Assembly: GCF_964186585.1 (NCBI RefSeq)
Contig: NZ_OZ075067.1
Location: 248,001-312,000 of the forward strand
DNA length: 64,000 nt
Direction of reading: 5' to 3'
Origin: Microbacterium sp. MM2322
GTDB lineage: Bacteria > Actinomycetota > Actinomycetes > Actinomycetales > Microbacteriaceae
Made by a program: the position numbers and the translations under genes
In this document: in pieces, positions 1-64,000 of the stretch
Layout: the number at the start of each line of letters is the position of its first letter
How positions within the stretch are numbered: the stretch's first letter is position 1
The notes under the pieces: model-generated
Databases searched by the model: none
Told to the model about the DNA's origin: nothing
Seen by the model: the letters and a program-made list of their open reading frames with translations, nothing else

Positions 1-226
1 ACTGCGCGTACGTCGCCTCGCCGTAGTTGTCGAGGATGAGTCGGGTGACGACGATGCCCAGGAGCGCGCTCACGGGCATCACCAGCAGCCGTGCGATCGC
101 ACTGCCGCCGACCGACGCGAGCATGCCGCGTCGCGTTCCGAGCCGTCGCGCGACGTCGTGGTCGACGTCCGAGGGGGCGTCGCCGGGGGCGGGCGCGTCG
201 TGCGTTCGCACGGTCTCCGTCGTCAT
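1..226 (-). CDS. polysaccharide flippase (Wzx/MOP-like), N-terminal part only
   Basis: Partial gene running off the left edge. The 75 visible residues have a polar N-terminus (about 30 aa) followed by a hydrophobic stretch (LLVMPVSALLGIVVTRLIL) and an NYGEATYAQ segment, the usual start of membrane-spanning O-antigen/exopolysaccharide flippases that move lipid-linked repeat units across the membrane. Its ATG overlaps the TGA of the upstream glycosyltransferase (ATGA), so the two are translationally coupled. Family assignment rests on this short N-terminus and on the exopolysaccharide context. Other membrane proteins of the cluster are possible. Confidence 0.6.
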   Translation of the reverse strand, partial: MTTETVRTHDAPAPGDAPSDVDHDVARRLGTRRGMLASVGGSAIARLLVMPVSALLGIVVTRLILDNYGEATYAQ

Positions 227-1473
227 CGCGCCGCGCTCACCGCGGTACGTCCGCCCGCACCTCGGTGCGCTGCGCGCGCCTGACCGTGGATCGACTCCCC
301 GACCGCGAGCCGAGCGGCGAGATTCTCGTAGGCGGTCGCCACGTCGTCCCACCTGAAGTCGCTTGCAGCCCGCATCTTGCCGCGGGCGCCGAGCGCGCCG
401 GCGAGGGGAAGGTCGTTCTCGAGGGCGGTGAAGTGTCGCGTCGCGTCGGCGGCGTGCGCGAAGAACAGGCCGTGCTCGTCGAGGGTTTCGTGGTTGAACC
501 CGACGTCGTAGGCGACGACGGCGGTACCCGCACCCATCGCCCTCAGGAGTGACGGGTTCGTTCCGCCCACCGAATGTCCGTGCACGTAGGTGAGTGCATG
601 GAAGTAGAGCGCGTCGAGCAGATCCTGGTCGTACACCCCGCCGAGGAAGCGGATGCGGGGGTCGTCGCCCGCAGCGGCGCGGATGCGCTCCGTGTACTCC
701 GCCGCGTACGGTGCGGAGCCGACGACCACGAGCGGCCGCAGCGCCGCGCTGGCGCGGTAGCCCTCGACGATCTCGAGCACGTGGTTCTCGGGTTCGAAGC
801 GGGCGACCACGAGGTGGTACCCGCCCGGGGCGAGGCCGAGAGCGTGCACGCCGTCGACCGGCGCGTGCTCGAGGAGGGGTGCGCCGTACCGGATGAGTTC
901 GGTCGGCACGCCGAATTCGCGGTCGTAGTACTCGCTGATCCCCGGGGCGTCCGCGACGAGAGCATCCGCGGTGCGGACTCCGAATTCCTCGGCCCAGCGG
1001 TAGTAGGCCTTGCCTCGTCGCCCCCACTTCGACCTCTTCCATTCGAGGCCGTCCATGTGCAGGGCGGTCGGGATGCCGCGGGCTCGCAGCGCGGGCAGGA
1101 ACGGCGAGTTCGCCGCGTTGAACACGAAGGCCGCGTCGGGGCGCCGACCGAGAACGGCGTGCACGGCGGAGAGGCCGGTGTGGCTCAGCGTCTCGAGCTG
1201 CTTCACGGGGAGCGCGGGAAGGTGGACGACTTTCATCCCGAGGTAGGTGCGGTCCCGTGTCTGGGATCCCCGGGTGTACACCGTGACACCGTGACCGCGT
1301 TCGACGAGCCGGCGCCCGATCTCCTCGACCGCCGTCTCGAAGCCGCCGTAGGAGGCGGGAACGCCGCGGGTCCCGATCATCGCGATGTCGAGGGTCCTCG
1401 TCTCGCGGGGCCGCACATCGTGGGCGAGGCGGACGGGCTCGGCGTCGACGCGCCGCGGGTATTCGATGACCAT
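223..1473 (-). CDS. glycosyltransferase, DUF1972/rhamnosyltransferase-like, GT-B
   Basis: 416-aa cytoplasmic glycosyltransferase of exopolysaccharide assembly. The N-terminal DUF1972 motif GTRGVPASYGGFET lies at about residues 34-47. The C-terminal donor-binding half includes HGHSVGGTNPSLLRAMGAG near residue 300, typical of GT4-type enzymes. Start: the ATG at 1473 overlaps the TGA of the sugar transferase upstream (ATGA). An open frame continues to 1620 but would overlap that gene by about 150 bp, so it was not used. DUF1972 enzymes often add a rhamnose or similar sugar as the second residue of a repeat unit. The acceptor and donor here are not determinable from sequence. Confidence 0.85.
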   Translation of the reverse strand: MVIEYPRRVDAEPVRLAHDVRPRETRTLDIAMIGTRGVPASYGGFETAVEEIGRRLVERGHGVTVYTRGSQTRDRTYLGMKVVHLPALPVKQLETLSHTGLSAVHAVLGRRPDAAFVFNAANSPFLPALRARGIPTALHMDGLEWKRSKWGRRGKAYYRWAEEFGVRTADALVADAPGISEYYDREFGVPTELIRYGAPLLEHAPVDGVHALGLAPGGYHLVVARFEPENHVLEIVEGYRASAALRPLVVVGSAPYAAEYTERIRAAAGDDPRIRFLGGVYDQDLLDALYFHALTYVHGHSVGGTNPSLLRAMGAGTAVVAYDVGFNHETLDEHGLFFAHAADATRHFTALENDLPLAGALGARGKMRAASDFRWDDVATAYENLAARLAVGESIHGQARAAHRGAGGRTAVSAAR

Positions 1474-2993
1474 CAGTAAGCTCCCTCGGGCGTGACCATG
1501 ACTTTGGCTGTTCGCCACATCAGGACGAGGTCCGTCATGACGGTCCAGTTCTCGACGTACCGGAGGTCGAGCCGGACGCTCTCCTCCCAGGAGAGGTCGC
1601 TGCGACCCCCGACCTGCCACGGGCCCGTGATGCCCGGCTTGATGTAGAGGCGTCGGAAGACGGTGCCGTCGTAGGCGGTCACCTCGGCGGGCAGGGGCGG
1701 GCGCGGGCCGACGACGCTCATGTCGCCGCGCAGCACGTTCCAGAACTGCGGCACCTCGTCCAGCGAGAATTTGCGCAGTGCCTGTCCGACGCGTGTGACC
1801 CGCGGGTCGCGCCTCAGCTTGAACAGGGGGCCGGACCCCTCGTTCCGTGCGAGCAGGGCGGCGAGTTCGGATTCCGCATCCACCCGCATCGTGCGGAACT
1901 TGAGCATCGCGAACTCGCGGCCGTCCCGCCCGACGCGGGCCTGACGGAAGAAGACCGGCCCGTGGTCGTCGGCGCTGATGGCGACCGCGATCACCGCGGC
2001 GATCGGTGCGAACAGGACCAGAGCGCCCAGGGACACCAGGATGTCGAGGGCTCGCTTCACGTAGTAGGTGGCGCCCTCGAAGCGGGGGATTTTGACGTGG
2101 ATGAGGGGCATCCCCTCGACCGGGCGAAGCGACATCCGGGGGCCGGCGACGTCGGTGAGCCGGCTCGAGATCACGAGCTCCGCCGTGGTTCCCTCGAGCG
2201 CCCAGGCGAGGCGCTTGATGAAGGTCGGGTCGCCGGTGGGCTGGCTCGCCACCACGATCGTGTCGCTCTCATGGGTCGTGGCGGCTCGGAGGATGGCGTC
2301 CTCCCCGCGGGCGACGGGGTAATCGACGCCGTCGACGCTCACCGTGTCGTCGGAGTCCTCCAGGAGGGCGACGCCGACGACGAGGTAGCCGAGCCGTCCC
2401 GAGGGTCCGAGCGTTCTGATCGCGTACTCCACGTCGTCCCGGGATCCGACGACGACCGTGCGTGACGCGTAGCGCCCGCCCGCCCTCTCACGGACGAGCC
2501 ACCGCCGCCATCCCCATCGTGAGACGAGGAGGGCGACGGTGCCGAGGGGGAGCGCGGTGAAGAGCTGATTCCTGATCCCCTGCCATTCGAAGACGACGAA
2601 CAGGATCGCGAGTAGCCCGAACGCGAGGCCGGTTGCATGCGCGACGCGTGCGTACTCGGCGGCGCCGGAGCCGATCACGTGCGGCGATCGCGTGGTGAAC
2701 ATCGCGAGGGCCAGGAGCCAAAGGGTCGCGGTCGCGGCGGCGATGGCGACGGCGCTGTGAGGGATGCCGACGGTGCTGCCCCGGAGCGAGAGGACGGTCG
2801 CGAGGGCGCACGACACGGCGACGACCGCCGTGTCACTCACCCGCAGCCGAGTGCGGATACGGCGCTCCCACTGCTGGCGGCTCACGGGCGCCGCGGAAGA
2901 CCGCGGCGCTTCGTCCGTCGCAGCGCGTGAGGTCGTCAGCGTGCTGAGTCCCGCCAGCGACAGCGCGGGGGAGAGTCCCTCGACCGCGCTCAC
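1473..2993 (-). CDS. exopolysaccharide polyprenyl glycosylphosphotransferase (WcaJ/WbaP family)
   Basis: Initiating sugar-1-phosphate transferase that loads the first sugar on undecaprenyl phosphate. The N-terminal half holds about four to five membrane segments and a CoA-binding-like loop. The C-terminal Bac_transf domain starts near residue 310 with a membrane-anchoring helix (ALDILVSLGALVLFAPI). It then shows FRQARVGRDG, FAMLKFRTM and DEVPQFWNVLRGDMSVVGPRP, the family's catalytic blocks. Length is about 506 aa from the GTG at 2993, which has a GGGGG tract about 8 nt upstream. A TTG at 3044 gives 523 aa and cannot be excluded. It is the first gene of the leftward cluster, coupled by ATGA to the glycosyltransferase. 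Confidence 0.88.
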   Translation of the reverse strand: MSAVEGLSPALSLAGLSTLTTSRAATDEAPRSSAAPVSRQQWERRIRTRLRVSDTAVVAVSCALATVLSLRGSTVGIPHSAVAIAAATATLWLLALAMFTTRSPHVIGSGAAEYARVAHATGLAFGLLAILFVVFEWQGIRNQLFTALPLGTVALLVSRWGWRRWLVRERAGGRYASRTVVVGSRDDVEYAIRTLGPSGRLGYLVVGVALLEDSDDTVSVDGVDYPVARGEDAILRAATTHESDTIVVASQPTGDPTFIKRLAWALEGTTAELVISSRLTDVAGPRMSLRPVEGMPLIHVKIPRFEGATYYVKRALDILVSLGALVLFAPIAAVIAVAISADDHGPVFFRQARVGRDGREFAMLKFRTMRVDAESELAALLARNEGSGPLFKLRRDPRVTRVGQALRKFSLDEVPQFWNVLRGDMSVVGPRPPLPAEVTAYDGTVFRRLYIKPGITGPWQVGGRSDLSWEESVRLDLRYVENWTVMTDLVLMWRTAKVMVTPEGAY

Positions 2994-3080
2994 CGAGCGC
3001 CCCCACAGACATCGGACAGTGTCCGCATCATGCCCCCAAAGCAAATGCGATCACTGCAACCGCCGCGAGGCGGCTGCATA

Positions 3081-3110
3081 GTTCCCCAAATGAGCTTCGC
3101 GGTTCCCCAA
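3081..3110. promoter_or_regulatory. direct repeat GTTCCCCAA x2, 21 bp apart, upstream of exopolysaccharide genes
   Basis: Two identical 9-mers at 3081-3089 and 3102-3110, one per two helical turns, lie 88 bp upstream of the sugar transferase start in the 274-bp gap 2994-3267. A related CCCCAA core is at 3034-3039. The spacing fits a protein binding one DNA face, but the factor is unknown. Nothing else was recognised in this gap. Confidence 0.35.
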
Positions 3111-3267
3111 GAACCTCCGCACGACCCCCCGGCCGTGCGATCCACTCGAGTGCAACACTAGCGTGCGCTCGTCGGTCGTGCGACAGCTGATCGTGAACTC
3201 GACGTCAGCCGATGTTCATCTCCCCGGAAAACCCGCGCGGCGGGGCGAGTGGTTCGTCCCGGCGGCG

Positions 3268-4962
3268 TCAGGCGCCGAAGGCGCGAGCGAGGGTGACGAG
3301 CAGCGGCCCGATGCGTCCGTCGATCCGGAAGCGGGCGAAGCCCTCCGACACGGCGCGGCCGGTGCGGGAGGTCACGAACCATGGCGGCTTCGGCAGGACG
3401 GAGAAGCGGCCGCGCCCGAGCGAGCGCGGGAAGGGACGGAACGGACCGCGCACGACGGTGCGTTCGACGTCGTCCAGCAGGAGGGCGTTGTGGACGATCC
3501 CGATTCCACTCGGTGCGTCGTCGACGGTGCCGCCCGGGAACGCGCCCCAGGTCGCGGTGGGCGTGAGGAATCCGAAGGCAGTCCACCCGTTCACCGCGAT
3601 CGTGCCGTACTCGAGGCGTGCCACGGCGTCGTCGAAGCCGGATCCCAGCCGGGCTTGGGTGGCCGGGTCGATCAGCACGTTGGCGCCGAGGGTGCCCGTC
3701 AATCGCTCGTTCGCATGTGCGACGGCGGCGTCGACGAAGGCGGCGCCGGTGCCCGGGAGGTCGATGATCCCGAGAACGGGGGCGAAGTACTCCGTCGTCT
3801 CGATCTCGCCGTCACCGGTGACGATCGCCCTCGTGCCGTCGGCGAACCACTCCGAGTCGGGGTAGGTCTCGCGCACGCGCCGGAGGCGATCCGCCGCGTG
3901 CGGATACCAGACGGGGCGCTGCGGCGTCCGCGCGAAGGCGCGGCGGAGCTCCCGCTCGAAGTCCTCTCGCTGGTCCCAGTCGCGGCTGAGCAGCACCACC
4001 TGGCCGGCGATGCAGTTGTGGCCGCTGTTGTGCAGTCGCATGGTCGCGACGTGCTCGGCCTGGAACCTCAGGTCGGCTGTCGTCCAGCGTCCCGGCACGA
4101 CGATGATCGGCGATACCCCGCCGAGCTCGGCGGTGATCGGCACGCGCAGGCGATCCTCGCCCGAACCGACGATCGCGCGGAAGGTCGTCTCGGATCCCGT
4201 GATGTGCACGTGGTCGATCTCGGGATGCCTCGTCAGATAGGCGCCGACGTCGCCGCCCCCGCTCACGACGGCCGCGAATCCGGCCTCGATGAGCGGCGCG
4301 AACGCCCGCTCGAAGACCGGCACGAGCGCGTCCTGCGTGGGGTTCACCTTCAGGAGCGCCACGCGCCCCTCGGCGAGCAGCTCGTACAGCACGTCGAGGA
4401 AGGGGATCGAGGTCACGTTGCCGGCACCGAGGACGAGGCCGACCCCGGTGCTGCGAAGCGGATGCCGCGATGCGAGGCCCGCGGCATCCCGAGCCTCGTG
4501 GGGGGTCACGCCGGGTCGCAACCACACCTCGGTCGTGTACCCCGACAGCAGGATGCGGTCGGATACCTTCAGCGGCGACGTGTGCACGACGGTGCGTCCG
4601 CCGGGTGCCGTGCCGGTGCGGATGCCGGCGAGCGGGCTGCGACCGCGGGCGAGGGCGTCGAGGGTGTCGGCGTACGCGTCGAGCGCGACGATGGCGGCGT
4701 AGGGTCCGGCGAGCCATTCCTCACCGGCGAGCGGATGCCGCGGGTCGAGGCCCTTGCTGGCGGCGGCGATCCGCGCCCAGTCGTCGGCTGCCGCGCTCAC
4801 CGCGGAGCGGATCTCGCGGAGCAGGTAGCGACGTCCAGCGGGAGGAAGGTCGGTCCACGCGCCCGCGCCCGCGCGGAGGCGTGTGAGTGCCGCGTCGAGG
4901 CTGGCGCGGGTGTCGGCGCCCGGGGAGAGGTCCCGCGGCGCGGACGGTGACGTCGTCGTCAT
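3268..4962 (-). CDS. aldehyde dehydrogenase family protein
   Basis: 564-aa NAD(P)-dependent aldehyde dehydrogenase superfamily member, longer than the usual 480-500 aa. Seen: ELGGVSP near residue 279, holding the general-base Glu, and GHNCIAGQVV with the nucleophilic Cys near 315. VLGAGNVTSIPFLDVLYELL is the NAD-binding-fold region. The C-terminal extension ends in a Gly/Arg-rich tail. It lies 18 nt after the glutaredoxin gene and is probably the last cistron of the GtrA-glutaredoxin-ALDH run. The ATG at 4962 has only a weak Shine-Dalgarno sequence. Substrate unknown; the sequence resembles a divergent ALDH branch rather than betaine or succinate-semialdehyde enzymes. Confidence 0.82.
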   Translation of the reverse strand: MTTTSPSAPRDLSPGADTRASLDAALTRLRAGAGAWTDLPPAGRRYLLREIRSAVSAAADDWARIAAASKGLDPRHPLAGEEWLAGPYAAIVALDAYADTLDALARGRSPLAGIRTGTAPGGRTVVHTSPLKVSDRILLSGYTTEVWLRPGVTPHEARDAAGLASRHPLRSTGVGLVLGAGNVTSIPFLDVLYELLAEGRVALLKVNPTQDALVPVFERAFAPLIEAGFAAVVSGGGDVGAYLTRHPEIDHVHITGSETTFRAIVGSGEDRLRVPITAELGGVSPIIVVPGRWTTADLRFQAEHVATMRLHNSGHNCIAGQVVLLSRDWDQREDFERELRRAFARTPQRPVWYPHAADRLRRVRETYPDSEWFADGTRAIVTGDGEIETTEYFAPVLGIIDLPGTGAAFVDAAVAHANERLTGTLGANVLIDPATQARLGSGFDDAVARLEYGTIAVNGWTAFGFLTPTATWGAFPGGTVDDAPSGIGIVHNALLLDDVERTVVRGPFRPFPRSLGRGRFSVLPKPPWFVTSRTGRAVSEGFARFRIDGRIGPLLVTLARAFGA

Positions 4963-4980
4963 CGTCTCGGTGTCGTCGGA

Positions 4981-5241
4981 TCAGATGAGCGACAGCTCGC
5001 GGAGCTTCGCGGCGACGTCGTCGTTGCTCGGCTCGACGTGGTGCGTGGCGTCCGGGTAGACGACCACGGGGATGTTGGTGCGTCCGGAGATCTCGCGGGC
5101 GACGTCGGCGGCGTCGGGCTCGGCTTCCAGATCGACGTAGCGGTAATCGACTCCGAGGCTGTCGAGCTGCGCCTTCGTGCGGCGGCAGTCGCGGCACCAT
5201 TCGGCGCCGAACATCGTGATCTGAGCGGACGTGTCGGTCAT
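4981..5241 (-). CDS. glutaredoxin/mycoredoxin-like protein
   Basis: 86-aa thioredoxin-fold protein. The redox motif WCRDC has Cys16 and Cys19, and the cis-proline block TNIPVVV has Pro58. This matches the actinobacterial mycoredoxin-like glutaredoxins that reduce protein-mycothiol mixed disulfides, although the dipeptide RD between the cysteines differs from the common mycoredoxin CGYC. The ATG overlaps the TGA of the GtrA fusion gene, and the ALDH follows after 18 nt. The partner protein is not indicated. Confidence 0.85.
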   Translation of the reverse strand: MTDTSAQITMFGAEWCRDCRRTKAQLDSLGVDYRYVDLEAEPDAADVAREISGRTNIPVVVYPDATHHVEPSNDDVAAKLRELSLI

Positions 5242-6374
5242 CACTCCAGCGTACGCCTGCCCGCCGCGGCGGGCGCGGTCTCGGGGGAGCTGACCGCGCG
5301 GGCCGTTCTGCGGGGTGCATAGACGACGAGGGCGTGGAAGACGAAGCGCAGCACGAACGCGGCGACGAGGGTGAGCGCGGCGGCGAGGACGGCCGGGATG
5401 TGCGCACCCTCGACGAGGATCGACAGGACCGGGATGCGGATGATCGCTTCGAGTCCGTTGAAGGAGAACGACTTCACGAACCGCGTGTGCATCCGCCCGG
5501 ATTCGGAGCGCATGTCGGCGAACACGAGGTATTCGAGCAGCAGGAAGTTCGTGATGATCGTGATGACGCTCGCGACGATCGCCGCCGGCACGTAGTCCAT
5601 GTCGAGCCGGATGAGTCCCCACATGATGACCAGGTTCGCGATGGCGCCGAACCCGCCGACGAGGGCGAAGGCCGACATCCGTCCGAAGCGGAGCATCGCG
5701 AGCTGCGTGAGGAAGCGCACGCCCTGCGTGAACGTCGCCTTGGAGGTGCCGGCGTGACGCTCGGCGAAGTCGAAGGGAACCTCGTCGACGCGCAGCTGCC
5801 GTCGGGCGAGGACCTCGAGCAGGATCTTGAACCCGCGGGGGCGGAGCGCATCGACGTCGACGGCCTGGGTGTCGACGAGGAAGAAGCCCGTCATCGGGTC
5901 GGAGCAGTTCGCGAGCTTGCGGGGGAACATCGCCTTCGTCAGCGCGGTCGAGGCGCGTGAGACGGCGGTGCGGGTCGCGTCGGCGAGGCCCTTCGAGGTG
6001 CCACCCGAGGCATAGCGCGAAGCGATGACGACGTCGACGTCGCCGCGTTCGGCGCGTTCGACGAGTCGCGGGATGTCCTCGGGGGGATGCTGCAGGTCGC
6101 CGTCCATGACGAGGCACCAGCGCGAGGTGGCCGCCTGGAATCCGGCGACGACCGCGCCGCCGAGGCCTGCGTCCGCGTTCTCCCGGTGGATCAGGCGCAC
6201 GGGGAACGGTGCGGTGGCCGCCGCGGCGGTGACGATCGCGGGGGTGTCATCGGTTGAATCGTCGACGAAGATGACCTCGAAGACGCGTCCGTCGAGCGCG
6301 TCGCCGATGCGCTGTAGCAGCTCGTCGACGTTCGGACCTTCGTTGAAGGTCGGAACGATGATCGACAGATCCAT
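5241..6374 (-). CDS. polyprenol-phosphate mannosyltransferase-like GT2 fused to GtrA membrane domain
   Basis: 377-aa fusion. Residues 1-225 form a GT-A fold of the dolichyl-phosphate mannose synthase type (IIVPTFNEGPNVDEL at the N-terminus, MDGDLQHPPEDIP near 90 with the metal-binding DxD). Residues about 240-360 hold four hydrophobic helices of the GtrA family. Such proteins make and possibly flip polyprenyl-phosphate sugars for glycosylation of wall polymers or proteins. It is the first gene of a leftward run with the glutaredoxin and ALDH; stop and next start overlap (ATGA). The sugar is inferred from the family, not shown. Confidence 0.87.
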   Translation of the reverse strand: MDLSIIVPTFNEGPNVDELLQRIGDALDGRVFEVIFVDDSTDDTPAIVTAAAATAPFPVRLIHRENADAGLGGAVVAGFQAATSRWCLVMDGDLQHPPEDIPRLVERAERGDVDVVIASRYASGGTSKGLADATRTAVSRASTALTKAMFPRKLANCSDPMTGFFLVDTQAVDVDALRPRGFKILLEVLARRQLRVDEVPFDFAERHAGTSKATFTQGVRFLTQLAMLRFGRMSAFALVGGFGAIANLVIMWGLIRLDMDYVPAAIVASVITIITNFLLLEYLVFADMRSESGRMHTRFVKSFSFNGLEAIIRIPVLSILVEGAHIPAVLAAALTLVAAFVLRFVFHALVVYAPRRTARAVSSPETAPAAAGRRTLE

Positions 6375-6498
6375 GGCGGGGCTCGCGATGCTCGGCGGGC
6401 ACGGGGACGTCTCAGCCTAGCCGTGCCTCGGACAACGGGACTGAGGATGTCCCCGGCGTACGTTCTGGCTCTGCTGACGGTCGGCGGGGGCGATCTGA

Positions 6499-6504
6499 TA
6501 GACA
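6499..6504 (+). promoter_or_regulatory. -10 hexamer TAGACA, leaderless promoter of lipoprotein gene
   Basis: The hexamer ends exactly 6 nt before the ATG at 6511, predicting transcription to begin on the start codon. The last base departs from TANNNT. The same spacing recurs at ten other genes here. Confidence 0.45.
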
Positions 6505-6510
6505 GAGGCC

Positions 6511-7338
6511 ATGATCTGGGGGGATGCGGCGCCGCGCGCGCGGCGGGCCGGGCTGTCGCTGGTGATCGCCGCCACCGCCGCTCTGCTCTTGACGGGGTGC
6601 GTGTCGACCGCCGTGGAGGCCGGAGGCGAGGCGCGCCCGACGGAGAAGGCAGCGGTGACAGCACCTGCTCCGTCGCCGTCGATGCCACCGGCGCCGGCGG
6701 TGATCTCGACGCAGCTGATCTCCGGCGTCGGGCCCCGGGCCGAGGACGGGGTTCCGCTCGACGTGCCGCCCGGGACGCGGTCGGTGCTCATCCACCTCTC
6801 GTGCGATCCCGCGGAGCGTTTCACGGCAGAACTCGGCGACTCGATGATGCTGGGGCAGGCGCCGCTGTCCGGACCCTGTGACGATGCGCGCACGCTCGCC
6901 TGGCCGTGGGAAGCCCGGTCGACGGGCGTGCTCACCCTCTGGATGGCGCCGGAGGCCGAGTGGGAGGCATCCGTCACGTACTCATCCGAGCCGTTCCCGC
7001 AGGACCCTGTGCTCGTCAGCGAGTGCGAGACGTACTCGAATGTCTACAGCCAGGTCACGAACGCCGACGCGGGCTTCGGGTTCTACGCGGCGTTCGACGC
7101 GGACGAGTGGAATCGCCGGGTGGATGCCGCGGCATCCTTGGTCGACACGCTCGCGTCGTCGTCGACATCGGTGCTCGCCCCCTATTTCCGGTCGATGCAC
7201 ACGGTGCTCGCGGAGCGCTCGCCGATCCCCGGCGGCATGACCGAGGTGCAGGAGTTCTGGCAGGTGGCGAACCCCATCTCCGAGATCTGCGCGACGAACC
7301 ACAGCGAGGTGTACGTCCTCGCCGAGTTCGGCGGCTGA
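6511..7338 (+). CDS. secreted lipoprotein of unknown function
   Basis: 275 aa. An Arg-rich n-region is followed by a hydrophobic segment and the lipobox LLTGC (Cys30), so the protein should be lipidated and anchored outside the cytoplasmic membrane. The mature part begins with a Pro/Ala-rich linker (PAPSPSMPPAPA) and then a compact domain with several cysteines. No enzymatic motif was recognised. It is transcribed divergently from the GtrA-fusion gene and ends 2 nt before the convergent epimerase gene. Confidence 0.8.
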   Translation: MIWGDAAPRARRAGLSLVIAATAALLLTGCVSTAVEAGGEARPTEKAAVTAPAPSPSMPPAPAVISTQLISGVGPRAEDGVPLDVPPGTRSVLIHLSCDPAERFTAELGDSMMLGQAPLSGPCDDARTLAWPWEARSTGVLTLWMAPEAEWEASVTYSSEPFPQDPVLVSECETYSNVYSQVTNADAGFGFYAAFDADEWNRRVDAAASLVDTLASSSTSVLAPYFRSMHTVLAERSPIPGGMTEVQEFWQVANPISEICATNHSEVYVLAEFGG

Positions 7339-7340
7339 GC

Positions 7341-8189
7341 TCAGCCCACGTGGTCGCGCCAGGAGTGCTGCGGCCGGTAGCCGAGCAGGCGCTGCGCCTT
7401 CGCGGTCGAGAACAGCGAGTCGTGGACGCCGAGGTCGCCGCGGAGCTCGACCCCGGGGAACACCTCGGCGACGAGCTCGTCGTTCGGGCGGCTCATGACC
7501 GTGTCGGCCGCCGCGATGAGGAAGTGGTCGAAGCCCGGAGCCGCGACCTCGAGCGCGCGTTCGATGGCCTGCGACCCGTCGCGCGCATCGATGTAGCTCC
7601 AGAGGTTCCATTTGCGCAGGCGCGCGTCGGCGTCGAACGAGGGGAACTCCGCGTAGTCCTCGGGCCACATGACGTTCGAGAACCGCAACGCGGTGATGGA
7701 TGCCGCCGGGTACCAGCGCGTGAGCTCGATCGCCATCTGCTCCTCGAGGTGCTTCACGAGCGAGTAGACCGACTCCGGACGCGCCGGGTAGCCCTCGTCG
7801 ACGGGGATGTAGGGCGGCGGCACGTCGAACGGCAGTCCCTGCACGGTCTCGCTCGAGGCGTAGACGATCTTCGTGATCCCGAGGCGCAGCGCCGCCCAGA
7901 ACACGTTGAACGTGGTCGTGATGTTGTTGTGGAACGTCGCCACATCGGGGCGGATGCCGGGGGCCGGGATCGCGGCGAGGTGCACGAGCGCGTCGATGCC
8001 GTCGTGTTGATCCCCGACGCCGGTGAGGGCGTCGACGACCTGGCCGTGATCGGTGAGGTCGATCTGCACGAAGCCCGGTCCGCGGGTGCCGTGCTGGTCG
8101 AATCCGATCACCTCGTGGCCGGCGGCGGCGAGTTCGCGGACGACGACGGACCCGAGTTTTCCGGACGAACCGGTGACGGCGATGCGCAT
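7341..8189 (-). CDS. NAD-dependent epimerase/dehydratase (extended SDR)
   Basis: 282-aa extended short-chain dehydrogenase/reductase. The Rossmann motif GSSGKLG is at residues 7-13. The catalytic YSLVK (Tyr about 143, Lys about 147) follows SSETVQGL, which carries the active-site Ser region. Family members act on nucleotide sugars or uronates. Members with this IPVDEGYP-like segment are often labelled uronate or sugar epimerases, but the substrate cannot be assigned. A CATGCT hexamer at 8196-8201 lies 6 nt upstream of the ATG and may drive a leaderless transcript. It converges with the lipoprotein gene. Confidence 0.83.
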   Translation of the reverse strand: MRIAVTGSSGKLGSVVVRELAAAGHEVIGFDQHGTRGPGFVQIDLTDHGQVVDALTGVGDQHDGIDALVHLAAIPAPGIRPDVATFHNNITTTFNVFWAALRLGITKIVYASSETVQGLPFDVPPPYIPVDEGYPARPESVYSLVKHLEEQMAIELTRWYPAASITALRFSNVMWPEDYAEFPSFDADARLRKWNLWSYIDARDGSQAIERALEVAAPGFDHFLIAAADTVMSRPNDELVAEVFPGVELRGDLGVHDSLFSTAKAQRLLGYRPQHSWRDHVG

Positions 8190-8226
8190 GCCGCCAGCAT
8201 GTCACGCGCCTCTGACAGTGGGGCCG

Positions 8227-8556
8227 TCACCACCCGTGGGTGTTGAGCCACTCCCGGCGGTGGGATGCCTCGGCATCCGTCTCGCCCTCGTCGAAGGTGG
8301 TGTGCTCGGCGAGGAGACCGGCCTCGAGGGGGAGGAAGCGGTGACACGTCGGGCAGAGGGCGCGACCCTGCGGCCAGCCGTCGTCGAGCGGGGCGGCGGG
8401 TTCGCCGGGCCGCCCGGAACCGGGGCAGCCGGCGGGGTCGGCCGCGGCATCCGTCCACATGATCGTGCGGTGCCGGTGAAGACCGGGGTGGTCGAGGGGG
8501 CGCGTGCAGCGGCGGCCGGCGCTGCGGCTGCGGCAGAAGCGGACGACGTCCGACAT
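8227..8556 (-). CDS. small cysteine-containing protein downstream of arr
   Basis: 109 aa, not recognised. It has CRSRSAGRRC near the N-terminus and a CPTC pair near residue 70 that could bind zinc. The C-terminal part is acidic and ends in WLNTHGW. The ATG overlaps the TGA of arr (ATGA), which argues for a real, coupled gene. Competing frames through the same DNA show no recognisable domain. Confidence 0.55.
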   Translation of the reverse strand: MSDVVRFCRSRSAGRRCTRPLDHPGLHRHRTIMWTDAAADPAGCPGSGRPGEPAAPLDDGWPQGRALCPTCHRFLPLEAGLLAEHTTFDEGETDAEASHRREWLNTHGW

Positions 8557-8963
8557 CAGTTGATGATCTCGCCGCCGGAGTTCTCGATGTCGGCGATGCG
8601 GCGCTTCCAGTCCGCGAGTGCTTCGGGGGTGAGCCGGGGCCAGTCCGTCACCTCGCCGACGACTCGCAGGGGCTTGGTGCTGCGGTACGAGCGGGTGGGG
8701 TTTCCGGGGAACTTCTTGTCGGTCACGTTCGGGTCGTCTTCGAACGGGCCGGTCGGCTCGACCTCGTACAGGCGCGGTTCGCCGTCGCCCGCCGCGAGCT
8801 CGGCAGCGAGACCGGCGGGGTCGCGCAGCGCCGTGAAGTAGATGTGGTTCATCACGATCGACGGTCGGTAGTTGGAGGTGCGACCTGCGGTCAGCAGGTC
8901 GCCGAGCTGAAGGTCCGCTTTCGTGCCGTGGAAGAAGGGGCCGGTCTCGTCCGCTGCGCTCAC
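8556..8963 (-). CDS. arr: NAD(+)-rifampin ADP-ribosyltransferase Arr
   Basis: 135 aa, the normal length of Arr. The diagnostic blocks FFHGTKADL, NHIYFTAL, YEVEPTGPFEDDPNVTDKKF, GNPTRSYRS and VVGEVTDW are all present. The enzyme transfers ADP-ribose from NAD to a hydroxyl of the rifamycin ansa bridge and inactivates the drug; chromosomal copies are common in actinobacteria. The GTG start at 8963 is 6 nt downstream of a TACCCT hexamer, consistent with a leaderless mRNA. It is coupled to the small Cys protein downstream. No transfer signature (IS, integron) is seen around it, so it looks intrinsic. Confidence 0.93.
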   Translation of the reverse strand: MSAADETGPFFHGTKADLQLGDLLTAGRTSNYRPSIVMNHIYFTALRDPAGLAAELAAGDGEPRLYEVEPTGPFEDDPNVTDKKFPGNPTRSYRSTKPLRVVGEVTDWPRLTPEALADWKRRIADIENSGGEIIN

Positions 8964-8969
8964 CGCGCC

Positions 8970-8975
8970 AGGGTA
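8970..8975 (-). promoter_or_regulatory. -10 hexamer TACCCT, leaderless promoter of arr
   Basis: Matches TANNNT exactly, with 6 nt to the GTG start of arr. Confidence 0.5.
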
Positions 8976-8985
8976 GCGCGCTCGG

Positions 8986-10230
8986 TCAGGCGTCGGAACG
9001 GGGCATCGGTGCGAGGCGCGTCAGCTGGGTGACGTGGCGCGGCTCGAGCTCGGCGATCGAGGCGACGCCGAGCAGCTTCATGGTGCGCTCGATCTCGCTC
9101 CGGAGGATCTCGATCGTCTTGTCGACGCCCGCCCGCCCACCTGCCATGAGGCCGTAGAGGTAGGCGCGGCCGATGAGGGTGAACTTCGCCCCGAGGGCCA
9201 TGGCTGAGACGATGTCGGCGCCGTTCATGATGCCGGTGTCGACCATGATCGTCGCGTCCTTGCCGACCTCGCGCACCACGGTGGGCAGCAGGTGGAAGGG
9301 GATCGGCGCCCGGTCGAGCTGGCGTCCGCCGTGGTTCGACAGGATGATGCCGTCGACGCCGTGGTCGATGAGGCGCTTCGCGTCGGCGACATTCTGCACG
9401 CCCTTGACGACGATCTTGCCGGGCCAGATGCCGCGGATGATCTCGAGATCCTCGTAGCTGATCGTCGGGTCCATCGCCGCGTTGAGCAGGTCGCCGACGG
9501 TGCCGCCGGTGGCCGACAGCGACGCGAACTCGAGCTTCGGAGTGGTGAGGAAGTCGATCCACCACCAGGGCCGCGGGATCGCGTTGACGATCGTGCCGAG
9601 CGTCAGCTGCGGCGGGATCGAGAACCCGTTGCGCTTGTCGCGCAGGCGCGCGCCGGCCACGGGGGTGTCGACGGTGAACTGCAGCGTGTCGAACCCGGCC
9701 TCGGCGGCGCGCTTCGCCAGCCCGTACGAGATCTCCCGCTCGCGCATGACGTAGAGCTGGAACCAGTTGCGACCGTGCGGGTTCGCGGCCTTCACGCCCT
9801 CGATCGAGGTCGTTCCGAGGGTCGACAGGGTGAACGGGATGCCGGCGGCCCCCGCCGCTCCCGCGCCCGCGACCTCGCCCTCGGTCTGCATGAGCCTCGT
9901 GAAACCGGTCGGCGCGATGCCGAACGGCAAGGCGGACGGCCCGCCGAGGATCTCGACCGAGGTGTCGACGTTCTCCGCGGGGCGAAGCACGTCGGGGTGG
10001 AACTCGACGTCCTCGAACGCCTGACGCGCGCGGGCGAGCGAGGTCTCGCCCTCCGCAGCGCCGTCGGTGTAGTCGAACGCGGCCTTGGGGGTGCGTCGCT
10101 TCGCGATCGTGCGGAGGTCCGCGATCGTGAACGCGGCATCCAGTCGGCGCTTCGTGCCGTTGAGCTCGGGCTTCTTGAACTGCATGAGCTCGAGCAGCTC
10201 GACAGGCTTCGGGAATTGACGCTGCACCAT
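8986..10230 (-). CDS. lldD: FMN-dependent L-lactate dehydrogenase (alpha-hydroxy-acid oxidase family)
   Basis: 414 aa; oxidises L-lactate to pyruvate at the membrane or cytoplasm, passing electrons to quinone in LldD-type enzymes. Seen: [11 protein letters not shown] near the N-terminus, [11 protein letters not shown] (FMN/substrate region), and [14 protein letters not shown]. The catalytic [12 protein letters not shown] supplies the His and the substrate-binding Arg. Start: GAGGAGG at 10240-10246 is 9 nt from the ATG at 10230. The upstream ATG at 10239 would sit directly against that site, so 10230 was chosen. The gene follows the rhamnulose-phosphate aldolase fusion by 41 nt. L-lactate is the expected product of lactaldehyde oxidation in rhamnose degradation, so the two genes form one route to pyruvate. 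Confidence 0.9.
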
Positions 10231-10239
10231 GACGACCAT

Positions 10240-10246
10240 CCTCCTC
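10240..10246 (-). promoter_or_regulatory. Shine-Dalgarno site deciding the lldD start
   Basis: GAGGAGG on the minus strand, 9 nt from the ATG at 10230. It rules against the ATG at 10239, which would leave no spacer. Confidence 0.75.
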
Positions 10247-10271
10247 GGTGTGGTGGGAACGCGGGCCGTGA

Positions 10272-12314
10272 TTAACGCAGGAACGCGGCGGCGACGCCGG
10301 AGTCGACGGGGATGTGGAGTCCCGTCGTGCGGGAGAGTTCGGGGCCGGTCAGGACGTAGACGGCGTCGGCGACGTTCTCGGGGACGACCTCGCGCTTGAG
10401 GATCGTCCGGTTCGCGTAGAACTGGCCGAGATCCTTCTCTTCGACGCCGTAGGTGGCGGCGCGGTTGGCGCCCCAACCGGCGGCGAAGATGCCGGAGCCG
10501 CGGACGACGCCGTCGGGGTTGATGCCGTTGACGCGAACGCCGTGCTCGCCGAGCTCGACGGCCAGCAATCGCACCTGGTGGGCCTGGTCTGCCTTGGTCG
10601 CGGAGTACGCGATGTTGTTGGGGCCGGCGAAGACCGAGTTCTTCGACGAGATGTAGATGACGTCGCCGCCCATCTTCTGCTCGATCAGCGCCTTCGCGGC
10701 GGCCTTCGCGACGAGGAACGAGCCCTTCGCCATGACGTCGTGCTGCAGGTCCCAATCCTTCTCGGTGGTCTCGAGCAGCGGCTTCGACAGCGACAGGCCC
10801 GCGTTGTTGACGACGAGGTCGACACCGCCGAAGGCGAGGACGGTCGCGTCGATCGCGGCCTGGACACCCGCGGCGTCCGCCACGTTCGCGGCGACGCCGA
10901 TCGCGACGTCCGTTCCGCCGAGCTCGGCCGCGGCGGCCTGTGCCTTCTCGAGATCGAGGTCGGCGACGACGACGCAGGCGCCCTCGGCGGCGAGTCGCGT
11001 GGCGATCGCCTTGCCGATGCCGGATGCCGCTCCCGTGACGAACGCGATGCGCCCCTGATGGGTCTTGGGCTTCGGCATCCGCTGCAGCTTCGCCTCTTCG
11101 AGGGCCCAGTACTCGATGCGGAACTTCTCGGCGTCCGAGATCGGCGCGTAAGTGGAGAGTGCTTCGGCGCCACGCATGACGTTGATGGCGTTGACGTAGA
11201 ACTCGCCGGCGACACGGGCGGTCTGCTTGTTCGCGCCGTAGCTGAACATGCCGACACCCGGGACGAGAACGATGAGCGGGTCGGCACCGCGGATCGCAGG
11301 GGAGTCCGCGGTCGCGTGCGCGTCGTAATAGGCCTGGTAGTCGGCGCGGTAGGCCTCGTGGAGTTCGCGGAGGCGGGCGATCGAGTCTTCGACAGAGGCG
11401 GATGCCGGCAGGTCGAGGATGAGCGGCTTGACCTTGGTGCGGAGGAAGTGATCGGGGCAGCTCGTGCCGAGTTCCGCGAGCGCGGGCGCCTTCTCGGACG
11501 CGAGGAATTCGAGGACGACGTCGCTGTCGGTGTAGTGGCCGACCATCGGCTTGTCCGTCGAGGCGAGGCCGCGGATCGTGGGTGCGAGGGCCGCGGCCTT
11601 CGCGTGACGGTCGGCGTCGGTGAGGGCCTCGAAGTCGGAGCGGATGCCGCCGAAGGGCTGGGGCGCGCCGTGGTCGTCGATGTGCTTCTCGGCCGTCTCG
11701 ATGATCCAGAGGCTGTTGCGCTCGGCTTCTTCGGACGTGTCGCCCCAGGCCGTGATGCCGTGGCCGCCGAGGATGCAGCCGATCGCGTCGGGGTTCTCGG
11801 CCTTGATCGCGGCGATGTCGAGGCCGAGCTGGAAGCCGGGGCGGCGCCACGGCACCCACGCGACCTTCTCGCCGAAGATCTCGGCGGTGAGCTTCTCGCC
11901 GTCGGCGGAGGTGGCGATGGCGATGCCGGCATCGGGATGCAGGTGGTCGACGTGGGCGGCATCCACCAGTCCGTGCATGGCGGTGTCGATCGAAGGCGCC
12001 GCGCCGCCCTTGCCGTGCAGGCAGTAGTCGAAGGCGGCGACCATCTCGTCTTCGCGCTCGACGCCGGGGTAGACGTCGACGAGGGCGCGCATGCGGTCGA
12101 GGCGGAGGATGGCGAGGCCCTCGGGTTTCAGGGTGCCGAGGTCGCCGCCGGAGCCCTTGACCCAGAGGAGCTCGACGGGCTCGCCGGTGACGGGGTCGGT
12201 CGCCACGCCCTTGGCCGACGTGTTGCCGCCGGCGTAGTTCGTGACCTTCGGGTCGGAGCCGAGACGGTTGCTGCGCGCGATGAGTTCGGCGGCGGCGGTG
12301 GGCGTGGAAGACAT
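10272..12314 (-). CDS. bifunctional rhamnulose-1-phosphate aldolase/short-chain dehydrogenase
   Basis: 680-aa fusion. Residues 1 to about 410 form a class II aldolase domain ([10 protein letters not shown] near 28, [13 protein letters not shown] with the metal-binding histidines near 132, GGHGITAWG near 180). Residues about 425-680 form an SDR domain ([17 protein letters not shown], catalytic YSATK). Such fusions cleave L-rhamnulose-1-phosphate to DHAP and L-lactaldehyde; the SDR part handles the lactaldehyde or a related alcohol/aldehyde. The ATG at 12314 has AGGAGAG 5 nt upstream. The next cistron is lldD. The DeoR-type gene and a palindrome lie directly upstream, so control by that regulator is likely. 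Kinase and isomerase genes of the pathway are not in this window. Confidence 0.9.
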
Positions 12315-12337
12315 CGACTCTCCTGCGAGGCTCAGAC

Positions 12338-12363
12338 GTGAAAGATGTTGTGAAACCTTTCAT
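12338..12363. promoter_or_regulatory. candidate DeoR operator: GTGAAA repeats and TGAAACCTTTCA palindrome
   Basis: GTGAAA occurs at 12338-12343 and 12350-12355. The palindrome TGAAA-CC-TTTCA spans 12351-12362. It lies between the regulator's stop and the rhamnulose-aldolase start, 24-49 bp upstream of that start, where a DeoR-family repressor would be expected to bind. The binding protein is inferred from position only. Confidence 0.5.
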
Positions 12364-12375
12364 AATCTAACAGAG

Positions 12376-13128
12376 TCAGCGGATGTCGACCAGCCCTCGG
12401 AAGGCGGCGAGGCGGTCGTCGGCGGGGTCGAGCTCGGTGACGAGGATGTCGACGTCGCCCCATTCGAGGGCGCGCGCGACGGCGAGGCGTTCGAGCTTCG
12501 ATGCGTCGGCGAGCACGACGGTCTCGTCCGCGTGAGCGGAGAGGACGCGCTTGACCTCCGCCTCTTCGAGGGTCGTTTCGCTGGTGCCGAATGAGGGGTC
12601 GAGGGCGGCGGCGCTCGTGAAGAAGCGGTCGTAGTGGAAGCGGGCCGCGCTCTCGCAGGCCTGCGCGCCGACGAAGCTGCCCGTGCGCGGTTCGAGGCGG
12701 CCGCCGAGGAGGATCGCGTCGACCGCGGGGCGGCCCTGGGCGGTGCGGAGGTTGTCGTAGGAGTTCGTGACGACGAGCAGTTCGTGGCTGTCGTCGAGGG
12801 TGGCGATGAGGGCACCGACGGTGGACGAGGCATCCATCGCCGCGGCGCCACCGTGGGGGAGGAGGTCGTGGGCCTTGCGCGCGATCTCGGCCTTCGCGCC
12901 GCCCCGGGCGGCGATGCGCTCGGTGAAGCCCTGCGGCACGATGGCGGCGACCGCCCCGCCGCGGACGCGCCGCGCGAGCCCGTCGCGGACGAGGTCGTCG
13001 AGGTCGCGGCGCACCGTCATCGCCGAGACGCCGAGGGCCTCGGCGGCCGGCTCGAGTCGGATGCTGCCGGACTCGGCGAGCATCTCGACGAGGAGCGACC
13101 GCCGTTCGGCGCTGAGCAACTGCGGCAT
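12376..13128 (-). CDS. DeoR/GlpR-family sugar-responsive transcriptional regulator
   Basis: 250 aa. N-terminal winged helix-turn-helix (residues about 6-57, RLEPAAEALGVSAMTVRRDL) followed by the DeoRC sugar-phosphate-sensing domain (VTNSYDNL, ILLGGRLEPRTGSFVG, VVLADASKLERLA). Family members are usually repressors released by a phosphorylated sugar. Its position just upstream of the rhamnulose-aldolase and lldD genes on the same strand suggests it controls them, with rhamnulose-1-phosphate as a plausible inducer. The ATG is preceded by TACCCT at a 6-nt distance, predicting a leaderless transcript. Confidence 0.88.
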   Translation of the reverse strand: MPQLLSAERRSLLVEMLAESGSIRLEPAAEALGVSAMTVRRDLDDLVRDGLARRVRGGAVAAIVPQGFTERIAARGGAKAEIARKAHDLLPHGGAAAMDASSTVGALIATLDDSHELLVVTNSYDNLRTAQGRPAVDAILLGGRLEPRTGSFVGAQACESAARFHYDRFFTSAAALDPSFGTSETTLEEAEVKRVLSAHADETVVLADASKLERLAVARALEWGDVDILVTELDPADDRLAAFRGLVDIR

Positions 13129-13134
13129 GCGATC

Positions 13135-13140
13135 AGGGTA
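13135..13140 (-). promoter_or_regulatory. -10 hexamer TACCCT, leaderless promoter of the DeoR gene
   Basis: Exact TANNNT with 6 nt to the ATG at 13128. It diverges from the plus-strand promoter at 13168-13173. Confidence 0.5.
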
Positions 13141-13167
13141 GCCGGGCCCGGGTGGTGCCCCCGCGGT

Positions 13168-13173
13168 TAGGCT
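13168..13173 (+). promoter_or_regulatory. -10 hexamer TAGGCT, leaderless promoter of small zinc-ribbon gene
   Basis: Exact TANNNT with 6 nt to the GTG at 13180. Confidence 0.5.
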
Positions 13174-13179
13174 CGAGCG

Positions 13180-13314
13180 GTGAGCGAGCGTGCGGCGGTG
13201 ATGTGCCCGACCTGCGGCGATCCGCTCCGCTTCGAGATCCTCGACGACGAGCGGTTCACGGTCGCGTGGTCGTGCCTCGACTGCGGTCTCGTGCGTGTGA
13301 CGGAGCCGCGCTGA
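13180..13314 (+). CDS. 44-aa zinc-ribbon protein
   Basis: Short gene from a GTG. The product has two CxxC knuckles, CPTC (residues 9-12) and CLDC (residues 32-35), separated by 19 residues, the layout of a minimal zinc ribbon. It ends 3 nt before the convergent signal peptidase gene. The TAGGCT hexamer 6 nt upstream of the GTG and the paired cysteines argue that it is real. Function unknown; small zinc ribbons often bind nucleic acid or protein partners. Confidence 0.65.
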   Translation: MSERAAVMCPTCGDPLRFEILDDERFTVAWSCLDCGLVRVTEPR

Positions 13315-13317
13315 CGC

Positions 13318-13887
13318 TCACTCCGTCGAGGCGTCGACGGGCTCGGCATCGTTCTTGCGGCGGGCGGAGACGACGCCGCGCACGATGGTGATGCCCGCGT
13401 AGAGCAGCAGGACCGATCCGGCAGCGGGGATGAGCCACGCCCGGGCGCTGCCGCCGGTGGAGGTGTTGACGAAGCCGAGGAGGGGGAGGGAGTACCAGAG
13501 CCGTCCCATCACCTGGCCCTCGACGACGGGGTCCTTGTCGGCGACGCTGTTGTTGTCGCCCTTCAGGGTGAAGGTCCGGCTGCCGTCGGCGGCGAGGGTG
13601 ATCGCGGTCACCCGGTGCGTGATCACGCCGGGAACGTTGGGGCGGATCTGGTAGGTGATGACCTCGCCGACGCGGATGTCATCGGGGTCGACCGGCTTCA
13701 CGATCAGCAGGGTCCCGGGAGGCAGCCCGGGCTCCATCGAACTGGTCAGCACCGTGAGCGGGATGGCGTTTGCGAGCCGCGGAACGACGATGACGACGGC
13801 GGCGAGTGCGAGCACCATGAACAGCAGGCCGAGTTGGATGCCGCGCCACACCCACCGCCACAGTCCGCCGCCCGATGCCGGCGACAC
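13318..13887 (-). CDS. sipW: signal peptidase I, SipW/ER type
   Basis: 189-aa membrane peptidase. An N-terminal transmembrane helix is followed by TSSMEPGLPPGTLL, holding the nucleophilic Ser near residue 50. VITHRVTAI near residue 89 supplies the His that replaces Lys in SipW/archaeal-type enzymes, and KGDNN supplies the Asp. A C-terminal transmembrane helix follows (AWLIPAAGSVLLLYAGITIV). The start is the GTG at 13887, 2 nt after the TGA of the upstream gene and preceded by GGGAG. It should cleave the three preceding exported proteins, whose signal regions share the SipW-type G-GT-(F/Y)AL pattern. Confidence 0.88.
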   Translation of the reverse strand: MSPASGGGLWRWVWRGIQLGLLFMVLALAAVVIVVPRLANAIPLTVLTSSMEPGLPPGTLLIVKPVDPDDIRVGEVITYQIRPNVPGVITHRVTAITLAADGSRTFTLKGDNNSVADKDPVVEGQVMGRLWYSLPLLGFVNTSTGGSARAWLIPAAGSVLLLYAGITIVRGVVSARRKNDAEPVDASTE

Positions 13888-13889
13888 GG

Positions 13890-15161
13890 TCAGGCTCCCT
13901 TGTGGAGCGTGAACTGCTGGGCCGTCGACGACGTGCATTCGGTGACGCGGAGCGCGGGTGACGCGGCGGCATCCATGCACAGGTCGTTCCGGTTGCGGAG
14001 GAGGAACGTGCCCGAACCGGGGGCGATCGGCACCACCTCCCACTTCTGCGCGCTGATGTTGCTGGTCGTGCGGAGGATGGCGTTGCGTGTGCTCGGGCTG
14101 TCCCAGAAGAGGGCGGCCGAGGAGAGGGGGCTGATCTTCAGGTACGAGCCGTCGACGACGAACTTCCACAGCTGGTCCGAGCGGACGGCGCACGCCGTGT
14201 CGACCAGGTCTTCGCCGGCGACGGTCGATCCGCTCGCTCCCACGACGCAGCGCTGCGAGGCGACGTTGCGAATCGAGTAGGCGCTGGTGGTGGTGAGCCA
14301 CCCGGTCGCGTGGAGCACGCCGGGGGACTCCGGTGACACCGCCCCGGCCGTGGAGCCGACCGCACGGACGGTGTAGGCGTAGTAGGTCGACACGTTCAGG
14401 CCGGTGTCGGTGAACTGACGTTGGGATGCCGGGACCGTGGCGACCAGGGCGGAGCCCCGGTACACGCGGTACCCGGTGATGGCGGACGAGTCCGACGGCG
14501 CCGTCCAGGCGATCGTGATGCTGTCGTCGGTCTCGCTGACCTTCGTGGTCGCTCCGGGGGTGACCGTGTCGGCGACCGTCTGGGTGGCGCTCGAGCGCGC
14601 CGTGCTGGTCCATGCGCCCTGTGTGGCCGTCACGACGGCGGTCGCGGCGGTGCGTCCGCCGGCGAGCGCGAATCGCTGCGCCTGGGTGAGCGAGGTTCGC
14701 ACGCAGTAGACCGCGGTGGCGGCGGGCGCGAGGGTGCCGGTGAGGGCGGCCACCGTGGTCCAGGTGGCCGCTGACCCCGAGGTGGTTGCCCCGGCGGTGC
14801 AGCTGGCACGCGTCGGCACGAGCCAGACGTGGACGTCGGTCGCCCGCGACAGCGGGGTGTCGTCGGCGGCGAGTCGCAGGACGTACGGGGCGGGGATGCT
14901 GCCGGTGTTGGTGAGCGTGAGGGGAGCGGTCGTACTGAGGGCCGCGGTCGTGTAGGTCGTGGCCAGCGCGGGGAAGCCGGTCTCGGTGATCGTCAGGGTG
15001 CCGGACGACACCGCGGTGGTCGCCGGATGATCGGCGGTCGTCCAGCTCGCCGAGGCGGTGGCGGGGACGCCGAGAGGCAGGGTCAGGCCGGTCACGAGAG
15101 CGATGATCGCTCGCCGCAGCCGTGGCGGGCGAGGCGTTGCGGCCTTCTGGCGGCCGCTCAC
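13890..15161 (-). CDS. secreted FnIII and ricin-lectin-like protein of the SipW locus
   Basis: 423 aa. An Arg-rich n-region and hydrophobic helix (RAIIALVTGLTLPLGVPA) are followed by ASASWTT, a SipW-type cleavage context. The Thr/Ser-rich middle ends in a fibronectin type III domain (ITIAWTAPSDSSAITGYRVY to YYAYTVRAV, about residues 190-280). The C-terminal 120 residues resemble a ricin-type beta-trefoil (RCVVGASGS, QLWKF, LCMDAAASPALRVTECTS). The protein is probably a cell-surface or matrix component that binds glycans. The GTG at 15161 overlaps the TGA of the previous gene (GTGA). The upstream open frame to 15356 overlaps that gene and was rejected. Confidence 0.78.
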   Translation of the reverse strand: MSGRQKAATPRPPRLRRAIIALVTGLTLPLGVPATASASWTTADHPATTAVSSGTLTITETGFPALATTYTTAALSTTAPLTLTNTGSIPAPYVLRLAADDTPLSRATDVHVWLVPTRASCTAGATTSGSAATWTTVAALTGTLAPAATAVYCVRTSLTQAQRFALAGGRTAATAVVTATQGAWTSTARSSATQTVADTVTPGATTKVSETDDSITIAWTAPSDSSAITGYRVYRGSALVATVPASQRQFTDTGLNVSTYYAYTVRAVGSTAGAVSPESPGVLHATGWLTTTSAYSIRNVASQRCVVGASGSTVAGEDLVDTACAVRSDQLWKFVVDGSYLKISPLSSAALFWDSPSTRNAILRTTSNISAQKWEVVPIAPGSGTFLLRNRNDLCMDAAASPALRVTECTSSTAQQFTLHKGA

Positions 15162-15766
15162 GTCTGGGTCCCGGTGAGATGGAGCGCGAACGGTGTCGCG
15201 GGCTGCCCCTGGGTCGACGCAGCGGCGGTCAGGGGAAGCGTCGTCGACAGGCAGAGGACGCGGCTCTGACCGGCGGGAAGGGTGAGTGTGGTGGGGCCGG
15301 GTTTCGGGGAGGCGAGCGTCCCCGTCCAGAGCGCGCTGATGCTGCCCACAGCGCACGATTGGCCGGATGCCGTAGCCCCGAGGCTGAAGGTCAGGGCTGA
15401 CAGGAACGGCGAGGTCGCGACTGTGGTGGTCAAGCCCGAGACGGCGATCGACAGCGGCACGGAGCCGGTGTTCGCGACCGTGACCGGTCCGGTCGCCGTC
15501 TTGCCCGGGTACAACGCGTCGGTCGGCATCGCGACGGATGACACGGTGAGTTCGGCGGTGCCCGTTGTCAGAGTCGCCGATCCGGTCGCCGCGGGTGAGC
15601 TCGCGTCGAGGAGGGCGTAGGTGCCGAGGCCGCCTGACGCCAGCGAGATGGCGAGGCCTGCGCAGAGCAGGAGACCCGCCGTGACGATGCCTCGGCCACG
15701 GAAGCGGCGAGAGGCAGGGCGCGCAGCAGCGCTGGCGTTGTCGCGTCGGCCCGGAATCGCGCCCAT
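15158..15766 (-). CDS. SipW-dependent exported protein (TasA-locus type)
   Basis: 202 aa. An Arg-rich N-terminus, hydrophobic helix (IVTAGLLLCAGLAISLA) and GGLGTYALLDASSP motif resemble the signal regions of SipW substrates. The mature part is a Thr/Ser/Gly-rich beta domain (LYPGKTATGPVTVANTGSVPLSIAV) with two Cys (in GQSCAVG and RVLCLS). No enzyme motif. It is middle gene of the operon, coupled to the FnIII protein gene by GTGA. Likely role: a structural surface or fibre component. It could also be an anchor or chaperone like TapA, which cannot be decided here. Confidence 0.72.
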   Translation of the reverse strand: MGAIPGRRDNASAAARPASRRFRGRGIVTAGLLLCAGLAISLASGGLGTYALLDASSPAATGSATLTTGTAELTVSSVAMPTDALYPGKTATGPVTVANTGSVPLSIAVSGLTTTVATSPFLSALTFSLGATASGQSCAVGSISALWTGTLASPKPGPTTLTLPAGQSRVLCLSTTLPLTAAASTQGQPATPFALHLTGTQT

Positions 15767-15828
15767 GCTCTCACCTCTTCTCGTGTCGCGGTCGTCTGGT
15801 GATCGTGCCGGCGTATCCGCCGACGCGA

Positions 15829-16401
15829 TCAGTTCTGGGTGAGGGTGACAGCCAGCTCGTCGAGGTCGACCGATCCGAGCTTCGTGTCGTTCTCGAAGCC
15901 GGCGGTGGTGCTCTTCGGGAACGTGATGGTCACATCCACCGAGACGACCTCCGAGACGCCGTCGGCGCCTGCGGTCACCGTGTACGGGGCGGGGCCGGCG
16001 GAGATGCCGGTGCCGGTGGCATCGAGCACCGCGTTGGCGGTGAGGTAGTCGGCGAGCGCGACATCAGCGGGTGCGGTGGCGGATGTCGGCGAGATCGAGG
16101 CCGGGTCGATGTCGAGCGTGGCGACGAGGTTGTCGCCCGTGGCCGTGATCGTCATGTCGGTCGAGTAGGTGACGACGTCACCCGGAACGAGCGGATAGCC
16201 GTCGAGGTTCGAGAGGGGCGAGCCGCCGTTGACCGTCCAGGACGGGGCCTCTGCGACCGGGGTGATCGACAGGTCGCCGGCGACGATGGTTCCGCCCGCG
16301 GTGGATGCGCTTGCATTCCAGAGCGCGAAGGTGCCCGCGCCGCCGAGGAGGAGGGCGACTCCGGCGCCGGCCGCGATGGTGCCTTTGAGGATGTTGTTCA
16401 T
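15829..16401 (-). CDS. TasA-like SipW-dependent secreted protein
   Basis: 190 aa, first gene of the locus. Signal region MNNILKGTIAAGAGVALLL then GGAGTFALWNASAS, the hallmark of the alternate signal peptide recognised by SipW. The mature chain is acidic, cysteine-free and beta-rich (PLVPGDVVTYSTDMTITATGDNL), as in TasA/camelysin family proteins that polymerise into matrix fibres. The gap upstream (16402-16695) should hold the operon promoter; no clear box was identified in it. Family membership is inferred mainly from the signal region and the neighbouring sipW. Confidence 0.8.
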   Translation of the reverse strand: MNNILKGTIAAGAGVALLLGGAGTFALWNASASTAGGTIVAGDLSITPVAEAPSWTVNGGSPLSNLDGYPLVPGDVVTYSTDMTITATGDNLVATLDIDPASISPTSATAPADVALADYLTANAVLDATGTGISAGPAPYTVTAGADGVSEVVSVDVTITFPKSTTAGFENDTKLGSVDLDELAVTLTQN

Positions 16402-16695
16402 GAGGGTTCTTTCTGCGCGCCCGTCACGGGCGCCACGGTGTCCACGAACCGTTCAGGAGGCGAGCGGATAGAGGCCGTGCGCATGCACAGCGTCACTCGC
16501 GTCGCGGGCGGTGAAGGAAAACCGTCTGAAAGGAGCACTTGAGATGCCACAGAGATGGCACAGGCAGGGGACGATGATCTGCACACGGGCCACAGCTGTT
16601 GAGCTGAGAAGAACCCGCTTGGCTTGAGTATCACACGCCGAGGGGAGCGAGTGAATCGTTTCGGCCGTCTTGGGGGACGTTTGGCAGGTAGGGGC

Positions 16696-17295
16696 TCAGT
16701 CGGGACGGCGTTCACAGAGGAAGGCGCCGACCGGCCGCTGGCCCCGTTCTGCGCGTCGGTGGATCTCGATGACCTCGAACCCGGCGGTCTCGAGCTCGCG
16801 CTGCAGGTCGCTCGCCCACCAGCGATATGCGCGCGTGATCGCGTGGTCGAAAGCCTCGGTCTGTTCCGCGTCGAAGTAGCCGAGGAGCAGTGATCCACCG
16901 GGCCGTATCACGCGCGCGAACTCGGTGAGCGAAACAGCGATCGTCGACGGCTCGTGGTGGATCGTCGAGAACCACGCGAGGATGCCGCCGACCGCGGCAT
17001 CCGGTGCGTCGATCGTCTCGATGCTCTCGACGTCGAATCTGACGCCGGGGTGGGTCGCGCGGGCGTAGTCGATGAACTCCGGGACGAGGTCGATGCCGCG
17101 GATGTCGGCGCCCCGCTCCGCGAGGTGCTGCGTCCAGTGGCCCGGCCCGCATCCCGCGTCAATGAGCCGACCGGATGCCGCGGCTCCCCACGTCTCGATG
17201 AGATGGCGGTCGGCGTGGTGCATCGCGCTCACGGATCCGAGGAGATCGACGTACTCCGACGCCCGGTTCGAGTACGCGTCGGTCGTCCGGGTCAT
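16696..17295 (-). CDS. class I SAM-dependent methyltransferase
   Basis: 199 aa, Methyltransf_11-like. Motif I is LIDAGCGPGHWTQHL near residues 42-56, an acidic residue follows in the second strand (IRGIDLVPEFI), and there is FARVIRPGGSLLLGYFD in the motif III region. Substrate unknown. The ATG at 17295 has TAGCCT at a 6-nt distance, so it is probably leaderless. It lies divergent from the metallo-hydrolase gene. Confidence 0.85.
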   Translation of the reverse strand: MTRTTDAYSNRASEYVDLLGSVSAMHHADRHLIETWGAAASGRLIDAGCGPGHWTQHLAERGADIRGIDLVPEFIDYARATHPGVRFDVESIETIDAPDAAVGGILAWFSTIHHEPSTIAVSLTEFARVIRPGGSLLLGYFDAEQTEAFDHAITRAYRWWASDLQRELETAGFEVIEIHRRAERGQRPVGAFLCERRPD

Positions 17296-17301
17296 CCTGC
17301 G

Positions 17302-17307
17302 AGGCTA
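17302..17307 (-). promoter_or_regulatory. -10 hexamer TAGCCT, leaderless promoter of the methyltransferase
   Basis: Exact TANNNT with 6 nt to the ATG at 17295. Confidence 0.5.
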
Positions 17308-17349
17308 TCGATCGGCCGCGCCGCTCTGACCGCGTGAGACGATCCCGGA

Positions 17350-18102
17350 GTGAAGATCACCCAGGTGCGCAACGCGACTCTTCTGCTCGAGGTTGGGGGA
17401 ACCCGCATCCTCGTCGATCCGATGCTCGGCGCAAAGGGTGCGCAGCCCGGCTTCGCGAGCGCTCGCCGCAATCCGCTTGTCGACCTGGTCGTGCCCCTCG
17501 CGGACCTGCTCGACCCGGAGGTCGTCGTGGTCACGCACACCCATTCCGATCATTGGGATGCCGCGGCCGCCGCCCTCCTCCCTCGTGAGGTTCCCGTGCT
17601 CGTTCAGCACGTTGCGGATGCCGCCGTCCTCGAGGAGGCGGGCTTCACGCAGGTGAGCGTCCTCGACGAGCCGACCACGATGCAGGGCGTGACGTTCACC
17701 CGCACGGGAGGGCTGCACGGCTCGGAGACGACGGTTGCCGCCGCCGAGCTCGGCGAGGTCATGGGTGTCGTTATCGCCCACCCCGATGAGCAGACGCTGT
17801 ACATCGCCGGCGACACCGTCTATCACCCCGCGGTCGAGGAGGCGCTCGCCGCCCACGAGCCGCATGTCATCGTCCTGAACACCGGGGAGGCCGTGCTGCC
17901 CGGCCTCGACCCGATCCTGATGGGCGCCGAGGATGTCGTCCGCGTGCACCGCCTCGCGCCGGACGCCCGCATCGTCGCCGTGCACATGGAAGCACTCGAT
18001 CACTGCACCGTCACCCGCGACGACGTGCGCGCGACGGCCGAGGCGCACGGGATCGCGGAGTCCGTCGACGTCCCGGAGGATGGCGAGACGCTGAGCGCCT
18101 GA
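17350..18102 (+). CDS. MBL-fold metallo-hydrolase
   Basis: 250 aa, metallo-beta-lactamase fold. The metal-binding motif HTHSDHWD is near residues 60-67. An IAGDTVYH block near 155 provides the bridging Asp, and a His (VAVHMEALDHC) is in the C-terminal part. This matches the small L-ascorbate-6-phosphate-lactonase/UPF0173-like hydrolases; the substrate is unknown. Start is a GTG at 17350. It is the only plus-strand gene in this stretch and converges with the 49-aa membrane protein. Confidence 0.85.
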   Translation: MKITQVRNATLLLEVGGTRILVDPMLGAKGAQPGFASARRNPLVDLVVPLADLLDPEVVVVTHTHSDHWDAAAAALLPREVPVLVQHVADAAVLEEAGFTQVSVLDEPTTMQGVTFTRTGGLHGSETTVAAAELGEVMGVVIAHPDEQTLYIAGDTVYHPAVEEALAAHEPHVIVLNTGEAVLPGLDPILMGAEDVVRVHRLAPDARIVAVHMEALDHCTVTRDDVRATAEAHGIAESVDVPEDGETLSA

Positions 18103-18126
18103 CGCGCGCTCTCGGCAGCGGGGTGG

Positions 18127-18276
18127 CTATCGAACGCTGTCGGCGGCGTTCTTCGCAGCGTCACGCTCTTTGTCCAGGAGGCCATCGCGCACACCCCGAC
18201 GCACCGCGATGTACGTGACGTAGCTCCAGACGGCGAGCAGAGTCGCGGCGAGGACGGCGGAGGTGAACGGATCCAT
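18127..18276 (-). CDS. 49-aa single-pass membrane protein
   Basis: Short gene with one hydrophobic helix (SAVLAATLLAVWSYVTYIAV), then positive charges (RRGVRDG) and a charged helix (DKERDAAKNAADSVR). Topology N-out, C-in by the positive-inside rule. An ATTGT-like hexamer lies 6 nt before the ATG. Not recognised as a named family. It sits immediately left of the island boundary, so it belongs to the core chromosome. Confidence 0.6.
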   Translation of the reverse strand: MDPFTSAVLAATLLAVWSYVTYIAVRRGVRDGLLDKERDAAKNAADSVR

Positions 18277-18317
18277 CTGTCCACAATCGCGGAGCACGGC
18301 GTTAATGTCTACCGCTC

Positions 18318-18430
18318 GGAAAAGGCGAAACCCCCGCGAATAGAAGCTTCGCGAGGGTTCCTAGGACCGTTGTAACGACGGTCCGTGTGGCTCCGACAGG
18401 CGTCGATCCCGTGACCTCACGATTTTCAGT
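18318..18430. repeat. left attachment repeat (113 bp) of the tRNA-Phe island
   Basis: Identical to 23520-23632 except for one base (A at 18398 versus G at 23600). It contains the tRNA-Phe 3' part through the anticodon loop, a hairpin GGACCGT-N7-ACGGTCC (18364-18384) and the tRNA terminator hairpin. Both repeats end in the anticodon region, as is usual for tyrosine-recombinase attachment sites in tRNA genes. Confidence 0.92.
18320..18359 (-). terminator. displaced tRNA-Phe terminator at the left island end
   Basis: Stem 18329-18340/18348-18359 (12 bp with one mismatch, 7-nt loop), followed on the minus strand by a U-rich tract. It lies downstream of the leftward TIR/SLOG operon and may now end its transcripts. 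Confidence 0.65.
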
Positions 18431-18433
18431 TGT
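18388..18433 (-). pseudogene. tRNA-Phe 3' fragment in attL
   Basis: Equals the 3' 43 nt of tRNA-Phe (T arm, variable loop, 3' half of the anticodon arm) with one change. It lacks the D arm and 5' acceptor strand, so it cannot be functional. It is the product of site-specific insertion. Confidence 0.85.
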
Positions 18434-18450
18434 ATTCGCCGGGTTTACGG

Positions 18451-18467
18451 GTGCTCACGAGTGCTCA
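18451..18467. repeat. tandem GTGCTCA boxes next to attL
   Basis: GTGCTCA at 18451-18457 and 18461-18467, separated by CGA, 20 bp inside the island from the attachment repeat. Short direct repeats here are typical of integrase arm-binding sites; that role is inference. The rest of the 310-bp stretch 18277-18586 holds only the attL repeat and no gene. Confidence 0.4.
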
Positions 18468-18586
18468 ATTGCCGCGTGATTCCCCGGAAGTCGTGCTAGT
18501 TGCTGATCGCTGGTTCTCGATAGTTTCAACCGAGTTCCCGGCCCGAGACCGGCCCAGAATCGTATACCTTCGGCAACGAGAACTCC

Positions 18587-19258
18587 CTACTGCCTTTGGT
18601 CCGGGTCCAACTCGCGGAGGAATCCATTCCACAACGTCGGGTACGAAATGTCGTTCTCGGCATCGCTGACTGAAGAGCTCGCCCTCTGAGCCTCGAGGGA
18701 CAACTGAGCAGCCTCACCTCCTGGCCGGCGGACTGCATACTTCGGGCGGCCCGGAAAGAGGTCGCTGAACCTGGAGAACTCTTCGCGCACCCCCTCCATG
18801 CCGCCGATGAACACCGCCGCCAGTGGATTGGTTTCGGTCAGCATGCGGGAACGCATTTCTCTCAGACTCGCTTCCCAATGGCCAGGCGTGGGCTCGTCGC
18901 CCGCAACTGCCTCGGTCCAAATGAGCTCGCCCACGCCATCGGCTTCGAACCTGCGGGTCGCGGTCGGCAGGACAGTCTCAAAGAGTTGGGACTGGTAGAT
19001 CACGATCCTTGCTTCGTCGGTCGATGGGAATTCGGCGGCGACGTACATGAGCAACGGCGCGAGAGTTGGATGGGCCGCCGTGACGATCCGAAATTCGCGG
19101 GTCAGACACGCGCGTGCGAAGGCTACAACGGCATCCGTGATCTCGAGCGGCTCAAAGTCCCCTTGCCAACGGGCTGCATCGGGGATGCTTCCAGAGAGGA
19201 AGATGGAACCCTTCACTGGGGCTCGGGTGCCGCGCATCGGTTCTCTATCAATTGCCAC
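18587..19258 (-). CDS. SLOG-fold-like protein of the TIR operon
   Basis: 223 aa. SIFLSGSIPD near residues 18-27 and AVFIGGMEGVREEFSRF near 150-166 match the Rossmann-like SLOG pattern (Gly-rich first strand, later GGM-G and an acidic helix). SLOG domains bind NAD-derived or nucleotide signals; in Thoeris the effector ThsA senses the ThsB product through one. No Sir2, nuclease or membrane effector domain is fused here, so this could be a sensor without its own effector, or an enzyme. The GTG start overlaps the TIR gene by 11 nt. It is the last gene of the operon. The SLOG call is from motif pattern and context. Confidence 0.65.
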   Translation of the reverse strand: MAIDREPMRGTRAPVKGSIFLSGSIPDAARWQGDFEPLEITDAVVAFARACLTREFRIVTAAHPTLAPLLMYVAAEFPSTDEARIVIYQSQLFETVLPTATRRFEADGVGELIWTEAVAGDEPTPGHWEASLREMRSRMLTETNPLAAVFIGGMEGVREEFSRFSDLFPGRPKYAVRRPGGEAAQLSLEAQRASSSVSDAENDISYPTLWNGFLRELDPDQRQ

Positions 19259-20411
19259 GAGTCCACCACCCGCCCACCGCGTTCTCTGGGATCATGCTCA
19301 TCCTTCGCCCACCCGAAACCCACTGAAGATGCCTGCTCAGCCGATCAGACAGAAGCCGCGCGCTGTGGACAAGAAGGCCTGGAAGCTCCGCCCCTATCTC
19401 GGCGGCGACCTCATCGACTTCCTGCAGATCTGATGCCGTCGGTAAGCGCGGTGTAGTACCGACGACTATTCGCCCCTCGGCAGTCTCGACGAGTAGCCGC
19501 CAGTCCTGCAGCGACACGCACGACGCCACACCAGCCGCACGGGCGGCCTCTTCGATGCTCTTGACGAGCATTCTTCGCCGACGTACCAAGCCAAGCGCGT
19601 GTGCTTCCTCGACGCGCGAAACTAGACGATCGAGGCCGGCTTCAGTGAACACATCGAAGTTGTGCTCGTCAGTAACAATTTCGGTCTCGCCTATCTGTAG
19701 TCGGGGTATCCCAGAACTCCCCGGCACGTCCTGCACGTCTCCCGGCCAGCGAGCTATGAGAACACCCATCGTATGGCTGAGCGCATAGTCGACCTCGTCG
19801 TATACCCAGTCTGAAGTGTGAGCGAGCGGAGTCTCCAGAAGGAGCAGGAACGCATGATCTTCAAGCGCGTTCGCTATTTCCGATTGCACATCTGCACCTT
19901 CACGAATGGCGAAGCGGTCGATGAACGGCTGGAATCCGAAGTGCGTGAGCCTGTCGTGAAGTTGTTCGGCTGCGCCAAGCCCGTCGTCGCGGCGATGGCT
20001 GATGAACACCTTTCGCTGGCGGTCTTCGATACCCAGTTCTTCGAACAGCACACGCACTACTCGGCCGAGCGATTCTTGACCGTTCCATGCGATGGCGTTA
20101 GCGAAGGCGAGAATCTTCGGAACCTGCGCGCTGAAGTGTCCAAGGTCGTCGACAAGCGGAAAAATCGTGGTTCCGCGGTTGAGTTCGTAGGCGATCTCAT
20201 CCGCGATATCAGGGTCAGCTTTCGCGGTCGCGTCCCCCAGGTAGACGCACACATGCGGATTAGTGTCGGATGTTCTGCTCTCCGAGACGGTCACAGTCAG
20301 CGAACGATGCAACCCCAGTGTCAAGAGCTCCTGCGCAACGGCCTGGCTGATTGTTCCAGCATCCCCCTCTCGGCCCTTGTGGATCACTCGAATGCCGTAT
20401 GTCGTGGTCAC
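19248..20411 (-). CDS. TIR-domain protein with flanking alpha/beta domains
   Basis: 387 aa. The central TIR domain is about residues 133-245: KVFISHRRDD, FIDRFAIREGADVQSEIANAL, then SDWVYDEVDYAL. Glu206 in that last block aligns by eye with the catalytic Glu of NAD-cleaving TIRs such as SARM1 (DWVHKE). The N-terminal 125 residues (VCVYLGDATAKADPDIADEI, TTIFPLVDDL) look like a second, divergent TIR/Rossmann unit, and the C-terminal 140 residues contain a further alpha/beta region. Likely activity is NAD cleavage or cyclisation as a signal or toxin. GTG start coupled (GTGA) to the ThsB-like gene, and overlapping the SLOG gene downstream. Confidence 0.82.
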   Translation of the reverse strand: MTTTYGIRVIHKGREGDAGTISQAVAQELLTLGLHRSLTVTVSESRTSDTNPHVCVYLGDATAKADPDIADEIAYELNRGTTIFPLVDDLGHFSAQVPKILAFANAIAWNGQESLGRVVRVLFEELGIEDRQRKVFISHRRDDGLGAAEQLHDRLTHFGFQPFIDRFAIREGADVQSEIANALEDHAFLLLLETPLAHTSDWVYDEVDYALSHTMGVLIARWPGDVQDVPGSSGIPRLQIGETEIVTDEHNFDVFTEAGLDRLVSRVEEAHALGLVRRRRMLVKSIEEAARAAGVASCVSLQDWRLLVETAEGRIVVGTTPRLPTASDLQEVDEVAAEIGAELPGLLVHSARLLSDRLSRHLQWVSGGRRMSMIPENAVGGWWTRGN

Positions 20412-20998
20412 GTCGAGTTCCGCTGACGTAGAGCCCTGGAGTTGTCCACCAACGTCGCCTTCGCTGAGCGCGCTTGAAATGCTGACTCAATACTGGTTCG
20501 CAGGGACTCTAAGGTGGCGGGATAGCTCCGGTAGTAGGCGTAGGAAGCGGCTTCGTTGTTTTTCACCCAGTTGTCCCCGACACGGTCTGGGAGATGGGCC
20601 GAGTTGTTCATCGACGGCAGGGGCAGTACGAGAAGACCGCTTCGGCGATTCACGGCGTCATTCCGAAGACTTGACGAGATCTCCCAGTCAACGAACTTCC
20701 GGCCCCAGGTTCCTGCTCCGAGAAGCACGATAGTGACCGTTGAATCGGCGAGGTATTTCTCTCGAATGCGTCTTTTGATGTAGTCGGTGTCATTGCTCTC
20801 GACGAAGTCGTCTTCCTCAGTGACTCCTACCGACCGTGGGATGAACTCGGAGCCAAAGTCTGTGACGAAGGTCTCGACTTCCAAGAGGTCTGCGACATGG
20901 TAGGAAACGAAGCACTTGTGGCGGCTGTCGTCGGTCTTTTTCAGAGAGGCCAGTTCCGCGAGTATCTGGACCTCGCGCATCTGAGATCTACTGCTCAT
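20408..20998 (-). CDS. ThsB-like TIR protein (MTH538/DUF1863 domain)
   Basis: 196 aa. Residues about 28-112 carry the MTH538 TIR-like pattern: KCFVSYHVAD, NDTDYIKRRIREKYL, STVTIVLLGAGTWGRKFVDWEI. The DWE triad is at 104-106. This is the fold of ThsB, the Thoeris sensor that makes a cyclic ADP-ribose isomer from NAD on phage infection. The C-terminal 80 residues fit no named domain. The ATG has GGGGG 4-5 nt upstream and is the first gene of the leftward operon. The assignment to a Thoeris-type role is inference from family and operon. Confidence 0.82.
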   Translation of the reverse strand: MSSRSQMREVQILAELASLKKTDDSRHKCFVSYHVADLLEVETFVTDFGSEFIPRSVGVTEEDDFVESNDTDYIKRRIREKYLADSTVTIVLLGAGTWGRKFVDWEISSSLRNDAVNRRSGLLVLPLPSMNNSAHLPDRVGDNWVKNNEAASYAYYRSYPATLESLRTSIESAFQARSAKATLVDNSRALRQRNST

Positions 20999-21207
20999 CG
21001 TTCCCCCTGTTCCGCACTGCAGGTGCGTCGATTCGTGGTCGAACGCCGCGGACAGCAGCGCCCCCTCCCGCAGGCTATCGCCAACCAGCGGCTGGTCGCA
21101 GCTGTACAGGACTGTTGGCGTCGCTAGCGCCGGGTGAGCTGGGGCGCCGGGTTGGCCCGTTTAGGGTCTTCGAATTTGAGGTGTACTCAGTGGTCGAGCG
21201 GCTTTGG

Positions 21208-21260
21208 TCGGATAGGCATCGAACTCCTCCACGATGGAAGTCGGTAGGTTGCCTATCCGA
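21208..21260. repeat. perfect inverted repeat, arms 11 bp, loop 31 nt
   Basis: TCGGATAGGCA (21208-21218) pairs with TGCCTATCCGA (21250-21260). No T tract follows, so it is not a simple terminator. It may be a regulator site, a structured RNA, or a remnant of the mobile-element end that precedes the ISL3-like fragment by 12 bp. Confidence 0.4.
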
Positions 21261-21271
21261 AGGTCCTCGAG

Positions 21272-21406
21272 GTGCGCAACGCTGCCTTCGCCGACCTTGA
21301 CCTGACCACGTTCTGCCGGATCAACGAACTCGCTCTCGGAGCCGTCTCGCAGCGTCTCGAGCCGGATTGGACGTCGCCTCGTGCACGAACGATCACCGCC
21401 CCATAA
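21272..21406 (+). pseudogene. ISL3-family transposase N-terminal remnant
   Basis: A 44-codon frame from a GTG. Its translation to about 21375 (NAAFADLDLTTFCRINELAL, then SQRLEPD) resembles the conserved start of actinobacterial ISL3 transposases (LTTFCR-ELGL--GQRLEPD). Homology stops abruptly and a TAA follows at 21404; the zinc-binding and catalytic parts are absent. It marks an old IS insertion or deletion in the island. Confidence 0.55.
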
Positions 21407-21879
21407 TGACGCCCAGAGAACGATGACGAGGCCGGGAGAAGGTGCTTGTGCGCGCTCGATAAGGTAGCTCACTATCTCGTCGGCTGCGCTTGTTGGTGGG
21501 TCATGCGGCGTTCGCCAAGTGTCTTATTGCGAGCGCGCGTGCCGTTCTTCGAGCCTCCGCGAACCGTCCCGCCATTTTGGACGGGTCTATCCTCTCGGGG
21601 TTCTGCGAGTCAACGAGGTTGAGCCCTCTTGAACGGCGCTGCGCTGTGCTCGGCGGGATCGAATACGACGTCATTCTGTCTGAAGTCAGTGGCGCCTGGT
21701 GCCTCGACCTGGGCCTGCCCGCGAGCGGCATCCCCTGTTCGTGTGGGGGGTGCGCGTGCCAGAACGACGCGGACGCCCTGTCTGCCGCGCATTCGATGTG
21801 CGGCTGCTGCCTCACTCACTGCCCTGACGTGCAGGGGGAAGCGGGGCGCGGATGCACGGTCGCGACGCGATATAGCCGC

Positions 21880-21885
21880 TACTTT
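21880..21885 (+). promoter_or_regulatory. -10 hexamer TACTTT, leaderless promoter of the island ATPase
   Basis: Exact TANNNT with 6 nt to the ATG at 21892. It supports that start over the longer frame from 21490. Confidence 0.5.
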
Positions 21886-21891
21886 GATCGC

Positions 21892-23355
21892 ATGGTCGCC
21901 GCCAAGTTTCCTCAGTTCTCATCTCTCGACTTCGGACGCCTGGACGCTCGCGAGGAAGCGAAGCGTGCTCCGGGCCTTCTGATCAACGGCTACTTCGACT
22001 TCGAGAACGCGGCCTACGACGTCGCGTCAGGTCAAGCTTGGATTCTGATCGGTCCGAAGGGGGCAGGTAAATCAGCCTGCTTGGAGCATCTCGGGCTCAT
22101 ATGGAACGGACAGCACGATCGCTTCCTGTCTCGGTGGGATCTCGGAAGCTTTCCCGTGGCGGACGTAACGAAGATCCAGGTGGGGACCTCGCCGGGGCCG
22201 ACCAGCACTCGGGCAGCCTGGGAATTCCTACTCCTTCTACGAGTGTTCGAATCTCTGATGGCAGATCAATCTGCCGCCTATCCGGCCCCCATCACGGGCT
22301 TCCACAAGTCTCTCGTCACCGCTGGTTTGCTCGGCGGACCAGACTTGCGCACAAAGTTCTTCGATTGGTCGAAGACGACCGTGAAGTTCAGTGTGCTCAT
22401 GTTCGGCGTTGAGGGAAGCACGCAGGAGACTGAAGCCACCCCGCTGCAGGTCGTGGACCTCCTGAGGCGCGCCATCGGCCTTATCGAGACCTCCGCTCGA
22501 CATGTCGTGTCGGTAGATGGGCTTGACTCCTTTTTCGCTCAAGCACAGGATCAGCGGGACTCCCTCGGCGCACTTGTCGATGCCTCTCACGAGGTCAATC
22601 ACTTCCTTCTAGACACACAGGCTCGATCTTCTGTCGTGTTGGCTATCAGGCACGACATGTTCGTGTCGCTGCCCAGTACTGACTCGGCGAAACTCGGTGA
22701 CCATGCGGTCGAACTCGACTGGAGTCGGGGCGGGACGAGCAAGGGAGAGGATCTCTGGAAGCTAATTGGCGCCAAGGCAAAGAGCTCCGTGCCGGCTTCA
22801 CACACGGGCCTCGCGCTCGGCGACGTGCGCAAGGCATATCTCGCTGAACCGATCGGTATCGGACCCCACAACGACCTGCCCTCGTACTTGTTGGCGCAGA
22901 CGCGACTGATCCCACGCGATCTGGTCGCCCTTATGGGCGCGCTTCAGAAGCTGCATCAGGGGGCCGGCCAGATTCAGGAGTCGACGGCCGTGGCCGCGGT
23001 CAAGCAGTACGCTGACACTTACTTCATTCGCGAGATGCGAAACAACTTGAGCCATGTTTTGCCAGGGCAGAGCGACAAGGTATCCGCCTTCTTCGATGCG
23101 TTGAGTGTGCTGAGTTCTCGTCATTTCAACGCGGAAGCGCTGAAACCTGAGCTGGACGGCATCGTAGAGAAGCATGAGCTTAGGGCTCTGCTGAACCAGC
23201 TTTTCCTAGCGGGTGGACTTGGAGTGCAGTCTCGTAGCGCAGGGTCGATGCACACGAACTTCATCTTCCGCAAGACCTCCGGCGGAGGGTTCTCCTTCGT
23301 CGCGGACTATGTGCTTCACAACGCGTTGGTCTCGGCGCTGAATCTCAACTGGTGA
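21892..23355 (+). CDS. P-loop ATPase of the island (Sll1717-like)
   Basis: 487 aa. Walker A GPKGAGKS is at residues 54-61 within QAWILIGPKGAGKSACLEHL. The Walker B-like HVVSVDGLD is near 204-212, and LAIRHDMF near 255 could be a sensor region. The N-terminus LINGYFDFENAAYDVASGQ precedes the loop as in P-loop proteins of the Sll1717 type. The C-terminal 200 residues are mostly helical (MRNNLSHVLPGQSDKVSAFF) with a winged-helix-like end. No membrane segment. STAND-like or KAP-like NTPases often act as sensors or switches in defence systems; that role is inferred from the divergent TIR/SLOG operon. ATG fixed by the TACTTT hexamer. Confidence 0.75.
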   Translation: MVAAKFPQFSSLDFGRLDAREEAKRAPGLLINGYFDFENAAYDVASGQAWILIGPKGAGKSACLEHLGLIWNGQHDRFLSRWDLGSFPVADVTKIQVGTSPGPTSTRAAWEFLLLLRVFESLMADQSAAYPAPITGFHKSLVTAGLLGGPDLRTKFFDWSKTTVKFSVLMFGVEGSTQETEATPLQVVDLLRRAIGLIETSARHVVSVDGLDSFFAQAQDQRDSLGALVDASHEVNHFLLDTQARSSVVLAIRHDMFVSLPSTDSAKLGDHAVELDWSRGGTSKGEDLWKLIGAKAKSSVPASHTGLALGDVRKAYLAEPIGIGPHNDLPSYLLAQTRLIPRDLVALMGALQKLHQGAGQIQESTAVAAVKQYADTYFIREMRNNLSHVLPGQSDKVSAFFDALSVLSSRHFNAEALKPELDGIVEKHELRALLNQLFLAGGLGVQSRSAGSMHTNFIFRKTSGGGFSFVADYVLHNALVSALNLNW

Positions 23356-23519
23356 CGGGTCCTCGCCCATCTTTGAAAGAGCTTCGGCTTGACAACGGGC
23401 CCACCCAGGTGGCTGCAGCCTCTGCATCCGCGCGCGCTCCGCGAATGAACTTACTTCACCCGCTAAGCGACAGATGCTGAGCCTGACGCCGGTAGAGACG
23501 CAAATTTGTATCTCAGCAG

Positions 23520-23632
23520 GGAAAAGGCGAAACCCCCGCGAATAGAAGCTTCGCGAGGGTTCCTAGGACCGTTGTAACGACGGTCCGTGTGGCTCCGACG
23601 GGCGTCGATCCCGTGACCTCACGATTTTCAGT
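23520..23632. repeat. right attachment repeat (113 bp), in intact tRNA-Phe
   Basis: Second copy of the direct repeat at 18318-18430, one mismatch. It overlaps the 3' 43 nt of the intact tRNA-Phe and its terminator. The stretch 23356-23519 between ATPase and repeat shows no gene. Confidence 0.92.
23522..23561 (-). terminator. Rho-independent terminator of the tRNA cluster
   Basis: Stem 23531-23542/23550-23561, 7-nt loop, then a U-rich minus-strand tract. It follows tRNA-Phe by 28 nt. Confidence 0.75.
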
Positions 23633-23662
23633 CGTGCGCTCTACCAACTGAGCTACAGAGCC
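23590..23662 (-). tRNA. tRNA-Phe (GAA)
   Basis: 73-nt cloverleaf. Acceptor GGCTCTG pairs with CGGAGCC (one G-T pair), discriminator A, D arm AGCTCAGTTGGTAGAGC, and anticodon GAA in a loop ACTGAAAAT. CCA is not encoded. It is the insertion target of the island; the intact gene is retained. Confidence 0.97.
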
Positions 23663-23692
23663 TCATGGCATCAGAAGTGCCACGTCTTAGAC

Positions 23693-23718
23693 GAAAAGCC
23701 CTCTGAAAACAAAGGGCT
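23693..23718 (-). terminator. hairpin between tRNA-Asp and tRNA-Phe
   Basis: Stem AGCCCT/AGGGCT (23697-23702, 23713-23718) with a TTTT tract on the minus strand. It may end or process tRNA transcripts. Confidence 0.5.
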
Positions 23719-23730
23719 CGTCGCTTAGAG

Positions 23731-23804
23731 CGACCCTGACGGGACTTGAACCCGCGACCTCCGCCGTGACAGGGCGGCACGCTAACCAACTGCGCTACAG
23801 GGCC
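23731..23804 (-). tRNA. tRNA-Asp (GTC)
   Basis: 74 nt. Acceptor GGCCCTG/CAGGGTC, anticodon arm CCGCCCTGTCACGGCGG giving GTC, T arm with GGTTCAAGTCC. Discriminator G as expected for tRNA-Asp. Confidence 0.97.
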
Positions 23805-23825
23805 ATGCTTATTAAGTTGTGGGAG

Positions 23826-23898
23826 TGACCCCAACGGGATTCGAACCCGTGCTACCGCCGTGAAAGGGCGGCGTCCTAGGCCGCTAAACGATGGGGCC
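23826..23898 (-). tRNA. tRNA-Glu (TTC)
   Basis: 73 nt. Acceptor GGCCCCA/TGGGGTC, anticodon arm CCGCCCTTTCACGGCGG giving TTC, T arm GGGTTCGAATCCC. First of the three leftward tRNAs. Confidence 0.97.
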
Positions 23899-24032
23899 GA
23901 GCGACCCCGAGGGGATCACGCTTACCGAGGGTCAAGCATATGTGATCCCTGACGAATGTGCCAATCGAGGGCGCGCCCCACGTTGCCCGCGTCGAAACGA
24001 GGGCAGGATGACGGTGCCCACAGCAGTCTCCC

Positions 24033-24047
24033 TGTGACGAATGTGAC
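24033..24047. promoter_or_regulatory. MtrA-like box upstream of the M23 peptidase
   Basis: TGTGAC-GAA-TGTGAC; on the other strand GTCACATTCGTCACA, a direct repeat with 9-bp period. This matches the mycobacterial MtrA response-regulator motif (GTCACA-N3-GTCACA type). It lies 62 bp before the GTG of a peptidoglycan hydrolase gene, a typical MtrA target class. A second TGACGAATGTG is at 23950-23960. The rest of 23899-24108 holds divergent promoters, not resolved. Confidence 0.45.
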
Positions 24048-24108
24048 CAGTGTTGCTAGTGTGATGTGCGGATCAGCACGCCATCTGGCTGAGGGAAGGG
24101 TGTGTGCA

Positions 24109-25569
24109 GTGATCGACCTACCCGAAGCGACCGGTGCCGACTGCGGCTGCGCGCCGACCGCCGAAGAGGCGCGCTCGTTCGCCTCTCGAATCAGCCGTCG
24201 CAATGCCCTGGGGCTCGGCGTCCTCGGTGTGGCCGCGGCATCCACCGGTGTGGGGTTCGCCCTCCCGGCCTTCGCCGCCACCTCGTATCCCAGCTGGGAC
24301 GACGTCCAGAAGGCCCGCCAGAACGAAGCCTCCAAGGGCTCTGAGATCACCCGCATCCAGAACCTCATCTCGTCGCTTCAGAATGACGTCGTCGCGAAGC
24401 AGGCCGAAGCCGAGCGCCTCGGAGTCGAGTACCAGGACGCCCTCATCGCGTTCGAAGACGCGGCAGCCCGAGCCGAATCGCTCCAAGCCCAAGCGGATGC
24501 CCAGACGGCGATCGCCGACGAAGCCGCCAGCAAGCTCGGCGTGCTCGCCGCGCAGCAGTACCGCTCCGGCAAGGGCGACGCGACCATGGAGCTCTTCTTC
24601 TCCGACTCGTCCGCCAGCGCCGACGACCTCCTCGGCCGACTCGGCACGATGGACCGCCTCGTCGACGCCAACCGCGACGTGTACGCCGAGGCAGTCGGGG
24701 CGCGCGACAGCGCGAAGAACCTCGCCAACCAGGCCGCCGTCGCCCGCGAGGAGCGCGACAAGCGCAAGGTCGAGGCCGAGCAGAAGATGCAGGCTGCGCA
24801 GGAGGCCGCCCAGGCCGCCCAGGCCGCGCTCGCCGCTCAGAACGAGCACCGAGAGGTGCTCGAAGCCCAGCTCCAGGCCCTCCAAGACACCACCGCGAAG
24901 ACCGTCGTCGCGTACAAGGCCGGCGTCGAAGCGGAGCGCAAGCGCCGCGAAGCAGCAGCTCGCAAGGCGCGCGAAGAAGCGGCACGCAAAGCCCGTGAAG
25001 AAGAAGCGCGCCGCCTCGCCGAAGAGAAGCGCCGCCGCGAAGAAGCCGCAGCGAACGCGAACAACGGTGGCAGCGGCGGCTCGAGCGGCGGCGGGTCCTC
25101 CGGTGGCGGCGGCGGAAGCAGCAGCGGCGGAAGCGGCGGCGTCGTCCAGAGCTCCGGCTGGGTGCGACCCGCCCACGGCTGGATCAGCTCCTGGTTCGGC
25201 GTCCGCGGCAGCATCTGTTCCTCCGGTGGCTGCACCGCCAGCGGGCACCGCGGCATCGACTTCGCCAACCCCTGCGGATCGCCCATCTACGCCGCGGCAT
25301 CCGGCACCGTCATCTTCGCCGGATACAGCGGCGCCTGGGGCAACTACATCCAGGTCCGCCACAGCGACGGAACGGTCACCGGTTACGCGCACATCATCAG
25401 CGGCGGCTACAACGTCGGGTACGGCGACTACGTCCGCGCCGGCCAGACGATCGCCTACATCGGCAGCACCGGCGCGTCCACCGGCTGCCACCTGCACTTC
25501 GAGGTCTACCTCGGCGGCGTGCGGGTCGACCCGGCACCGTTCCTGCGGAACCGCGGCGTCAGCGTCTGA
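24109..25569 (+). CDS. secreted M23-family murein endopeptidase with coiled coil
   Basis: 486 aa. Twin-arginine-like signal (SRRNALGLGVLGVAAA, cleavage after PAFA). Residues about 65-310 form a long coiled coil rich in Ala/Glu/Lys/Arg heptads, then a Gly/Ser linker. The C-terminal LytM/M23 zinc peptidase domain is about residues 350-486: GHRGIDFANP gives His and Asp ligands, and GCHLHFEVYLGG the HxH pair. The layout resembles EnvC/RipA-like cell-separation hydrolases. The GTG at 24109 has GGGAAGGG 8 nt upstream; the longer frame from 23956 lacks this. An MtrA-like box lies upstream and a strong terminator downstream. Confidence 0.88.
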   Translation: MIDLPEATGADCGCAPTAEEARSFASRISRRNALGLGVLGVAAASTGVGFALPAFAATSYPSWDDVQKARQNEASKGSEITRIQNLISSLQNDVVAKQAEAERLGVEYQDALIAFEDAAARAESLQAQADAQTAIADEAASKLGVLAAQQYRSGKGDATMELFFSDSSASADDLLGRLGTMDRLVDANRDVYAEAVGARDSAKNLANQAAVAREERDKRKVEAEQKMQAAQEAAQAAQAALAAQNEHREVLEAQLQALQDTTAKTVVAYKAGVEAERKRREAAARKAREEAARKAREEEARRLAEEKRRREEAAANANNGGSGGSSGGGSSGGGGGSSSGGSGGVVQSSGWVRPAHGWISSWFGVRGSICSSGGCTASGHRGIDFANPCGSPIYAAASGTVIFAGYSGAWGNYIQVRHSDGTVTGYAHIISGGYNVGYGDYVRAGQTIAYIGSTGASTGCHLHFEVYLGGVRVDPAPFLRNRGVSV

Positions 25570-25577
25570 CGTGACAA

Positions 25578-25617
25578 GACGAAGGGTCGGATGCCGAGCG
25601 GCATCCGACCCTTCGTC
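25578..25617. terminator. bidirectional terminator between M23 and ppa genes
   Basis: Perfect 18-bp stem (25578-25595/25600-25617) with a GAGC loop, T tract on the plus side. It serves both convergent genes and includes the GGATGCC motif. Confidence 0.88.
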
Positions 25618-25625
25618 GTTTCACG

Positions 25626-26159
25626 TCAGAGCGTGCTGGGCGCTTCGCCCTCACCCTGCGTGCGAGTCTCGCCCTCGTGCTGCTCGAAGCGCTCGAAAGC
25701 CTCGCCGACCAGGCGCTCGGCCTCAGCCACGCCGGCCCACTCGTCGACCTTGACCCACTTGCCGGGCTCGAGGTCCTTGTAGCGCTCGAAGAAGTGGCCG
25801 ATCTCGCCCTTGGTCCACTCGTCGATGTCGTCGACGTCCTGGATGTGCGCCCAGCGCGGGTCCTTGGCCAGGACCGCGACGACCTTGTCGTCGCCGCCGG
25901 CCTCGTCGCTCATCTTCAGGACGGCGACGGGGCGGACCTTCGCGAGCACACCCGGGTAGATCTCACGGTCCAGCAGGACGAGCACGTCGAGCGGGTCGCC
26001 GTCCTCGCCGAGGGTGTTCTCGAAGAAGCCGTAGTTCGCGGGGTAACCCATGGGGGTGAACAGCACGCGGTCGAGGAAGACGCGGCCTGTGCCGTGGTCG
26101 ACCTCGTACTTCACGCGGCTGCCGCGCGGGATCTCGATGACGGCGTCGTAGGCGCCCAT
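25626..26159 (-). CDS. ppa: inorganic pyrophosphatase
   Basis: 177-aa family I soluble pyrophosphatase, hydrolysing PPi to phosphate in the cytoplasm. Seen: IEIPRGSRVKYEVDHGTG at residues about 8-25, YGFFENTLGEDGDPLDVLVL with the DGDPLD metal site near 55, and KDPRW/DVDDID later. The acidic C-terminal tail is dispensable in the family. Monocistronic, convergent with the M23 gene. Confidence 0.96.
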   Translation of the reverse strand: MGAYDAVIEIPRGSRVKYEVDHGTGRVFLDRVLFTPMGYPANYGFFENTLGEDGDPLDVLVLLDREIYPGVLAKVRPVAVLKMSDEAGGDDKVVAVLAKDPRWAHIQDVDDIDEWTKGEIGHFFERYKDLEPGKWVKVDEWAGVAEAERLVGEAFERFEQHEGETRTQGEGEAPSTL

Positions 26160-26219
26160 ACCTGTGCTCCTTAGAAAGTCCGGTGGGATGCGCCGACCAG
26201 CCTACTGGCGAGGCCGCCC

Positions 26220-26291
26220 GTGCCGTACTCCGGATGGATCCGCCCTCCCCGCCTCCCGAGGGCGAAGTCTGGGCGTCCATCCGGAGAACGG
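26220..26291. repeat. palindromic element with CATCCGGAG(A/T)ACGG arms, copy 1
   Basis: Outer arms at 26220-26238 and 26276-26291 pair with a few mismatches; inner stem CGCCCTC/GAGGGCG (26241-26247, 26258-26264). The same arm sequence bounds an element at 49108-49182. It lies in the 179-bp gap between ppa and tilS. Confidence 0.55.
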
Positions 26292-26326
26292 TCCGCAGAC
26301 CCGGGGGTGGACCAGGCACCCGTCGG

Positions 26327-26332
26327 TACGGT
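26327..26332 (+). promoter_or_regulatory. -10 hexamer TACGGT, leaderless promoter of tilS
   Basis: Exact TANNNT with 6 nt to the GTG at 26339; supports this start over the ORF extension to 26183. Confidence 0.5.
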
Positions 26333-26338
26333 GGAGCC

Positions 26339-27361
26339 GTGCCCTCCCTGAATCCCGCCGTCGCCGAGGTCCGCCGCGCCGTCCGTGCCGCCCTCACGGG
26401 TCTTCCCGAAGGGGCTGTCGTCCTCGTCGGGCTCTCGGGCGGCGCCGACTCCCTCGCCCTTGCCGCCGCGGTCGGCTTCGAGGCGCCGAAGCTCGGGCTT
26501 CGAGCGGCATCCGTCACCGTCGACCACGCACTGCAGGCCGACTCGGCGGACATCGCGGTCCGCGCCGCCCGCGCGGCCGCCGCCCTCGGAGTCGACCCGC
26601 TCATCGTGCGCGTCACCGTCGGCGCCGACGGCGGCCCCGAAGCAGCTGCACGTGAGGCCCGCTACGGGGTCCTCCGGGATGCCGCGCGTGACGCGCAGGC
26701 CGCCGCAGTGCTCGTGGGGCACACCCTCGACGACCAGGCCGAGACGGTGCTGCTGGGCCTCGCCCGCGGGTCCGGTGCCGGCAGCCTGCAGGGTATGGCG
26801 GCGGCATCCGACATCGACGGCGTTCCGCTGCTCCGTCCCCTGCTCGAGGTGCGACGCGCGACCACCCGCGAGGCGTGCGCGGCGCAGGGACTCGAAGCGT
26901 GGGACGACCCGCACAACCTCGACCCCCGCTTCGCGCGGGTGCGCGTCCGCGAGACGGTGCTGCCGATGCTCGAATCCGAGCTCGGACCGGGCATCGCCGA
27001 GGCCCTCGCCCGGACGGCCGCCCAACTGCGGGAGGATGCCGAGGCCTTCGACGACATGATCGACGAGACGATCGAGGACATCGTCGAGCACGCCGAGGCC
27101 GGCATCGCCGTCTCGGTCGCCGCGCTCGCCGCAAATCCGCCCGCGCTCCGGCACCGCATCATCCGGCACGTCGTCGCGAGCGAATTCCACGTCTCGCTCA
27201 CCCGCAGCCAGACGCTCGAAGTCGCCCGCCTCGTCACCGACTGGTCGGGGCAGGGACCCATCGACCTGCCCGGATGCCGCGCCCGCCGCGTCGGCGCGAT
27301 GATCGAGTTCACGGGGGCAGGCGCGGGGGCTGCGGTCCCGGCATCCGATCGCGGTCTTTAG
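26339..27361 (+). CDS. tilS: tRNA(Ile)-lysidine synthetase
   Basis: 340 aa. PP-loop N-type ATPase motif SGGADS at residues 33-38 (VVLVGLSGGADSLALAAAV). VGHTLDDQAETVLLGLARGSG near 135 is the substrate-tRNA region. The enzyme converts C34 of tRNA-Ile(CAU) to lysidine. The C-terminal domain is short, as in actinobacteria. GTG start from the leaderless hexamer. It is followed by hpt after 9 nt, the usual actinobacterial order tilS-hpt-ftsH. Confidence 0.93.
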   Translation: MPSLNPAVAEVRRAVRAALTGLPEGAVVLVGLSGGADSLALAAAVGFEAPKLGLRAASVTVDHALQADSADIAVRAARAAAALGVDPLIVRVTVGADGGPEAAAREARYGVLRDAARDAQAAAVLVGHTLDDQAETVLLGLARGSGAGSLQGMAAASDIDGVPLLRPLLEVRRATTREACAAQGLEAWDDPHNLDPRFARVRVRETVLPMLESELGPGIAEALARTAAQLREDAEAFDDMIDETIEDIVEHAEAGIAVSVAALAANPPALRHRIIRHVVASEFHVSLTRSQTLEVARLVTDWSGQGPIDLPGCRARRVGAMIEFTGAGAGAAVPASDRGL

Positions 27362-27364
27362 ACT
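27359..27364 (+). promoter_or_regulatory. -10 hexamer TAGACT, leaderless promoter of hpt
   Basis: Exact TANNNT, 6 nt to the ATG at 27371; overlaps the tilS stop codon. Confidence 0.5.
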
Positions 27365-27370
27365 TCTGCA

Positions 27371-27922
27371 ATGCGCGCAGCCGAGATCGCCGACCAGCTC
27401 ACCGATGTCCTCGTCACCGAGGAGGAGATCCAGGCGAAGCTCGAAGAGCTCGCCCGCCGGGTCGAAGCGGACTACGAGGGTAAGGAGCTGCTGCTCGTCG
27501 GAGTGCTGAAGGGCGCCGTCATGGTGATGGCCGATTTCGCGCGTTCACTGAAGCGCCCGATCGAGATGGACTGGATGGCCGTGTCGTCGTACGGCGCCGG
27601 CACCAAGTCGAGCGGTGTCGTGCAGATCCGCAAGGACCTCGACACCGACATCTCCGGCAAGCACGTCCTGATCGTCGAGGACATCATCGACTCCGGCCTC
27701 ACCCTCAGCTGGCTGCTCGAGAACTTCGCCTCGCGCGGCGCCGAGTCGATCGAGGTGCTGGCGCTGCTGCGCAAGCCCGAGGCGGCCAAGGTCGAGATCG
27801 ACTGCCGTTACGTCGGATTCGACATCCCCGTCGAGTTCGTCGTGGGGTACGGATTGGACTTCGCGGAGAAGTACCGCAACCTGCGGGATGTCGCGGTCCT
27901 CGCCCCCCACGTCTACTCCTGA
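27371..27922 (+). CDS. hpt: hypoxanthine phosphoribosyltransferase
   Basis: 183 aa. PRPP-binding motif VLIVEDIIDSGLTL near residues 98-111, N-terminal VGVLKGAVMVMADFAR and SSYGAGTKSSG flexible loop. It salvages hypoxanthine and guanine to IMP and GMP. Its own leaderless promoter at 27359 lets it be expressed apart from tilS. ftsH starts 69 bp downstream with its own TAGCCT hexamer at 27977-27982. Confidence 0.96.
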   Translation: MRAAEIADQLTDVLVTEEEIQAKLEELARRVEADYEGKELLLVGVLKGAVMVMADFARSLKRPIEMDWMAVSSYGAGTKSSGVVQIRKDLDTDISGKHVLIVEDIIDSGLTLSWLLENFASRGAESIEVLALLRKPEAAKVEIDCRYVGFDIPVEFVVGYGLDFAEKYRNLRDVAVLAPHVYS

Positions 27923-27991
27923 ATCCGCGCGGTACGCCCAAAACGAACGCACAGACCCCGCATAGCGCTCCGGGGGTAGCCTGAACGCACC

Positions 27992-29995
<2,004 letters not shown>

Positions 29996-30005
29996 GGCGG
30001 CGCGC

Positions 30006-30596
30006 ATGGCGGTCGACCGCACGCGCGTCTCCGAACTGGTTCGGGAACTGCTCGAGGCCATCGGTGAGGATCCGGAACGCCCCGGCCTGAAGCTGACCCC
30101 GCAACGCGTCGCCGACGCCTACGCGGAGTTCTTCTCGGGTGTGGGTGAGGATGCCGCGGCTCCCCTCGCGCACACGATCTCCGTCGCGCGGGGCCCGGCG
30201 CCCGACACGCTTCCCTCGGGGGCGGTCATGCTCCGCGACATCCGCTTCCGCTCCGTGTGCGAGCACCACCTGCTGCCGTTCGCCGGTCACGCGCACGTCG
30301 CCTACCTGCCCGGCGAGCAGGTCGTCGGACTCGGTGCTCTGCCGAAGGTGATCGACATCCTCGCCGCGCGCCCGCAGGTGCAGGAGCGTCTCGGCGAGCA
30401 GATCGCCGACACGATCGCCGGTTCGATCGACACTCGCGGAGTGCTCGTCGTACTCGACGCGGTGCACGAGTGCGTCACGATGCGCGGGGGGCGCCAGCCC
30501 TCGGCATCCACTGTCACCATCGCCGCTCGCGGCGTGTTCACCGAGGCGGCGGAGCGCGCGGAGGCCCTCGCCCTCCTCACGGGCGGCCGGACATGA
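30006..30596 (+). CDS. folE: GTP cyclohydrolase I
   Basis: 196 aa; makes 7,8-dihydroneopterin triphosphate from GTP, first step of folate synthesis. Zinc/catalytic motif RSVCEHHLLPFAGHAHVAYLP near residues 75-95, QVQERLGEQIADTI near 120, and ECVTMRGG with the third zinc Cys. The ATG at 30006 is 10 nt after the ftsH stop; the long frame from 29724 lies inside ftsH. The stop overlaps the folP start. Confidence 0.97.
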   Translation: MAVDRTRVSELVRELLEAIGEDPERPGLKLTPQRVADAYAEFFSGVGEDAAAPLAHTISVARGPAPDTLPSGAVMLRDIRFRSVCEHHLLPFAGHAHVAYLPGEQVVGLGALPKVIDILAARPQVQERLGEQIADTIAGSIDTRGVLVVLDAVHECVTMRGGRQPSASTVTIAARGVFTEAAERAEALALLTGGRT

Positions 30597-31402
30597 CCCT
30601 CGTCATGGGGGTCGTCAACGTCACGCCGGACTCGTTCAGCGACGGCGGGCGCTACGCGTCCCACGAGGCTGCCGTCGCGCACGGTCGCGCGCTCCGGCTC
30701 GACGGCGCCGACCTGCTCGACATCGGCGGCGAATCGACCCGTCCGGGAGCGACCCGGGTGACGGCCGACGAGGAGCAGGCACGCATCGTGCCCGTCATCG
30801 AGACGCTCGCCGCCGAGGGCGCGACCATCAGCGTCGACACGATGAACGCGGCCACCGCGGTTGCGGCTGTCGCCGCGGGTGCGCGCGTCGTCAACGACGT
30901 CTCGGGCGGTCTCGCCGACCCCGACATGATGAGCGCGGTCGCCGCGACCGAGGCGGACGTCGTCCTCCAGCACTGGCGCGGCCATTCCGCCGACATGTAC
31001 CGCACCGCTGTCTACGACGACATCGTCGGCGAGGTGGTCGGCGAACTCGGTGAGCGCGTCGCCGCGGCGCGGGCGGCCGGCATCCCGGATCACCGCATCG
31101 TCGTCGACCCGGGTTTCGGCTTCGGCAAGACGCCCGAGCAGAACTGGCAGGTCGTGCGCGGCCTCGCGCAGCTGGTGACCAGCGGGCACCGGGTCCTCAT
31201 CGGAACGAGCCGCAAACGGATGCTGGTGGTCGCCGCATCGGGCGCCGGAATCGAGCTGACCGGCGAGGACCGCTTCGACCTCGCCACGGCGGTCACGAGC
31301 GTCCTCGCGGCGCAGGCGGGCGTGTGGGCGGTCCGCGTGCACGACGTCGCCGCGACCCGCCTGGCCCTCGCGGTGCGGACGGCATGGGAGGGTGAAGGAT
31401 GA
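30593..31402 (+). CDS. folP: dihydropteroate synthase
   Basis: 269 aa. MGVVNVTPDSFSDGGRY near the N-terminus, DIGGESTRPGA near 43-53, DVSGGLADP near 105, DPGFGFGKTPEQNW near 175 and IGTSRKRML near 205 are the pterin- and pABA-binding blocks. It condenses pABA with dihydropterin pyrophosphate; target of sulfonamides. ATG overlaps the folE TGA (ATGA). Confidence 0.97.
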   Translation: MTLVMGVVNVTPDSFSDGGRYASHEAAVAHGRALRLDGADLLDIGGESTRPGATRVTADEEQARIVPVIETLAAEGATISVDTMNAATAVAAVAAGARVVNDVSGGLADPDMMSAVAATEADVVLQHWRGHSADMYRTAVYDDIVGEVVGELGERVAAARAAGIPDHRIVVDPGFGFGKTPEQNWQVVRGLAQLVTSGHRVLIGTSRKRMLVVAASGAGIELTGEDRFDLATAVTSVLAAQAGVWAVRVHDVAATRLALAVRTAWEGEG

Positions 31403-31764
31403 CCGACGAGATCTCGATCACCGGCATCCGCGCCACCGGGTTCCACGGCGTGTACGACCACGAGCGCCGCGACGGTCAGGAGTTCATCGCCGACGTCGTG
31501 CTGTCGCTGTCGCTCGCCCCGGCCGCGGCGAGCGACGACGTCGTCGACACGGTGCACTACGGCGAGGTGGCGGAGCGGGTCGCCGCGATCCTCGCGGGCG
31601 ATCCGGTGGACCTCATCGAGACGGTTGCCGACCGCATCGCGACGGCCGTCCTCACCGGGTGGCCCCTCGTCGACGCCGTCGCCGTCACGGTGCACAAGCC
31701 CGCCGCGCCCATCCCCGTTCCGTTCGACGACGTCGCCGTCACCGTGAGGCGGTCCCGCGCATGA
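31399..31764 (+). CDS. folB: dihydroneopterin aldolase
   Basis: 121 aa. GFHGVYDHERRDGQEFIADVVL near the N-terminus carries the catalytic Tyr and Glu region. HYGEVAERV, LIETVADRIA (catalytic Lys is in VHKPAAPI) complete the family pattern. Cleaves dihydroneopterin to hydroxymethyl-dihydropterin and glycolaldehyde. ATGA overlap with folP and with folK. Confidence 0.95.
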   Translation: MTDEISITGIRATGFHGVYDHERRDGQEFIADVVLSLSLAPAAASDDVVDTVHYGEVAERVAAILAGDPVDLIETVADRIATAVLTGWPLVDAVAVTVHKPAAPIPVPFDDVAVTVRRSRA

Positions 31765-32297
31765 GCCGACGCCTTGCTGAGGGGATGCCGCCGACGCCGC
31801 CGCGCGCGGCGGGTCCGGCGCATCGCGCCGTCATCGCCCTCGGCGCGAACCTCGGGGAGCGCGCCGACACGATCTCCGAGGCGATCGCCGACCTCGGGCG
31901 TCTGCCGATGACGTCGCTGGTCGCTGCGGCCGACCCGATCGAGTCGGTCGCGATCACCCTCGGCGGTCCGGATGCCGAGGCCCCCCGTTACCTGAACACC
32001 GTGGCGCTCGTCGACACGCGACTGGCCCCGACCCTGCTCCTCGGCTACCTGCATGCGATCGAGGGGCGTCACGGCCGGGAGCGCCGCGAGCGGTGGGGGA
32101 GTCGCACCCTCGATCTCGACCTCATCGCCTACGGCGACGTGCGCTCTGACGATCCGGCCCTCGTGCTGCCGCATCCTCGCGCGGCGGAACGCGACTTCGT
32201 GCTGGATCCGTGGCTGAGCATCGACCCGGATGCCGTCCTGCCGGGCGTCGGGAAGGTCGCCGATCTGCGCGCCGCTCTTCCGGGAGGCCCCTCATGA
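31761..32297 (+). CDS. folK: hydroxymethyl-dihydropterin pyrophosphokinase
   Basis: 178 aa. Starts with about 22 extra residues, then AVIALGANLGERADTI and the HPPK signature RWGSRTLDLDLIAYGD near 110-125, with LPHPRAAERDFVLDPW. It transfers pyrophosphate from ATP to hydroxymethyl-dihydropterin, feeding FolP. ATGA overlap with folB; its stop overlaps the DUF3180 start. Confidence 0.95.
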   Translation: MSRRLAEGMPPTPPRAAGPAHRAVIALGANLGERADTISEAIADLGRLPMTSLVAAADPIESVAITLGGPDAEAPRYLNTVALVDTRLAPTLLLGYLHAIEGRHGRERRERWGSRTLDLDLIAYGDVRSDDPALVLPHPRAAERDFVLDPWLSIDPDAVLPGVGKVADLRAALPGGPS

Positions 32298-32785
32298 CCC
32301 GCACGAACCCACTCCTGCTCGTCGCCGTCGCCGTCGTGGCGGGAGTTGCCGGCTTCTTCGTGGACCAGTTGCTGACCGGGATGGGGCATCCGAGCTTCAC
32401 CCCGTCGCCGCTCCTTCCGATCCTCCTCGTCGCCCTCGGCGTCGCGGTCGTCCTGGCTGCCATCCCGGTCCGCCGGGCGACAGTCGGCACGGCGGCGCCC
32501 GTCGACCCCTTCCGAGCCCTTCGGATCGCGATGATGGCCAAGTCATCCAGCATCGTCGGGTCGCTCGTGGCGGGATTCGCCGGGGGACTTCTCGTCTTCG
32601 TGCTCACACGACCCGTCTCGCCCTCGTTAGGCTCGACAGGTGCGGTGGTCGCCGCGCTGGGGGGCGGGCTGCTCCTCGTCGCCGGCGCCCTTGTCGCCGA
32701 ACACCTGTGCACCATCCGGAAGGACGATGATGACGACCAGCCCGGACCAGACGAACCCGGCTACGGGCTCTCCCACTCCGACTGA
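32294..32785 (+). CDS. DUF3180 membrane protein
   Basis: 163 aa with four hydrophobic segments (LLLVAVAVVAGVAGFF, LLPILLVALGVAVVLAA, a third around SIVGSLVAGFAGG, and a fourth around GGLLLVAGALVAEHL) and a conserved RALRIAMMAKSSSIVGSL block. DUF3180 proteins follow folK in many actinobacteria; function unknown. The C-terminus is acidic (DDDDDQPGPDEPG) and overlaps the next gene by 56 nt. Its coupling to folK suggests only shared transcription. Confidence 0.88.
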   Translation: MTRTNPLLLVAVAVVAGVAGFFVDQLLTGMGHPSFTPSPLLPILLVALGVAVVLAAIPVRRATVGTAAPVDPFRALRIAMMAKSSSIVGSLVAGFAGGLLVFVLTRPVSPSLGSTGAVVAALGGGLLLVAGALVAEHLCTIRKDDDDDQPGPDEPGYGLSHSD

Positions 32786-33302
32786 CGAGACCTTCACGAG
32801 GATCCTCGAACCCCGCGGCGCCCACCGGCTGCCGCTGGGGGATGGGACGTGGCGCCAGCTCTCGCGCAAGTACGTGATCGGTCAGATGATCGGCAACGTT
32901 GTCGGACTGCTGGTGATCGCCGCCGCGGTGGTGACGCTGTGGCTCGTGTTCGAGGCGACGTGGCCCTTCATCCCGGGCGGCATCCTCTTCGCGATCTTCC
33001 TCGTCGCGCTCGTCGTCACCCCGCGCCAGGCGCGCTCGATCGGCTACCAGCTGCGCGAGGACGACCTGGTCTTCCGCCGCGGCATCCTGTGGCAGCGGAT
33101 GGTGTCGGTCCCCTACGGCCGGCTGCAGCTCGTCGACATCACGCACGGTCCGCTCGATCGGATGCTGGGCATCGCCCAGCTGAAGCTCGTCACCGCGGCG
33201 GCATCCACCGGCATCACGATCCCCGGCCTGCCGCAGCGCGACGCGGAGCAGCTGCGGGACACGCTCATCGAGGTGGCTGAGACCCGGCGGACCGGCCTGT
33301 GA
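32730..33302 (+). CDS. PH-domain membrane protein, YdbS-like
   Basis: 190 aa. Two membrane helices (GNVVGLLVIAAAVVTLWLVF, FIPGGILFAIFLVALVV), then a bacterial PH (bPH2) domain (YQLREDDLVFRRGILWQRMVSVPYGRLQLVDI, PLDRMLGIAQLKLVTAAAST). Start 32730 was chosen because GGAAGGA is 5 nt upstream; the ATG three bases earlier is too close. It pairs with the YdbT-like gene downstream, coupled by GTGA. In Bacillus the YdbS/YdbT pair gives resistance to certain bacteriocins; the role here is unknown. Confidence 0.85.
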   Translation: MTTSPDQTNPATGSPTPTDETFTRILEPRGAHRLPLGDGTWRQLSRKYVIGQMIGNVVGLLVIAAAVVTLWLVFEATWPFIPGGILFAIFLVALVVTPRQARSIGYQLREDDLVFRRGILWQRMVSVPYGRLQLVDITHGPLDRMLGIAQLKLVTAAASTGITIPGLPQRDAEQLRDTLIEVAETRRTGL

Positions 33303-35077
33303 GCGACCTCGACCCGCAGGTCCCGACGCCAGAGGCGCCCGCCGGCTCGGCTCCGCCCCCTGCCGACTCGGCTCCGCCCGCCGCCGTCTCGGCTCCGCCC
33401 CCTGCCGCGGTGCGCTCCGAGATGAGCGACGGCGACTGGCACCGGATGCATCCGCTCTCGCCGCTCCTGCGCGGCGGGCTGACGCTCCTCGTGATCCTCG
33501 GCATCCTCGTCGCGAACCTGCGCGACCGGCTCATCTCCTTCTTCCTCCCCGAGGACTTCCGCTACGGCGAGGAGGACCCGGTCGACTTCGTCCTGCAGAA
33601 CGGCATCGCCGTGCAGGCTCTCGTCGCCGTGGCGGTGGGCCTCGTCATCCTCATCGCTCTGTTCTGGACGGCGTGGCGGTTCCACACCTTCCGGATCACG
33701 GGGGATCAGGTCGAGGTGCGCAGCGGCGTGCTCTTCCGCACGCACCGTCGTGCCCCGCTCGACCGGGTGCAGGGCGTCAACCTGACCCGTCCCGCTCTCG
33801 CCCGTCTGGTCGGTCTCGCCAAGCTCGAGGTCGTCGGCGCCGGGCTCGACGCGAACGTGAAGCTCGAGTACCTGTCGACCCGCAATGCCGAGACGGTCCG
33901 CGGCGACATCCTCCGTCTCGCGTCCGGGCATCGGAAGAAGGATGCCGCGGTCCGTACCGCCCCGACCGGCGCCGCGCTGGCCCCGCGGATCAGCGCGGGC
34001 ATCAACGAGATCATCGACGGCGTCGACGAGGACGAGGCAGAACCCGAATCGATCGTCCGCGTGCCGATGTCGCGACTCATCCTCGCCGGGCTGCTCTCGG
34101 GGTCGACGATCGCGTTCATCGTCGTCGTGATCGCGGTGATCGTCGGCCTGGTCATGCAGCCGATCTGGATCATCCCCGCGCTCGGTGCGTCCGTCCCGGC
34201 GGCCATCGGTTTCGGGGCGTACGCGATCCGCCAGTTCATCCGCACGGTCCGCTATTCGATCGCGCCGACGTCGGCGGGGGTCCGCGTCACCTTCGGGCTC
34301 CTGACCACCGTCACCGAGACGCTGCCGCCGGGTCGCGTCCACGCCGTCGACATCCGGCAGCCTCTCCTGTGGCGCTGGGGCGGCTGGTACCGCATCCGGG
34401 TGAACCGGCTCTCGGGGCGCTCCGCCAGCGACACGTCGTCGACCCAGATGGGCGACGTCCTCCCCATCGGCACGCTGGCCGACGTCGAGCGCGTGCTGCG
34501 ACTGCTGCTGCCGTCGATCCCCATCGACGCCGCACTCCTCGACGCCGGTCTTCGCGGACCCCGCGACGACGACGGCTACACGACCTCCTCGCCCCGCGCG
34601 CGCGCCATCGACCCGCTCACGTGGCGTCGGAACGGCATCCGGGTCCTGCCGCAGGCGGTGCTCATGCGCACCGGACGCCTCTGGCCGAAGCTCACCATCC
34701 TTCCCCTCGCGCGGTTGCAGTCGGTGCGCGTCTCGCAGGGCCCCCTCGCCCGCACGCTCGGACTTGCGACCATCACGGGGCACACCGTGATGGGGCCCGT
34801 CACGGGAACCGTGGAATCGCTCGACCACGCGCAGGCGTACGAGCAGTGGAACGCGATCACGGCCGCGGCGGTGGCCGCTGCATCCGACGAGACGACGGAA
34901 TCGACCGATGAGTCGACGGTCGCAGAGCCGACGGATGGCGCGTCCTTCGCAGAGCCGACGGATGCCGCGCCCGTCGCGCCGTCGCTGACGCCGCCGGTCG
35001 CTGCTCCACCGGCTCCGCCGGCTCCACCGGCTCCGCTGACGGTCGCGCCGCCGACGCCACCCGCGGAGCAGCCGTGA
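33299..35077 (+). CDS. PH-domain membrane protein, YdbT-like
   Basis: 592 aa. Pro/Ala-rich start (PAGSAPPPADSAPP repeats), hydrophobic segments around residues 55-75, 100-125 and 255-310, and three bPH2-type units each with an Arg-Val-Gln-Gly/Asp pattern (PLDRVQGVNLTRPALARLVGL near 155, LPPGRVHAVDIRQPLLW near 345, LARLQSVRVSQGPLARTLGL near 470). The C-terminal tail is low complexity, with Thr/Glu then Pro/Ala repeats. GTG start coupled to the YdbS-like gene. Likely works with it in the membrane. Confidence 0.85.
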   Translation: MSDLDPQVPTPEAPAGSAPPPADSAPPAAVSAPPPAAVRSEMSDGDWHRMHPLSPLLRGGLTLLVILGILVANLRDRLISFFLPEDFRYGEEDPVDFVLQNGIAVQALVAVAVGLVILIALFWTAWRFHTFRITGDQVEVRSGVLFRTHRRAPLDRVQGVNLTRPALARLVGLAKLEVVGAGLDANVKLEYLSTRNAETVRGDILRLASGHRKKDAAVRTAPTGAALAPRISAGINEIIDGVDEDEAEPESIVRVPMSRLILAGLLSGSTIAFIVVVIAVIVGLVMQPIWIIPALGASVPAAIGFGAYAIRQFIRTVRYSIAPTSAGVRVTFGLLTTVTETLPPGRVHAVDIRQPLLWRWGGWYRIRVNRLSGRSASDTSSTQMGDVLPIGTLADVERVLRLLLPSIPIDAALLDAGLRGPRDDDGYTTSSPRARAIDPLTWRRNGIRVLPQAVLMRTGRLWPKLTILPLARLQSVRVSQGPLARTLGLATITGHTVMGPVTGTVESLDHAQAYEQWNAITAAAVAAASDETTESTDESTVAEPTDGASFAEPTDAAPVAPSLTPPVAAPPAPPAPPAPLTVAPPTPPAEQP

Positions 35078-35777
35078 CCCGTGAGGGTCGCCTCGGGGTC
35101 GGTGTGATCGGAGCGGGACGGGTCGGTCCGGTGGTCGCCGCCGCCCTGGCCGGCGCCGGGCATGCCTTGACCGGCATCACCCCGGGCTCCGACGATGACC
35201 GAGTCGAGGCGATCCTGCCCGGCCTCCCGCGGGTGAGCGCCGAAGAGGTGATCCGGCGGAGCGAACTCGTGGTCCTCGCGGTTCCGCACGACGAACTCCC
35301 CGGGCTCGTCGCGGGTCTCGCCGAACTCGGCGCCTGGCAGGTCGGACAGATCGTGATGCACACGGATGCCGCGCACGGCATACAGGTGCTCGCGCCCGCC
35401 GCGTCGCGCGGGGCGATCCCGGTCGCCATCCACCCGGCCATCGCTTTCACGGGGACCTCGACCGATCTGCGTGCGCTGAAAGACGCGTACGCCGCGGTCA
35501 CCGCACCCGCTGCCGTGTTGCCGATCGCGCAGGCGCTCGCCGTCGAGATGGGCTGCGAGCCGATCGTCGTCGCCGACGCCGATCGGGCTGCCTACGGCGA
35601 GGCCATCTCGACGGCGACCACGTTCTCGGCGTCGATCGTGCAGCAGTCGGCCGACCTCCTCCGGAGCGCCGGCGTCGACGACCCCTCGCGGTACCTGTCG
35701 GCGCTCGTCCACACGACGATCGACCGCGCGCTCAGCGCAGCGGCTCCCTCCCTCGGCGACGGGCCGCCGGTCCTCCC

Positions 35778-35781
<4 letters not shown>
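35074..35781 (+). CDS. Rossmann-like/DUF2520 oxidoreductase-like protein
   Basis: 235 aa. N-terminal Rossmann fold (LGVGVIGAGRVGPVVAAALAGAGH) followed by VLAVPHDELPGLV and a C-terminal DUF2520 helical domain (HPAIAFTGTSTDL, VADADRAAYGEA). Related to prephenate-dehydrogenase or F420-type reductase folds; reaction unknown. In many actinobacteria this gene precedes panC; here the next gene is a SUMF1-fold protein. GTGA overlaps on both sides. Confidence 0.85.
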
Positions 35782-36521
<740 letters not shown>

Positions 36522-36555
36522 GCCGTTCGCGGGCGAGCCCGTCCGTCGCTGTTCG

Positions 36556-36633
36556 CGGATGCAATGGATCCTGCGCGGCGCGCCGATGACGGATGCCGGG
36601 CCGCGGGGTGTCGGCGACGATCCATTGCATCCG
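36556..36633. repeat. palindromic element with GATCCATTGCATCCG arms, copy 1
   Basis: Perfect 15-bp outer arms at 36556-36570 and 36619-36633, inner partial stem CGCCGATGAC/GTGTCGGCG. It lies in the 199-bp gap between the SUMF1-fold gene and lysS, so it may also act as a terminator. A second element with the same arm is at 61574-61654. Confidence 0.6.
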
Positions 36634-36720
36634 TGGCCACCGGCATCCACTCGCCGTGGCGGAATCACGCGGGAGCCCGTCGATAGACTGAAGGGTCGAA
36701 TCCCCGAGGAGCCTCCGAAC

Positions 36721-38256
36721 ATGACCGACGCGTCTGCGCCCACGCCCGCCGAGACGACCGATGAGAACGGCCTCGCCGATGTGTTCGAGCAGAAGGCGGT
36801 GCGGCTCGCGAAGCGGGAACGGCTGCTGAGCGAACGGACGGATGCCGCGGGTGGCGCCTACCCGGTCTCGGTTCCCGTGAGCGACACGATCGCTGCCCTG
36901 CGCGAGCGGTTCGCATCGCTCGAGGCGGGCGACGAGACCGGCGAGACCGCGTCGGTCGCCGGCCGGATCGTCTTCAGCCGCAACACCGGCAAGCTCTGCT
37001 TCGCCGCGTTGCAGGCCGGCGACGGCAGCCGCATCCAGGCCATGGTGTCCCTCGCCGAGGTCGGCGAGGAGTCGCTGCAGGCGTGGAAGGAGCTCGTCGA
37101 TCTCGGCGACCACGTGTCGGTGACGGGTCAGGTCATCTCGAGCCGCCGCGGCGAGCTGTCGATCATGGTCTCCGCGTGGACGATCGCCGCCAAGGCGCTG
37201 CTCCCGCTCCCGAACCTGCACACCGAGCTCAGCGAGGAGAGCCGCGTGCGGTCGCGGTTCCTCGACCTGATCGTCCGCGACACCGCTCGCGAGACCGTCG
37301 TCGCCCGCGCGAAGGTCAACGCGTCGCTTCGTCGCACCTTCGATGCGCACGGCTTCCTCGAGGTCGAGACCCCCATGCTCCAGGTGCAGCACGGCGGCGC
37401 GGCAGCACGCCCGTTCGTCACCCACTCGAACGCGTTCGACACCGAGCTGTACCTCCGCATCGCGCCCGAGCTCTTCCTCAAGCGCGCCGTCGTCGGCGGC
37501 ATCGACCGGGTGTACGAAATCAACCGCAACTTCCGCAACGAGGGCGCCGATTCCACGCACAGCCCCGAGTTCGCGATGCTCGAGGCGTACCAGTCCTACA
37601 GCGACTACAACGGCATCGCCGACCTGACGCAGGAGCTCATCCAGAACGCGGCCGTCGCCGTCTCAGGGTCGACCACCGTGACGTGGGCCGACGGCACCGA
37701 GTACGACCTCGGTGGGCAGTGGGACCGCATCTCGATGTACGAATCGCTGTCGGATGCCGCCGGTCGCCGCATCACGCCCGAGACCACGTTCGAGGAGCTG
37801 CAGGCGTTCGCTGTCGAGGCGGGTGTCGAGGTGCCCGACAAGATCGCCACCCACGGCAAGTTCGTCGAGGAGCTCTGGGAGCACTTCGTGAAGGGCGGCC
37901 TCGAGCGCCCGACGTTCGTCATGGACTTCCCGCTCGACACTTCACCCCTCGTACGCGAGCACCGCACCATCCCGGGCGTCGTCGAGAAGTGGGACCTCTA
38001 CGTCCGCGGCTTCGAGCTCGCGACCGGTTACTCCGAGCTCGTCGACCCCGTCATCCAGCGCGAGCGGTTCGTCGAGCAGGCGAAGCTCGCCGCGCGCGGC
38101 GACGACGAGGCGATGCGCGTCGACGAGGAGTTCCTGCGGGCGCTCGAGCACGGCATGCCGCCCACCGGCGGCATGGGCATGGGGATCGACCGCCTGCTGA
38201 TGGCGATCACGGGCCTCGGCATCCGCGAGACGATCCTCTTCCCGCTCGTCAAGTAA
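36721..38256 (+). CDS. lysS: lysyl-tRNA synthetase, class II
   Basis: 511 aa. Anticodon-binding OB fold ([19 protein letters not shown]), then class II motif 1 (LEVETPMLQ), motif 2 ([20 protein letters not shown]) and motif 3 ([15 protein letters not shown] near the C-terminus). Charges tRNA-Lys. The ATG follows a GAGGAG site; a TAGACT hexamer lies at about 36683. The longer frame from 36403 overlaps the SUMF1-fold gene and was rejected. It is preceded by a palindromic element that may insulate it from the upstream operon. Confidence 0.97.
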
Positions 38257-38270
38257 GGCGTCTGACCCGC

Positions 38271-38276
38271 TAGTGT
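38271..38276 (+). promoter_or_regulatory. -10 hexamer TAGTGT, leaderless promoter of secreted Ig-like protein
   Basis: Exact TANNNT with 6 nt to the ATG at 38283. It also forms the loop of a hairpin ACCCGC-TAGTGT-GCGGGT (38265-38282), which could terminate lysS transcripts. Confidence 0.5.
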
Positions 38277-38282
38277 GCGGGT

Positions 38283-39974
38283 ATGACGCTCTGGGGGGAG
38301 CCGGCGACGATGCAGCGCCGGGCACGACACGGTCGCGCGCACCGAATGATCGCTGCGATCGCGACGGCGATCGCGCTCACGCTCTCCGCCGGACAGGTGA
38401 GTGTCGCCGCCGACCAGTCGAGCGTGTCGGCTGCGGCGGCGCCGCGCATCGGCATCCCCCTCGTCCTGGGCACGGCGGCGGTCGGCGGGCAGGTGACGGT
38501 CGAGCACGGCATGGCGCCGCTCGCACCCCATGAGAGCGGCGGGGGTGTGCAGTATCCGCGTCCGATCGCGCAGTACAGCTACCAGTGGCTGGCCGACGGC
38601 AAGCCCATCGCGGGCGCCACCGAAGGCTCCCTCGACATCAGGTCGGCTCTGACCGGTAAGCAGCTCTCCTTCCGGGTGACCGCACGGATGCCGGAGGGTG
38701 GCCCCGTGGTGACCGCGACCTCCCTCAGAACCCCGCGGGTGACCAAGGCCGGGATCCTCGAGGTCGTGCGTCTTCCCATCAACCCCACATCGGGAAACTC
38801 GCGGTTCTCCGTGACGGCGAAGGGATGGCCGAGCGGCACCACGCTGAAAAGTCAGTGGGTCATCGACGAGCTTCCCGTCAAAGGCGCCACCGGCCGTCAG
38901 TTCGAGCTGCTCCCGCGGCCGCACACGACGATGAACCTCGGCGCCGTCGTGACGGCGACCCGTCCGGGGTACGAGACCCTCCTCCTGCACCTCACCTCTG
39001 GCGGCCGAGCCGGGCTATTCGGGTCGACACTCCAGAACGCCGGGGCGCCGCAGATCGTGAGTGCCGCCGGCGCGGGGACCCCGACCGGGCAGGCCGCGGG
39101 GATTCTCGAAGGGTTCGTCGCCCGCAGCGGCGGACAGCTCGTCGGGGCGAAGGTGACGGTATTCCGCACCGGACGTGGATCGGCGTACGCGACCCCGGTG
39201 GAAGTCACCAGCAGGGTGACCGATGCCGATGGCCACGTGCGCATCGCCGGCCTCACGCCCGGCAATTACTGTCTGAAGGTCGCCCCCGCACGCGGCTACG
39301 CGCAAGAGCCCCCGGATTGCAATTCCCCTTGGACTGACGCGACCGCGCGCGTGTACGCCGGTTCGGAGTCATCGTTCATGCTCCGGACCGAGAAGATCGG
39401 CGCGATCCGCGGCACGGTGACGGATTCCCGGGGGAAGAAGGTGCGCGGCGCGCGTGTGACGGCCTACTACGCCGAGCGAACGGTGCAGGGATTCGATCGC
39501 CTCCGTGCAGTCGCGACAGTCACGGCGGACAGCGGCGGGGCGTACCGCATCCCGAATCTGCCCGTCAGTAGCTACGTGCTGAAGATCAGCGGAACCTCGT
39601 CGACAGCTCACAAGGCGGACTGGTGGCGTTCGAAGGGCTCGGGCTTCGAGTTCGACTCGACCTGGGTGGAACCCGGGAAGACCATGACGCGCAATGCCGT
39701 CCTCGCCGCCTACGTGCCCGTCGGCACCCCGACCGTCTCGGGGCGCGCCCGGGTCGGTTCGTCGCTCACGGTGGCCCACCCGAAGACGAAGGGTGTCGTC
39801 TACAGCTACCGCTGGAAAGCCGACGGAAAATCCATCAGCGGCGCGACCTCGTCGAAGCTCACCGTGCGGAAGGGGCAGGCGGGCGCGCGCATCAGCGTTC
39901 AGATCGTCGCCACCGGATCCGGCTGGGCGAAGACCACGCGGGAGTCCGCGAAGACGGCGCGGGTCTCTCGCTGA
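38283..39974 (+). CDS. secreted Ig-like/carboxypeptidase-regulatory-domain protein
   Basis: 563 aa. The Arg-rich n-region and hydrophobic core (MIAAIATAIALTLSAGQVSVAA) form a signal peptide. Repeated modules YSYQWLADGKPIAGATE (near residue 97) and YSYRWKADGKSISGATS (near 505) are bacterial Ig-like units. Between them are two CarboxypepD_reg-type beta domains (GFVARSGGQLVGAKVTVFR near 275, GTVTDSRGKKVRGARVTAY near 375). No catalytic motif; likely a surface adhesin or structural protein. ATG 38283 is supported by the leaderless hexamer; ATGs at 38310 and 38346 are alternatives. Confidence 0.82.
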   Translation: MTLWGEPATMQRRARHGRAHRMIAAIATAIALTLSAGQVSVAADQSSVSAAAAPRIGIPLVLGTAAVGGQVTVEHGMAPLAPHESGGGVQYPRPIAQYSYQWLADGKPIAGATEGSLDIRSALTGKQLSFRVTARMPEGGPVVTATSLRTPRVTKAGILEVVRLPINPTSGNSRFSVTAKGWPSGTTLKSQWVIDELPVKGATGRQFELLPRPHTTMNLGAVVTATRPGYETLLLHLTSGGRAGLFGSTLQNAGAPQIVSAAGAGTPTGQAAGILEGFVARSGGQLVGAKVTVFRTGRGSAYATPVEVTSRVTDADGHVRIAGLTPGNYCLKVAPARGYAQEPPDCNSPWTDATARVYAGSESSFMLRTEKIGAIRGTVTDSRGKKVRGARVTAYYAERTVQGFDRLRAVATVTADSGGAYRIPNLPVSSYVLKISGTSSTAHKADWWRSKGSGFEFDSTWVEPGKTMTRNAVLAAYVPVGTPTVSGRARVGSSLTVAHPKTKGVVYSYRWKADGKSISGATSSKLTVRKGQAGARISVQIVATGSGWAKTTRESAKTARVSR

Positions 39975-39983
39975 CCCGGATCC

Positions 39984-40739
39984 TCACTGGACGTCCGCCC
40001 GCTGATTGCGGACGAAGCCGACGGCGAGCGGCACGACCAGCCACAGCACCCCGGCCGTGAGAGCCGGCCCGATAGCCCCACCGCTACTGCCGGCATCCGC
40101 GATCGCGCTCAGGCGGAACCAGTTCCCGACACCGTGCGGAACGAGCGTCAGCAGGGGATCGATCACGAACCCCTGCACGAGGGAGAACACGATCGCGATC
40201 GCGACGCGCTGCGTGGCTGCGCCGTAGGCGATGCCCGAGACGGTGCCGACGGCGGCGCTCCACAGCAGGACCGCGATGGTCTCGGCATCCGCATTCCAGG
40301 TGATCGCAGCGCCGGAGACGAGAGCGAGGACGGCGGTGAAGACGACCGCGAGAAGGGCTGCGGCGAGCACGAGGGTGGCGCAGACGATGACAGCCGCCAG
40401 CACCTTCGCGAAGAACACGATGTGCCGCCGCGGCTCGAGTACGTAGGTGGTCAGCACGTCCCGTGACTGCCAGTCGGCGGCCATGATGAAGATCGCCAGG
40501 ATCGGGATGAAGATGGTGACGGCCGATCCCATACCGAGGAGGGCGGCGCCGACACTGACCGTGGTCGCGTCGAGCAGGACCGCGATGAGCGCGACCCCGG
40601 CGCCGACGATCACCCAGAGCGAAGCCGTGAGCCCGAGCGCCCACCGGGTGCCGCGCGTCGTCCGGACGTTCCGGAGTTCGGCGCGGAGGCTCCGGGCGAA
40701 GCGCCCCGATGCCGTCGGTTCGGCGTCAACGAGGGTCAA
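39984..40739 (-). CDS. ABC exporter permease
   Basis: 251 aa with about six hydrophobic helices (ASLWVIVGAGVALIAVLLD, IFIPILAIFIMAADW, VLAAVIVCATLVLAAALLAVV, etc.), the ABC-2-type layout. The start is TTG at 40739, with GGAAGG at 40748-40753 giving an 8-nt spacer; it overlaps the stop of the ATPase gene by 14 nt. The long frame to 40904 lies inside the ATPase gene. Pairs with the ATPase upstream; the export substrate is unknown. It converges with the secreted-protein gene. Confidence 0.8.
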   Translation of the reverse strand: MTLVDAEPTASGRFARSLRAELRNVRTTRGTRWALGLTASLWVIVGAGVALIAVLLDATTVSVGAALLGMGSAVTIFIPILAIFIMAADWQSRDVLTTYVLEPRRHIVFFAKVLAAVIVCATLVLAAALLAVVFTAVLALVSGAAITWNADAETIAVLLWSAAVGTVSGIAYGAATQRVAIAIVFSLVQGFVIDPLLTLVPHGVGNWFRLSAIADAGSSGGAIGPALTAGVLWLVVPLAVGFVRNQRADVQ

Positions 40740-41658
40740 GGACGTCACCTTCCACGTGGTACTGGCCGCGCGTGAGGCGACGGTACAGATCGCTGATCGA
40801 CTCGCGATCCTCGGCGAGCTCATCGATGACGATGGCGTCCGCGATGCAGATCTGGCTGAGGGATCGAGGGTCGACGCCCACGGCGAACCGGCTGCCATCG
40901 GCATCGGTAGTGAAGGGGATGCCGCGGGAGGTGAGCGCTCGCCGCATCAGATCGGGGTCCACGGCGACCACCGTGGCGTTCCTGCCGCTGGTCAGCTCGT
41001 TCACGTCGCCGGAGTAGCGGATCGCGCCCTCGCTGAGGACGACGATCCGGTCGGCGAACGTCTGCAGCTCCTGGAGGAGGTGCGTCGATACGAGGACGGA
41101 TCCACCCGTCGTGTGCGCGTGGTGGACCAGGGTCTCCCGCAGCCAGTCCGCCGTCTCGATGTCGAGGCCGTTCATGGGCTCATCGAGGATGAGGTGTCGG
41201 GGGCGGCCGAGGAGGGCCAGCGCCAGCGCGACACGCTGCTTCATCCCGAGCGAGAGGGCACCGAAGCGGCGACGCTCGGCGGTGGCGAGCCCGAGGGTCC
41301 CGGTGAGTTCGCGTGCCCGTTCGAGCGGAACGCCGGCGAGGATGGCGGCGCTCGCAAGCGTGTCGCGGACGCTGCGCCCCGGATGGTGCGCGCCCGGGTC
41401 GAGCAGCGCGCCGACCGTCCGCCCGGGCTGGGCGAGGTCGCGATATGGGACGCCGTCGAAAGTCGTCGAACCCGCGTCCGCGATCGTCAGCCCCAGCATC
41501 GATCGCATGGCCGTGGACTTGCCGGAGCCGTTCGGCCCGAGCAGCCCGGTGACCGTCCCGGCGGGGATGTCGAAGGAGACGTCATCGAGCACCCGCTTGC
41601 CGCCGTACGACTTGCTGACGCTGCGGACCCGGATGCCGGTGCCCAGACCGTGATCCAT
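40726..41658 (-). CDS. ABC transporter ATP-binding protein
   Basis: 310 aa. Walker A GPNGSGKS at residues 41-48, Q-loop region, signature LSLGMKQRVALALALLG near 138, Walker B HLILDEPMNGLD near 160, and an H-loop VSTHLL. The long C-terminal extension is typical of antibiotic or bacitracin-type exporters. The neighbouring response regulator and kinase are likely to control it. A perfect palindrome (41743-41767) separates it from the regulator gene. Confidence 0.93.
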   Translation of the reverse strand: MDHGLGTGIRVRSVSKSYGGKRVLDDVSFDIPAGTVTGLLGPNGSGKSTAMRSMLGLTIADAGSTTFDGVPYRDLAQPGRTVGALLDPGAHHPGRSVRDTLASAAILAGVPLERARELTGTLGLATAERRRFGALSLGMKQRVALALALLGRPRHLILDEPMNGLDIETADWLRETLVHHAHTTGGSVLVSTHLLQELQTFADRIVVLSEGAIRYSGDVNELTSGRNATVVAVDPDLMRRALTSRGIPFTTDADGSRFAVGVDPRSLSQICIADAIVIDELAEDRESISDLYRRLTRGQYHVEGDVLDPR

Positions 41659-41742
41659 ATGCAGCCCGTCCTTCCCTCAGGAGTGACGCTAGCGACGCGC
41701 TAAGACGGCGCGCGTGAGCCGAAAGGCACTGCCCTGCGACGC

Positions 41743-41767
41743 GGGGACGCAATCGAGTTGCGTCCCC
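41743..41767. repeat. perfect palindrome GGGGACGCAA-TCGAG-TTGCGTCCCC
   Basis: 10-bp arms with a 5-nt loop in the 137-bp gap between the response regulator stop and the ABC ATPase start. It shares the GGGGACGCAA core with the 63-bp elements near 55000-56200. It could be a terminator (no T tract), an operator, or a mobile repeat core. Confidence 0.5.
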
Positions 41768-41795
41768 AGACGCAATCGCGGGCCAGCGTGACGGG

Positions 41796-42467
41796 TCAGG
41801 GCGTCGAGGGGATGCGGATGATGCCCGCTCGCGCCGCGAAGAGGAGGACCTGCATCCGATCGCGCACGTCCCACTTGGTCATGATGCGCCGCAGGTGAGA
41901 TTTGATCGTCGCCTCGGAGAGGAAGAGCTCCCGGCCGATCTCGGCGTTCGACATCCCCTTGGCGAGGAGGCGGAGGACGTCGATTTCGCGCGGCGTCAGC
42001 TGTTCCGCGGGGCTCAGCGTGACAGTCGCCTGACCGGCGGCCGACGTCGCGATGCGCCGCACGATGTCCTGCCCCGCGATCGAGGAGAGGACGAACCCGC
42101 CGTGGTGGGCGCTGCGGACGGCCGCCGTGATGTGCTCAGGCTCGGAATCCTTCACGAGGAAACCGACCGCCCCTTTACTCAGCGCGGTCGCCACGGTCTC
42201 GTCCGAGCTGTAGGTGGTGATGGCGATGGTGCGCGCCGACGGAAGCTCGGCTGAGAGCCGCTCGATGGCGCGGATGCCGTCGCCGCCCGGCATCCGGATG
42301 TCCATCAGCACCACGTCGGGCTTCAGATCCAGACTCAGCTCAACGGCGCTCGGGCCGTCGCTCGCCTCGCCGACCACGGTCATCCCGGTTTCCGCGTTCA
42401 CGAACACCTCGAGCGCACGTCGCACGAGAGCCTCATCGTCAGCGATGAGGACGCGGATGGGAGGCAT
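41796..42467 (-). CDS. LuxR-family response regulator
   Basis: 223 aa. Receiver domain with phosphoacceptor Asp56 (VVLMDIRMPGGDG) and conserved IADDE near the N-terminus. LuxR HTH about residues 150-215 (LTPREIDVLRLLAKGMSNAEIGRELFLSEATIKSHL). Paired with the divergent histidine kinase at 42564. The ATG at 42467 has TAGGCT at a 6-nt distance. It probably controls the ABC exporter downstream. Confidence 0.92.
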   Translation of the reverse strand: MPPIRVLIADDEALVRRALEVFVNAETGMTVVGEASDGPSAVELSLDLKPDVVLMDIRMPGGDGIRAIERLSAELPSARTIAITTYSSDETVATALSKGAVGFLVKDSEPEHITAAVRSAHHGGFVLSSIAGQDIVRRIATSAAGQATVTLSPAEQLTPREIDVLRLLAKGMSNAEIGRELFLSEATIKSHLRRIMTKWDVRDRMQVLLFAARAGIIRIPSTP

Positions 42468-42473
42468 GCGATC

Positions 42474-42479
42474 AGCCTA
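42474..42479 (-). promoter_or_regulatory. -10 hexamer TAGGCT, leaderless promoter of the response regulator
   Basis: Exact TANNNT with 6 nt to the ATG at 42467. Confidence 0.5.
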
Positions 42480-42563
42480 GGTGTCGCCTCGTCCGTCCTG
42501 CGATGAGGCAGTTGCGTCTCGAGCAGGAGCGCGCAACGCAATGTTCCGCGTCATGATGAGGGG

Positions 42564-43772
42564 ATGGAACCTAGGGGCGAGTCGGCGACCGCTCTCGTTA
42601 TCTCACTGGAATCGGACGCCCGTCCCGGGTCTCGCACGGCGCTTCGCGACGTCTGGGATCACGTCCTCCCCCCGGTGCTCGCCCGCGCGTTCATCGTGCT
42701 GCTCCCGCTGGTCGCCGCGGTCGACGCGCTGTGGACGGGGTTCGCATCGGGGTCGCCGACACCGTGGCCGGTGTTCGCGACCCCCCTCCTGATGAACGGT
42801 GCGATCATCGCGATGGCCTGGCGACCCATCTGGGGCGCGAGCATCCTCATGCTCGCCGGGTTCGTCGCGATCGCCGCGGGGCACAGCGGTGAATATCTGA
42901 CGGCCGTCGCGATGAGCATCGGGGTGGTCTTCTACTGCTGCAGCGCGGTGTTCTCGGTGGCGTACGGCGTCGCCGCGGTCGCCTGGGTGGCTGCGATCGC
43001 CACGATGCCGCCGGGCCTCGAGGTCGGTGGCGTGGTCGCCGTGTTCGTCATCGGCCTGCTGTCGGCGACTGTCGGGCGGGGCCTGCGTCGAGTCGTCAGC
43101 CGTAACGTCGCGCTCGCCTCCCAGGTCGACGCTCACGAAGCGCAACTCGATGCGGCACTCGTCGCTGAGCGCAACCGGATCGCGGACGAACTGCACGACG
43201 TCATCGCCCACGAGATCTCGATCACCGTCATGCACGCGCGGGTGCTGGAACGCACCGACGACCCCGAGACCCGGGCGAGCTCGCAGCGCGCCATCGTCGC
43301 GGCATCCGCTCAAGCGCTCACCGACACGCGGCGCGTGCTGCAGCTGATCCACGGCCGGTCGGGAACGGACGGTGTGACGGATGCCGCTGCCCCCGGCATC
43401 GGGCGTGAGCTGGACTCCCTGGCGAAGAAGCTCCGGGACCTCGGGCACGAGGTGCAGGTCGAGGTGACGGGCGAGGCCCCGCTCGCCGGCATCATCGACA
43501 CGACCCTCACGCGTGCTGCCCGCGAAGCCGTCACGAACATCGTCAAGCACGGCGCTCCGGCGGTCACGGTGGACCTCTCGCTGGTCCTCACATCGCACAC
43601 AGTGGTCCTCGTGGTCGCGAACGATCCGCACCGCCCGACGGCCGAGACGCGGCCGGGGCCGGCGTTCGGGCTCGCGCGGCTTCGCGAGCGGGTCGAGGTT
43701 CTCGGGGGCACGTTCGCGGCCGGACCCGACGGCGCGCGCTGGCGCGTTCGGGTCGAGCTGCCGACGCGCTGA
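42564..43772 (+). CDS. NarL-type sensor histidine kinase (HisKA_3)
   Basis: 402 aa. N-terminal membrane part with about six helices (residues 30-180). HisKA_3 dimerisation box ERNRIADELHDVIAHEIS with phospho-His near 211, and a HATPase domain (EAVTNIVKHG, GPAFGLARLRERV). Cognate of the divergent LuxR regulator. A CATGAT hexamer lies 6 nt before the ATG, a degenerate leaderless promoter; the ATG at 42541 or in-frame later starts are alternatives. Stimulus unknown. Confidence 0.9.
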   Translation: MEPRGESATALVISLESDARPGSRTALRDVWDHVLPPVLARAFIVLLPLVAAVDALWTGFASGSPTPWPVFATPLLMNGAIIAMAWRPIWGASILMLAGFVAIAAGHSGEYLTAVAMSIGVVFYCCSAVFSVAYGVAAVAWVAAIATMPPGLEVGGVVAVFVIGLLSATVGRGLRRVVSRNVALASQVDAHEAQLDAALVAERNRIADELHDVIAHEISITVMHARVLERTDDPETRASSQRAIVAASAQALTDTRRVLQLIHGRSGTDGVTDAAAPGIGRELDSLAKKLRDLGHEVQVEVTGEAPLAGIIDTTLTRAAREAVTNIVKHGAPAVTVDLSLVLTSHTVVLVVANDPHRPTAETRPGPAFGLARLRERVEVLGGTFAAGPDGARWRVRVELPTR

Positions 43773-43824
43773 GACGCCGTACGCCCGACTCCCCGGGCTC
43801 GTCAACCCCTTGCATTCCTCTCGT

Positions 43825-43838
43825 CTGAACCGGTTTAG
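43825..43838. promoter_or_regulatory. LacI-type operator CTGAACCGGTTTAG
   Basis: Near-palindrome centred on CCGG, the usual LacI-family half-site arrangement, 31 bp before the lacI-type start. It overlaps a possible promoter (TTGCAT at 43810, TTTAGT at 43834). Autoregulation of the sugar cluster is inferred. Confidence 0.6.
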
Positions 43839-43868
43839 TAGAGCCTGTTCGACACGAAGGAGTGAAGG

Positions 43869-44900
43869 ATGCCCCCGCAGACCCGCCCCACCATCGCGGA
43901 CGTCGCGCGCGCCGCCGGGGTCAGCAAGGGGCTCGTCTCGTTCGCGTTGAACGACCGGCCGGGGGTCGCACCGGACACCCGCGCGCGGATACTCGCCGCC
44001 GCGGCCGAACTCGGGTGGACCCCGAGCCTTAGCGCACGCTCGCTCAGCGTGGGACGCGCGTTCGCCTGCGGGCTGGTCATCGGCCGCAGCCCCGACGTCA
44101 TCGCCGCCGACCCGTTCTTCCCGACCTTCATCGCCGGCCTCGAAGACGAGTTCTCCGTCACCGGGCAAGCCCTCGTCCTCGCCGTCGCGACCCCGGGTCG
44201 GAAGGAAGCCGAGACCTACCGCGCGCTCGCGACGGATCGACGTGTCGACGGCGTCATCCTCACCGACATCCGCGTCGACGACCCCCGCATCCCGCTCCTG
44301 CAGGAACTCGGCATTCCCGCCGTCACCCTCGGCGTCCCCGACGTCGCGTCACCGTTCGCCGCGGTCTCCGCCGACGACGGGGTCGGCATCCGCCTCGCCG
44401 TCGATCACCTCGCCGCCCTCGGCCACCGCCGCGTCGCCCATGTCGCAGGGCCCGACGCCATGTTGCACGCCCGCCGCCGCAGCGAGTCCTTCCAGGCCGC
44501 AGCGGATGCCGCGGGCCTTCGCTCCCGCATCGTCGAGACCGACTTCAGCGCGGCAGACGGCGCTCGTGCGACCGCCGCCCTGCTCGATGCGGCCGACTCT
44601 CCGACGGCGATCGTCTACTCGAACGACGGCATGGCCGTCGCGGGGATGGCGGTCGCGCAGCAGCGGGGCATCCGGGTGCCCGAGGACCTCTCGATCACGG
44701 GCTTCGACGACACCGAGATCGGCCGCTGGGTCCACCCCGCGCTCACCAGCGTCACCACTGACGCCCGCGGGTGGGGGCTCGTCGCCGCGCGAACGCTCCT
44801 CGGCGCGATCGCCGGCGAACCACCCGCGCGCATCGCGCTCGCAGATCCCACCCTCGCCGTCCGGGGATCGACGGCACCGCCACCCCTGGCCGCGGACTGA
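43869..44900 (+). CDS. LacI-family transcriptional regulator
   Basis: 343 aa. N-terminal LacI HTH (TIADVARAAGVSKGLVSFALNDRPGVAPDTR) followed by a periplasmic-binding-like sensor domain (YSNDGMAVAGMAVAQQRGIRVPEDLSITGFDDTEI). GAAGGAG lies 6-7 nt before the ATG. It precedes the CUT1 importer, GH130 and secreted-protein genes on the same strand and probably represses them, with the imported sugar as inducer. Confidence 0.93.
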   Translation: MPPQTRPTIADVARAAGVSKGLVSFALNDRPGVAPDTRARILAAAAELGWTPSLSARSLSVGRAFACGLVIGRSPDVIAADPFFPTFIAGLEDEFSVTGQALVLAVATPGRKEAETYRALATDRRVDGVILTDIRVDDPRIPLLQELGIPAVTLGVPDVASPFAAVSADDGVGIRLAVDHLAALGHRRVAHVAGPDAMLHARRRSESFQAAADAAGLRSRIVETDFSAADGARATAALLDAADSPTAIVYSNDGMAVAGMAVAQQRGIRVPEDLSITGFDDTEIGRWVHPALTSVTTDARGWGLVAARTLLGAIAGEPPARIALADPTLAVRGSTAPPPLAAD

Positions 44901-44928
44901 CCGCGACCGCACCACGAAGGAGAGAGAC

Positions 44929-46218
44929 ATGCAACGACGCATCCTCATCACAGCAGCAGCCGCATCCGGCGTGCTCGCCCTCACCGCCTGCAGCGGCGGC
45001 GGGGGAGGGGGAGGTGGTGGCGACCTCGAGGGCCGGGGCGACATCACCATCTGGTACTCCAACAACGAAGCCGAGATCGGCTGGGGCAAGGCGATGGTCG
45101 AGGCGTGGAACGCCGACCACCCCGATGAGCAGGTGAAGGCGCAGGAGATTCCCGCGGGCGCATCGAGCGAAGAGGTCATCGGCGCGGCGATCACGGCGGG
45201 CAACGCTCCCTGCCTGGTCTTCAACACCTCTCCGGCAGCGGTTCCCGGCTTCCAGCGACAGGGCGGTCTCGTCGACCTGTCGACGTTCTCCGACGGCGAC
45301 GACTACATCACCGGACGCAGCGGAGACCTCGCCGATCAGTACCGTTCCGACGACGGCGATTTCTACCAGCTGCCGTGGAAGTCGAACCCCGTGATGATCT
45401 TCTACAACAAGGACCTGTTCGCGAAGGCCGGGCTCGACCCCGAGAACCCGAAGCTGTCGACCTACGACGAGTTCCTCGAGACATCTCGCGCACTCAAGGA
45501 GGCGGGCGTCTCGGAGTACGCGATCAACCCGGCTCCGACGAGCGAGTTCTTCCAGCCCTGGTTCGACTTCTACCCGCTCTACGCCGCCCAGACCGGTGGC
45601 ACGCAGCTGCTCGAAGACGGCAAGGCCACGTTCAACGATGACGACGGTAAGGCCGTCGCCGACTTCTGGCGGACCCTCTACGACGAGAACCTCGCCGGGA
45701 ACGAGCAGTACCAGGGCGACGCTTTCGCCGACGGCTACGCCGCGATGGCGATCGTCGGTCCGTGGGCGATCAGCGTCTACGGCGACGCGATCGAATGGGG
45801 CGCGGTGCCGGTGCCGACGAAGGACGGCACGCCGGCGGGCGACACCTGGACCTTCAGCGACGCCAAGAACGTCGGCATGTTCACCGCCTGCGACAACAAG
45901 GCGACGGCCTGGGACGTCCTGAAGTTCGCGACGAGCGAGGAGCAGGACGGCGCCTGGCTCGAGGCGACGGGGCAGATGCCGCTGCGGCAGGACCTCACGG
46001 GCACCTACCCGGACTACTTCGCCGACAACCCCGCGTACGAGCAGTTCGGCGACCAGGCAGCGCGCACCGTCGAGGTCCCGAACGTGGTCGGCTCGGTGGA
46101 GATCTGGCAGGCGTTCCGCGACGGCTACTCGAAGTCGGTCATCTTCGGCGAGACGCCGGTGGACCAGTTCCTCTCCGACGCGTCGGCAGAGATCGACAAG
46201 CTGGCTTCGGCGGGTTGA
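44929..46218 (+). CDS. sugar ABC transporter substrate-binding lipoprotein
   Basis: 429 aa. Lipobox LALTAC (Cys21) followed by a Gly/Ser stretch. Family 1 solute-binding fold: ITIWYSNNEAEIGWGKAMVEAW, LPWKSNPVMIFYNKDLFAKAG, AAMAIVGPWAISVYG. It binds an oligosaccharide for the two CUT1 permeases downstream. The ATG has GAAGGAGAG about 5 nt upstream. The ATPase subunit is not encoded here; CUT1 systems often share a distant MsmK-like ATPase. Confidence 0.93.
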   Translation: MQRRILITAAAASGVLALTACSGGGGGGGGGDLEGRGDITIWYSNNEAEIGWGKAMVEAWNADHPDEQVKAQEIPAGASSEEVIGAAITAGNAPCLVFNTSPAAVPGFQRQGGLVDLSTFSDGDDYITGRSGDLADQYRSDDGDFYQLPWKSNPVMIFYNKDLFAKAGLDPENPKLSTYDEFLETSRALKEAGVSEYAINPAPTSEFFQPWFDFYPLYAAQTGGTQLLEDGKATFNDDDGKAVADFWRTLYDENLAGNEQYQGDAFADGYAAMAIVGPWAISVYGDAIEWGAVPVPTKDGTPAGDTWTFSDAKNVGMFTACDNKATAWDVLKFATSEEQDGAWLEATGQMPLRQDLTGTYPDYFADNPAYEQFGDQAARTVEVPNVVGSVEIWQAFRDGYSKSVIFGETPVDQFLSDASAEIDKLASAG

Positions 46219-46219
46219 G

Positions 46220-47197
46220 ATGACCGCCGTCGTCCCCGGTCGCGCCGGTCCCGGCGCGACGCGTGATGCCTCCCCCGAGAAGGACGGGAAGGATGCCGCG
46301 CCTCGCCGCGGCATCCTGCACCGCCTCCTCGGCGCGCAGCCTCACGGGCTCCTCTTCTCGGCGCCCTACATCGTGTTCGTCCTGGTGGTCTTCGCGTACC
46401 CGGTCGTCTTCGCGGTGTGGATGTCGTTCCAGGACTACTTCTTCGCCGCTCCCGGTGCTGTCGTCGACCGGCCGTTCGTCGGGTTCGACAACTACGTCAC
46501 CGCCCTCAGCGACCCCGAGGTCTGGCGCTCGTTCGGCAACGTCGGGATCTTCCTGATCATCAACGTGCCGCTGACGGTGGCGCTGTCCATCCTGTTGGCG
46601 ACGGCGCTCGACCGGGTGACGAAGGCGCGGACCTTCTTCCGGGTGAGCTACTACGTGCCGTACGTCACGGCATCCGTCGCGGTCGTCGCGGTGTGGCTGT
46701 TCCTCTTCGCCCGCGGCGGGCTCGTGAACAATGTTCTCGGGCCGCTCGCCCCCGACCCGTCGTGGCTCGTCAACTCGTCGCTCGCCATGCCGGTGATCGC
46801 CGTCTTCGTGACCTGGAAGGGCCTCGGGTTCTACATCCTCCTGTATCTCGCGGCTCTCCAGAACGTGCCGCGCGAGCTCTACGAATCGGTATCGATGGAC
46901 GGCGGCGGCAAGCTCCGTCAGTTCTTCGCGGTGACGGTGCCGAGCGTGCGGCCGGCGACGCTGCTCGTGGTGCTGCTCGCCACGATCACCGGAGCGAACC
47001 TCTTCACCGAGCCGTACCTGCTCACCGGCGGCGGCGGACCGAACGGCGCGTCGACCTCGCCCGTGCTGCTCATGTACCAGCGCGGCATCGAGCAGCAGAA
47101 CCCGGATGTCGCGGCCGCGATCGGCGTCGTGCTCATCGTGTTCGTGCTCGCCATCGCTCTGCTGCAACGCAAGTTGGTCGGAGGGGAGGAGCGATGA
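46220..47197 (+). CDS. CUT1 sugar ABC permease, MalF-like
   Basis: 325 aa with six helices and the EAA loop near residue 220 (RELYESVSMDGGGKLRQFF). The N-terminus is extended and cytoplasmic. It begins 1 nt after the binding-protein stop and overlaps the next permease (ATGA). Confidence 0.93.
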   Translation: MTAVVPGRAGPGATRDASPEKDGKDAAPRRGILHRLLGAQPHGLLFSAPYIVFVLVVFAYPVVFAVWMSFQDYFFAAPGAVVDRPFVGFDNYVTALSDPEVWRSFGNVGIFLIINVPLTVALSILLATALDRVTKARTFFRVSYYVPYVTASVAVVAVWLFLFARGGLVNNVLGPLAPDPSWLVNSSLAMPVIAVFVTWKGLGFYILLYLAALQNVPRELYESVSMDGGGKLRQFFAVTVPSVRPATLLVVLLATITGANLFTEPYLLTGGGGPNGASTSPVLLMYQRGIEQQNPDVAAAIGVVLIVFVLAIALLQRKLVGGEER

Positions 47198-48033
47198 AGC
47201 GCGCACTCGGTTCGAAGATCGCGATGTACGTCGGGCTGTCGATCGGCGCCCTCGCGTTCCTGTTCCCGTTCTTCTACATGGTGGTCGGCTCGCTGCAGAC
47301 GAACGTCGATCCCAGTCCGGCGGGCGCGTTCCCGAATCCGGCGAACCTCACCCTCGACAACTACTCCGCCATCAACGGTCGCATCGATCTCCTCCAGGGG
47401 CTCGCGAACTCGGGGATCTTCACCGGCGGCGTCATCCTCGGCACCGTCGTGTTCGGAGTGCTCGCCGGGTACGCGCTCGCCGTGCTCCGCTGGCGCGGCC
47501 GCGGGGCGACGTTCGCCCTCGCGCTCCTCGTGCAGGTCGTGCCGTTCCAGCTGCTCATGATCCCGCTGTACGTCATGATCGCCCGCGATTACGGCCTCGC
47601 CGACAACTACCTCGGGATGATCCTGCCGTTCTTCATCAACTCGACCGCGGTGGTGATCTTCCGGCAGTACTTCCTGCAGCTGCCGAAGGAGCTCTTCGAC
47701 GCCGCCCGCATCGACGGTGCGAACGAGTTCCGGCTGCTCTGGAGCGTCGCCCTGCCGCTCGTCCGCCCCGCCCTGCTGACGGTCGTGCTGTTGACCTTCA
47801 TCGGGCCGTGGAACGAGTTCCTGTGGCCCTTCCTCATCACGAAGGATGCCGACATGCAGCCGCTCGCGGTGTCGCTGGCGAACTTCATCTCGAACATCGC
47901 GGCATCCACTGCGAACCCGTTCGGGGCGATGATGGCCGGCGCCGTCGTGCTCGCCGCCCCCGCGGTGGCGCTGTTCCTCGTGTTCCAGCGCTACTTCACC
48001 TCCAATGACATCGGATCCGGAGTGAAAGGATGA
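47194..48033 (+). CDS. CUT1 sugar ABC permease, MalG-like
   Basis: 279 aa, six helices, EAA loop KELFDAARIDGANEFRLLW near residue 168. Partner of the MalF-like permease. The ATG overlaps its TGA and the stop overlaps the GH130 start. The long frame from 46417 lies inside the upstream permease. Confidence 0.93.
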   Translation: MKRALGSKIAMYVGLSIGALAFLFPFFYMVVGSLQTNVDPSPAGAFPNPANLTLDNYSAINGRIDLLQGLANSGIFTGGVILGTVVFGVLAGYALAVLRWRGRGATFALALLVQVVPFQLLMIPLYVMIARDYGLADNYLGMILPFFINSTAVVIFRQYFLQLPKELFDAARIDGANEFRLLWSVALPLVRPALLTVVLLTFIGPWNEFLWPFLITKDADMQPLAVSLANFISNIAASTANPFGAMMAGAVVLAAPAVALFLVFQRYFTSNDIGSGVKG

Positions 48034-49103
48034 CCATGCCCGCCGAAACCCACGTCCCCTACCGCCTCACCCGTATGGGGGTGGTGATGTCCCCCGCCGA
48101 CGGCGATCCGAACGAAGCCGAGGGGGTGCTGAACCCCGGCTCCGGCCGCGGCCCCGACGGCGAGCTGTACCTGCTGCCGCGCCTCGTCGCCGACGGCAAC
48201 GTGTCGCGGGTCGGGCTCGCCCGCGTCGTCATCGAGGACGGCATCCCCGTCGCCGTGGAGCGCGAGGGCATCGTGCTCGAGCCCGACCGCGGCTGGGAGC
48301 GCGGGGTCGGCAACTCCGGCGTCGAAGACCCGCGGATCACCTGGATCGAGACGCTCGGGCTGCACGTCATGACGTACGTGGCGTACGGGCCGCTCGGGCC
48401 CCGTACCGCCGTGGCGGTGTCGAGTGATCTGCGGGACTGGCGACGGCTCGGGCCGGCGCTCTTCCGGTACCAGGACGACCTCGACATGGACCTCAACCTG
48501 TTCCACAACAAGGACACCGTGTTCTTCCCCGAACCGGTCACCGCACCGGATGGGCGGGAGGCCCTCGCCGTGCTGCATCGTCCGATGTGGGACCTCGGCG
48601 AGACGAAGCCCGGCCAGGGCGTGCGCGTGCCGGCGGGCGTCGATGACGAGCGCCAGTCGATCTGGATCAGTTACATCCCGCTCGAGGACGTCCGCGAGGA
48701 CCTCTCCTCGCTGACCCTGTGGGAGCAGCACCGGTTCGTCGCCGGGCCCGCGTTCCCGTTCGAGGAGCTCAAGATCGGCGGCGGTCCGCCACCTCGCCGC
48801 ATCCCCGAGGGCTGGCTCGTCCTGCACCACGGGGTGACCGGAGTCCTCGAGAGCGCGTTCGCACAGCAGCAGAAGGTGAACTACGCCGCCGGGGCGATCA
48901 TCCTCGACGCCGACGACCCGTCGAGGGTCGTCGCTCGCACTCCGGAGCCGCTCCTGGCCCCGGAGACAGACGACGAGCGCAGCGGCATCGTGCCCAACGT
49001 CGTCTTCCCGACCGCGATCGAAGAGGTCGACGGCCGCCTGTTCGTGTTCTACGGCATGGCCGACTCGAAGATCGGCGTCGCCCTGCTGGAACGCACCGAC
49101 TGA
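48030..49103 (+). CDS. GH130 family glycoside phosphorylase/hydrolase (mannoside-type)
   Basis: 357 aa. Five-bladed propeller family: GVEDPRIT signature near residues 98-105, VLNPGSGRGPDGELYLLPR near the N-terminus, DLNLFHNKDTVFFPE and ILDADDPSRVVARTPEPLLAPE. GH130 enzymes phosphorolyse or hydrolyse beta-mannosides, for example mannosyl-glucose, mannobiose or N-glycan-core linkages. Which linkage is cleaved here cannot be told, but it would act on the sugar imported by the ABC system. ATGA overlap with the permease. Confidence 0.85.
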   Translation: MTMPAETHVPYRLTRMGVVMSPADGDPNEAEGVLNPGSGRGPDGELYLLPRLVADGNVSRVGLARVVIEDGIPVAVEREGIVLEPDRGWERGVGNSGVEDPRITWIETLGLHVMTYVAYGPLGPRTAVAVSSDLRDWRRLGPALFRYQDDLDMDLNLFHNKDTVFFPEPVTAPDGREALAVLHRPMWDLGETKPGQGVRVPAGVDDERQSIWISYIPLEDVREDLSSLTLWEQHRFVAGPAFPFEELKIGGGPPPRRIPEGWLVLHHGVTGVLESAFAQQQKVNYAAGAIILDADDPSRVVARTPEPLLAPETDDERSGIVPNVVFPTAIEEVDGRLFVFYGMADSKIGVALLERTD

Positions 49104-49107
49104 TCGC

Positions 49108-49182
49108 GTGCCGTTCTCCGGATGATGCGCGTGCCCCGGCCCGTTCGGGTCGCGCACGGTCGATTCATCCGGAGAACGGCAC
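49108..49182. repeat. palindromic element with CATCCGGAGAACGG arms, copy 2
   Basis: Perfect 18-bp outer arms (49108-49125 and 49165-49182) with an inner GCGCGTGCC/GCGCAC stem. It fills most of the 101-bp gap between GH130 and the secreted-protein gene. The arms match those at 26220-26291. Confidence 0.65.
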
Positions 49183-49204
49183 ACCCACCGAAAGGATCAC
49201 TCCC

Positions 49205-51211
49205 GTGAACACCTCCGCACACCGTCGTGCGGGAACCGTCGGGATCACGGCCCTCGCCGTGCTCGCTCTGACCTTCCCGCTCGGCGCGACTGCCGCCGCC
49301 GCGGCCCCGGCATCCACCGCCGTGACCAACCTCGCGCACCTCGACTTCCTGCTCGACGAGGCGACGCCCCCCGCAGACGTCGAGGGGCACAGCACCTACC
49401 GCCAGGACGAAGACCCGACCCTGACCCTGCCGTGGACCTACGCCGACGCGCGCGACGGCGGCACGTTCGAACGGGTCGGCGGCGGACCGCTCGACCCTGA
49501 GACCGGGTACTGGGGGCAGGGTGCGTACAACGCCGACGACATCACCCGCGCCGCGGTGGTCTACATCCGCCACTTTGAGCTGACCGGCGACGACGACAGC
49601 CGCAACAAGGCGTACGAGCTCCTGCGGTCTGTCGCCTACTTCCAGACGACAGACGGACCGGATGCCGGGAACGTCGTCCTCTGGATGCAGCCCGACGGCA
49701 CGCTCAACCCCTCCGCGGAGCCGGTAGAACTCCCCGACCCCTCGGACAGCGGCCCGAGCTACTGGCTCGCGCGCACGCTGTGGGCTCTCGGCGAGGGGTA
49801 TGCCGCGTTCAAGGACGAGGACCCGGAGTTCGCCGCCTTCCTCGACGACCGCCTCGACCTCTCGCTCGGTGCGCTCAACCGTCAGGTCCTCTCCACCTAC
49901 GGGCAGTGGACGGTCTCCGACGGCAAGCGGGTCCCGACGTGGCTGATCACGAACGGGGCGGATGCCTCGGCTGAAGCCGCGCTCGGCCTCGCCGCGCGCG
50001 TCGAAGCCGGTCCCGACCGCGCCTCCGCAACCGCTCTGCGGAAGCTCGCGAGGGGCATCGCCGGAATGGCGGACGGCTCGACGCGGGAGTGGCCGTATAA
50101 GGCGGTGCTCCCGTGGGCGGAGTCGCCGGCGATCTGGCACGCATGGGGCTCGCAGATGCCGGCGGCGCTGGCCGCGGCATCCGTCGCCCTCGGCGACCGT
50201 TCGCTCGCTCGTCCCGCCGTCGCCGACGCGACCACGTTCACGACCACGCTGCTGACCGCCGGGGGACCCGACAACGGGTGGAACCCGAGCCCGGTCGACC
50301 GGGTGCAGATCGCCTACGGCGCGGACTCACGGGTGCAGTCGCTGCTGGGGGTCGCCGAGGCGACCGGGTCGGAAGGGTTCGAGGACCTCGCGGCGATGCA
50401 GGCCGCATGGTTCTTCGGTGCCAACCACGCCGGGCAGCGCATGTACGACCCTGCGACGGGAGTCACCTACGACGGCCTGCAGCCCGACGGGACCGTCAAC
50501 CGCAACAGCGGCGCAGAGTCGACGATCCACGGTCTGCTCACCGCTCTCGCTCTTGACGCGAACCCCGGAGTGAAGCGGCAGGCCCTCTCGCTGACGGAGG
50601 TCGCCGATCGCGAGGGGCTGACATGGGCCGAGGCGGAGGATGCCGCGGCCACGACCGGCGAGGTCTCGACGCCGGAGTCGTGGACGGGGGAGTCCAGCTG
50701 GTCGGGTGACAAGCTGACGCTCTCACGTGGTGACACTGCCGTCTTCGACGTCGGTAGGGCCGACACCGATCGGTGGATCGAACCGGTCGTGTGGTCGGAA
50801 ATCGGCGAGCGGACGTCGTCGACGTGGACCAGCGGGCGCTCGACGCTCGGCATGCTCCGGCTGACCGGGCCTGCGCAGGGCATCTCGCCGACGCCGGGTG
50901 CGATGCATCCGCACACCCTGTCGAAGGCGATGCCGGGGTCGCGCGATGAGATCCGGGTCGCCTCGACGCGCGGCGACCTGCAGCTCGACGGCATCCTCGT
51001 CCGCCCGTTCGTCTCCCGCCTCGTTCTCGAAGGCGACCGGGGAGCGCGGACCGAACTGGTGCATTCGGCCGCACGGTCGCCGCAGAAGGTGACCGTCGGG
51101 CCGGGGCGCATCGACGTGTACGACGAGCGCGGCCGCGAGGTGCGCGTGAAGAAGGACCGCTCGGGCGCACTCATCCTGCCCGCGGGTGGTTTCGCGATCG
51201 TGGAGCGCTGA
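49205..51211 (+). CDS. large secreted protein of the sugar cluster, glycosidase-like alpha/alpha barrel suspected
   Basis: 668 aa. Signal peptide to about residue 36 (TVGITALAVLALTFPLGATAAAAA). Residues 40-440 are helical with repeated aromatic, Gly-rich segments (GYWGQGAYNADDITRAAVVYIRH, GPSYWLARTLWALGEGYAAF, WPYKAVLPWAESPAIWHAWGSQM, SGAESTIHGLL), a pattern seen in six-hairpin glycosidases. The last 180 residues are beta-rich, possibly carbohydrate-binding. No family signature was recognised with certainty. The GTG at 49205 has AAAGGA upstream. Probably cleaves an extracellular polymer to feed the ABC importer and GH130. Confidence 0.72.
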   Translation: MNTSAHRRAGTVGITALAVLALTFPLGATAAAAAPASTAVTNLAHLDFLLDEATPPADVEGHSTYRQDEDPTLTLPWTYADARDGGTFERVGGGPLDPETGYWGQGAYNADDITRAAVVYIRHFELTGDDDSRNKAYELLRSVAYFQTTDGPDAGNVVLWMQPDGTLNPSAEPVELPDPSDSGPSYWLARTLWALGEGYAAFKDEDPEFAAFLDDRLDLSLGALNRQVLSTYGQWTVSDGKRVPTWLITNGADASAEAALGLAARVEAGPDRASATALRKLARGIAGMADGSTREWPYKAVLPWAESPAIWHAWGSQMPAALAAASVALGDRSLARPAVADATTFTTTLLTAGGPDNGWNPSPVDRVQIAYGADSRVQSLLGVAEATGSEGFEDLAAMQAAWFFGANHAGQRMYDPATGVTYDGLQPDGTVNRNSGAESTIHGLLTALALDANPGVKRQALSLTEVADREGLTWAEAEDAAATTGEVSTPESWTGESSWSGDKLTLSRGDTAVFDVGRADTDRWIEPVVWSEIGERTSSTWTSGRSTLGMLRLTGPAQGISPTPGAMHPHTLSKAMPGSRDEIRVASTRGDLQLDGILVRPFVSRLVLEGDRGARTELVHSAARSPQKVTVGPGRIDVYDERGREVRVKKDRSGALILPAGGFAIVER

Positions 51212-51247
51212 CGAGGCGACCGGGTCGCGGTGGATGCCGCGGCCCGG

Positions 51248-52342
51248 TCACCGTCGGAACGCCCAGTCGGGCAGGTGGGCGTGCGCGACGAACGACCGTA
51301 CGATCTCCGCGAGGCCGTGCTCGGGCTCGATGCGGAGCGCCGCCGCCGCGTAACGGTCGGCGTGGGTCGACCGTCCCAGCGACCACGCGAGCCAGGCGGC
51401 GGTCGCGAGGGCCCCGGCCCGGTGGGCCTCGGGAATCTGCGCCGCGACGCACCGCACCAGCTCCAGCGCGGTGTCGAGTCGTCGCGGATCCGGCCGCTCG
51501 CTCTCTCCCCACATCACCGAGGCGAGGTCGGCGGGGTACTCCTCGCCCGCCTCCCAGCGGCGCTGCGCATCGAGCGCCGTGTCGCCGCCGGCGCGGTCGC
51601 TCGCCCATTGCACGATGCCGACGTCGCGCAGGGACGGGCGGGCGAGGCACCAGCCGAGCACTGCCGCCTGCATCGGGTCGAGGGCGGCGGCATCCCATTC
51701 GAGGCAGTCCTCGTAGAGTCCGGGCAGATCGTCGAGCGCGCAGCCGGCTTCGAGGGCGGCCGGATCGAGCGGGAGGGGTGAACCATCGACGGCGGGGATG
51801 CCGCACAGCACCGCCAGGGCGGCTTCGAGCGACAGGAGCGCCGTGCCGACGCTCGTCACGGCCGCCGGCTCCACGGCGGGGAGCGCCGCGCCGCCGTGCT
51901 GGTCGCCGTCGACGGGCGGCAGGTATCTTTCGAGCGCCGCGAGGGGGCGACCGCCCGACGGCACCCGGTCGTCGTAGTGCGAGCCCCATCCGGTGCCGGC
52001 CACCGTCAGCACGTCGACGATGTCGAGGCCGCACGCGCCCGCCGACCGTTCGAGTGCGTTCGCGAGCGCTGCTCCCGGCAGCTCCCGATGTGCGGATGCC
52101 GCGGTGTAGACGACAGCTGCGAAACCGTCGGCATCCGAGACGCGGCAGACCATGCCGACCACGGTCGCGGCGACGGAGTCGAGCGGCACGCCGGCAGGCG
52201 GGAGGTCGACGCGCAGGGCGCCGAGACTTCGTCCCCGCGTCATCGGTACGACGACGAGGCTCTCGGTCGGGGTGAAGCCGAGGAGGCGGGGGACAAGGGC
52301 GAGGAAGTGCGCGGAATCCGCGGCGGTGACGATCGTGGACAT
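51248..52342 (-). CDS. DUF4192 protein
   Basis: 364 aa. LVPRLLGFTPTESLVVVPMTRGRSLGALRVDLP near residues 12-44 is the DUF4192 hallmark. Conserved EYPADLASVMWGE and WLAWSLGRSTHADRYAAAAL lie in the C-terminal half. Cytoplasmic, actinobacteria-restricted family of unknown function. ATG at 52342 chosen; a slightly longer frame begins at 52363. Confidence 0.87.
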   Translation of the reverse strand: MSTIVTAADSAHFLALVPRLLGFTPTESLVVVPMTRGRSLGALRVDLPPAGVPLDSVAATVVGMVCRVSDADGFAAVVYTAASAHRELPGAALANALERSAGACGLDIVDVLTVAGTGWGSHYDDRVPSGGRPLAALERYLPPVDGDQHGGAALPAVEPAAVTSVGTALLSLEAALAVLCGIPAVDGSPLPLDPAALEAGCALDDLPGLYEDCLEWDAAALDPMQAAVLGWCLARPSLRDVGIVQWASDRAGGDTALDAQRRWEAGEEYPADLASVMWGESERPDPRRLDTALELVRCVAAQIPEAHRAGALATAAWLAWSLGRSTHADRYAAAALRIEPEHGLAEIVRSFVAHAHLPDWAFRR

Positions 52343-52461
52343 GGCCCCACGTTTGCGCCGCACTCGAGCGCTCGGCCCGGCAGTCGAGGCTTCTGGGGAC
52401 AGCCCACGCGGAGGCCGCCCTGGTGCAGAACGCTCCGGTCTGCGGGAGGGCAGGGGGAGAT

Positions 52462-52467
52462 TACGAT
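52462..52467 (+). promoter_or_regulatory. -10 hexamer TACGAT, leaderless promoter of 66-aa membrane protein
   Basis: Exact TANNNT with 6 nt to the ATG at 52474. Confidence 0.5.
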
Positions 52468-52473
52468 GGGGGT

Positions 52474-52674
52474 ATGGGTGACATCTGGGGTGCGATCGTG
52501 TGGGGACTGATTCCCACGATCGTGGTTGCCGGCCTGTTCGCCTTCGTGATCCGCAGCATCCTCCGCATGGACCGCACCGAGCGCAAGCTCTATGCCCGGG
52601 TCGAAGCCGAGGAACGGCTCAAGCGCGGTCTTCCCCCTCGCGACGAAACCGCCGGTCGATCCGCCAAACGATAG
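52474..52674 (+). CDS. 66-aa single-pass membrane protein
   Basis: One N-terminal transmembrane helix (IWGAIVWGLIPTIVVAGLFAFVI), then a charged cytoplasmic tail (RMDRTERKLYARVEAEERLKR). Conserved small proteins of this shape precede cardiolipin synthase in several actinobacteria; function unknown. Start supported by the leaderless hexamer; the frame from 52423 is longer without support. Confidence 0.75.
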   Translation: MGDIWGAIVWGLIPTIVVAGLFAFVIRSILRMDRTERKLYARVEAEERLKRGLPPRDETAGRSAKR

Positions 52675-52701
52675 GCTGAGCCCACACTCTCTGGGGGCCT
52701 C

Positions 52702-54171
52702 GTGATCAGCATCAGCGTCGACTGGACGTGGACGTGGTGGATCGTCCTCATCCTGATGTTCGACATCTCGGTGCGCATCATCGCGGTGTTCATCATCCCG
52801 CGCAACCGTCGCCCGACGGCGGCGATGGCGTGGCTCCTCGCCATCTACTTCATCCCGGTCATCGGCATCCTGCTCTTCCTCCTCATCGGCAATCCGCGGC
52901 TGCCGCGCAAGCGTCGGAAGGAGCAGGAGTCGATCAACGACGCCTTCCGGCAGGCGAGCGAAGGGCTCGACTTCGGCACGCTGCGCCCCGATGCCCCTGA
53001 TTGGTTCACGCAGCTCGTCGGGCTCAACCGCACGCTCGGCGCCCTCCCCATCGCCGGCGACAACGGCGCTCAGATCATCTCCGACTATCAGGGCAGCCTC
53101 GACACGATGGCGGCCGAGATCGACCGGGCCACCCGCTACGTGCACGTCGAGTTCTACATCCTGCAGTCCGACGGCGCGACGGACGAGTTCTTCTCTGCGC
53201 TCGAGCGTGCGACGGCGCGTGGCGTGATCGTCCGCGTTCTGCTCGATCACTGGGCGAACCGCTGGAAGCCGAACTACCGGGCGACGATCTCGCGCCTCGA
53301 GCGGATGGGCGCGCACTGGCGGCTCATGCTGCCCGTGCAGCCGCTGAAGGGCAAGTACCAGCGGCCCGACCTCCGCAACCACCGCAAACTCGTCGTCATC
53401 GACGGTGCCGTCGGTTTCATCGGCTCGCAGAACGTGACGGACCGCAGCTACAACCTGAAGGCGAATCTGCGCCGTGGCCTGCAGTGGGTGGACCTGATGG
53501 TGCGCGTCGACGGGCCGGTCGTGGCATCCCTGTCGGCCGTCTTCGTCTCGGACTGGTACGGCGAGACGGGCGAGGTGTTCGCCGTCGAATCCGATTTCTT
53601 GACGGATGCCGGGACCGGCGACCTCGACTGTCAGATCGTCCCGAGCGGCCCGGGCTTCGAATACGAGAACAACCTGAAGCTGTTCCTGAGTCTCATCTTC
53701 GGTGCGAAGAAGAAGATCGTCATGGTCAGCCCGTACTTCGTCCCAGACGAGGGACTGCTGCTCGCGATCCAGACCGCGTGCCATCGCGGCGTCGAGGTCG
53801 AGCTGTTCGTCTCCGAAGAGGGCGACCAGGCGATGGTCTACCACGCGCAGCGCAGCTACTACGAGCAGCTCCTTGCGACGGGGGTGAAGATCTGGATGTA
53901 CAAGCGGCCCTACATCCTGCATTCGAAGTCGATGTCGATCGACGACGAGGTCGCCGTCGTCGGGTCGAGCAACATGGACATGCGCTCGTTCGGTCTCAAC
54001 CTCGAGGTGACGATGCTCGTCCGCGGCAGCGAGTTCGTCGATCAGCTCCGCAACGTCGAAGACCAGTACCGCGGCATGTCCCGCGAACTGACGATCGAGG
54101 AATGGGACAAGCGCCCCATCCGCTCGGTCATCCTCGACAACCTCGCCCGGCTGACCTCCGCGCTGCAGTGA
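52702..54171 (+). CDS. cls: cardiolipin synthase
   Basis: 489 aa. Two N-terminal transmembrane helices (residues 5-25, 37-57), then two phospholipase-D domains with HKD motifs: NHRKLVVIDG near 226 and LHSKSMSIDD near 405. Condenses phosphatidylglycerol to cardiolipin at the membrane. GTG start at 52702 with a GGGGG tract upstream; 27 nt after the small membrane-protein gene, probably co-transcribed. Confidence 0.95.
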   Translation: MISISVDWTWTWWIVLILMFDISVRIIAVFIIPRNRRPTAAMAWLLAIYFIPVIGILLFLLIGNPRLPRKRRKEQESINDAFRQASEGLDFGTLRPDAPDWFTQLVGLNRTLGALPIAGDNGAQIISDYQGSLDTMAAEIDRATRYVHVEFYILQSDGATDEFFSALERATARGVIVRVLLDHWANRWKPNYRATISRLERMGAHWRLMLPVQPLKGKYQRPDLRNHRKLVVIDGAVGFIGSQNVTDRSYNLKANLRRGLQWVDLMVRVDGPVVASLSAVFVSDWYGETGEVFAVESDFLTDAGTGDLDCQIVPSGPGFEYENNLKLFLSLIFGAKKKIVMVSPYFVPDEGLLLAIQTACHRGVEVELFVSEEGDQAMVYHAQRSYYEQLLATGVKIWMYKRPYILHSKSMSIDDEVAVVGSSNMDMRSFGLNLEVTMLVRGSEFVDQLRNVEDQYRGMSRELTIEEWDKRPIRSVILDNLARLTSALQ

Positions 54172-54240
54172 GACGCCCCGCAGACTGGTGACACTCAGAG
54201 AGTGGATGCCGCGGCATCCGCTGTCTGGAAGGGAAACCTC

Positions 54241-54933
54241 ATGCGCACCCGACTCTTCGCCGCACTCGCCGGGTCGATTCTGGCGGCCGGTCTTCTCACG
54301 GCGTGTGCGACGCCTGCCGTGAGCGGGGCGTCGCCGGACCCGGGCGTCGCCGACGCCGCGCCGGCGTGGCAGGTCGGTGCGGGCTGGCTCGACGGCGGCA
54401 AAACGATTGCGCTCGTGACGTGGGGGAGTTCGTCGTGCGATCCCACGGTGGGGAAGGTGGCGGTCACGGACGGGATGCTGGTGGTGTCGCTGCGGGAGCC
54501 CGAGCCGGGTCCGTGCACCGACGACCTCGTGGCCCGGCCGCTCGAGATCGGGACGCCGCGAGGCGTCGAACCGGTCGACGGCGCGCGAGTTCGGGTGTCG
54601 CTCGGGGACGCGACCGCCGAGGTCGATCTCGACGCTTACGCGGGCGGGCCGATCGAGGAGTTCAGACCCTCCGCCGCGTGGGTCGGAGACCGCACGATCG
54701 CGCTCCGCACGTGGGGATCGTCGACGTGCCCGCCGGTCGTCGAGGACACGCGGTCGGAGTCACCGGCATCCGTCGTCGTCCGCTTCGCCGTCCCGGATGC
54801 CGATCAGATGTGCACTGCGGACATGGCACCACAGCTGACGATCGTGCAGCTCGATCCGGGCGCCGACGTGAACCGCGACGCGACGCTGAGCTTCGGCGTG
54901 CTGGACGCGGAGGGCGCAGTCCCGATCCGCTGA
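54241..54933 (+). CDS. secreted lipoprotein of unknown function
   Basis: 230 aa. Signal and lipobox LLTAC (Cys20 region), then a soluble domain with the recurring motif TWGSSSC and TWGSSTC separated by about 110 residues, suggesting an internal duplication. Four cysteines may pair. GAAGGGAA lies 5-6 nt before the ATG. No function recognised. Confidence 0.82.
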   Translation: MRTRLFAALAGSILAAGLLTACATPAVSGASPDPGVADAAPAWQVGAGWLDGGKTIALVTWGSSSCDPTVGKVAVTDGMLVVSLREPEPGPCTDDLVARPLEIGTPRGVEPVDGARVRVSLGDATAEVDLDAYAGGPIEEFRPSAAWVGDRTIALRTWGSSTCPPVVEDTRSESPASVVVRFAVPDADQMCTADMAPQLTIVQLDPGADVNRDATLSFGVLDAEGAVPIR

Positions 54934-54959
54934 CGGTTGTTCGGAGCGCGGGCGCCGCT

Positions 54960-55022
54960 CGTTCCAGGGACGCGAATTGCCGCTTCCGACGGTCCGTCAC
55001 GTCAGTTCGCGTCCCCGGAGCG
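54960..55022. repeat. 63-bp palindromic element, copy 1
   Basis: Outer arms CGTTCCAGGGACGCGAA and TTCGCGTCCCCGGAGCG. It lies just upstream of the AbiEi/DUF559 gene. Same length and orientation as 56055-56117 and 56129-56191. Confidence 0.75.
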
Positions 55023-55143
55023 CGATGCGCGGCATCCTCTCCCCACGGATGCGCGCGTTCGACTCATCCCCAGTGTCGCCCGGCTGCGATGCTGCGCGCT
55101 CGCGGCGGTCGATCGTCGTCGCGTGCGATCACGACCACTGCCG

Positions 55144-56052
55144 ATGTCGCTCGGACCCGTCTTCTCCGTGACGGCCGCGACGGATGCCGGAGTCTCGCCG
55201 CGCCGGCTGCGTTCGCGCGACCTCGACCGACCGTTCCGCGGGGTGCGTGTTCGCCCCGAAGCCGCATCGCCCGACGCCGCGTCCGCGCACGTTCGTCTTG
55301 CGCTGGCGTACGCCGCGCGGATGCCGGCCCCGCAGTTCTTCAGCCACCTCACCGCCGCGGCGCTCTGGGGTCTGCCCGTGCCCGCCGCGGCTCTCGACGG
55401 AACGTCACCCGACATCGGCGTCCTCGCCCCGGACCGCACGCCGCGCAGCCGGGGAGTCCGCGGCCACCGCCTCGTGCACCGCGCAACCGAGGTGCGCGTC
55501 CACCCGGATCTCGGCGTGCGGCTGCTGAGCCCGACGTGCACCTGGGCTGCGCTCGGGGCGGCGTTCCCCGACATCCGCGACCTCGTCGCCGTGGGTGATG
55601 CGATCGTCCGGGTGCCGATGTTCCGCGGCGATCCGCCCGCGCTCGCGACGGTGGACGAGCTCGCGGCGACTGTCCGCGCGGGGCGCCGGCAGGGGGCGAG
55701 TCGACTCCGTGAGGCGCTTCCGCTCGTGCGGGAACGGTCGGCATCCCGCCCCGAAACGTGGTGCCGCCTCGCGCTGATCGACGGCGGCCTGCCGGAGCCC
55801 GAGCTCAACTGGCACGTCGTCGTCGCTGGGCGCGCGATCGCCTGCGTCGACCTCGCCTACCCGCGCGAGCGCGTCGCCCTCGAGTACGAGGGCGGTCATC
55901 ACGCGGTGGACGCGCGCCAGTGGTCGCGAGACATCGACCGCCACGAGGCGCTCGCCGCGGCCGGGTGGGTGGTCATCCGGGTCACCAAGGAGCACCTGTT
56001 CCGGGATGCCGAGGGCATCGTCGCGCGCGTGCGTCGGGCACTCGCGCGGTGA
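55144..56052 (+). CDS. AbiEi-like/DUF559 endonuclease-fold protein
   Basis: 302 aa. The N-terminal part resembles the type IV antitoxin AbiEi winged-helix region (SVTAATDAGVSPRRLRSRDLDRPFRGVRV, HLTAAALWGLPVP). The C-terminal 100 residues carry the DUF559 (Vsr/PD-(D/E)xK-like) pattern: CVDLAYPRERVALEYEGGHH, then AAGWVVIRVTKEHLF. No partner toxin gene is adjacent, so a toxin-antitoxin role is doubtful. ATG 55144 was chosen; a TTG at 54937 would swallow the palindromic repeat. The gene is flanked by one 63-bp element before and two after it. Confidence 0.78.
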   Translation: MSLGPVFSVTAATDAGVSPRRLRSRDLDRPFRGVRVRPEAASPDAASAHVRLALAYAARMPAPQFFSHLTAAALWGLPVPAAALDGTSPDIGVLAPDRTPRSRGVRGHRLVHRATEVRVHPDLGVRLLSPTCTWAALGAAFPDIRDLVAVGDAIVRVPMFRGDPPALATVDELAATVRAGRRQGASRLREALPLVRERSASRPETWCRLALIDGGLPEPELNWHVVVAGRAIACVDLAYPRERVALEYEGGHHAVDARQWSRDIDRHEALAAAGWVVIRVTKEHLFRDAEGIVARVRRALAR

Positions 56053-56054
56053 TC

Positions 56055-56117
56055 CGTTCCGGGGACGCAAGATGTCGCTTGCGTGCACGCGAGGCGACAC
56101 GACGCGTCCCCGGAGCG
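56055..56117. repeat. 63-bp palindromic element, copy 2
   Basis: Arms CGTTCCGGGGACGC and GCGTCCCCGGAGCG with inner TGTCGC/GGCGACA pairing. It starts 3 nt after the DUF559 stop codon. Confidence 0.8.
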
Positions 56118-56128
56118 CGGGCGCCTGC

Positions 56129-56191
56129 CGTTCCAGGGACGCAACTTGCCGTTTCCGTCCGTGCGAGGCGACACATCGCGTCCCCGGAACC
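56129..56191. repeat. 63-bp palindromic element, copy 3
   Basis: Arms CGTTCCAGGGACGC and GCGTCCCCGGAACC, 11 bp after copy 2, same orientation. It ends 12 bp before the XRE gene stop. Confidence 0.8.
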
Positions 56192-56203
56192 GAACGCCCC
56201 GGC

Positions 56204-56434
56204 TCAGTCCGCGCGCACCAGCAGCTCGCCGACCTCGCAGTCCAGGGCGCGGCAGATCGCGGACAGGGTCGAGTACCGGATCGCCCGGGCGCGATCGTTC
56301 TTGAGGATCGACAGGTTCACGACCGAGACACCGACGATCTCGGAGAGGCGCGTCAGCGTCATCCCCCGCGCCGCGAGCAGCTCATCGAGCCGACAGTGGA
56401 TGCCGGTGAGCTCGTCCTCCTCGGCGGGACTCAC
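56204..56434 (-). CDS. XRE-family regulator (YozG-like)
   Basis: 76-aa Cro/CI-type helix-turn-helix protein: RLDELLAARGMTLTRLSEIVGVSVVNLSILKNDRA, then STLSAICRALDCEVGELL. GTG start coupled (GTGA) to the DUF2975 gene, the usual YozG-DUF2975 pairing. It is likely to regulate its own operon from the AT-rich palindrome upstream at 57845-57865. Confidence 0.9.
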   Translation of the reverse strand: MSPAEEDELTGIHCRLDELLAARGMTLTRLSEIVGVSVVNLSILKNDRARAIRYSTLSAICRALDCEVGELLVRAD

Positions 56435-57015
56435 ACGAGCCCCTCGGTGTCGCGCTGCAGGCGCTCGGCGTGCGCGAACGCGCCCGCGAGGAGGGCGGCG
56501 GCGATCGCGGCGAGCAGCGGCGGCAGCAGGGGGAGCAGGTCGAGCATCGACAGGGTCTCGAACGGGATGCCGAGGGACTGCATCGCGTGCTGACGGCCCA
56601 TGCCGTCGACGATCGGCCACGTGAACACGGCGGCCGTGATCGTCCCGGCGATGAGGGTGAGCGCTCGCGTTGCGCCGCCGGCGAAGACGCGTCCGCTGCG
56701 CACGGCCATCGCGACGCGCATCAGGGCCGCCGCGACGATGATCGTCGCCATCGTCGCGATGAGGACGGCAGCGATCATCCACGCCCGACCCCCGGCGCCG
56801 AGGTCCGGCGCCCGAACCGCGACGGAATCCACCGTCGCGGTCGCCGACAGCCCGAGTGACGCGGATGCCGCTTCCCCTCCGATCGTGACTGTGGGGCCGT
56901 CCGGGCTCAGGATCTCGGCGATCCGGAAGGCAGCGACGATCAGCGCGGTCAGCGCCGCGGCGACGCCGTAGACGACGAGGTCGAGGGCGCCGGAAGTGCG
57001 GGTCGCGGCGACCAT
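56431..57015 (-). CDS. DUF2975-family membrane protein
   Basis: 194 aa with about four transmembrane helices and the C-terminal signature RLQRDTEGLV. Partner of the XRE gene. It ends in the same motif as the preceding membrane gene and the short leader ORF, pointing to duplication. ATGA overlap with the upstream gene. Confidence 0.82.
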   Translation of the reverse strand: MVAATRTSGALDLVVYGVAAALTALIVAAFRIAEILSPDGPTVTIGGEAASASLGLSATATVDSVAVRAPDLGAGGRAWMIAAVLIATMATIIVAAALMRVAMAVRSGRVFAGGATRALTLIAGTITAAVFTWPIVDGMGRQHAMQSLGIPFETLSMLDLLPLLPPLLAAIAAALLAGAFAHAERLQRDTEGLV

Positions 57016-57779
57016 CAGACGAGTCCCTTCACGTCGCGCTGCAGGCGCGAGCCGTGGCGCAGGACCGCCGCCAGCACCGCGAAAGCCAGGCCGACGGCGA
57101 TAGGCCAGAACGGGAAGGAGATCTGCAGGGTCGCAGAGGGCAGCCAGGCGTCGAACACGTTGTCGATCCCGGGGAAGTCGCCTTCCCACCCGCCGCCCTT
57201 CGCGCCGAAGAGTTGCGTCGAGGCGATGCTGCCGGCGATGTCCCCCATAACCTGCGCCGCGACGCCACCCAGCGCGATGACCGCGCCGGTCGTGATCGCC
57301 ATCTTCGCCACGACCGGAGTGAAGGCCGCCCCCGAGAGGAGGCGCGAACAGGTGACCGCGACGAAGAGGGCTACGAAGCCGGGGACGACCCAGGTGATCG
57401 CCTGGCTGAATGCCCACAGCACTCGTGCGGTGGCGTCGAGGCCCTCGACCGTCAGGGTCACCTCGGTGAAACCTCCCGACACTCGTCGAGCTGTGCCTAC
57501 ATCAAGGGCCACAGTGTCGGGCAGTTGCGGCCAGAACTCACGGATGGGCATCGTGATGGCGACGCCGGGGGCGAGGAGGGCGGTCAACAATGCGACCGCC
57601 GCTCCGACGACGGCCACTCCGGTCCAGATGATCGCGACGACGCGCGTGACGCGAACGAGAGTCGTCGGATCCTGTCCCGCCCACTGCTTCCTCGCCATCG
57701 CGAGGGCGAACGCGAGGATCGTCCCCACGATCAGCAGGACGACGAGAACCGCCCCGACGATCACCATCCACCGCGCCAC
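57015..57779 (-). CDS. DUF2975-like four-helix membrane protein, paralogue
   Basis: 254 aa. Hydrophobic segments at about residues 5-30, 45-70, 115-145, 160-185 and 220-240; C-terminus RLQRDVKGLV resembles the downstream DUF2975 protein. The GTG at 57779 begins 1 nt after the TGA of the 17-aa ORF, so translation is probably coupled to it. Function unknown. Confidence 0.75.
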   Translation of the reverse strand: MARWMVIVGAVLVVLLIVGTILAFALAMARKQWAGQDPTTLVRVTRVVAIIWTGVAVVGAAVALLTALLAPGVAITMPIREFWPQLPDTVALDVGTARRVSGGFTEVTLTVEGLDATARVLWAFSQAITWVVPGFVALFVAVTCSRLLSGAAFTPVVAKMAITTGAVIALGGVAAQVMGDIAGSIASTQLFGAKGGGWEGDFPGIDNVFDAWLPSATLQISFPFWPIAVGLAFAVLAAVLRHGSRLQRDVKGLV

Positions 57780-57780
57780 G

Positions 57781-57834
57781 TCACACCAGCCCTTCAGTGT
57801 CGCGCTCGCTCGCTGTATCGGTTCCCGTGAACAT
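57781..57834 (-). CDS. 17-aa leader ORF or gene remnant
   Basis: MFTGTDTASERDTEGLV, ending in RDTEGLV as do the two downstream membrane proteins. The stop is 1 nt before the next GTG. It is either a leader peptide that couples translation, or the last codons of a third DUF2975 paralogue left after a deletion. Confidence 0.5.
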   Translation of the reverse strand: MFTGTDTASERDTEGLV

Positions 57835-57841
57835 CCCAACC

Positions 57842-57870
57842 CCCATAACGACATTCGTTGTTATCGACAA
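57842..57870 (-). promoter_or_regulatory. predicted promoter and operator of the XRE/DUF2975 operon
   Basis: TTGTCG (57865-57870) and TATGGG (57842-57847) on the minus strand, 17-bp spacer. The AT-rich near-palindrome ATAACGAC-ATTC-GTTGTTAT overlaps it and is a candidate XRE operator. Confidence 0.45.
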
Positions 57871-57880
57871 ACGCTATGCC

Positions 57881-57951
57881 GGCGGATGCCGCGACCACAA
57901 GCCCCAGATCCGGTATGCCCACGGCGAACACGGGCATACCGGCATCCGCCC
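57881..57951. promoter_or_regulatory. nested palindromes upstream of clpC
   Basis: Perfect inverted repeat CCGGTATGCCC (57911-57921)/GGGCATACCGG (57933-57943), enclosed by GGCGGATGCC (57881-57890)/GGCATCCGCC (57942-57951). It lies between the divergent operon promoter and a TAGCCT hexamer at 57958-57963 for clpC. No match to ClgR or HAIR consensus was recognised. Confidence 0.45.
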
Positions 57952-58004
57952 CTGGTTAGCCTCTACGTAAGACGCCGCCAGTGCGTCGAGTGGAGGTGGA
58001 GACG

Positions 58005-60530
58005 ATGTTCGAGAGATTCACAGACCGTGCACGTCGTGTGGTGGTGCTCGCCCAAGAAGAGGCGAAGATGCTGAACCACAATTACATCGGCACGGAGCAC
58101 ATTCTCCTCGGCCTGATCCACGAGGGTGAAGGCGTCGCCGCCAAGGCCCTCGAGAGCCTCGGCATCTCGCTCGACGCCGTGCGCGAGCAGGTCCAGGACA
58201 TCATCGGACAGGGGCAGCAGCAGCCGACGGGTCACATCCCGTTCACGCCGCGCGCCAAGAAGGTGCTCGAGCTGTCACTGCGCGAAGCGCTGCAGCTGGG
58301 CCACAACTACATCGGCACCGAGCACATCCTGCTCGGGCTCATCCGCGAGGGTGAGGGTGTCGCCGCGCAGGTGCTCGTCAAGCTCGGCGCCGACCTGAAC
58401 AAGGTGCGCCAGCAGGTCATCCAGCTGCTCAGCGGCTACCAGGGCAAGGAGCCCGCGGGCGTCGCATCCGGCGCCGGCGAGCAGGCTCAGGCCACGGCCC
58501 AGGGTGGCTCTGCCGTCCTCGACCAGTTCGGCCGCAACCTGACGCAGGCCGCGCGCGACAACAAGCTCGACCCCGTCATCGGGCGCGAGAAGGAGATCGA
58601 GCGCGTGATGCAGATCCTCTCGCGCCGCTCCAAGAACAACCCGGTCCTCATCGGTGAGCCCGGCGTCGGCAAGACCGCCGTCGTCGAGGGTCTCGCTCAG
58701 GCGATCGTCAAGGGCGAGGTGCCCGAGACGCTCAAGGACAAGCAGGTCTACTCGCTCGACCTCGGCTCGCTGATCGCCGGGTCCCGCTACCGCGGTGACT
58801 TCGAAGAGCGCCTGAAGAAAGTCACCAAGGAGATCCGCACGCGCGGCGACATCATCGTCTTCATCGACGAGATCCACACCCTCGTGGGTGCGGGTGCCGC
58901 CGAGGGCGCGATCGACGCGGCCAGCATCCTGAAGCCGCTGCTCGCCCGAGGCGAACTGCAGACGATCGGTGCGACGACGCTCGACGAGTACCGGAAGCAC
59001 TTCGAGAAGGATGCCGCGCTGGAGCGCCGCTTCCAGCCGATCCAGGTGGCGGAGCCGAGCCTGCCCCACGCGATCAACATCCTGAAGGGTCTGCGCGACC
59101 GCTACGAGGCGCACCACAAGGTGCAGATCACCGACGGCGCCATCGTGGCCGCGGCGAACCTCTCCGACCGGTACGTCTCCGACCGCTTCCTGCCCGACAA
59201 GGCCATCGACCTGATCGACGAGGCCGGCGCTCGCCTGCGTCTGTCGATCCTGTCCAGCCCGCCCGAGCTGCGTGAGTTCGACGAGAAGATCGCCAAGGTC
59301 CGCGAGGACAAGGAAGCCGCCAGCGAGGAGCAGGACTTCGAGAAGGCCGCATCCCTGCGTGACGAGGAGAAGTCGCTCCTGGCCGAGCGTCTCCGCCTCG
59401 AGAAGCAGTGGCGCTCAGGCGACGTCGCGACCCACGCGGTCGTCGACGAGGGCCTGATCGCCGAGGTCCTCGCCCAGGCCACCGGCATCCCGGTCTTCAA
59501 GCTCACGGAGGAGGAGACCAGCCGTCTCGTCTTCATGGAGAAGGCCCTGCACCAGCGCGTCATCGGTCAGGAGGAGGCCATCGCGGCTCTCTCCCGCACG
59601 ATCCGCCGCCAGCGTGCGGGTCTCAAGGACCCGAACCGTCCGTCGGGCTCGTTCATCTTCGCCGGCCCAACGGGTGTCGGAAAGACCGAGCTGGCCAAGG
59701 CGCTCGCCGAGTTCCTCTTCGACGACGAGGGCGCGCTGATCTCCCTCGACATGTCGGAGTACGGCGAGAAGCACACGGTCTCGCGGCTCTTTGGTGCCCC
59801 TCCCGGGTTCGTCGGCTTCGAGGAGGGCGGCCAGCTCACCGAGAAGGTGCGCCGCAAGCCGTTCTCCGTGGTCCTCTTCGACGAGATCGAGAAGGCTCAC
59901 CCCGACATCTTCAACTCGCTGCTGCAGATCCTCGAAGAGGGTCGACTGACCGATGGTCAGGGCCGCGTGGTCGACTTCAAGAACACCGTGATCATCATGA
60001 CGACGAACCTCGGCTCGTCGGCGATCGCCGGTGGCCCGGTCGGCTTCCAGGTCGAGGGCAACTCGCAGACGACCTACGACCGGATGAAGGGCAAGGTCGA
60101 CGAGGAGCTGAAGCGTCACTTCAAGCCCGAGTTCCTCAACCGCGTCGACGACGTCATCGTCTTCCCGCAGCTGAACAAGGCCGAACTGCGCCAGATCGTG
60201 ACGCTCTTCACCAAGCGCCTCAGCGAGCGCCTGCTCGACCGTGACATGACGGTGGAGCTGTCGGATGCCGCCAAGGACCGCCTCATCGAGATCGGTTTCG
60301 ACCCGACGCTGGGTGCCCGGCCGCTGCGCCGCGCCATGCAGCGCGAGATCGAGGACCAGCTCTCCGAGCGCATCCTCCGCGGCGAGCTGAACTCGGGCGA
60401 CCACGTGAAGGTCGACCTCGAAAACAACAGCTTCGTCTTCGAGACGATGCGCCAGGAAGGCCGCGAGCCGGTCGGTGTCGGCGCCGCAGGTGAGATCACT
60501 GCGAGCCCGGACATCATCGCCGGGTCGTAA
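58005..60530 (+). CDS. clpC: ATP-dependent Clp protease ATP-binding subunit ClpC
   Basis: 841 aa. Clp_N repeats (residues about 1-145, [16 protein letters not shown]), NBD1 with Walker A GEPGVGKT near 217, UVR/M-domain coiled coil (about 425-455), NBD2 with GPTGVGKT near 554, and the C-terminal D2-small domain. It unfolds substrates for ClpP. GGAGGTGGAG lies before the ATG at 58005; the frame extending to 57981 lacks support. A strong terminator follows. Confidence 0.97.
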
Positions 60531-60537
60531 GCGACAC

Positions 60538-60579
60538 GACGAACAGGGCCGGATGCCGAGAGGCATCCGGCCCTTCGTC
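60538..60579. terminator. bidirectional terminator after clpC
   Basis: Stem GGGCCGGATGCC/GGCATCCGGCCC (60546-60557, 60562-60573) with a GAGA loop, extended imperfectly on both sides. Serves clpC and the convergent acetyltransferase gene. Confidence 0.85.
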
Positions 60580-60581
60580 GT

Positions 60582-61010
60582 TCAGGCGTGGCGCACCAAG
60601 AAGACGTCGACTTCGTCCTCGCTGTCGACGACGAAGCCGTGCCGCTCATAGAGGCGGCGGGCCGGGCTCTGCTGTAGGACGTTGATGCGCCAGGGGAGGG
60701 GCTGGTCCTCGGTCAGTATCGCGGTCAACACCTGCGTGCCGATGCCTTCGCCCTGCACGCGTTCGTCGAGGTAGAAGTGCTCGATCCAGGTGCCGTCCGC
60801 AGCGGGGCGGATGGCGATCGAACCGGCATCCGTTCCATCGACGACGATGACGCGGGTGAGCGCGGGGTCGAACGCGTCGAGGAACCGCTGCCGCACCCGC
60901 TCGGGGCTGAAGACACCGAGGCGCTCGAGGTCTGGGCGCATGACGACCGCGCGGAGCTCCGCGATCCAGGTGGCGTCGGCGGGCGTCGAGGGGCGGGTGG
61001 TCCAGCGCAT
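60582..61010 (-). CDS. GNAT-family N-acetyltransferase
   Basis: 142 aa. Acetyl-CoA-binding motif A DERVQGEGIGTQVLTAIL near residues 81-98 and the C-terminal NVLQQSPARRLYERHGFVV. Substrate unknown. Convergent with clpC; overlaps no gene. Confidence 0.88.
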   Translation of the reverse strand: MRWTTRPSTPADATWIAELRAVVMRPDLERLGVFSPERVRQRFLDAFDPALTRVIVVDGTDAGSIAIRPAADGTWIEHFYLDERVQGEGIGTQVLTAILTEDQPLPWRINVLQQSPARRLYERHGFVVDSEDEVDVFLVRHA

Positions 61011-61061
61011 CCGTCCATTCAACCGCGATGGCCCGGCCCGCGCACGGGTGAGGATGGAGGG

Positions 61062-61556
61062 GTGACCGTCGCCGCATCCCTCTTCGTCCGCGTGGCCCGA
61101 TTCGAGCGAGACCGAGGTGCGGTCGCCGCGATGCTCGCGGACTACCACGCGCAGACCGAGGCCGAGAAGGCGGAGCACGGGCTCACCGAACCTGGTCCGC
61201 TGCCGGAGCGATACGCGGCCGAGGCCCGCGATCCCGCATCGGCGTTCGCCGGGGCCGAGGTCCTGCTCGTCGAGCGTGGCGCCGAGCTCATCGGGATGGC
61301 GGTGCTGCACCGCTCGGGGCCGGATGCCGAGCTCAAGCGGCTCTGGGTCGGGCCGTCGGGGCGACGCTCCGGTGCCGGGTCTGCGTTGCTGACGGATGCC
61401 GCATCCCGCGCCCGCGCCGTCGGGGCGACAGGGCTCCGATTGTCGGTGTGGGACTGGCGCACCGGCGCGCTCGCTCTCTACCGGCGTCAGGGCTTCGAGC
61501 CGGCTCCGTCGTGGGAGTTGCGCGAGCGGCTCGTCTGCTTGCGGCTGCCGCTCTGA
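61062..61556 (+). CDS. GNAT-family N-acetyltransferase
   Basis: 164 aa. Motif A LKRLWVGPSGRRSGAGSALLTDA near residues 93-115 and GATGLRLSVWDWRTGALALYRRQGFEP at the C-terminus. Acetyl-CoA dependent; substrate unknown. The GTG at 61062 has GGATGGAGG upstream; the frame to 60777 overlaps the other GNAT gene in antisense. Confidence 0.87.
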   Translation: MTVAASLFVRVARFERDRGAVAAMLADYHAQTEAEKAEHGLTEPGPLPERYAAEARDPASAFAGAEVLLVERGAELIGMAVLHRSGPDAELKRLWVGPSGRRSGAGSALLTDAASRARAVGATGLRLSVWDWRTGALALYRRQGFEPAPSWELRERLVCLRLPL

Positions 61557-61573
61557 GCCGAGTCAGGCGTAGC

Positions 61574-61654
61574 GCGTTGCAACGGATGCCGGGCGACACC
61601 CGGCATCCGGAGGCGGCTTATCGGCGTGTCGCCCGCGATCCATTGCATCCGCGC
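61574..61654. repeat. palindromic element with GATCCATTGCATCCG arm, copy 2
   Basis: Left half GCGCGTTGCAACGGATGCCG..., inner GGGCGACAC (61590-61598 region) pairs with GTGTCGCCC (61626-61634), right arm GATCCATTGCATCCG at 61637-61651. It lies in the 160-bp gap between the GNAT and permease genes, both ending there. Confidence 0.55.
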
Positions 61655-61716
61655 ACGGCGACGCACGTGCGAACGGACCGGGTGCGCGTTCAGCTGCACC
61701 CGGCCCGTCCGGGCTT

Positions 61717-63261
61717 TCAGGGGCGCGGGTCGCCGAAGACCTGGCCCTCCATGGCGTCGTACCCCTCGCGCTGCGGGTCGCCGTGCAGGCCGCCGGAGAG
61801 CGCGTACTCCTCCTCGGGCGAGAGGATGAGGCGAGTGCGGCCGTACACCGCGAAGCCGATGAAGATCACGACGTACACGATGATGATCGCGATGATCGCG
61901 AGCAGGAATGCCTCGTTGAAGAGCAGGCCGACGAAGACGATCGCGGCGATGATCCCGGCCGAGTAGGCACCGAACAGGCCCCACGGGCTCTTGTATGGGC
62001 GGTTCGCGTTCGGGAACTTCTTGCGCAGGATGATGAACGACACCATCTGCAGGAAGTAGGCGACGACAGCGCCCCACACCGCGATGTTCAGCACGATGGC
62101 ACCGGCCGGGCTGGTGTCGCCACCCGCGGCCTGGAGGATGACGAGGGCGATGAAGCCGAGGACGGCGCCGAACACGAGTGCGACCCAGGGGGTCTGCGCC
62201 TTGCCCGTGAGCGAGAGCCAGCGCGGGTAGTAGCCCGCGCGCGACAGCGAGTACATGTTGCGCCCGTAGGCGAACATGATGCCCATCAGTGAGGCGAACA
62301 GTCCGATGAGGGCGAGCAGCGACAGGATCGCGGCAGCCTGGTCGGGGAGGAACGCCTGGAAGCCCTCGAGCAGCGGCTCCGTCGAGGGGCCGGTCGCCTC
62401 CGCGCCGAGCACTCCGGTGTTCAGGAACAGCACGATGAGTCCCGTCACGATCAGCGTGCCGCGCGCCCACAGCCCTGCGCGCGGGATGTCGCGAGCCGGG
62501 TTGTGCGATTCCTCGGCCGCCAGCGGGAGTTCCTCGATGCCGAGGAAGAACCACATCGCGAAGGGGAGCGCGAGGAGGACGGCGCCGATGCCGTGCGGCA
62601 GGAATGTCGACGCTCCGAACGCCGCCGGGTCGGCGGGGATGTTCCAGAGCGAATCCCAGTTGAATGCGCCCCGGGCGAGCGCCATGACGCCGAAGACGAC
62701 GATGATGCCGATCGAGATGATCGAGACGACGATCGCGAAGGCGAACGAGACGGCCGCACCGGCGGCGTTGAGGCCGATGAAGAGGGCGTAGAGGATGACC
62801 CACCACAGCCATGGCGGCAGGCTCACACCGGTGAGCAGGTTCAGTGCCTTGTCGGCGTACGAGCCCGAGAAGTAGACCACCACCGCCGTCGTCGCGACGT
62901 ACTCGATCGTCTCGGCGAGGCCGGTCGCGAGTCCTCCCCACGGCCCCATCGCGGAACGCGAGAACGAGTACGCGCCGCCGGTGTGCGGCATGGCGGCGGC
63001 CATCTCGCCGATCGAGAAGGTGAGGCCGTAATACATGAGCACGAGCACCGCGAAGGCGATCAGCATGCCGCCGAAGCCGGCGAACTCGATGCCGAAGTTC
63101 CAGCCCGAGAAGTCGCCCGAGATGACGGCGGCGACGGCGAGGCCCCAGAGCCCCCAGACTCCGGCCGATCTCTTCAGAGTGCGTTTCTCGAAGTAGCCCT
63201 CCTCGGCGCGGGCGTAACGGACGCCGCCGGCGCCCTTCGAAGTGGTGCTCGGATTCGTCAT
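61717..63261 (-). CDS. APC-family amine permease, ethanolamine-permease-like
   Basis: 514 aa with about 12 transmembrane helices. GEMAAAMPHTGGAYSFSRSAMG near residue 85, MWFFLGIEELPLAAEESHNP near 230 match the ethanolamine permease (Eat) branch. AGGAGG lies 5 nt before the ATG. The divergent glutamine-synthetase-family gene suggests uptake and gamma-glutamylation of ethanolamine or a polyamine. Substrate by family and context only. Confidence 0.83.
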   Translation of the reverse strand: MTNPSTTSKGAGGVRYARAEEGYFEKRTLKRSAGVWGLWGLAVAAVISGDFSGWNFGIEFAGFGGMLIAFAVLVLMYYGLTFSIGEMAAAMPHTGGAYSFSRSAMGPWGGLATGLAETIEYVATTAVVVYFSGSYADKALNLLTGVSLPPWLWWVILYALFIGLNAAGAAVSFAFAIVVSIISIGIIVVFGVMALARGAFNWDSLWNIPADPAAFGASTFLPHGIGAVLLALPFAMWFFLGIEELPLAAEESHNPARDIPRAGLWARGTLIVTGLIVLFLNTGVLGAEATGPSTEPLLEGFQAFLPDQAAAILSLLALIGLFASLMGIMFAYGRNMYSLSRAGYYPRWLSLTGKAQTPWVALVFGAVLGFIALVILQAAGGDTSPAGAIVLNIAVWGAVVAYFLQMVSFIILRKKFPNANRPYKSPWGLFGAYSAGIIAAIVFVGLLFNEAFLLAIIAIIIVYVVIFIGFAVYGRTRLILSPEEEYALSGGLHGDPQREGYDAMEGQVFGDPRP

Positions 63262-63347
63262 GAGACCTCCTGGCTGGTCGGCGCGGAGCGCGCCGTCGGG
63301 TCGGCGCGCTGGCTCACGCCTTGCGGACGAGTGTGGCGTCTATTGGT

Positions 63348-63369
63348 ATGCCATGTCTACCTTTGGCAT
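63348..63369. promoter_or_regulatory. inverted repeat ATGCCA-N10-TGGCAT in the divergent promoter region
   Basis: Arms at 63348-63353 and 63364-63369 within the 190-bp gap between the permease and glutamine-synthetase-like genes. Candidate operator controlling both; regulator unknown. Confidence 0.45.
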
Positions 63370-63451
63370 GTAGCGTTCTCGTTACAGACCCACGACGACC
63401 ACACGACGAACGCGCCGAATCCCGCTTCGGCGCACGACGGAAGGACGACCG

Positions 63452-64000
63452 ATGCCCGGCAATCTGACGGTGAATGAGCTCGCCGATGCGATCGCAGCCG
63501 ACGAGATCGACACGGTGATCGTCGCGTTCCCCGACGCCCAGGGACGCCTCGTCGGCAAGCGCGTGTCGGCCCGGTTCTGGCTCGACGAGGTCGCCGGCCA
63601 CGGCGCCGAGGTCTGCGACTACCTCCTCTCGGTCGACGTCGACGTGAACACGATCGACGGGTACGCGATGTCGGGCTGGGACAAGGGCTACGGCGACCTC
63701 GTCCTCCGCCCCGACATGGCGACGCTCCGCCGCATCCCGTGGCAACCGGCCACCGCGCTCGTCATGGCCGAGCTCGACTACACGAGCGGCGACCCGGTCG
63801 CGCAGTCGCCCCGCGGCATCCTGAACGCGCAGCGTCAGCGTCTCGCCGACCGCGGCCTCGTCGCCTACTCGGGCACCGAGCTCGAGTTCATCGTCTTCGA
63901 CGACTCGTTCCGGGATGCCTGGGCCAAGGGATACGTGGGACTGCAGGCATCCACCGACTACAACGTCGACTACAACCTGCTCGCCACCACCCGACTCGAG
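63452..64000 (+). CDS. glutamine-synthetase-family gamma-glutamyl-amine ligase, N-terminal part
   Basis: 183 residues visible, open at the window end. DTVIVAFPDAQGRLVGKRVSARFWLDEV and RPDMATLRRIPWQPATALVMAEL are the beta-grasp N-domain of glutamine-synthetase-like enzymes; YSGTELEFIVF near 140 carries the first metal-binding Glu residues. Resembles GlnA3/GlnA4-type enzymes that make gamma-glutamyl-polyamines or -ethanolamide rather than glutamine. GGAAGGA precedes the ATG. Divergent from the ethanolamine-type permease. Confidence 0.85.
   Translation, partial: MPGNLTVNELADAIAADEIDTVIVAFPDAQGRLVGKRVSARFWLDEVAGHGAEVCDYLLSVDVDVNTIDGYAMSGWDKGYGDLVLRPDMATLRRIPWQPATALVMAELDYTSGDPVAQSPRGILNAQRQRLADRGLVAYSGTELEFIVFDDSFRDAWAKGYVGLQASTDYNVDYNLLATTRLE

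Follow-up and report, generated by a model that had tools for sequence, protein, structure and literature searches.

Results

Gene content of the island at tRNA-Phe

The window (the whole stretch of 64,000 nt of Microbacterium sp. MM2322 DNA that was analysed) carries an insert of 5.2 kb at the tRNA-Phe (GAA) gene, the integration site, which was located by ARAGORN at 23589–23662 on the minus strand. The insert is bounded by direct repeats of 116 nt that are 98% identical (18318–18433 and 23520–23635, a spacing of 5202 nt). The right repeat takes in the 3′-terminal 47 nt of the intact tRNA-Phe gene and continues into the sequence immediately downstream; in the left, att-like repeat these 47 nt recur, at 18387, with two mismatches. 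The G+C content of the island is ~56–64%, compared with ~65–76% in the sampled chromosome on both sides (the tRNA cluster excepted). In G056, the nearest relative as judged by the tRNA cluster, the site is empty: a single copy of the repeat is present, with the metallo-hydrolase gene directly adjoining. The repeats, which contain the 3′ end of the tRNA gene, and the empty site in a relative mark the insert as a tRNA-gene island, as the initial annotation had proposed. In G056 the repeat directly adjoins the homologue of position 18102, so that the 215 bp beyond the left repeat (18103–18317) are also missing there; this segment gave no match at E 1e-5 in 42 loci, which mostly reached only 1.5 kb from tRNA genes. 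When the tyrosine-integrase family was searched, no integrase was found in the island, the three PF00589 matches of the genome lying at 1.08, 1.38, and 1.59 Mb.

Three genes form an operon on the minus strand, in the order sTIR, thcB4, thcA. Their ORFs overlap by 4 nt (sTIR/thcB4) and 11 nt (thcB4/thcA). sTIR (20408–20998) encodes a ThsB-like (MTH538-type) TIR protein of 196 aa with Glu106, matching PF08937 (ThsB_TIR, E 1.8e-14); its best PADLOC match is ThsB, and its PDB match to ThsB is weak (E 0.003). thcB4 (19248–20411, GTG start) encodes a larger protein of 387 aa, with an N-terminal alpha/beta domain, a TIR domain (~130–273, containing Glu206; PF13676 TIR_2, E 4.8e-13), and a C-terminal domain. 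The product of thcA (18587–19258, GTG start) is a stand-alone, single-domain SLOG protein of 223 aa (PF18180 SLOG cluster3, E 2.5e-29). On the plus strand, divergent from the operon, lies the ORF of a P-loop ATPase of the Sll1717 family (21490–23355; NF047389, 224.1 bits, cut-off 75). Since the family match begins at residue 148, translation probably begins from the ATG at 21892; the protein read from there scored 225.3 bits. The repeats, the tRNA-Phe gene, and the four ORFs were all found where the initial annotation had placed them, and its reading of two TIR proteins and a stand-alone SLOG protein was borne out.

Membership in Thoeris type III

ThcA scored 150.3 bits against NCBIfam NF058525 (curated cut-off 110) and ThcB4 291.5 bits against NF058526 (curated cut-off 220). 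The relationship to Thoeris that had been suspected was thereby upheld, while the suggestion of a candidate new system had to be given up: both of these proteins, out of three in the operon, exceed the equivalog cut-offs for type III, and the gene order recurs elsewhere. By these scores the operon almost certainly belongs to Thoeris type III, a family of anti-phage defences; it has the look of a well-formed representative of something already catalogued and not of a new system. The finding puts an intact type III operon of three genes in Microbacterium. Among the papers listed by the literature searches, none described type III or its mechanism, which may be treated elsewhere; the phrase 'Thoeris type III' was found once, in the available text of a phage genome paper (PMC12390725).

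A locus scan confirmed 246 relatives, from which the best 80 were kept. Of these 80 loci, 79 have ThcB4 upstream of ThcA, 77 of them with a gap of at most 20 nt or an overlap, and 74 have a further TIR gene alongside. Other phyla show the order TIR-ThcB4-ThcA too, and ThcA and ThcB4 were found in the same 29 plasmid records. The divergence of ThcA is correlated with that of ThcB4 (rho 0.93) and more weakly with that of the upstream TIR (0.25). Taken together, the sequences suggest a division of labour in which ThcA and ThcB4 form a constant pair and the neighbouring TIRs can be exchanged. When the 8000 candidates sharing most words were scored for each protein, no fusion appeared among the matches listed, either for ThcA (120 of 2979 ThcA-like proteins) or for ThcB4 (120 of 281 ThcB4-like proteins). 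None of 59 pattern stretches in viral contigs was confirmed as ThcA, and phage records gave no match to it.

In the ThcA tree, the MM2322 protein belongs to an actinobacterial branch that stands apart (support 100/98). The tree flags locus L054 as joining this branch possibly falsely; the six-member branch is independent of it. A conserved Gly-Gly of ThcA (positions 61–62) is Ala-Ala in the branch (6 of 81 rows), and the same small TIR always lies upstream there. In the seven operons compared, the upstream TIR belongs throughout to a single family (62–96% identity over 21 pairs); the 22 locus pairs of the upstream-TIR operon comparison are not mutually independent. E106 is present in 8/8 sTIR rows. 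ThcB4 of MM2322 shares 20–25% identity with the 60 rows of alignment A5 that are not actinobacterial. On these sequence comparisons, the operon belongs to a distinct actinobacterial branch of type III. In M. lacticum, the operon adjoins restriction-modification-like genes, named by eye from their frames.

The 66 rows of alignment A5 are MM2322 and 65 of the 79 loci with ThcB4. Left out were four ORFs with a length outside 330–460 aa, by script, and L058, L066, L093, L107, L108, L113, L118, L120, L125, and L126 by hand, two for odd ends and most of the others as near-duplicates.

Predicted folds and putative active-site residues

The predicted structure of ThcA matches the cADPR-binding SLOG domain of ThsA, and that of ThcB4 matches the TIRs of SARM1 and SPARTA, its N- and C-terminal domains being barely covered by the comparison. 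The SLOG and TIR folds expected of the two proteins were thus both recovered. Glu206 of ThcB4, to which the initial annotation had assigned the NADase position, is kept in 66/66 rows of A5 and aligns with the Glu of SARM1 'VHKEI'. The TIRs of SARM1 and SPARTA deplete NAD+.

The Arg and Glu positions of the ThsA pocket are present in ThcA by a weak alignment. By analogy, R136, E160, and perhaps S22 would form a ThsA-like pocket, for which nucleotide binding is predicted. For ThsA itself, changes of this kind are reported to have given constant activity in plants (PMC10022894). The 80 loci had been chosen with the patterns FIGGM[GED]G[IV] or [IV]FLS[AG][SG][VI]P[DV][PIA], and therefore the conservation of ThcA at F20–P26 and F150–G156 is partly built in; S131, R136, E160, and positions 61–62 fall outside these patterns. 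A profile comparison of ThcA with ThcB4 gave a probability of 13.9% and was not used as evidence.

Discussion

The explanation that we favour overall is that the island carries a type III member of a distinct actinobacterial branch at tRNA-Phe, along with an apparently unrelated ATPase, and that the operon works in a type-I-like manner; we would give this reading as a whole an even chance. From family membership, folds, gene order, and correlated divergence, as observed above, we infer each functional step by analogy. sTIR would recognise infection and turn NAD+ into an ADP-ribose-type nucleotide, as in type I. ThcA would bind that nucleotide in its ThsA-like pocket and, being paired with ThcB4, would switch ThcB4 on. 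The latter would then degrade NAD+ via Glu206, stopping the infected cell. ThcA and ThcB4 together would thus amount to a split ThsA, with a TIR replacing SIR2. Within this scheme, the sensing of a TIR-made nucleotide by the SLOG protein is the probable part, whereas ThcB4 as an NAD+-depleting output under ThcA control is put forward tentatively, at somewhat below even likelihood. Should ThcA indeed control ThcB4, the role played by the SIR2 effector in type I would fall to a TIR.

The same scheme might be generalised, though we consider this rather unlikely in its full form: type III as a whole would be a split ThsA, in which ThcA, a free-standing SLOG sensor, and ThcB4, a TIR NADase, form an obligate pair that takes its input from interchangeable ThsB-like sensor TIRs. 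The actinobacterial branch would have frozen one sensor TIR and changed the ThcA loop from GG to AA, and may therefore use a different nucleotide signal.

Among the alternatives, the one that survives best is that the two TIRs, ThcB4 as well as sTIR, do no more than sense phage and produce the signal, the effector being ThcA, which on activation would cleave a nucleotide as a SLOG/LOG-like N-glycosidase. LOG-type SLOG enzymes use an Arg and a Glu. The best structural match of ThcA is a sensor domain, although by a lead of only ~1 Z, and its comparison with LOG profiles was not significant (probability 3.7%, with 16 LOG stretches after L159, L161, and L171 were dropped; an earlier comparison had used a poor set of 19). 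The first GG, moreover, is AA in the MM2322 branch. These points make an effector role for ThcA doubtful; if it does itself cut a nucleotide, a SLOG protein would be the effector of type III.

It is improbable that the intact operon serves a stress or conflict other than phage, or is silent. No phenotype is on record, and a search of the island for sigma-70-type promoters gave 0 against 1.1 expected, a count to be read with the proviso that actinobacterial promoters may differ. Against such a role stand the open frames of the operon with residues present at the catalytic positions, the neighbourhood of the M. lacticum operon, and the prediction that 18 of the 29 ThcA-bearing plasmid records are conjugative.

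The initial annotation had counted the ATPase as a component and had looked to co-occurrence of all four genes; the three operon genes do co-occur elsewhere, but the ATPase does not. A new four-gene system, in which the ATPase would be sensor, switch, or effector, was rejected because of this and is very improbable: the ATPase lies within the same repeats and Sll1717-family ATPases score above the cut-off in 11 of the 198 genomes of the relatives set (MM2322 included), but no homologue occurs in the 80 ThcA loci (best 80 of 246, up to 10 kb each side) or in the stretches surrounding the corresponding operon of M. lacticum and of G117, and ThcA and the ATPase coincide in the MM2322 genome only (1/198). 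Owing to its absence from the 80 loci, the ATPase looks like an apparently unrelated passenger, outside the Thoeris system.

Comparison with known systems

SARM1 and SPARTA carry ARM, SAM, and APAZ domains. ThcB4 resembles their TIR NADases and differs in its flanking domains, with no match to the ARM, SAM, or APAZ families. Types II and IV of Thoeris share TIR proteins with the operon; in the published text available, type II consists of ThsB and a TM-macro ThsA, and type IV has a caspase-like effector (PMC11204291, PMC12847820). With type I, made up of a ThsB TIR and a SIR2-SLOG ThsA, the operon shares a ThsB-like TIR, the SLOG fold, and the weakly aligned Arg and Glu of the ThsA pocket, but here SLOG is separate and a second TIR protein holds a constant partner position. 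The SIR2, macro, and protease families found no match in the three operon proteins; types I, II, and IV were rejected for the operon because their effector domains were unmatched, in agreement with the initial view that the layout differs from both type I and type II.

Type III is resembled in both signature proteins, in the position of ThcB4 directly upstream of ThcA, and in a further TIR alongside (sTIR in MM2322), the latter two features being drawn from the examined loci; no published definition was found. From other type III members the MM2322 operon differs in its separate ThcA branch, its divergent ThcB4, and AA for GG at ThcA 61–62, and its branch differs in having an upstream TIR of a single family.

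Family assignment of the operon

The operon lies on the minus strand and encodes, in this order, a ThsB-like small TIR protein, sTIR (20408–20998; 196 aa; PF08937), a larger TIR protein, ThcB4 (19248–20411; 387 aa; PF13676), and a SLOG protein, ThcA (18587–19258; 223 aa; PF18180), with gene overlaps of 4 nt and 11 nt. When searched against the NCBIfam equivalogs for Thoeris type III, ThcB4 reached 291.5 bits against a cut-off of 220, and ThcA 150.3 against 110; sTIR gave no NCBIfam match. In PADLOC 2023, a ThsB model was the top match for both sTIR and ThcB4 (132.7 bits for ThcB4, over almost the full length), other TIR models being weaker, and no match was obtained for ThcA. With both NCBIfam cut-offs exceeded, the operon, proposed in the initial annotation as a candidate new system, instead belongs to Thoeris type III as a new member and falls in a distinct branch from actinobacteria.

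Scanning genome contigs yielded 246 confirmed ThcA relatives, of which the best 80 were retained as loci. ThcB4 was upstream of ThcA in 79 of the 80, the exception being L054. The two genes were 2.1 kb apart in L058 and 93 nt apart in L086; of the remaining pairs, 19 were separated by at most 20 nt and 58 overlapped, the overlaps being upper estimates because each ORF was taken to begin at its first start codon. On plasmids, matches to ThcA and to ThcB4 occurred in an identical set of 29 records. An even draw of 396 Actinomycetota genomes contained ThcA in two, the window's own and G554, and near-full-length ThcB4 in these two only (205.5 bits for G554, below the cut-off of 220). Partial ThcB4 matches in 29 further genomes were nearly all limited to the TIR region.

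Island and integration site

The host genome is a single contig of 3.09 Mb. Direct repeats of 116 nt, 98% identical, lie at 18318–18433 and 23520–23635, the right one covering the 3′ end of tRNA-Phe, and the 5.2-kb insert between them has a reduced G+C content. In G056, the nearest relative by tRNA cluster, a metallo-hydrolase gene is directly followed by a single repeat copy and tRNA genes, an arrangement most readily interpreted as the unoccupied site. Beyond the left repeat, the window has 215 bp (18103–18317) with no counterpart in G056, which may be left over from a previous insertion. A whole-genome PF00589 search placed no tyrosine-integrase gene in the island, the three matches all being distant. 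The island is real, and its genes are intact.

The P-loop ATPase encoded on the opposite strand of the island (21490–23355, plus) belongs to the Sll1717 family, found above cut-off in 11 of 198 genomes. It had no homologue in the 80 fetched ThcA loci, which argues against a Thoeris component, and is taken as separate cargo.

It may be noted that three minus-strand ORFs at 13890–16401 look exported by eye. One (13890–15356) matched fibronectin type III and ricin-type lectin domains in Pfam, the other two had no Pfam matches, and the three may form a surface-protein gene cluster.

The actinobacterial branch

In the tree, the window's ThcA clustered with five Actinomycetota loci, L049–L053 (support 100/98, stem 0.92). 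Exactly these six of 81 aligned ThcA rows carry AA, not GG, at positions 61–62, as does a further Microbacterium copy, G117. sTIR was upstream of ThcB4 in all seven of these operons, where it changes most slowly, with a mean identity of 71%; ThcA and ThcB4 each average 56%. In L106, a locus outside the branch, the upstream TIR likewise resembles sTIR most (89 bits). A relative about 50% identical to sTIR was present in G371, a genome (83% complete) with no ThcA match; the sTIR family is thus also found in another setting, beyond this system. At L198:8851–9879, the sTIR relative (about 50% identical) adjoins another TIR-like frame, without ThcA.

The operon is also carried by Microbacterium lacticum DSM 20427 (taken to be G037, of the same genus), where some 13 kb separate it from the same tRNA-Phe gene (L129:1–19901). 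There it adjoins genes that, judged by eye from their frames, resemble those of transposases and restriction-modification systems, as well as one for a phage-integrase-domain protein. Because M. lacticum has such genes beside the same operon there, the shared tRNA-Phe may be a defence hotspot.

At L015:8482–10343, from G109 (listed as the same genus; 120 contigs, 83% complete), ThcA and ThcB4 look identical, wherever the two can be compared, to their counterparts on a Sphingobium plasmid. This may be a foreign contig or a very recent transfer, and G109 was left out of the branch count.

Conserved residues

ThcA S22, R136 and E160 were each invariant in 81/81 rows; S22 falls within a search pattern used to fetch loci, R136 and E160 outside the patterns. 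R136 and E160 aligned, though weakly (E 0.056), with one Arg and one Glu residue in a ThsA. Ser288, Phe357, Arg371 and Glu403 are given as pocket residues of B. cereus ThsA (PMC7272460), and Arg371, Lys388 and Glu403 as coordinating 3′cADPR (PMC10022894). We infer that R136, E160 and S22 correspond to Arg371, Glu403 and Ser288, respectively. ThcB4 E206 was present in 66/66 rows and aligned with the Glu of SARM1 'VHKEI'.

Neighbouring TIR genes

Additional TIR genes were found within 6 kb in 74 of the 80 ThcA loci (one in 26, two in 38, three in 9, four in 1) and none in 6. The order TIR-ThcB4-ThcA also occurs in Sphingobium, Acidithiobacillus, Indioceanicola and Sulfitobacter; in G554, ThcB4-ThcA is flanked on both sides by TIR. 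Near-identical copies of an E. coli version, which includes several TIRs plus a patatin, were present in 4 of 5426 genomes of that species.

Amid type III TIR genes at L007:5214–6830 lies a patatin phospholipase, recorded as CBASS phospholipase, with an additional SLOG cluster2 match; 7 of the 80 genome loci hold relatives. The SLOG part suggests that this phospholipase could be another effector responding to the TIR signal. A set comprising a ThsB-like TIR, an Nmad2-domain protein, a MazG_C-domain protein and a uracil-DNA glycosylase stands beside type III Thoeris at L011:9787–12680. The same Nmad2/MazG_C gene set recurs, e.g. at L071, L089, L091, L094 and L099, and relatives of the Nmad2, MazG_C and glycosylase genes occur in 22, 21 and 18 of the 80 loci. 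The set may be a linked defence cassette in its own right.

Divergence and possible mechanism

ThcA distances correlated with those of ThcB4 with a rho of 0.93 (79 loci), and with those of the directly upstream TIR with a rho of 0.25 (28 loci having such a TIR). For the 116 of 378 pairs with related TIRs (distance <0.75), the values were 0.85 for ThcA-upstream TIR and 0.96 for ThcA-ThcB4. The former figure speaks against the simple reading; the exchanged unit is therefore the TIR family. Close ThcA (<0.45) with a far upstream TIR (>0.6) was seen in 22 locus pairs, which are not independent; among the pairs compared, none had ThcA >0.6 with upstream TIR <0.45. This pattern fits a constant ThcA-ThcB4 module that would be combined with exchangeable neighbouring TIRs.

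Exchangeable TIRs beside a constant module would parallel Bacillus Thoeris, in which multiple ThsB proteins are believed to sense different markers of infection (PMC11204291).

Because such a module fits, we tentatively propose a split-ThsA scheme, in which sTIR may make a nucleotide signal, ThcA sense it and ThcB4 degrade NAD+. A rival scheme, in which the TIRs signal and ThcA, as a SLOG effector, itself cleaves a nucleotide, appears somewhat less likely.
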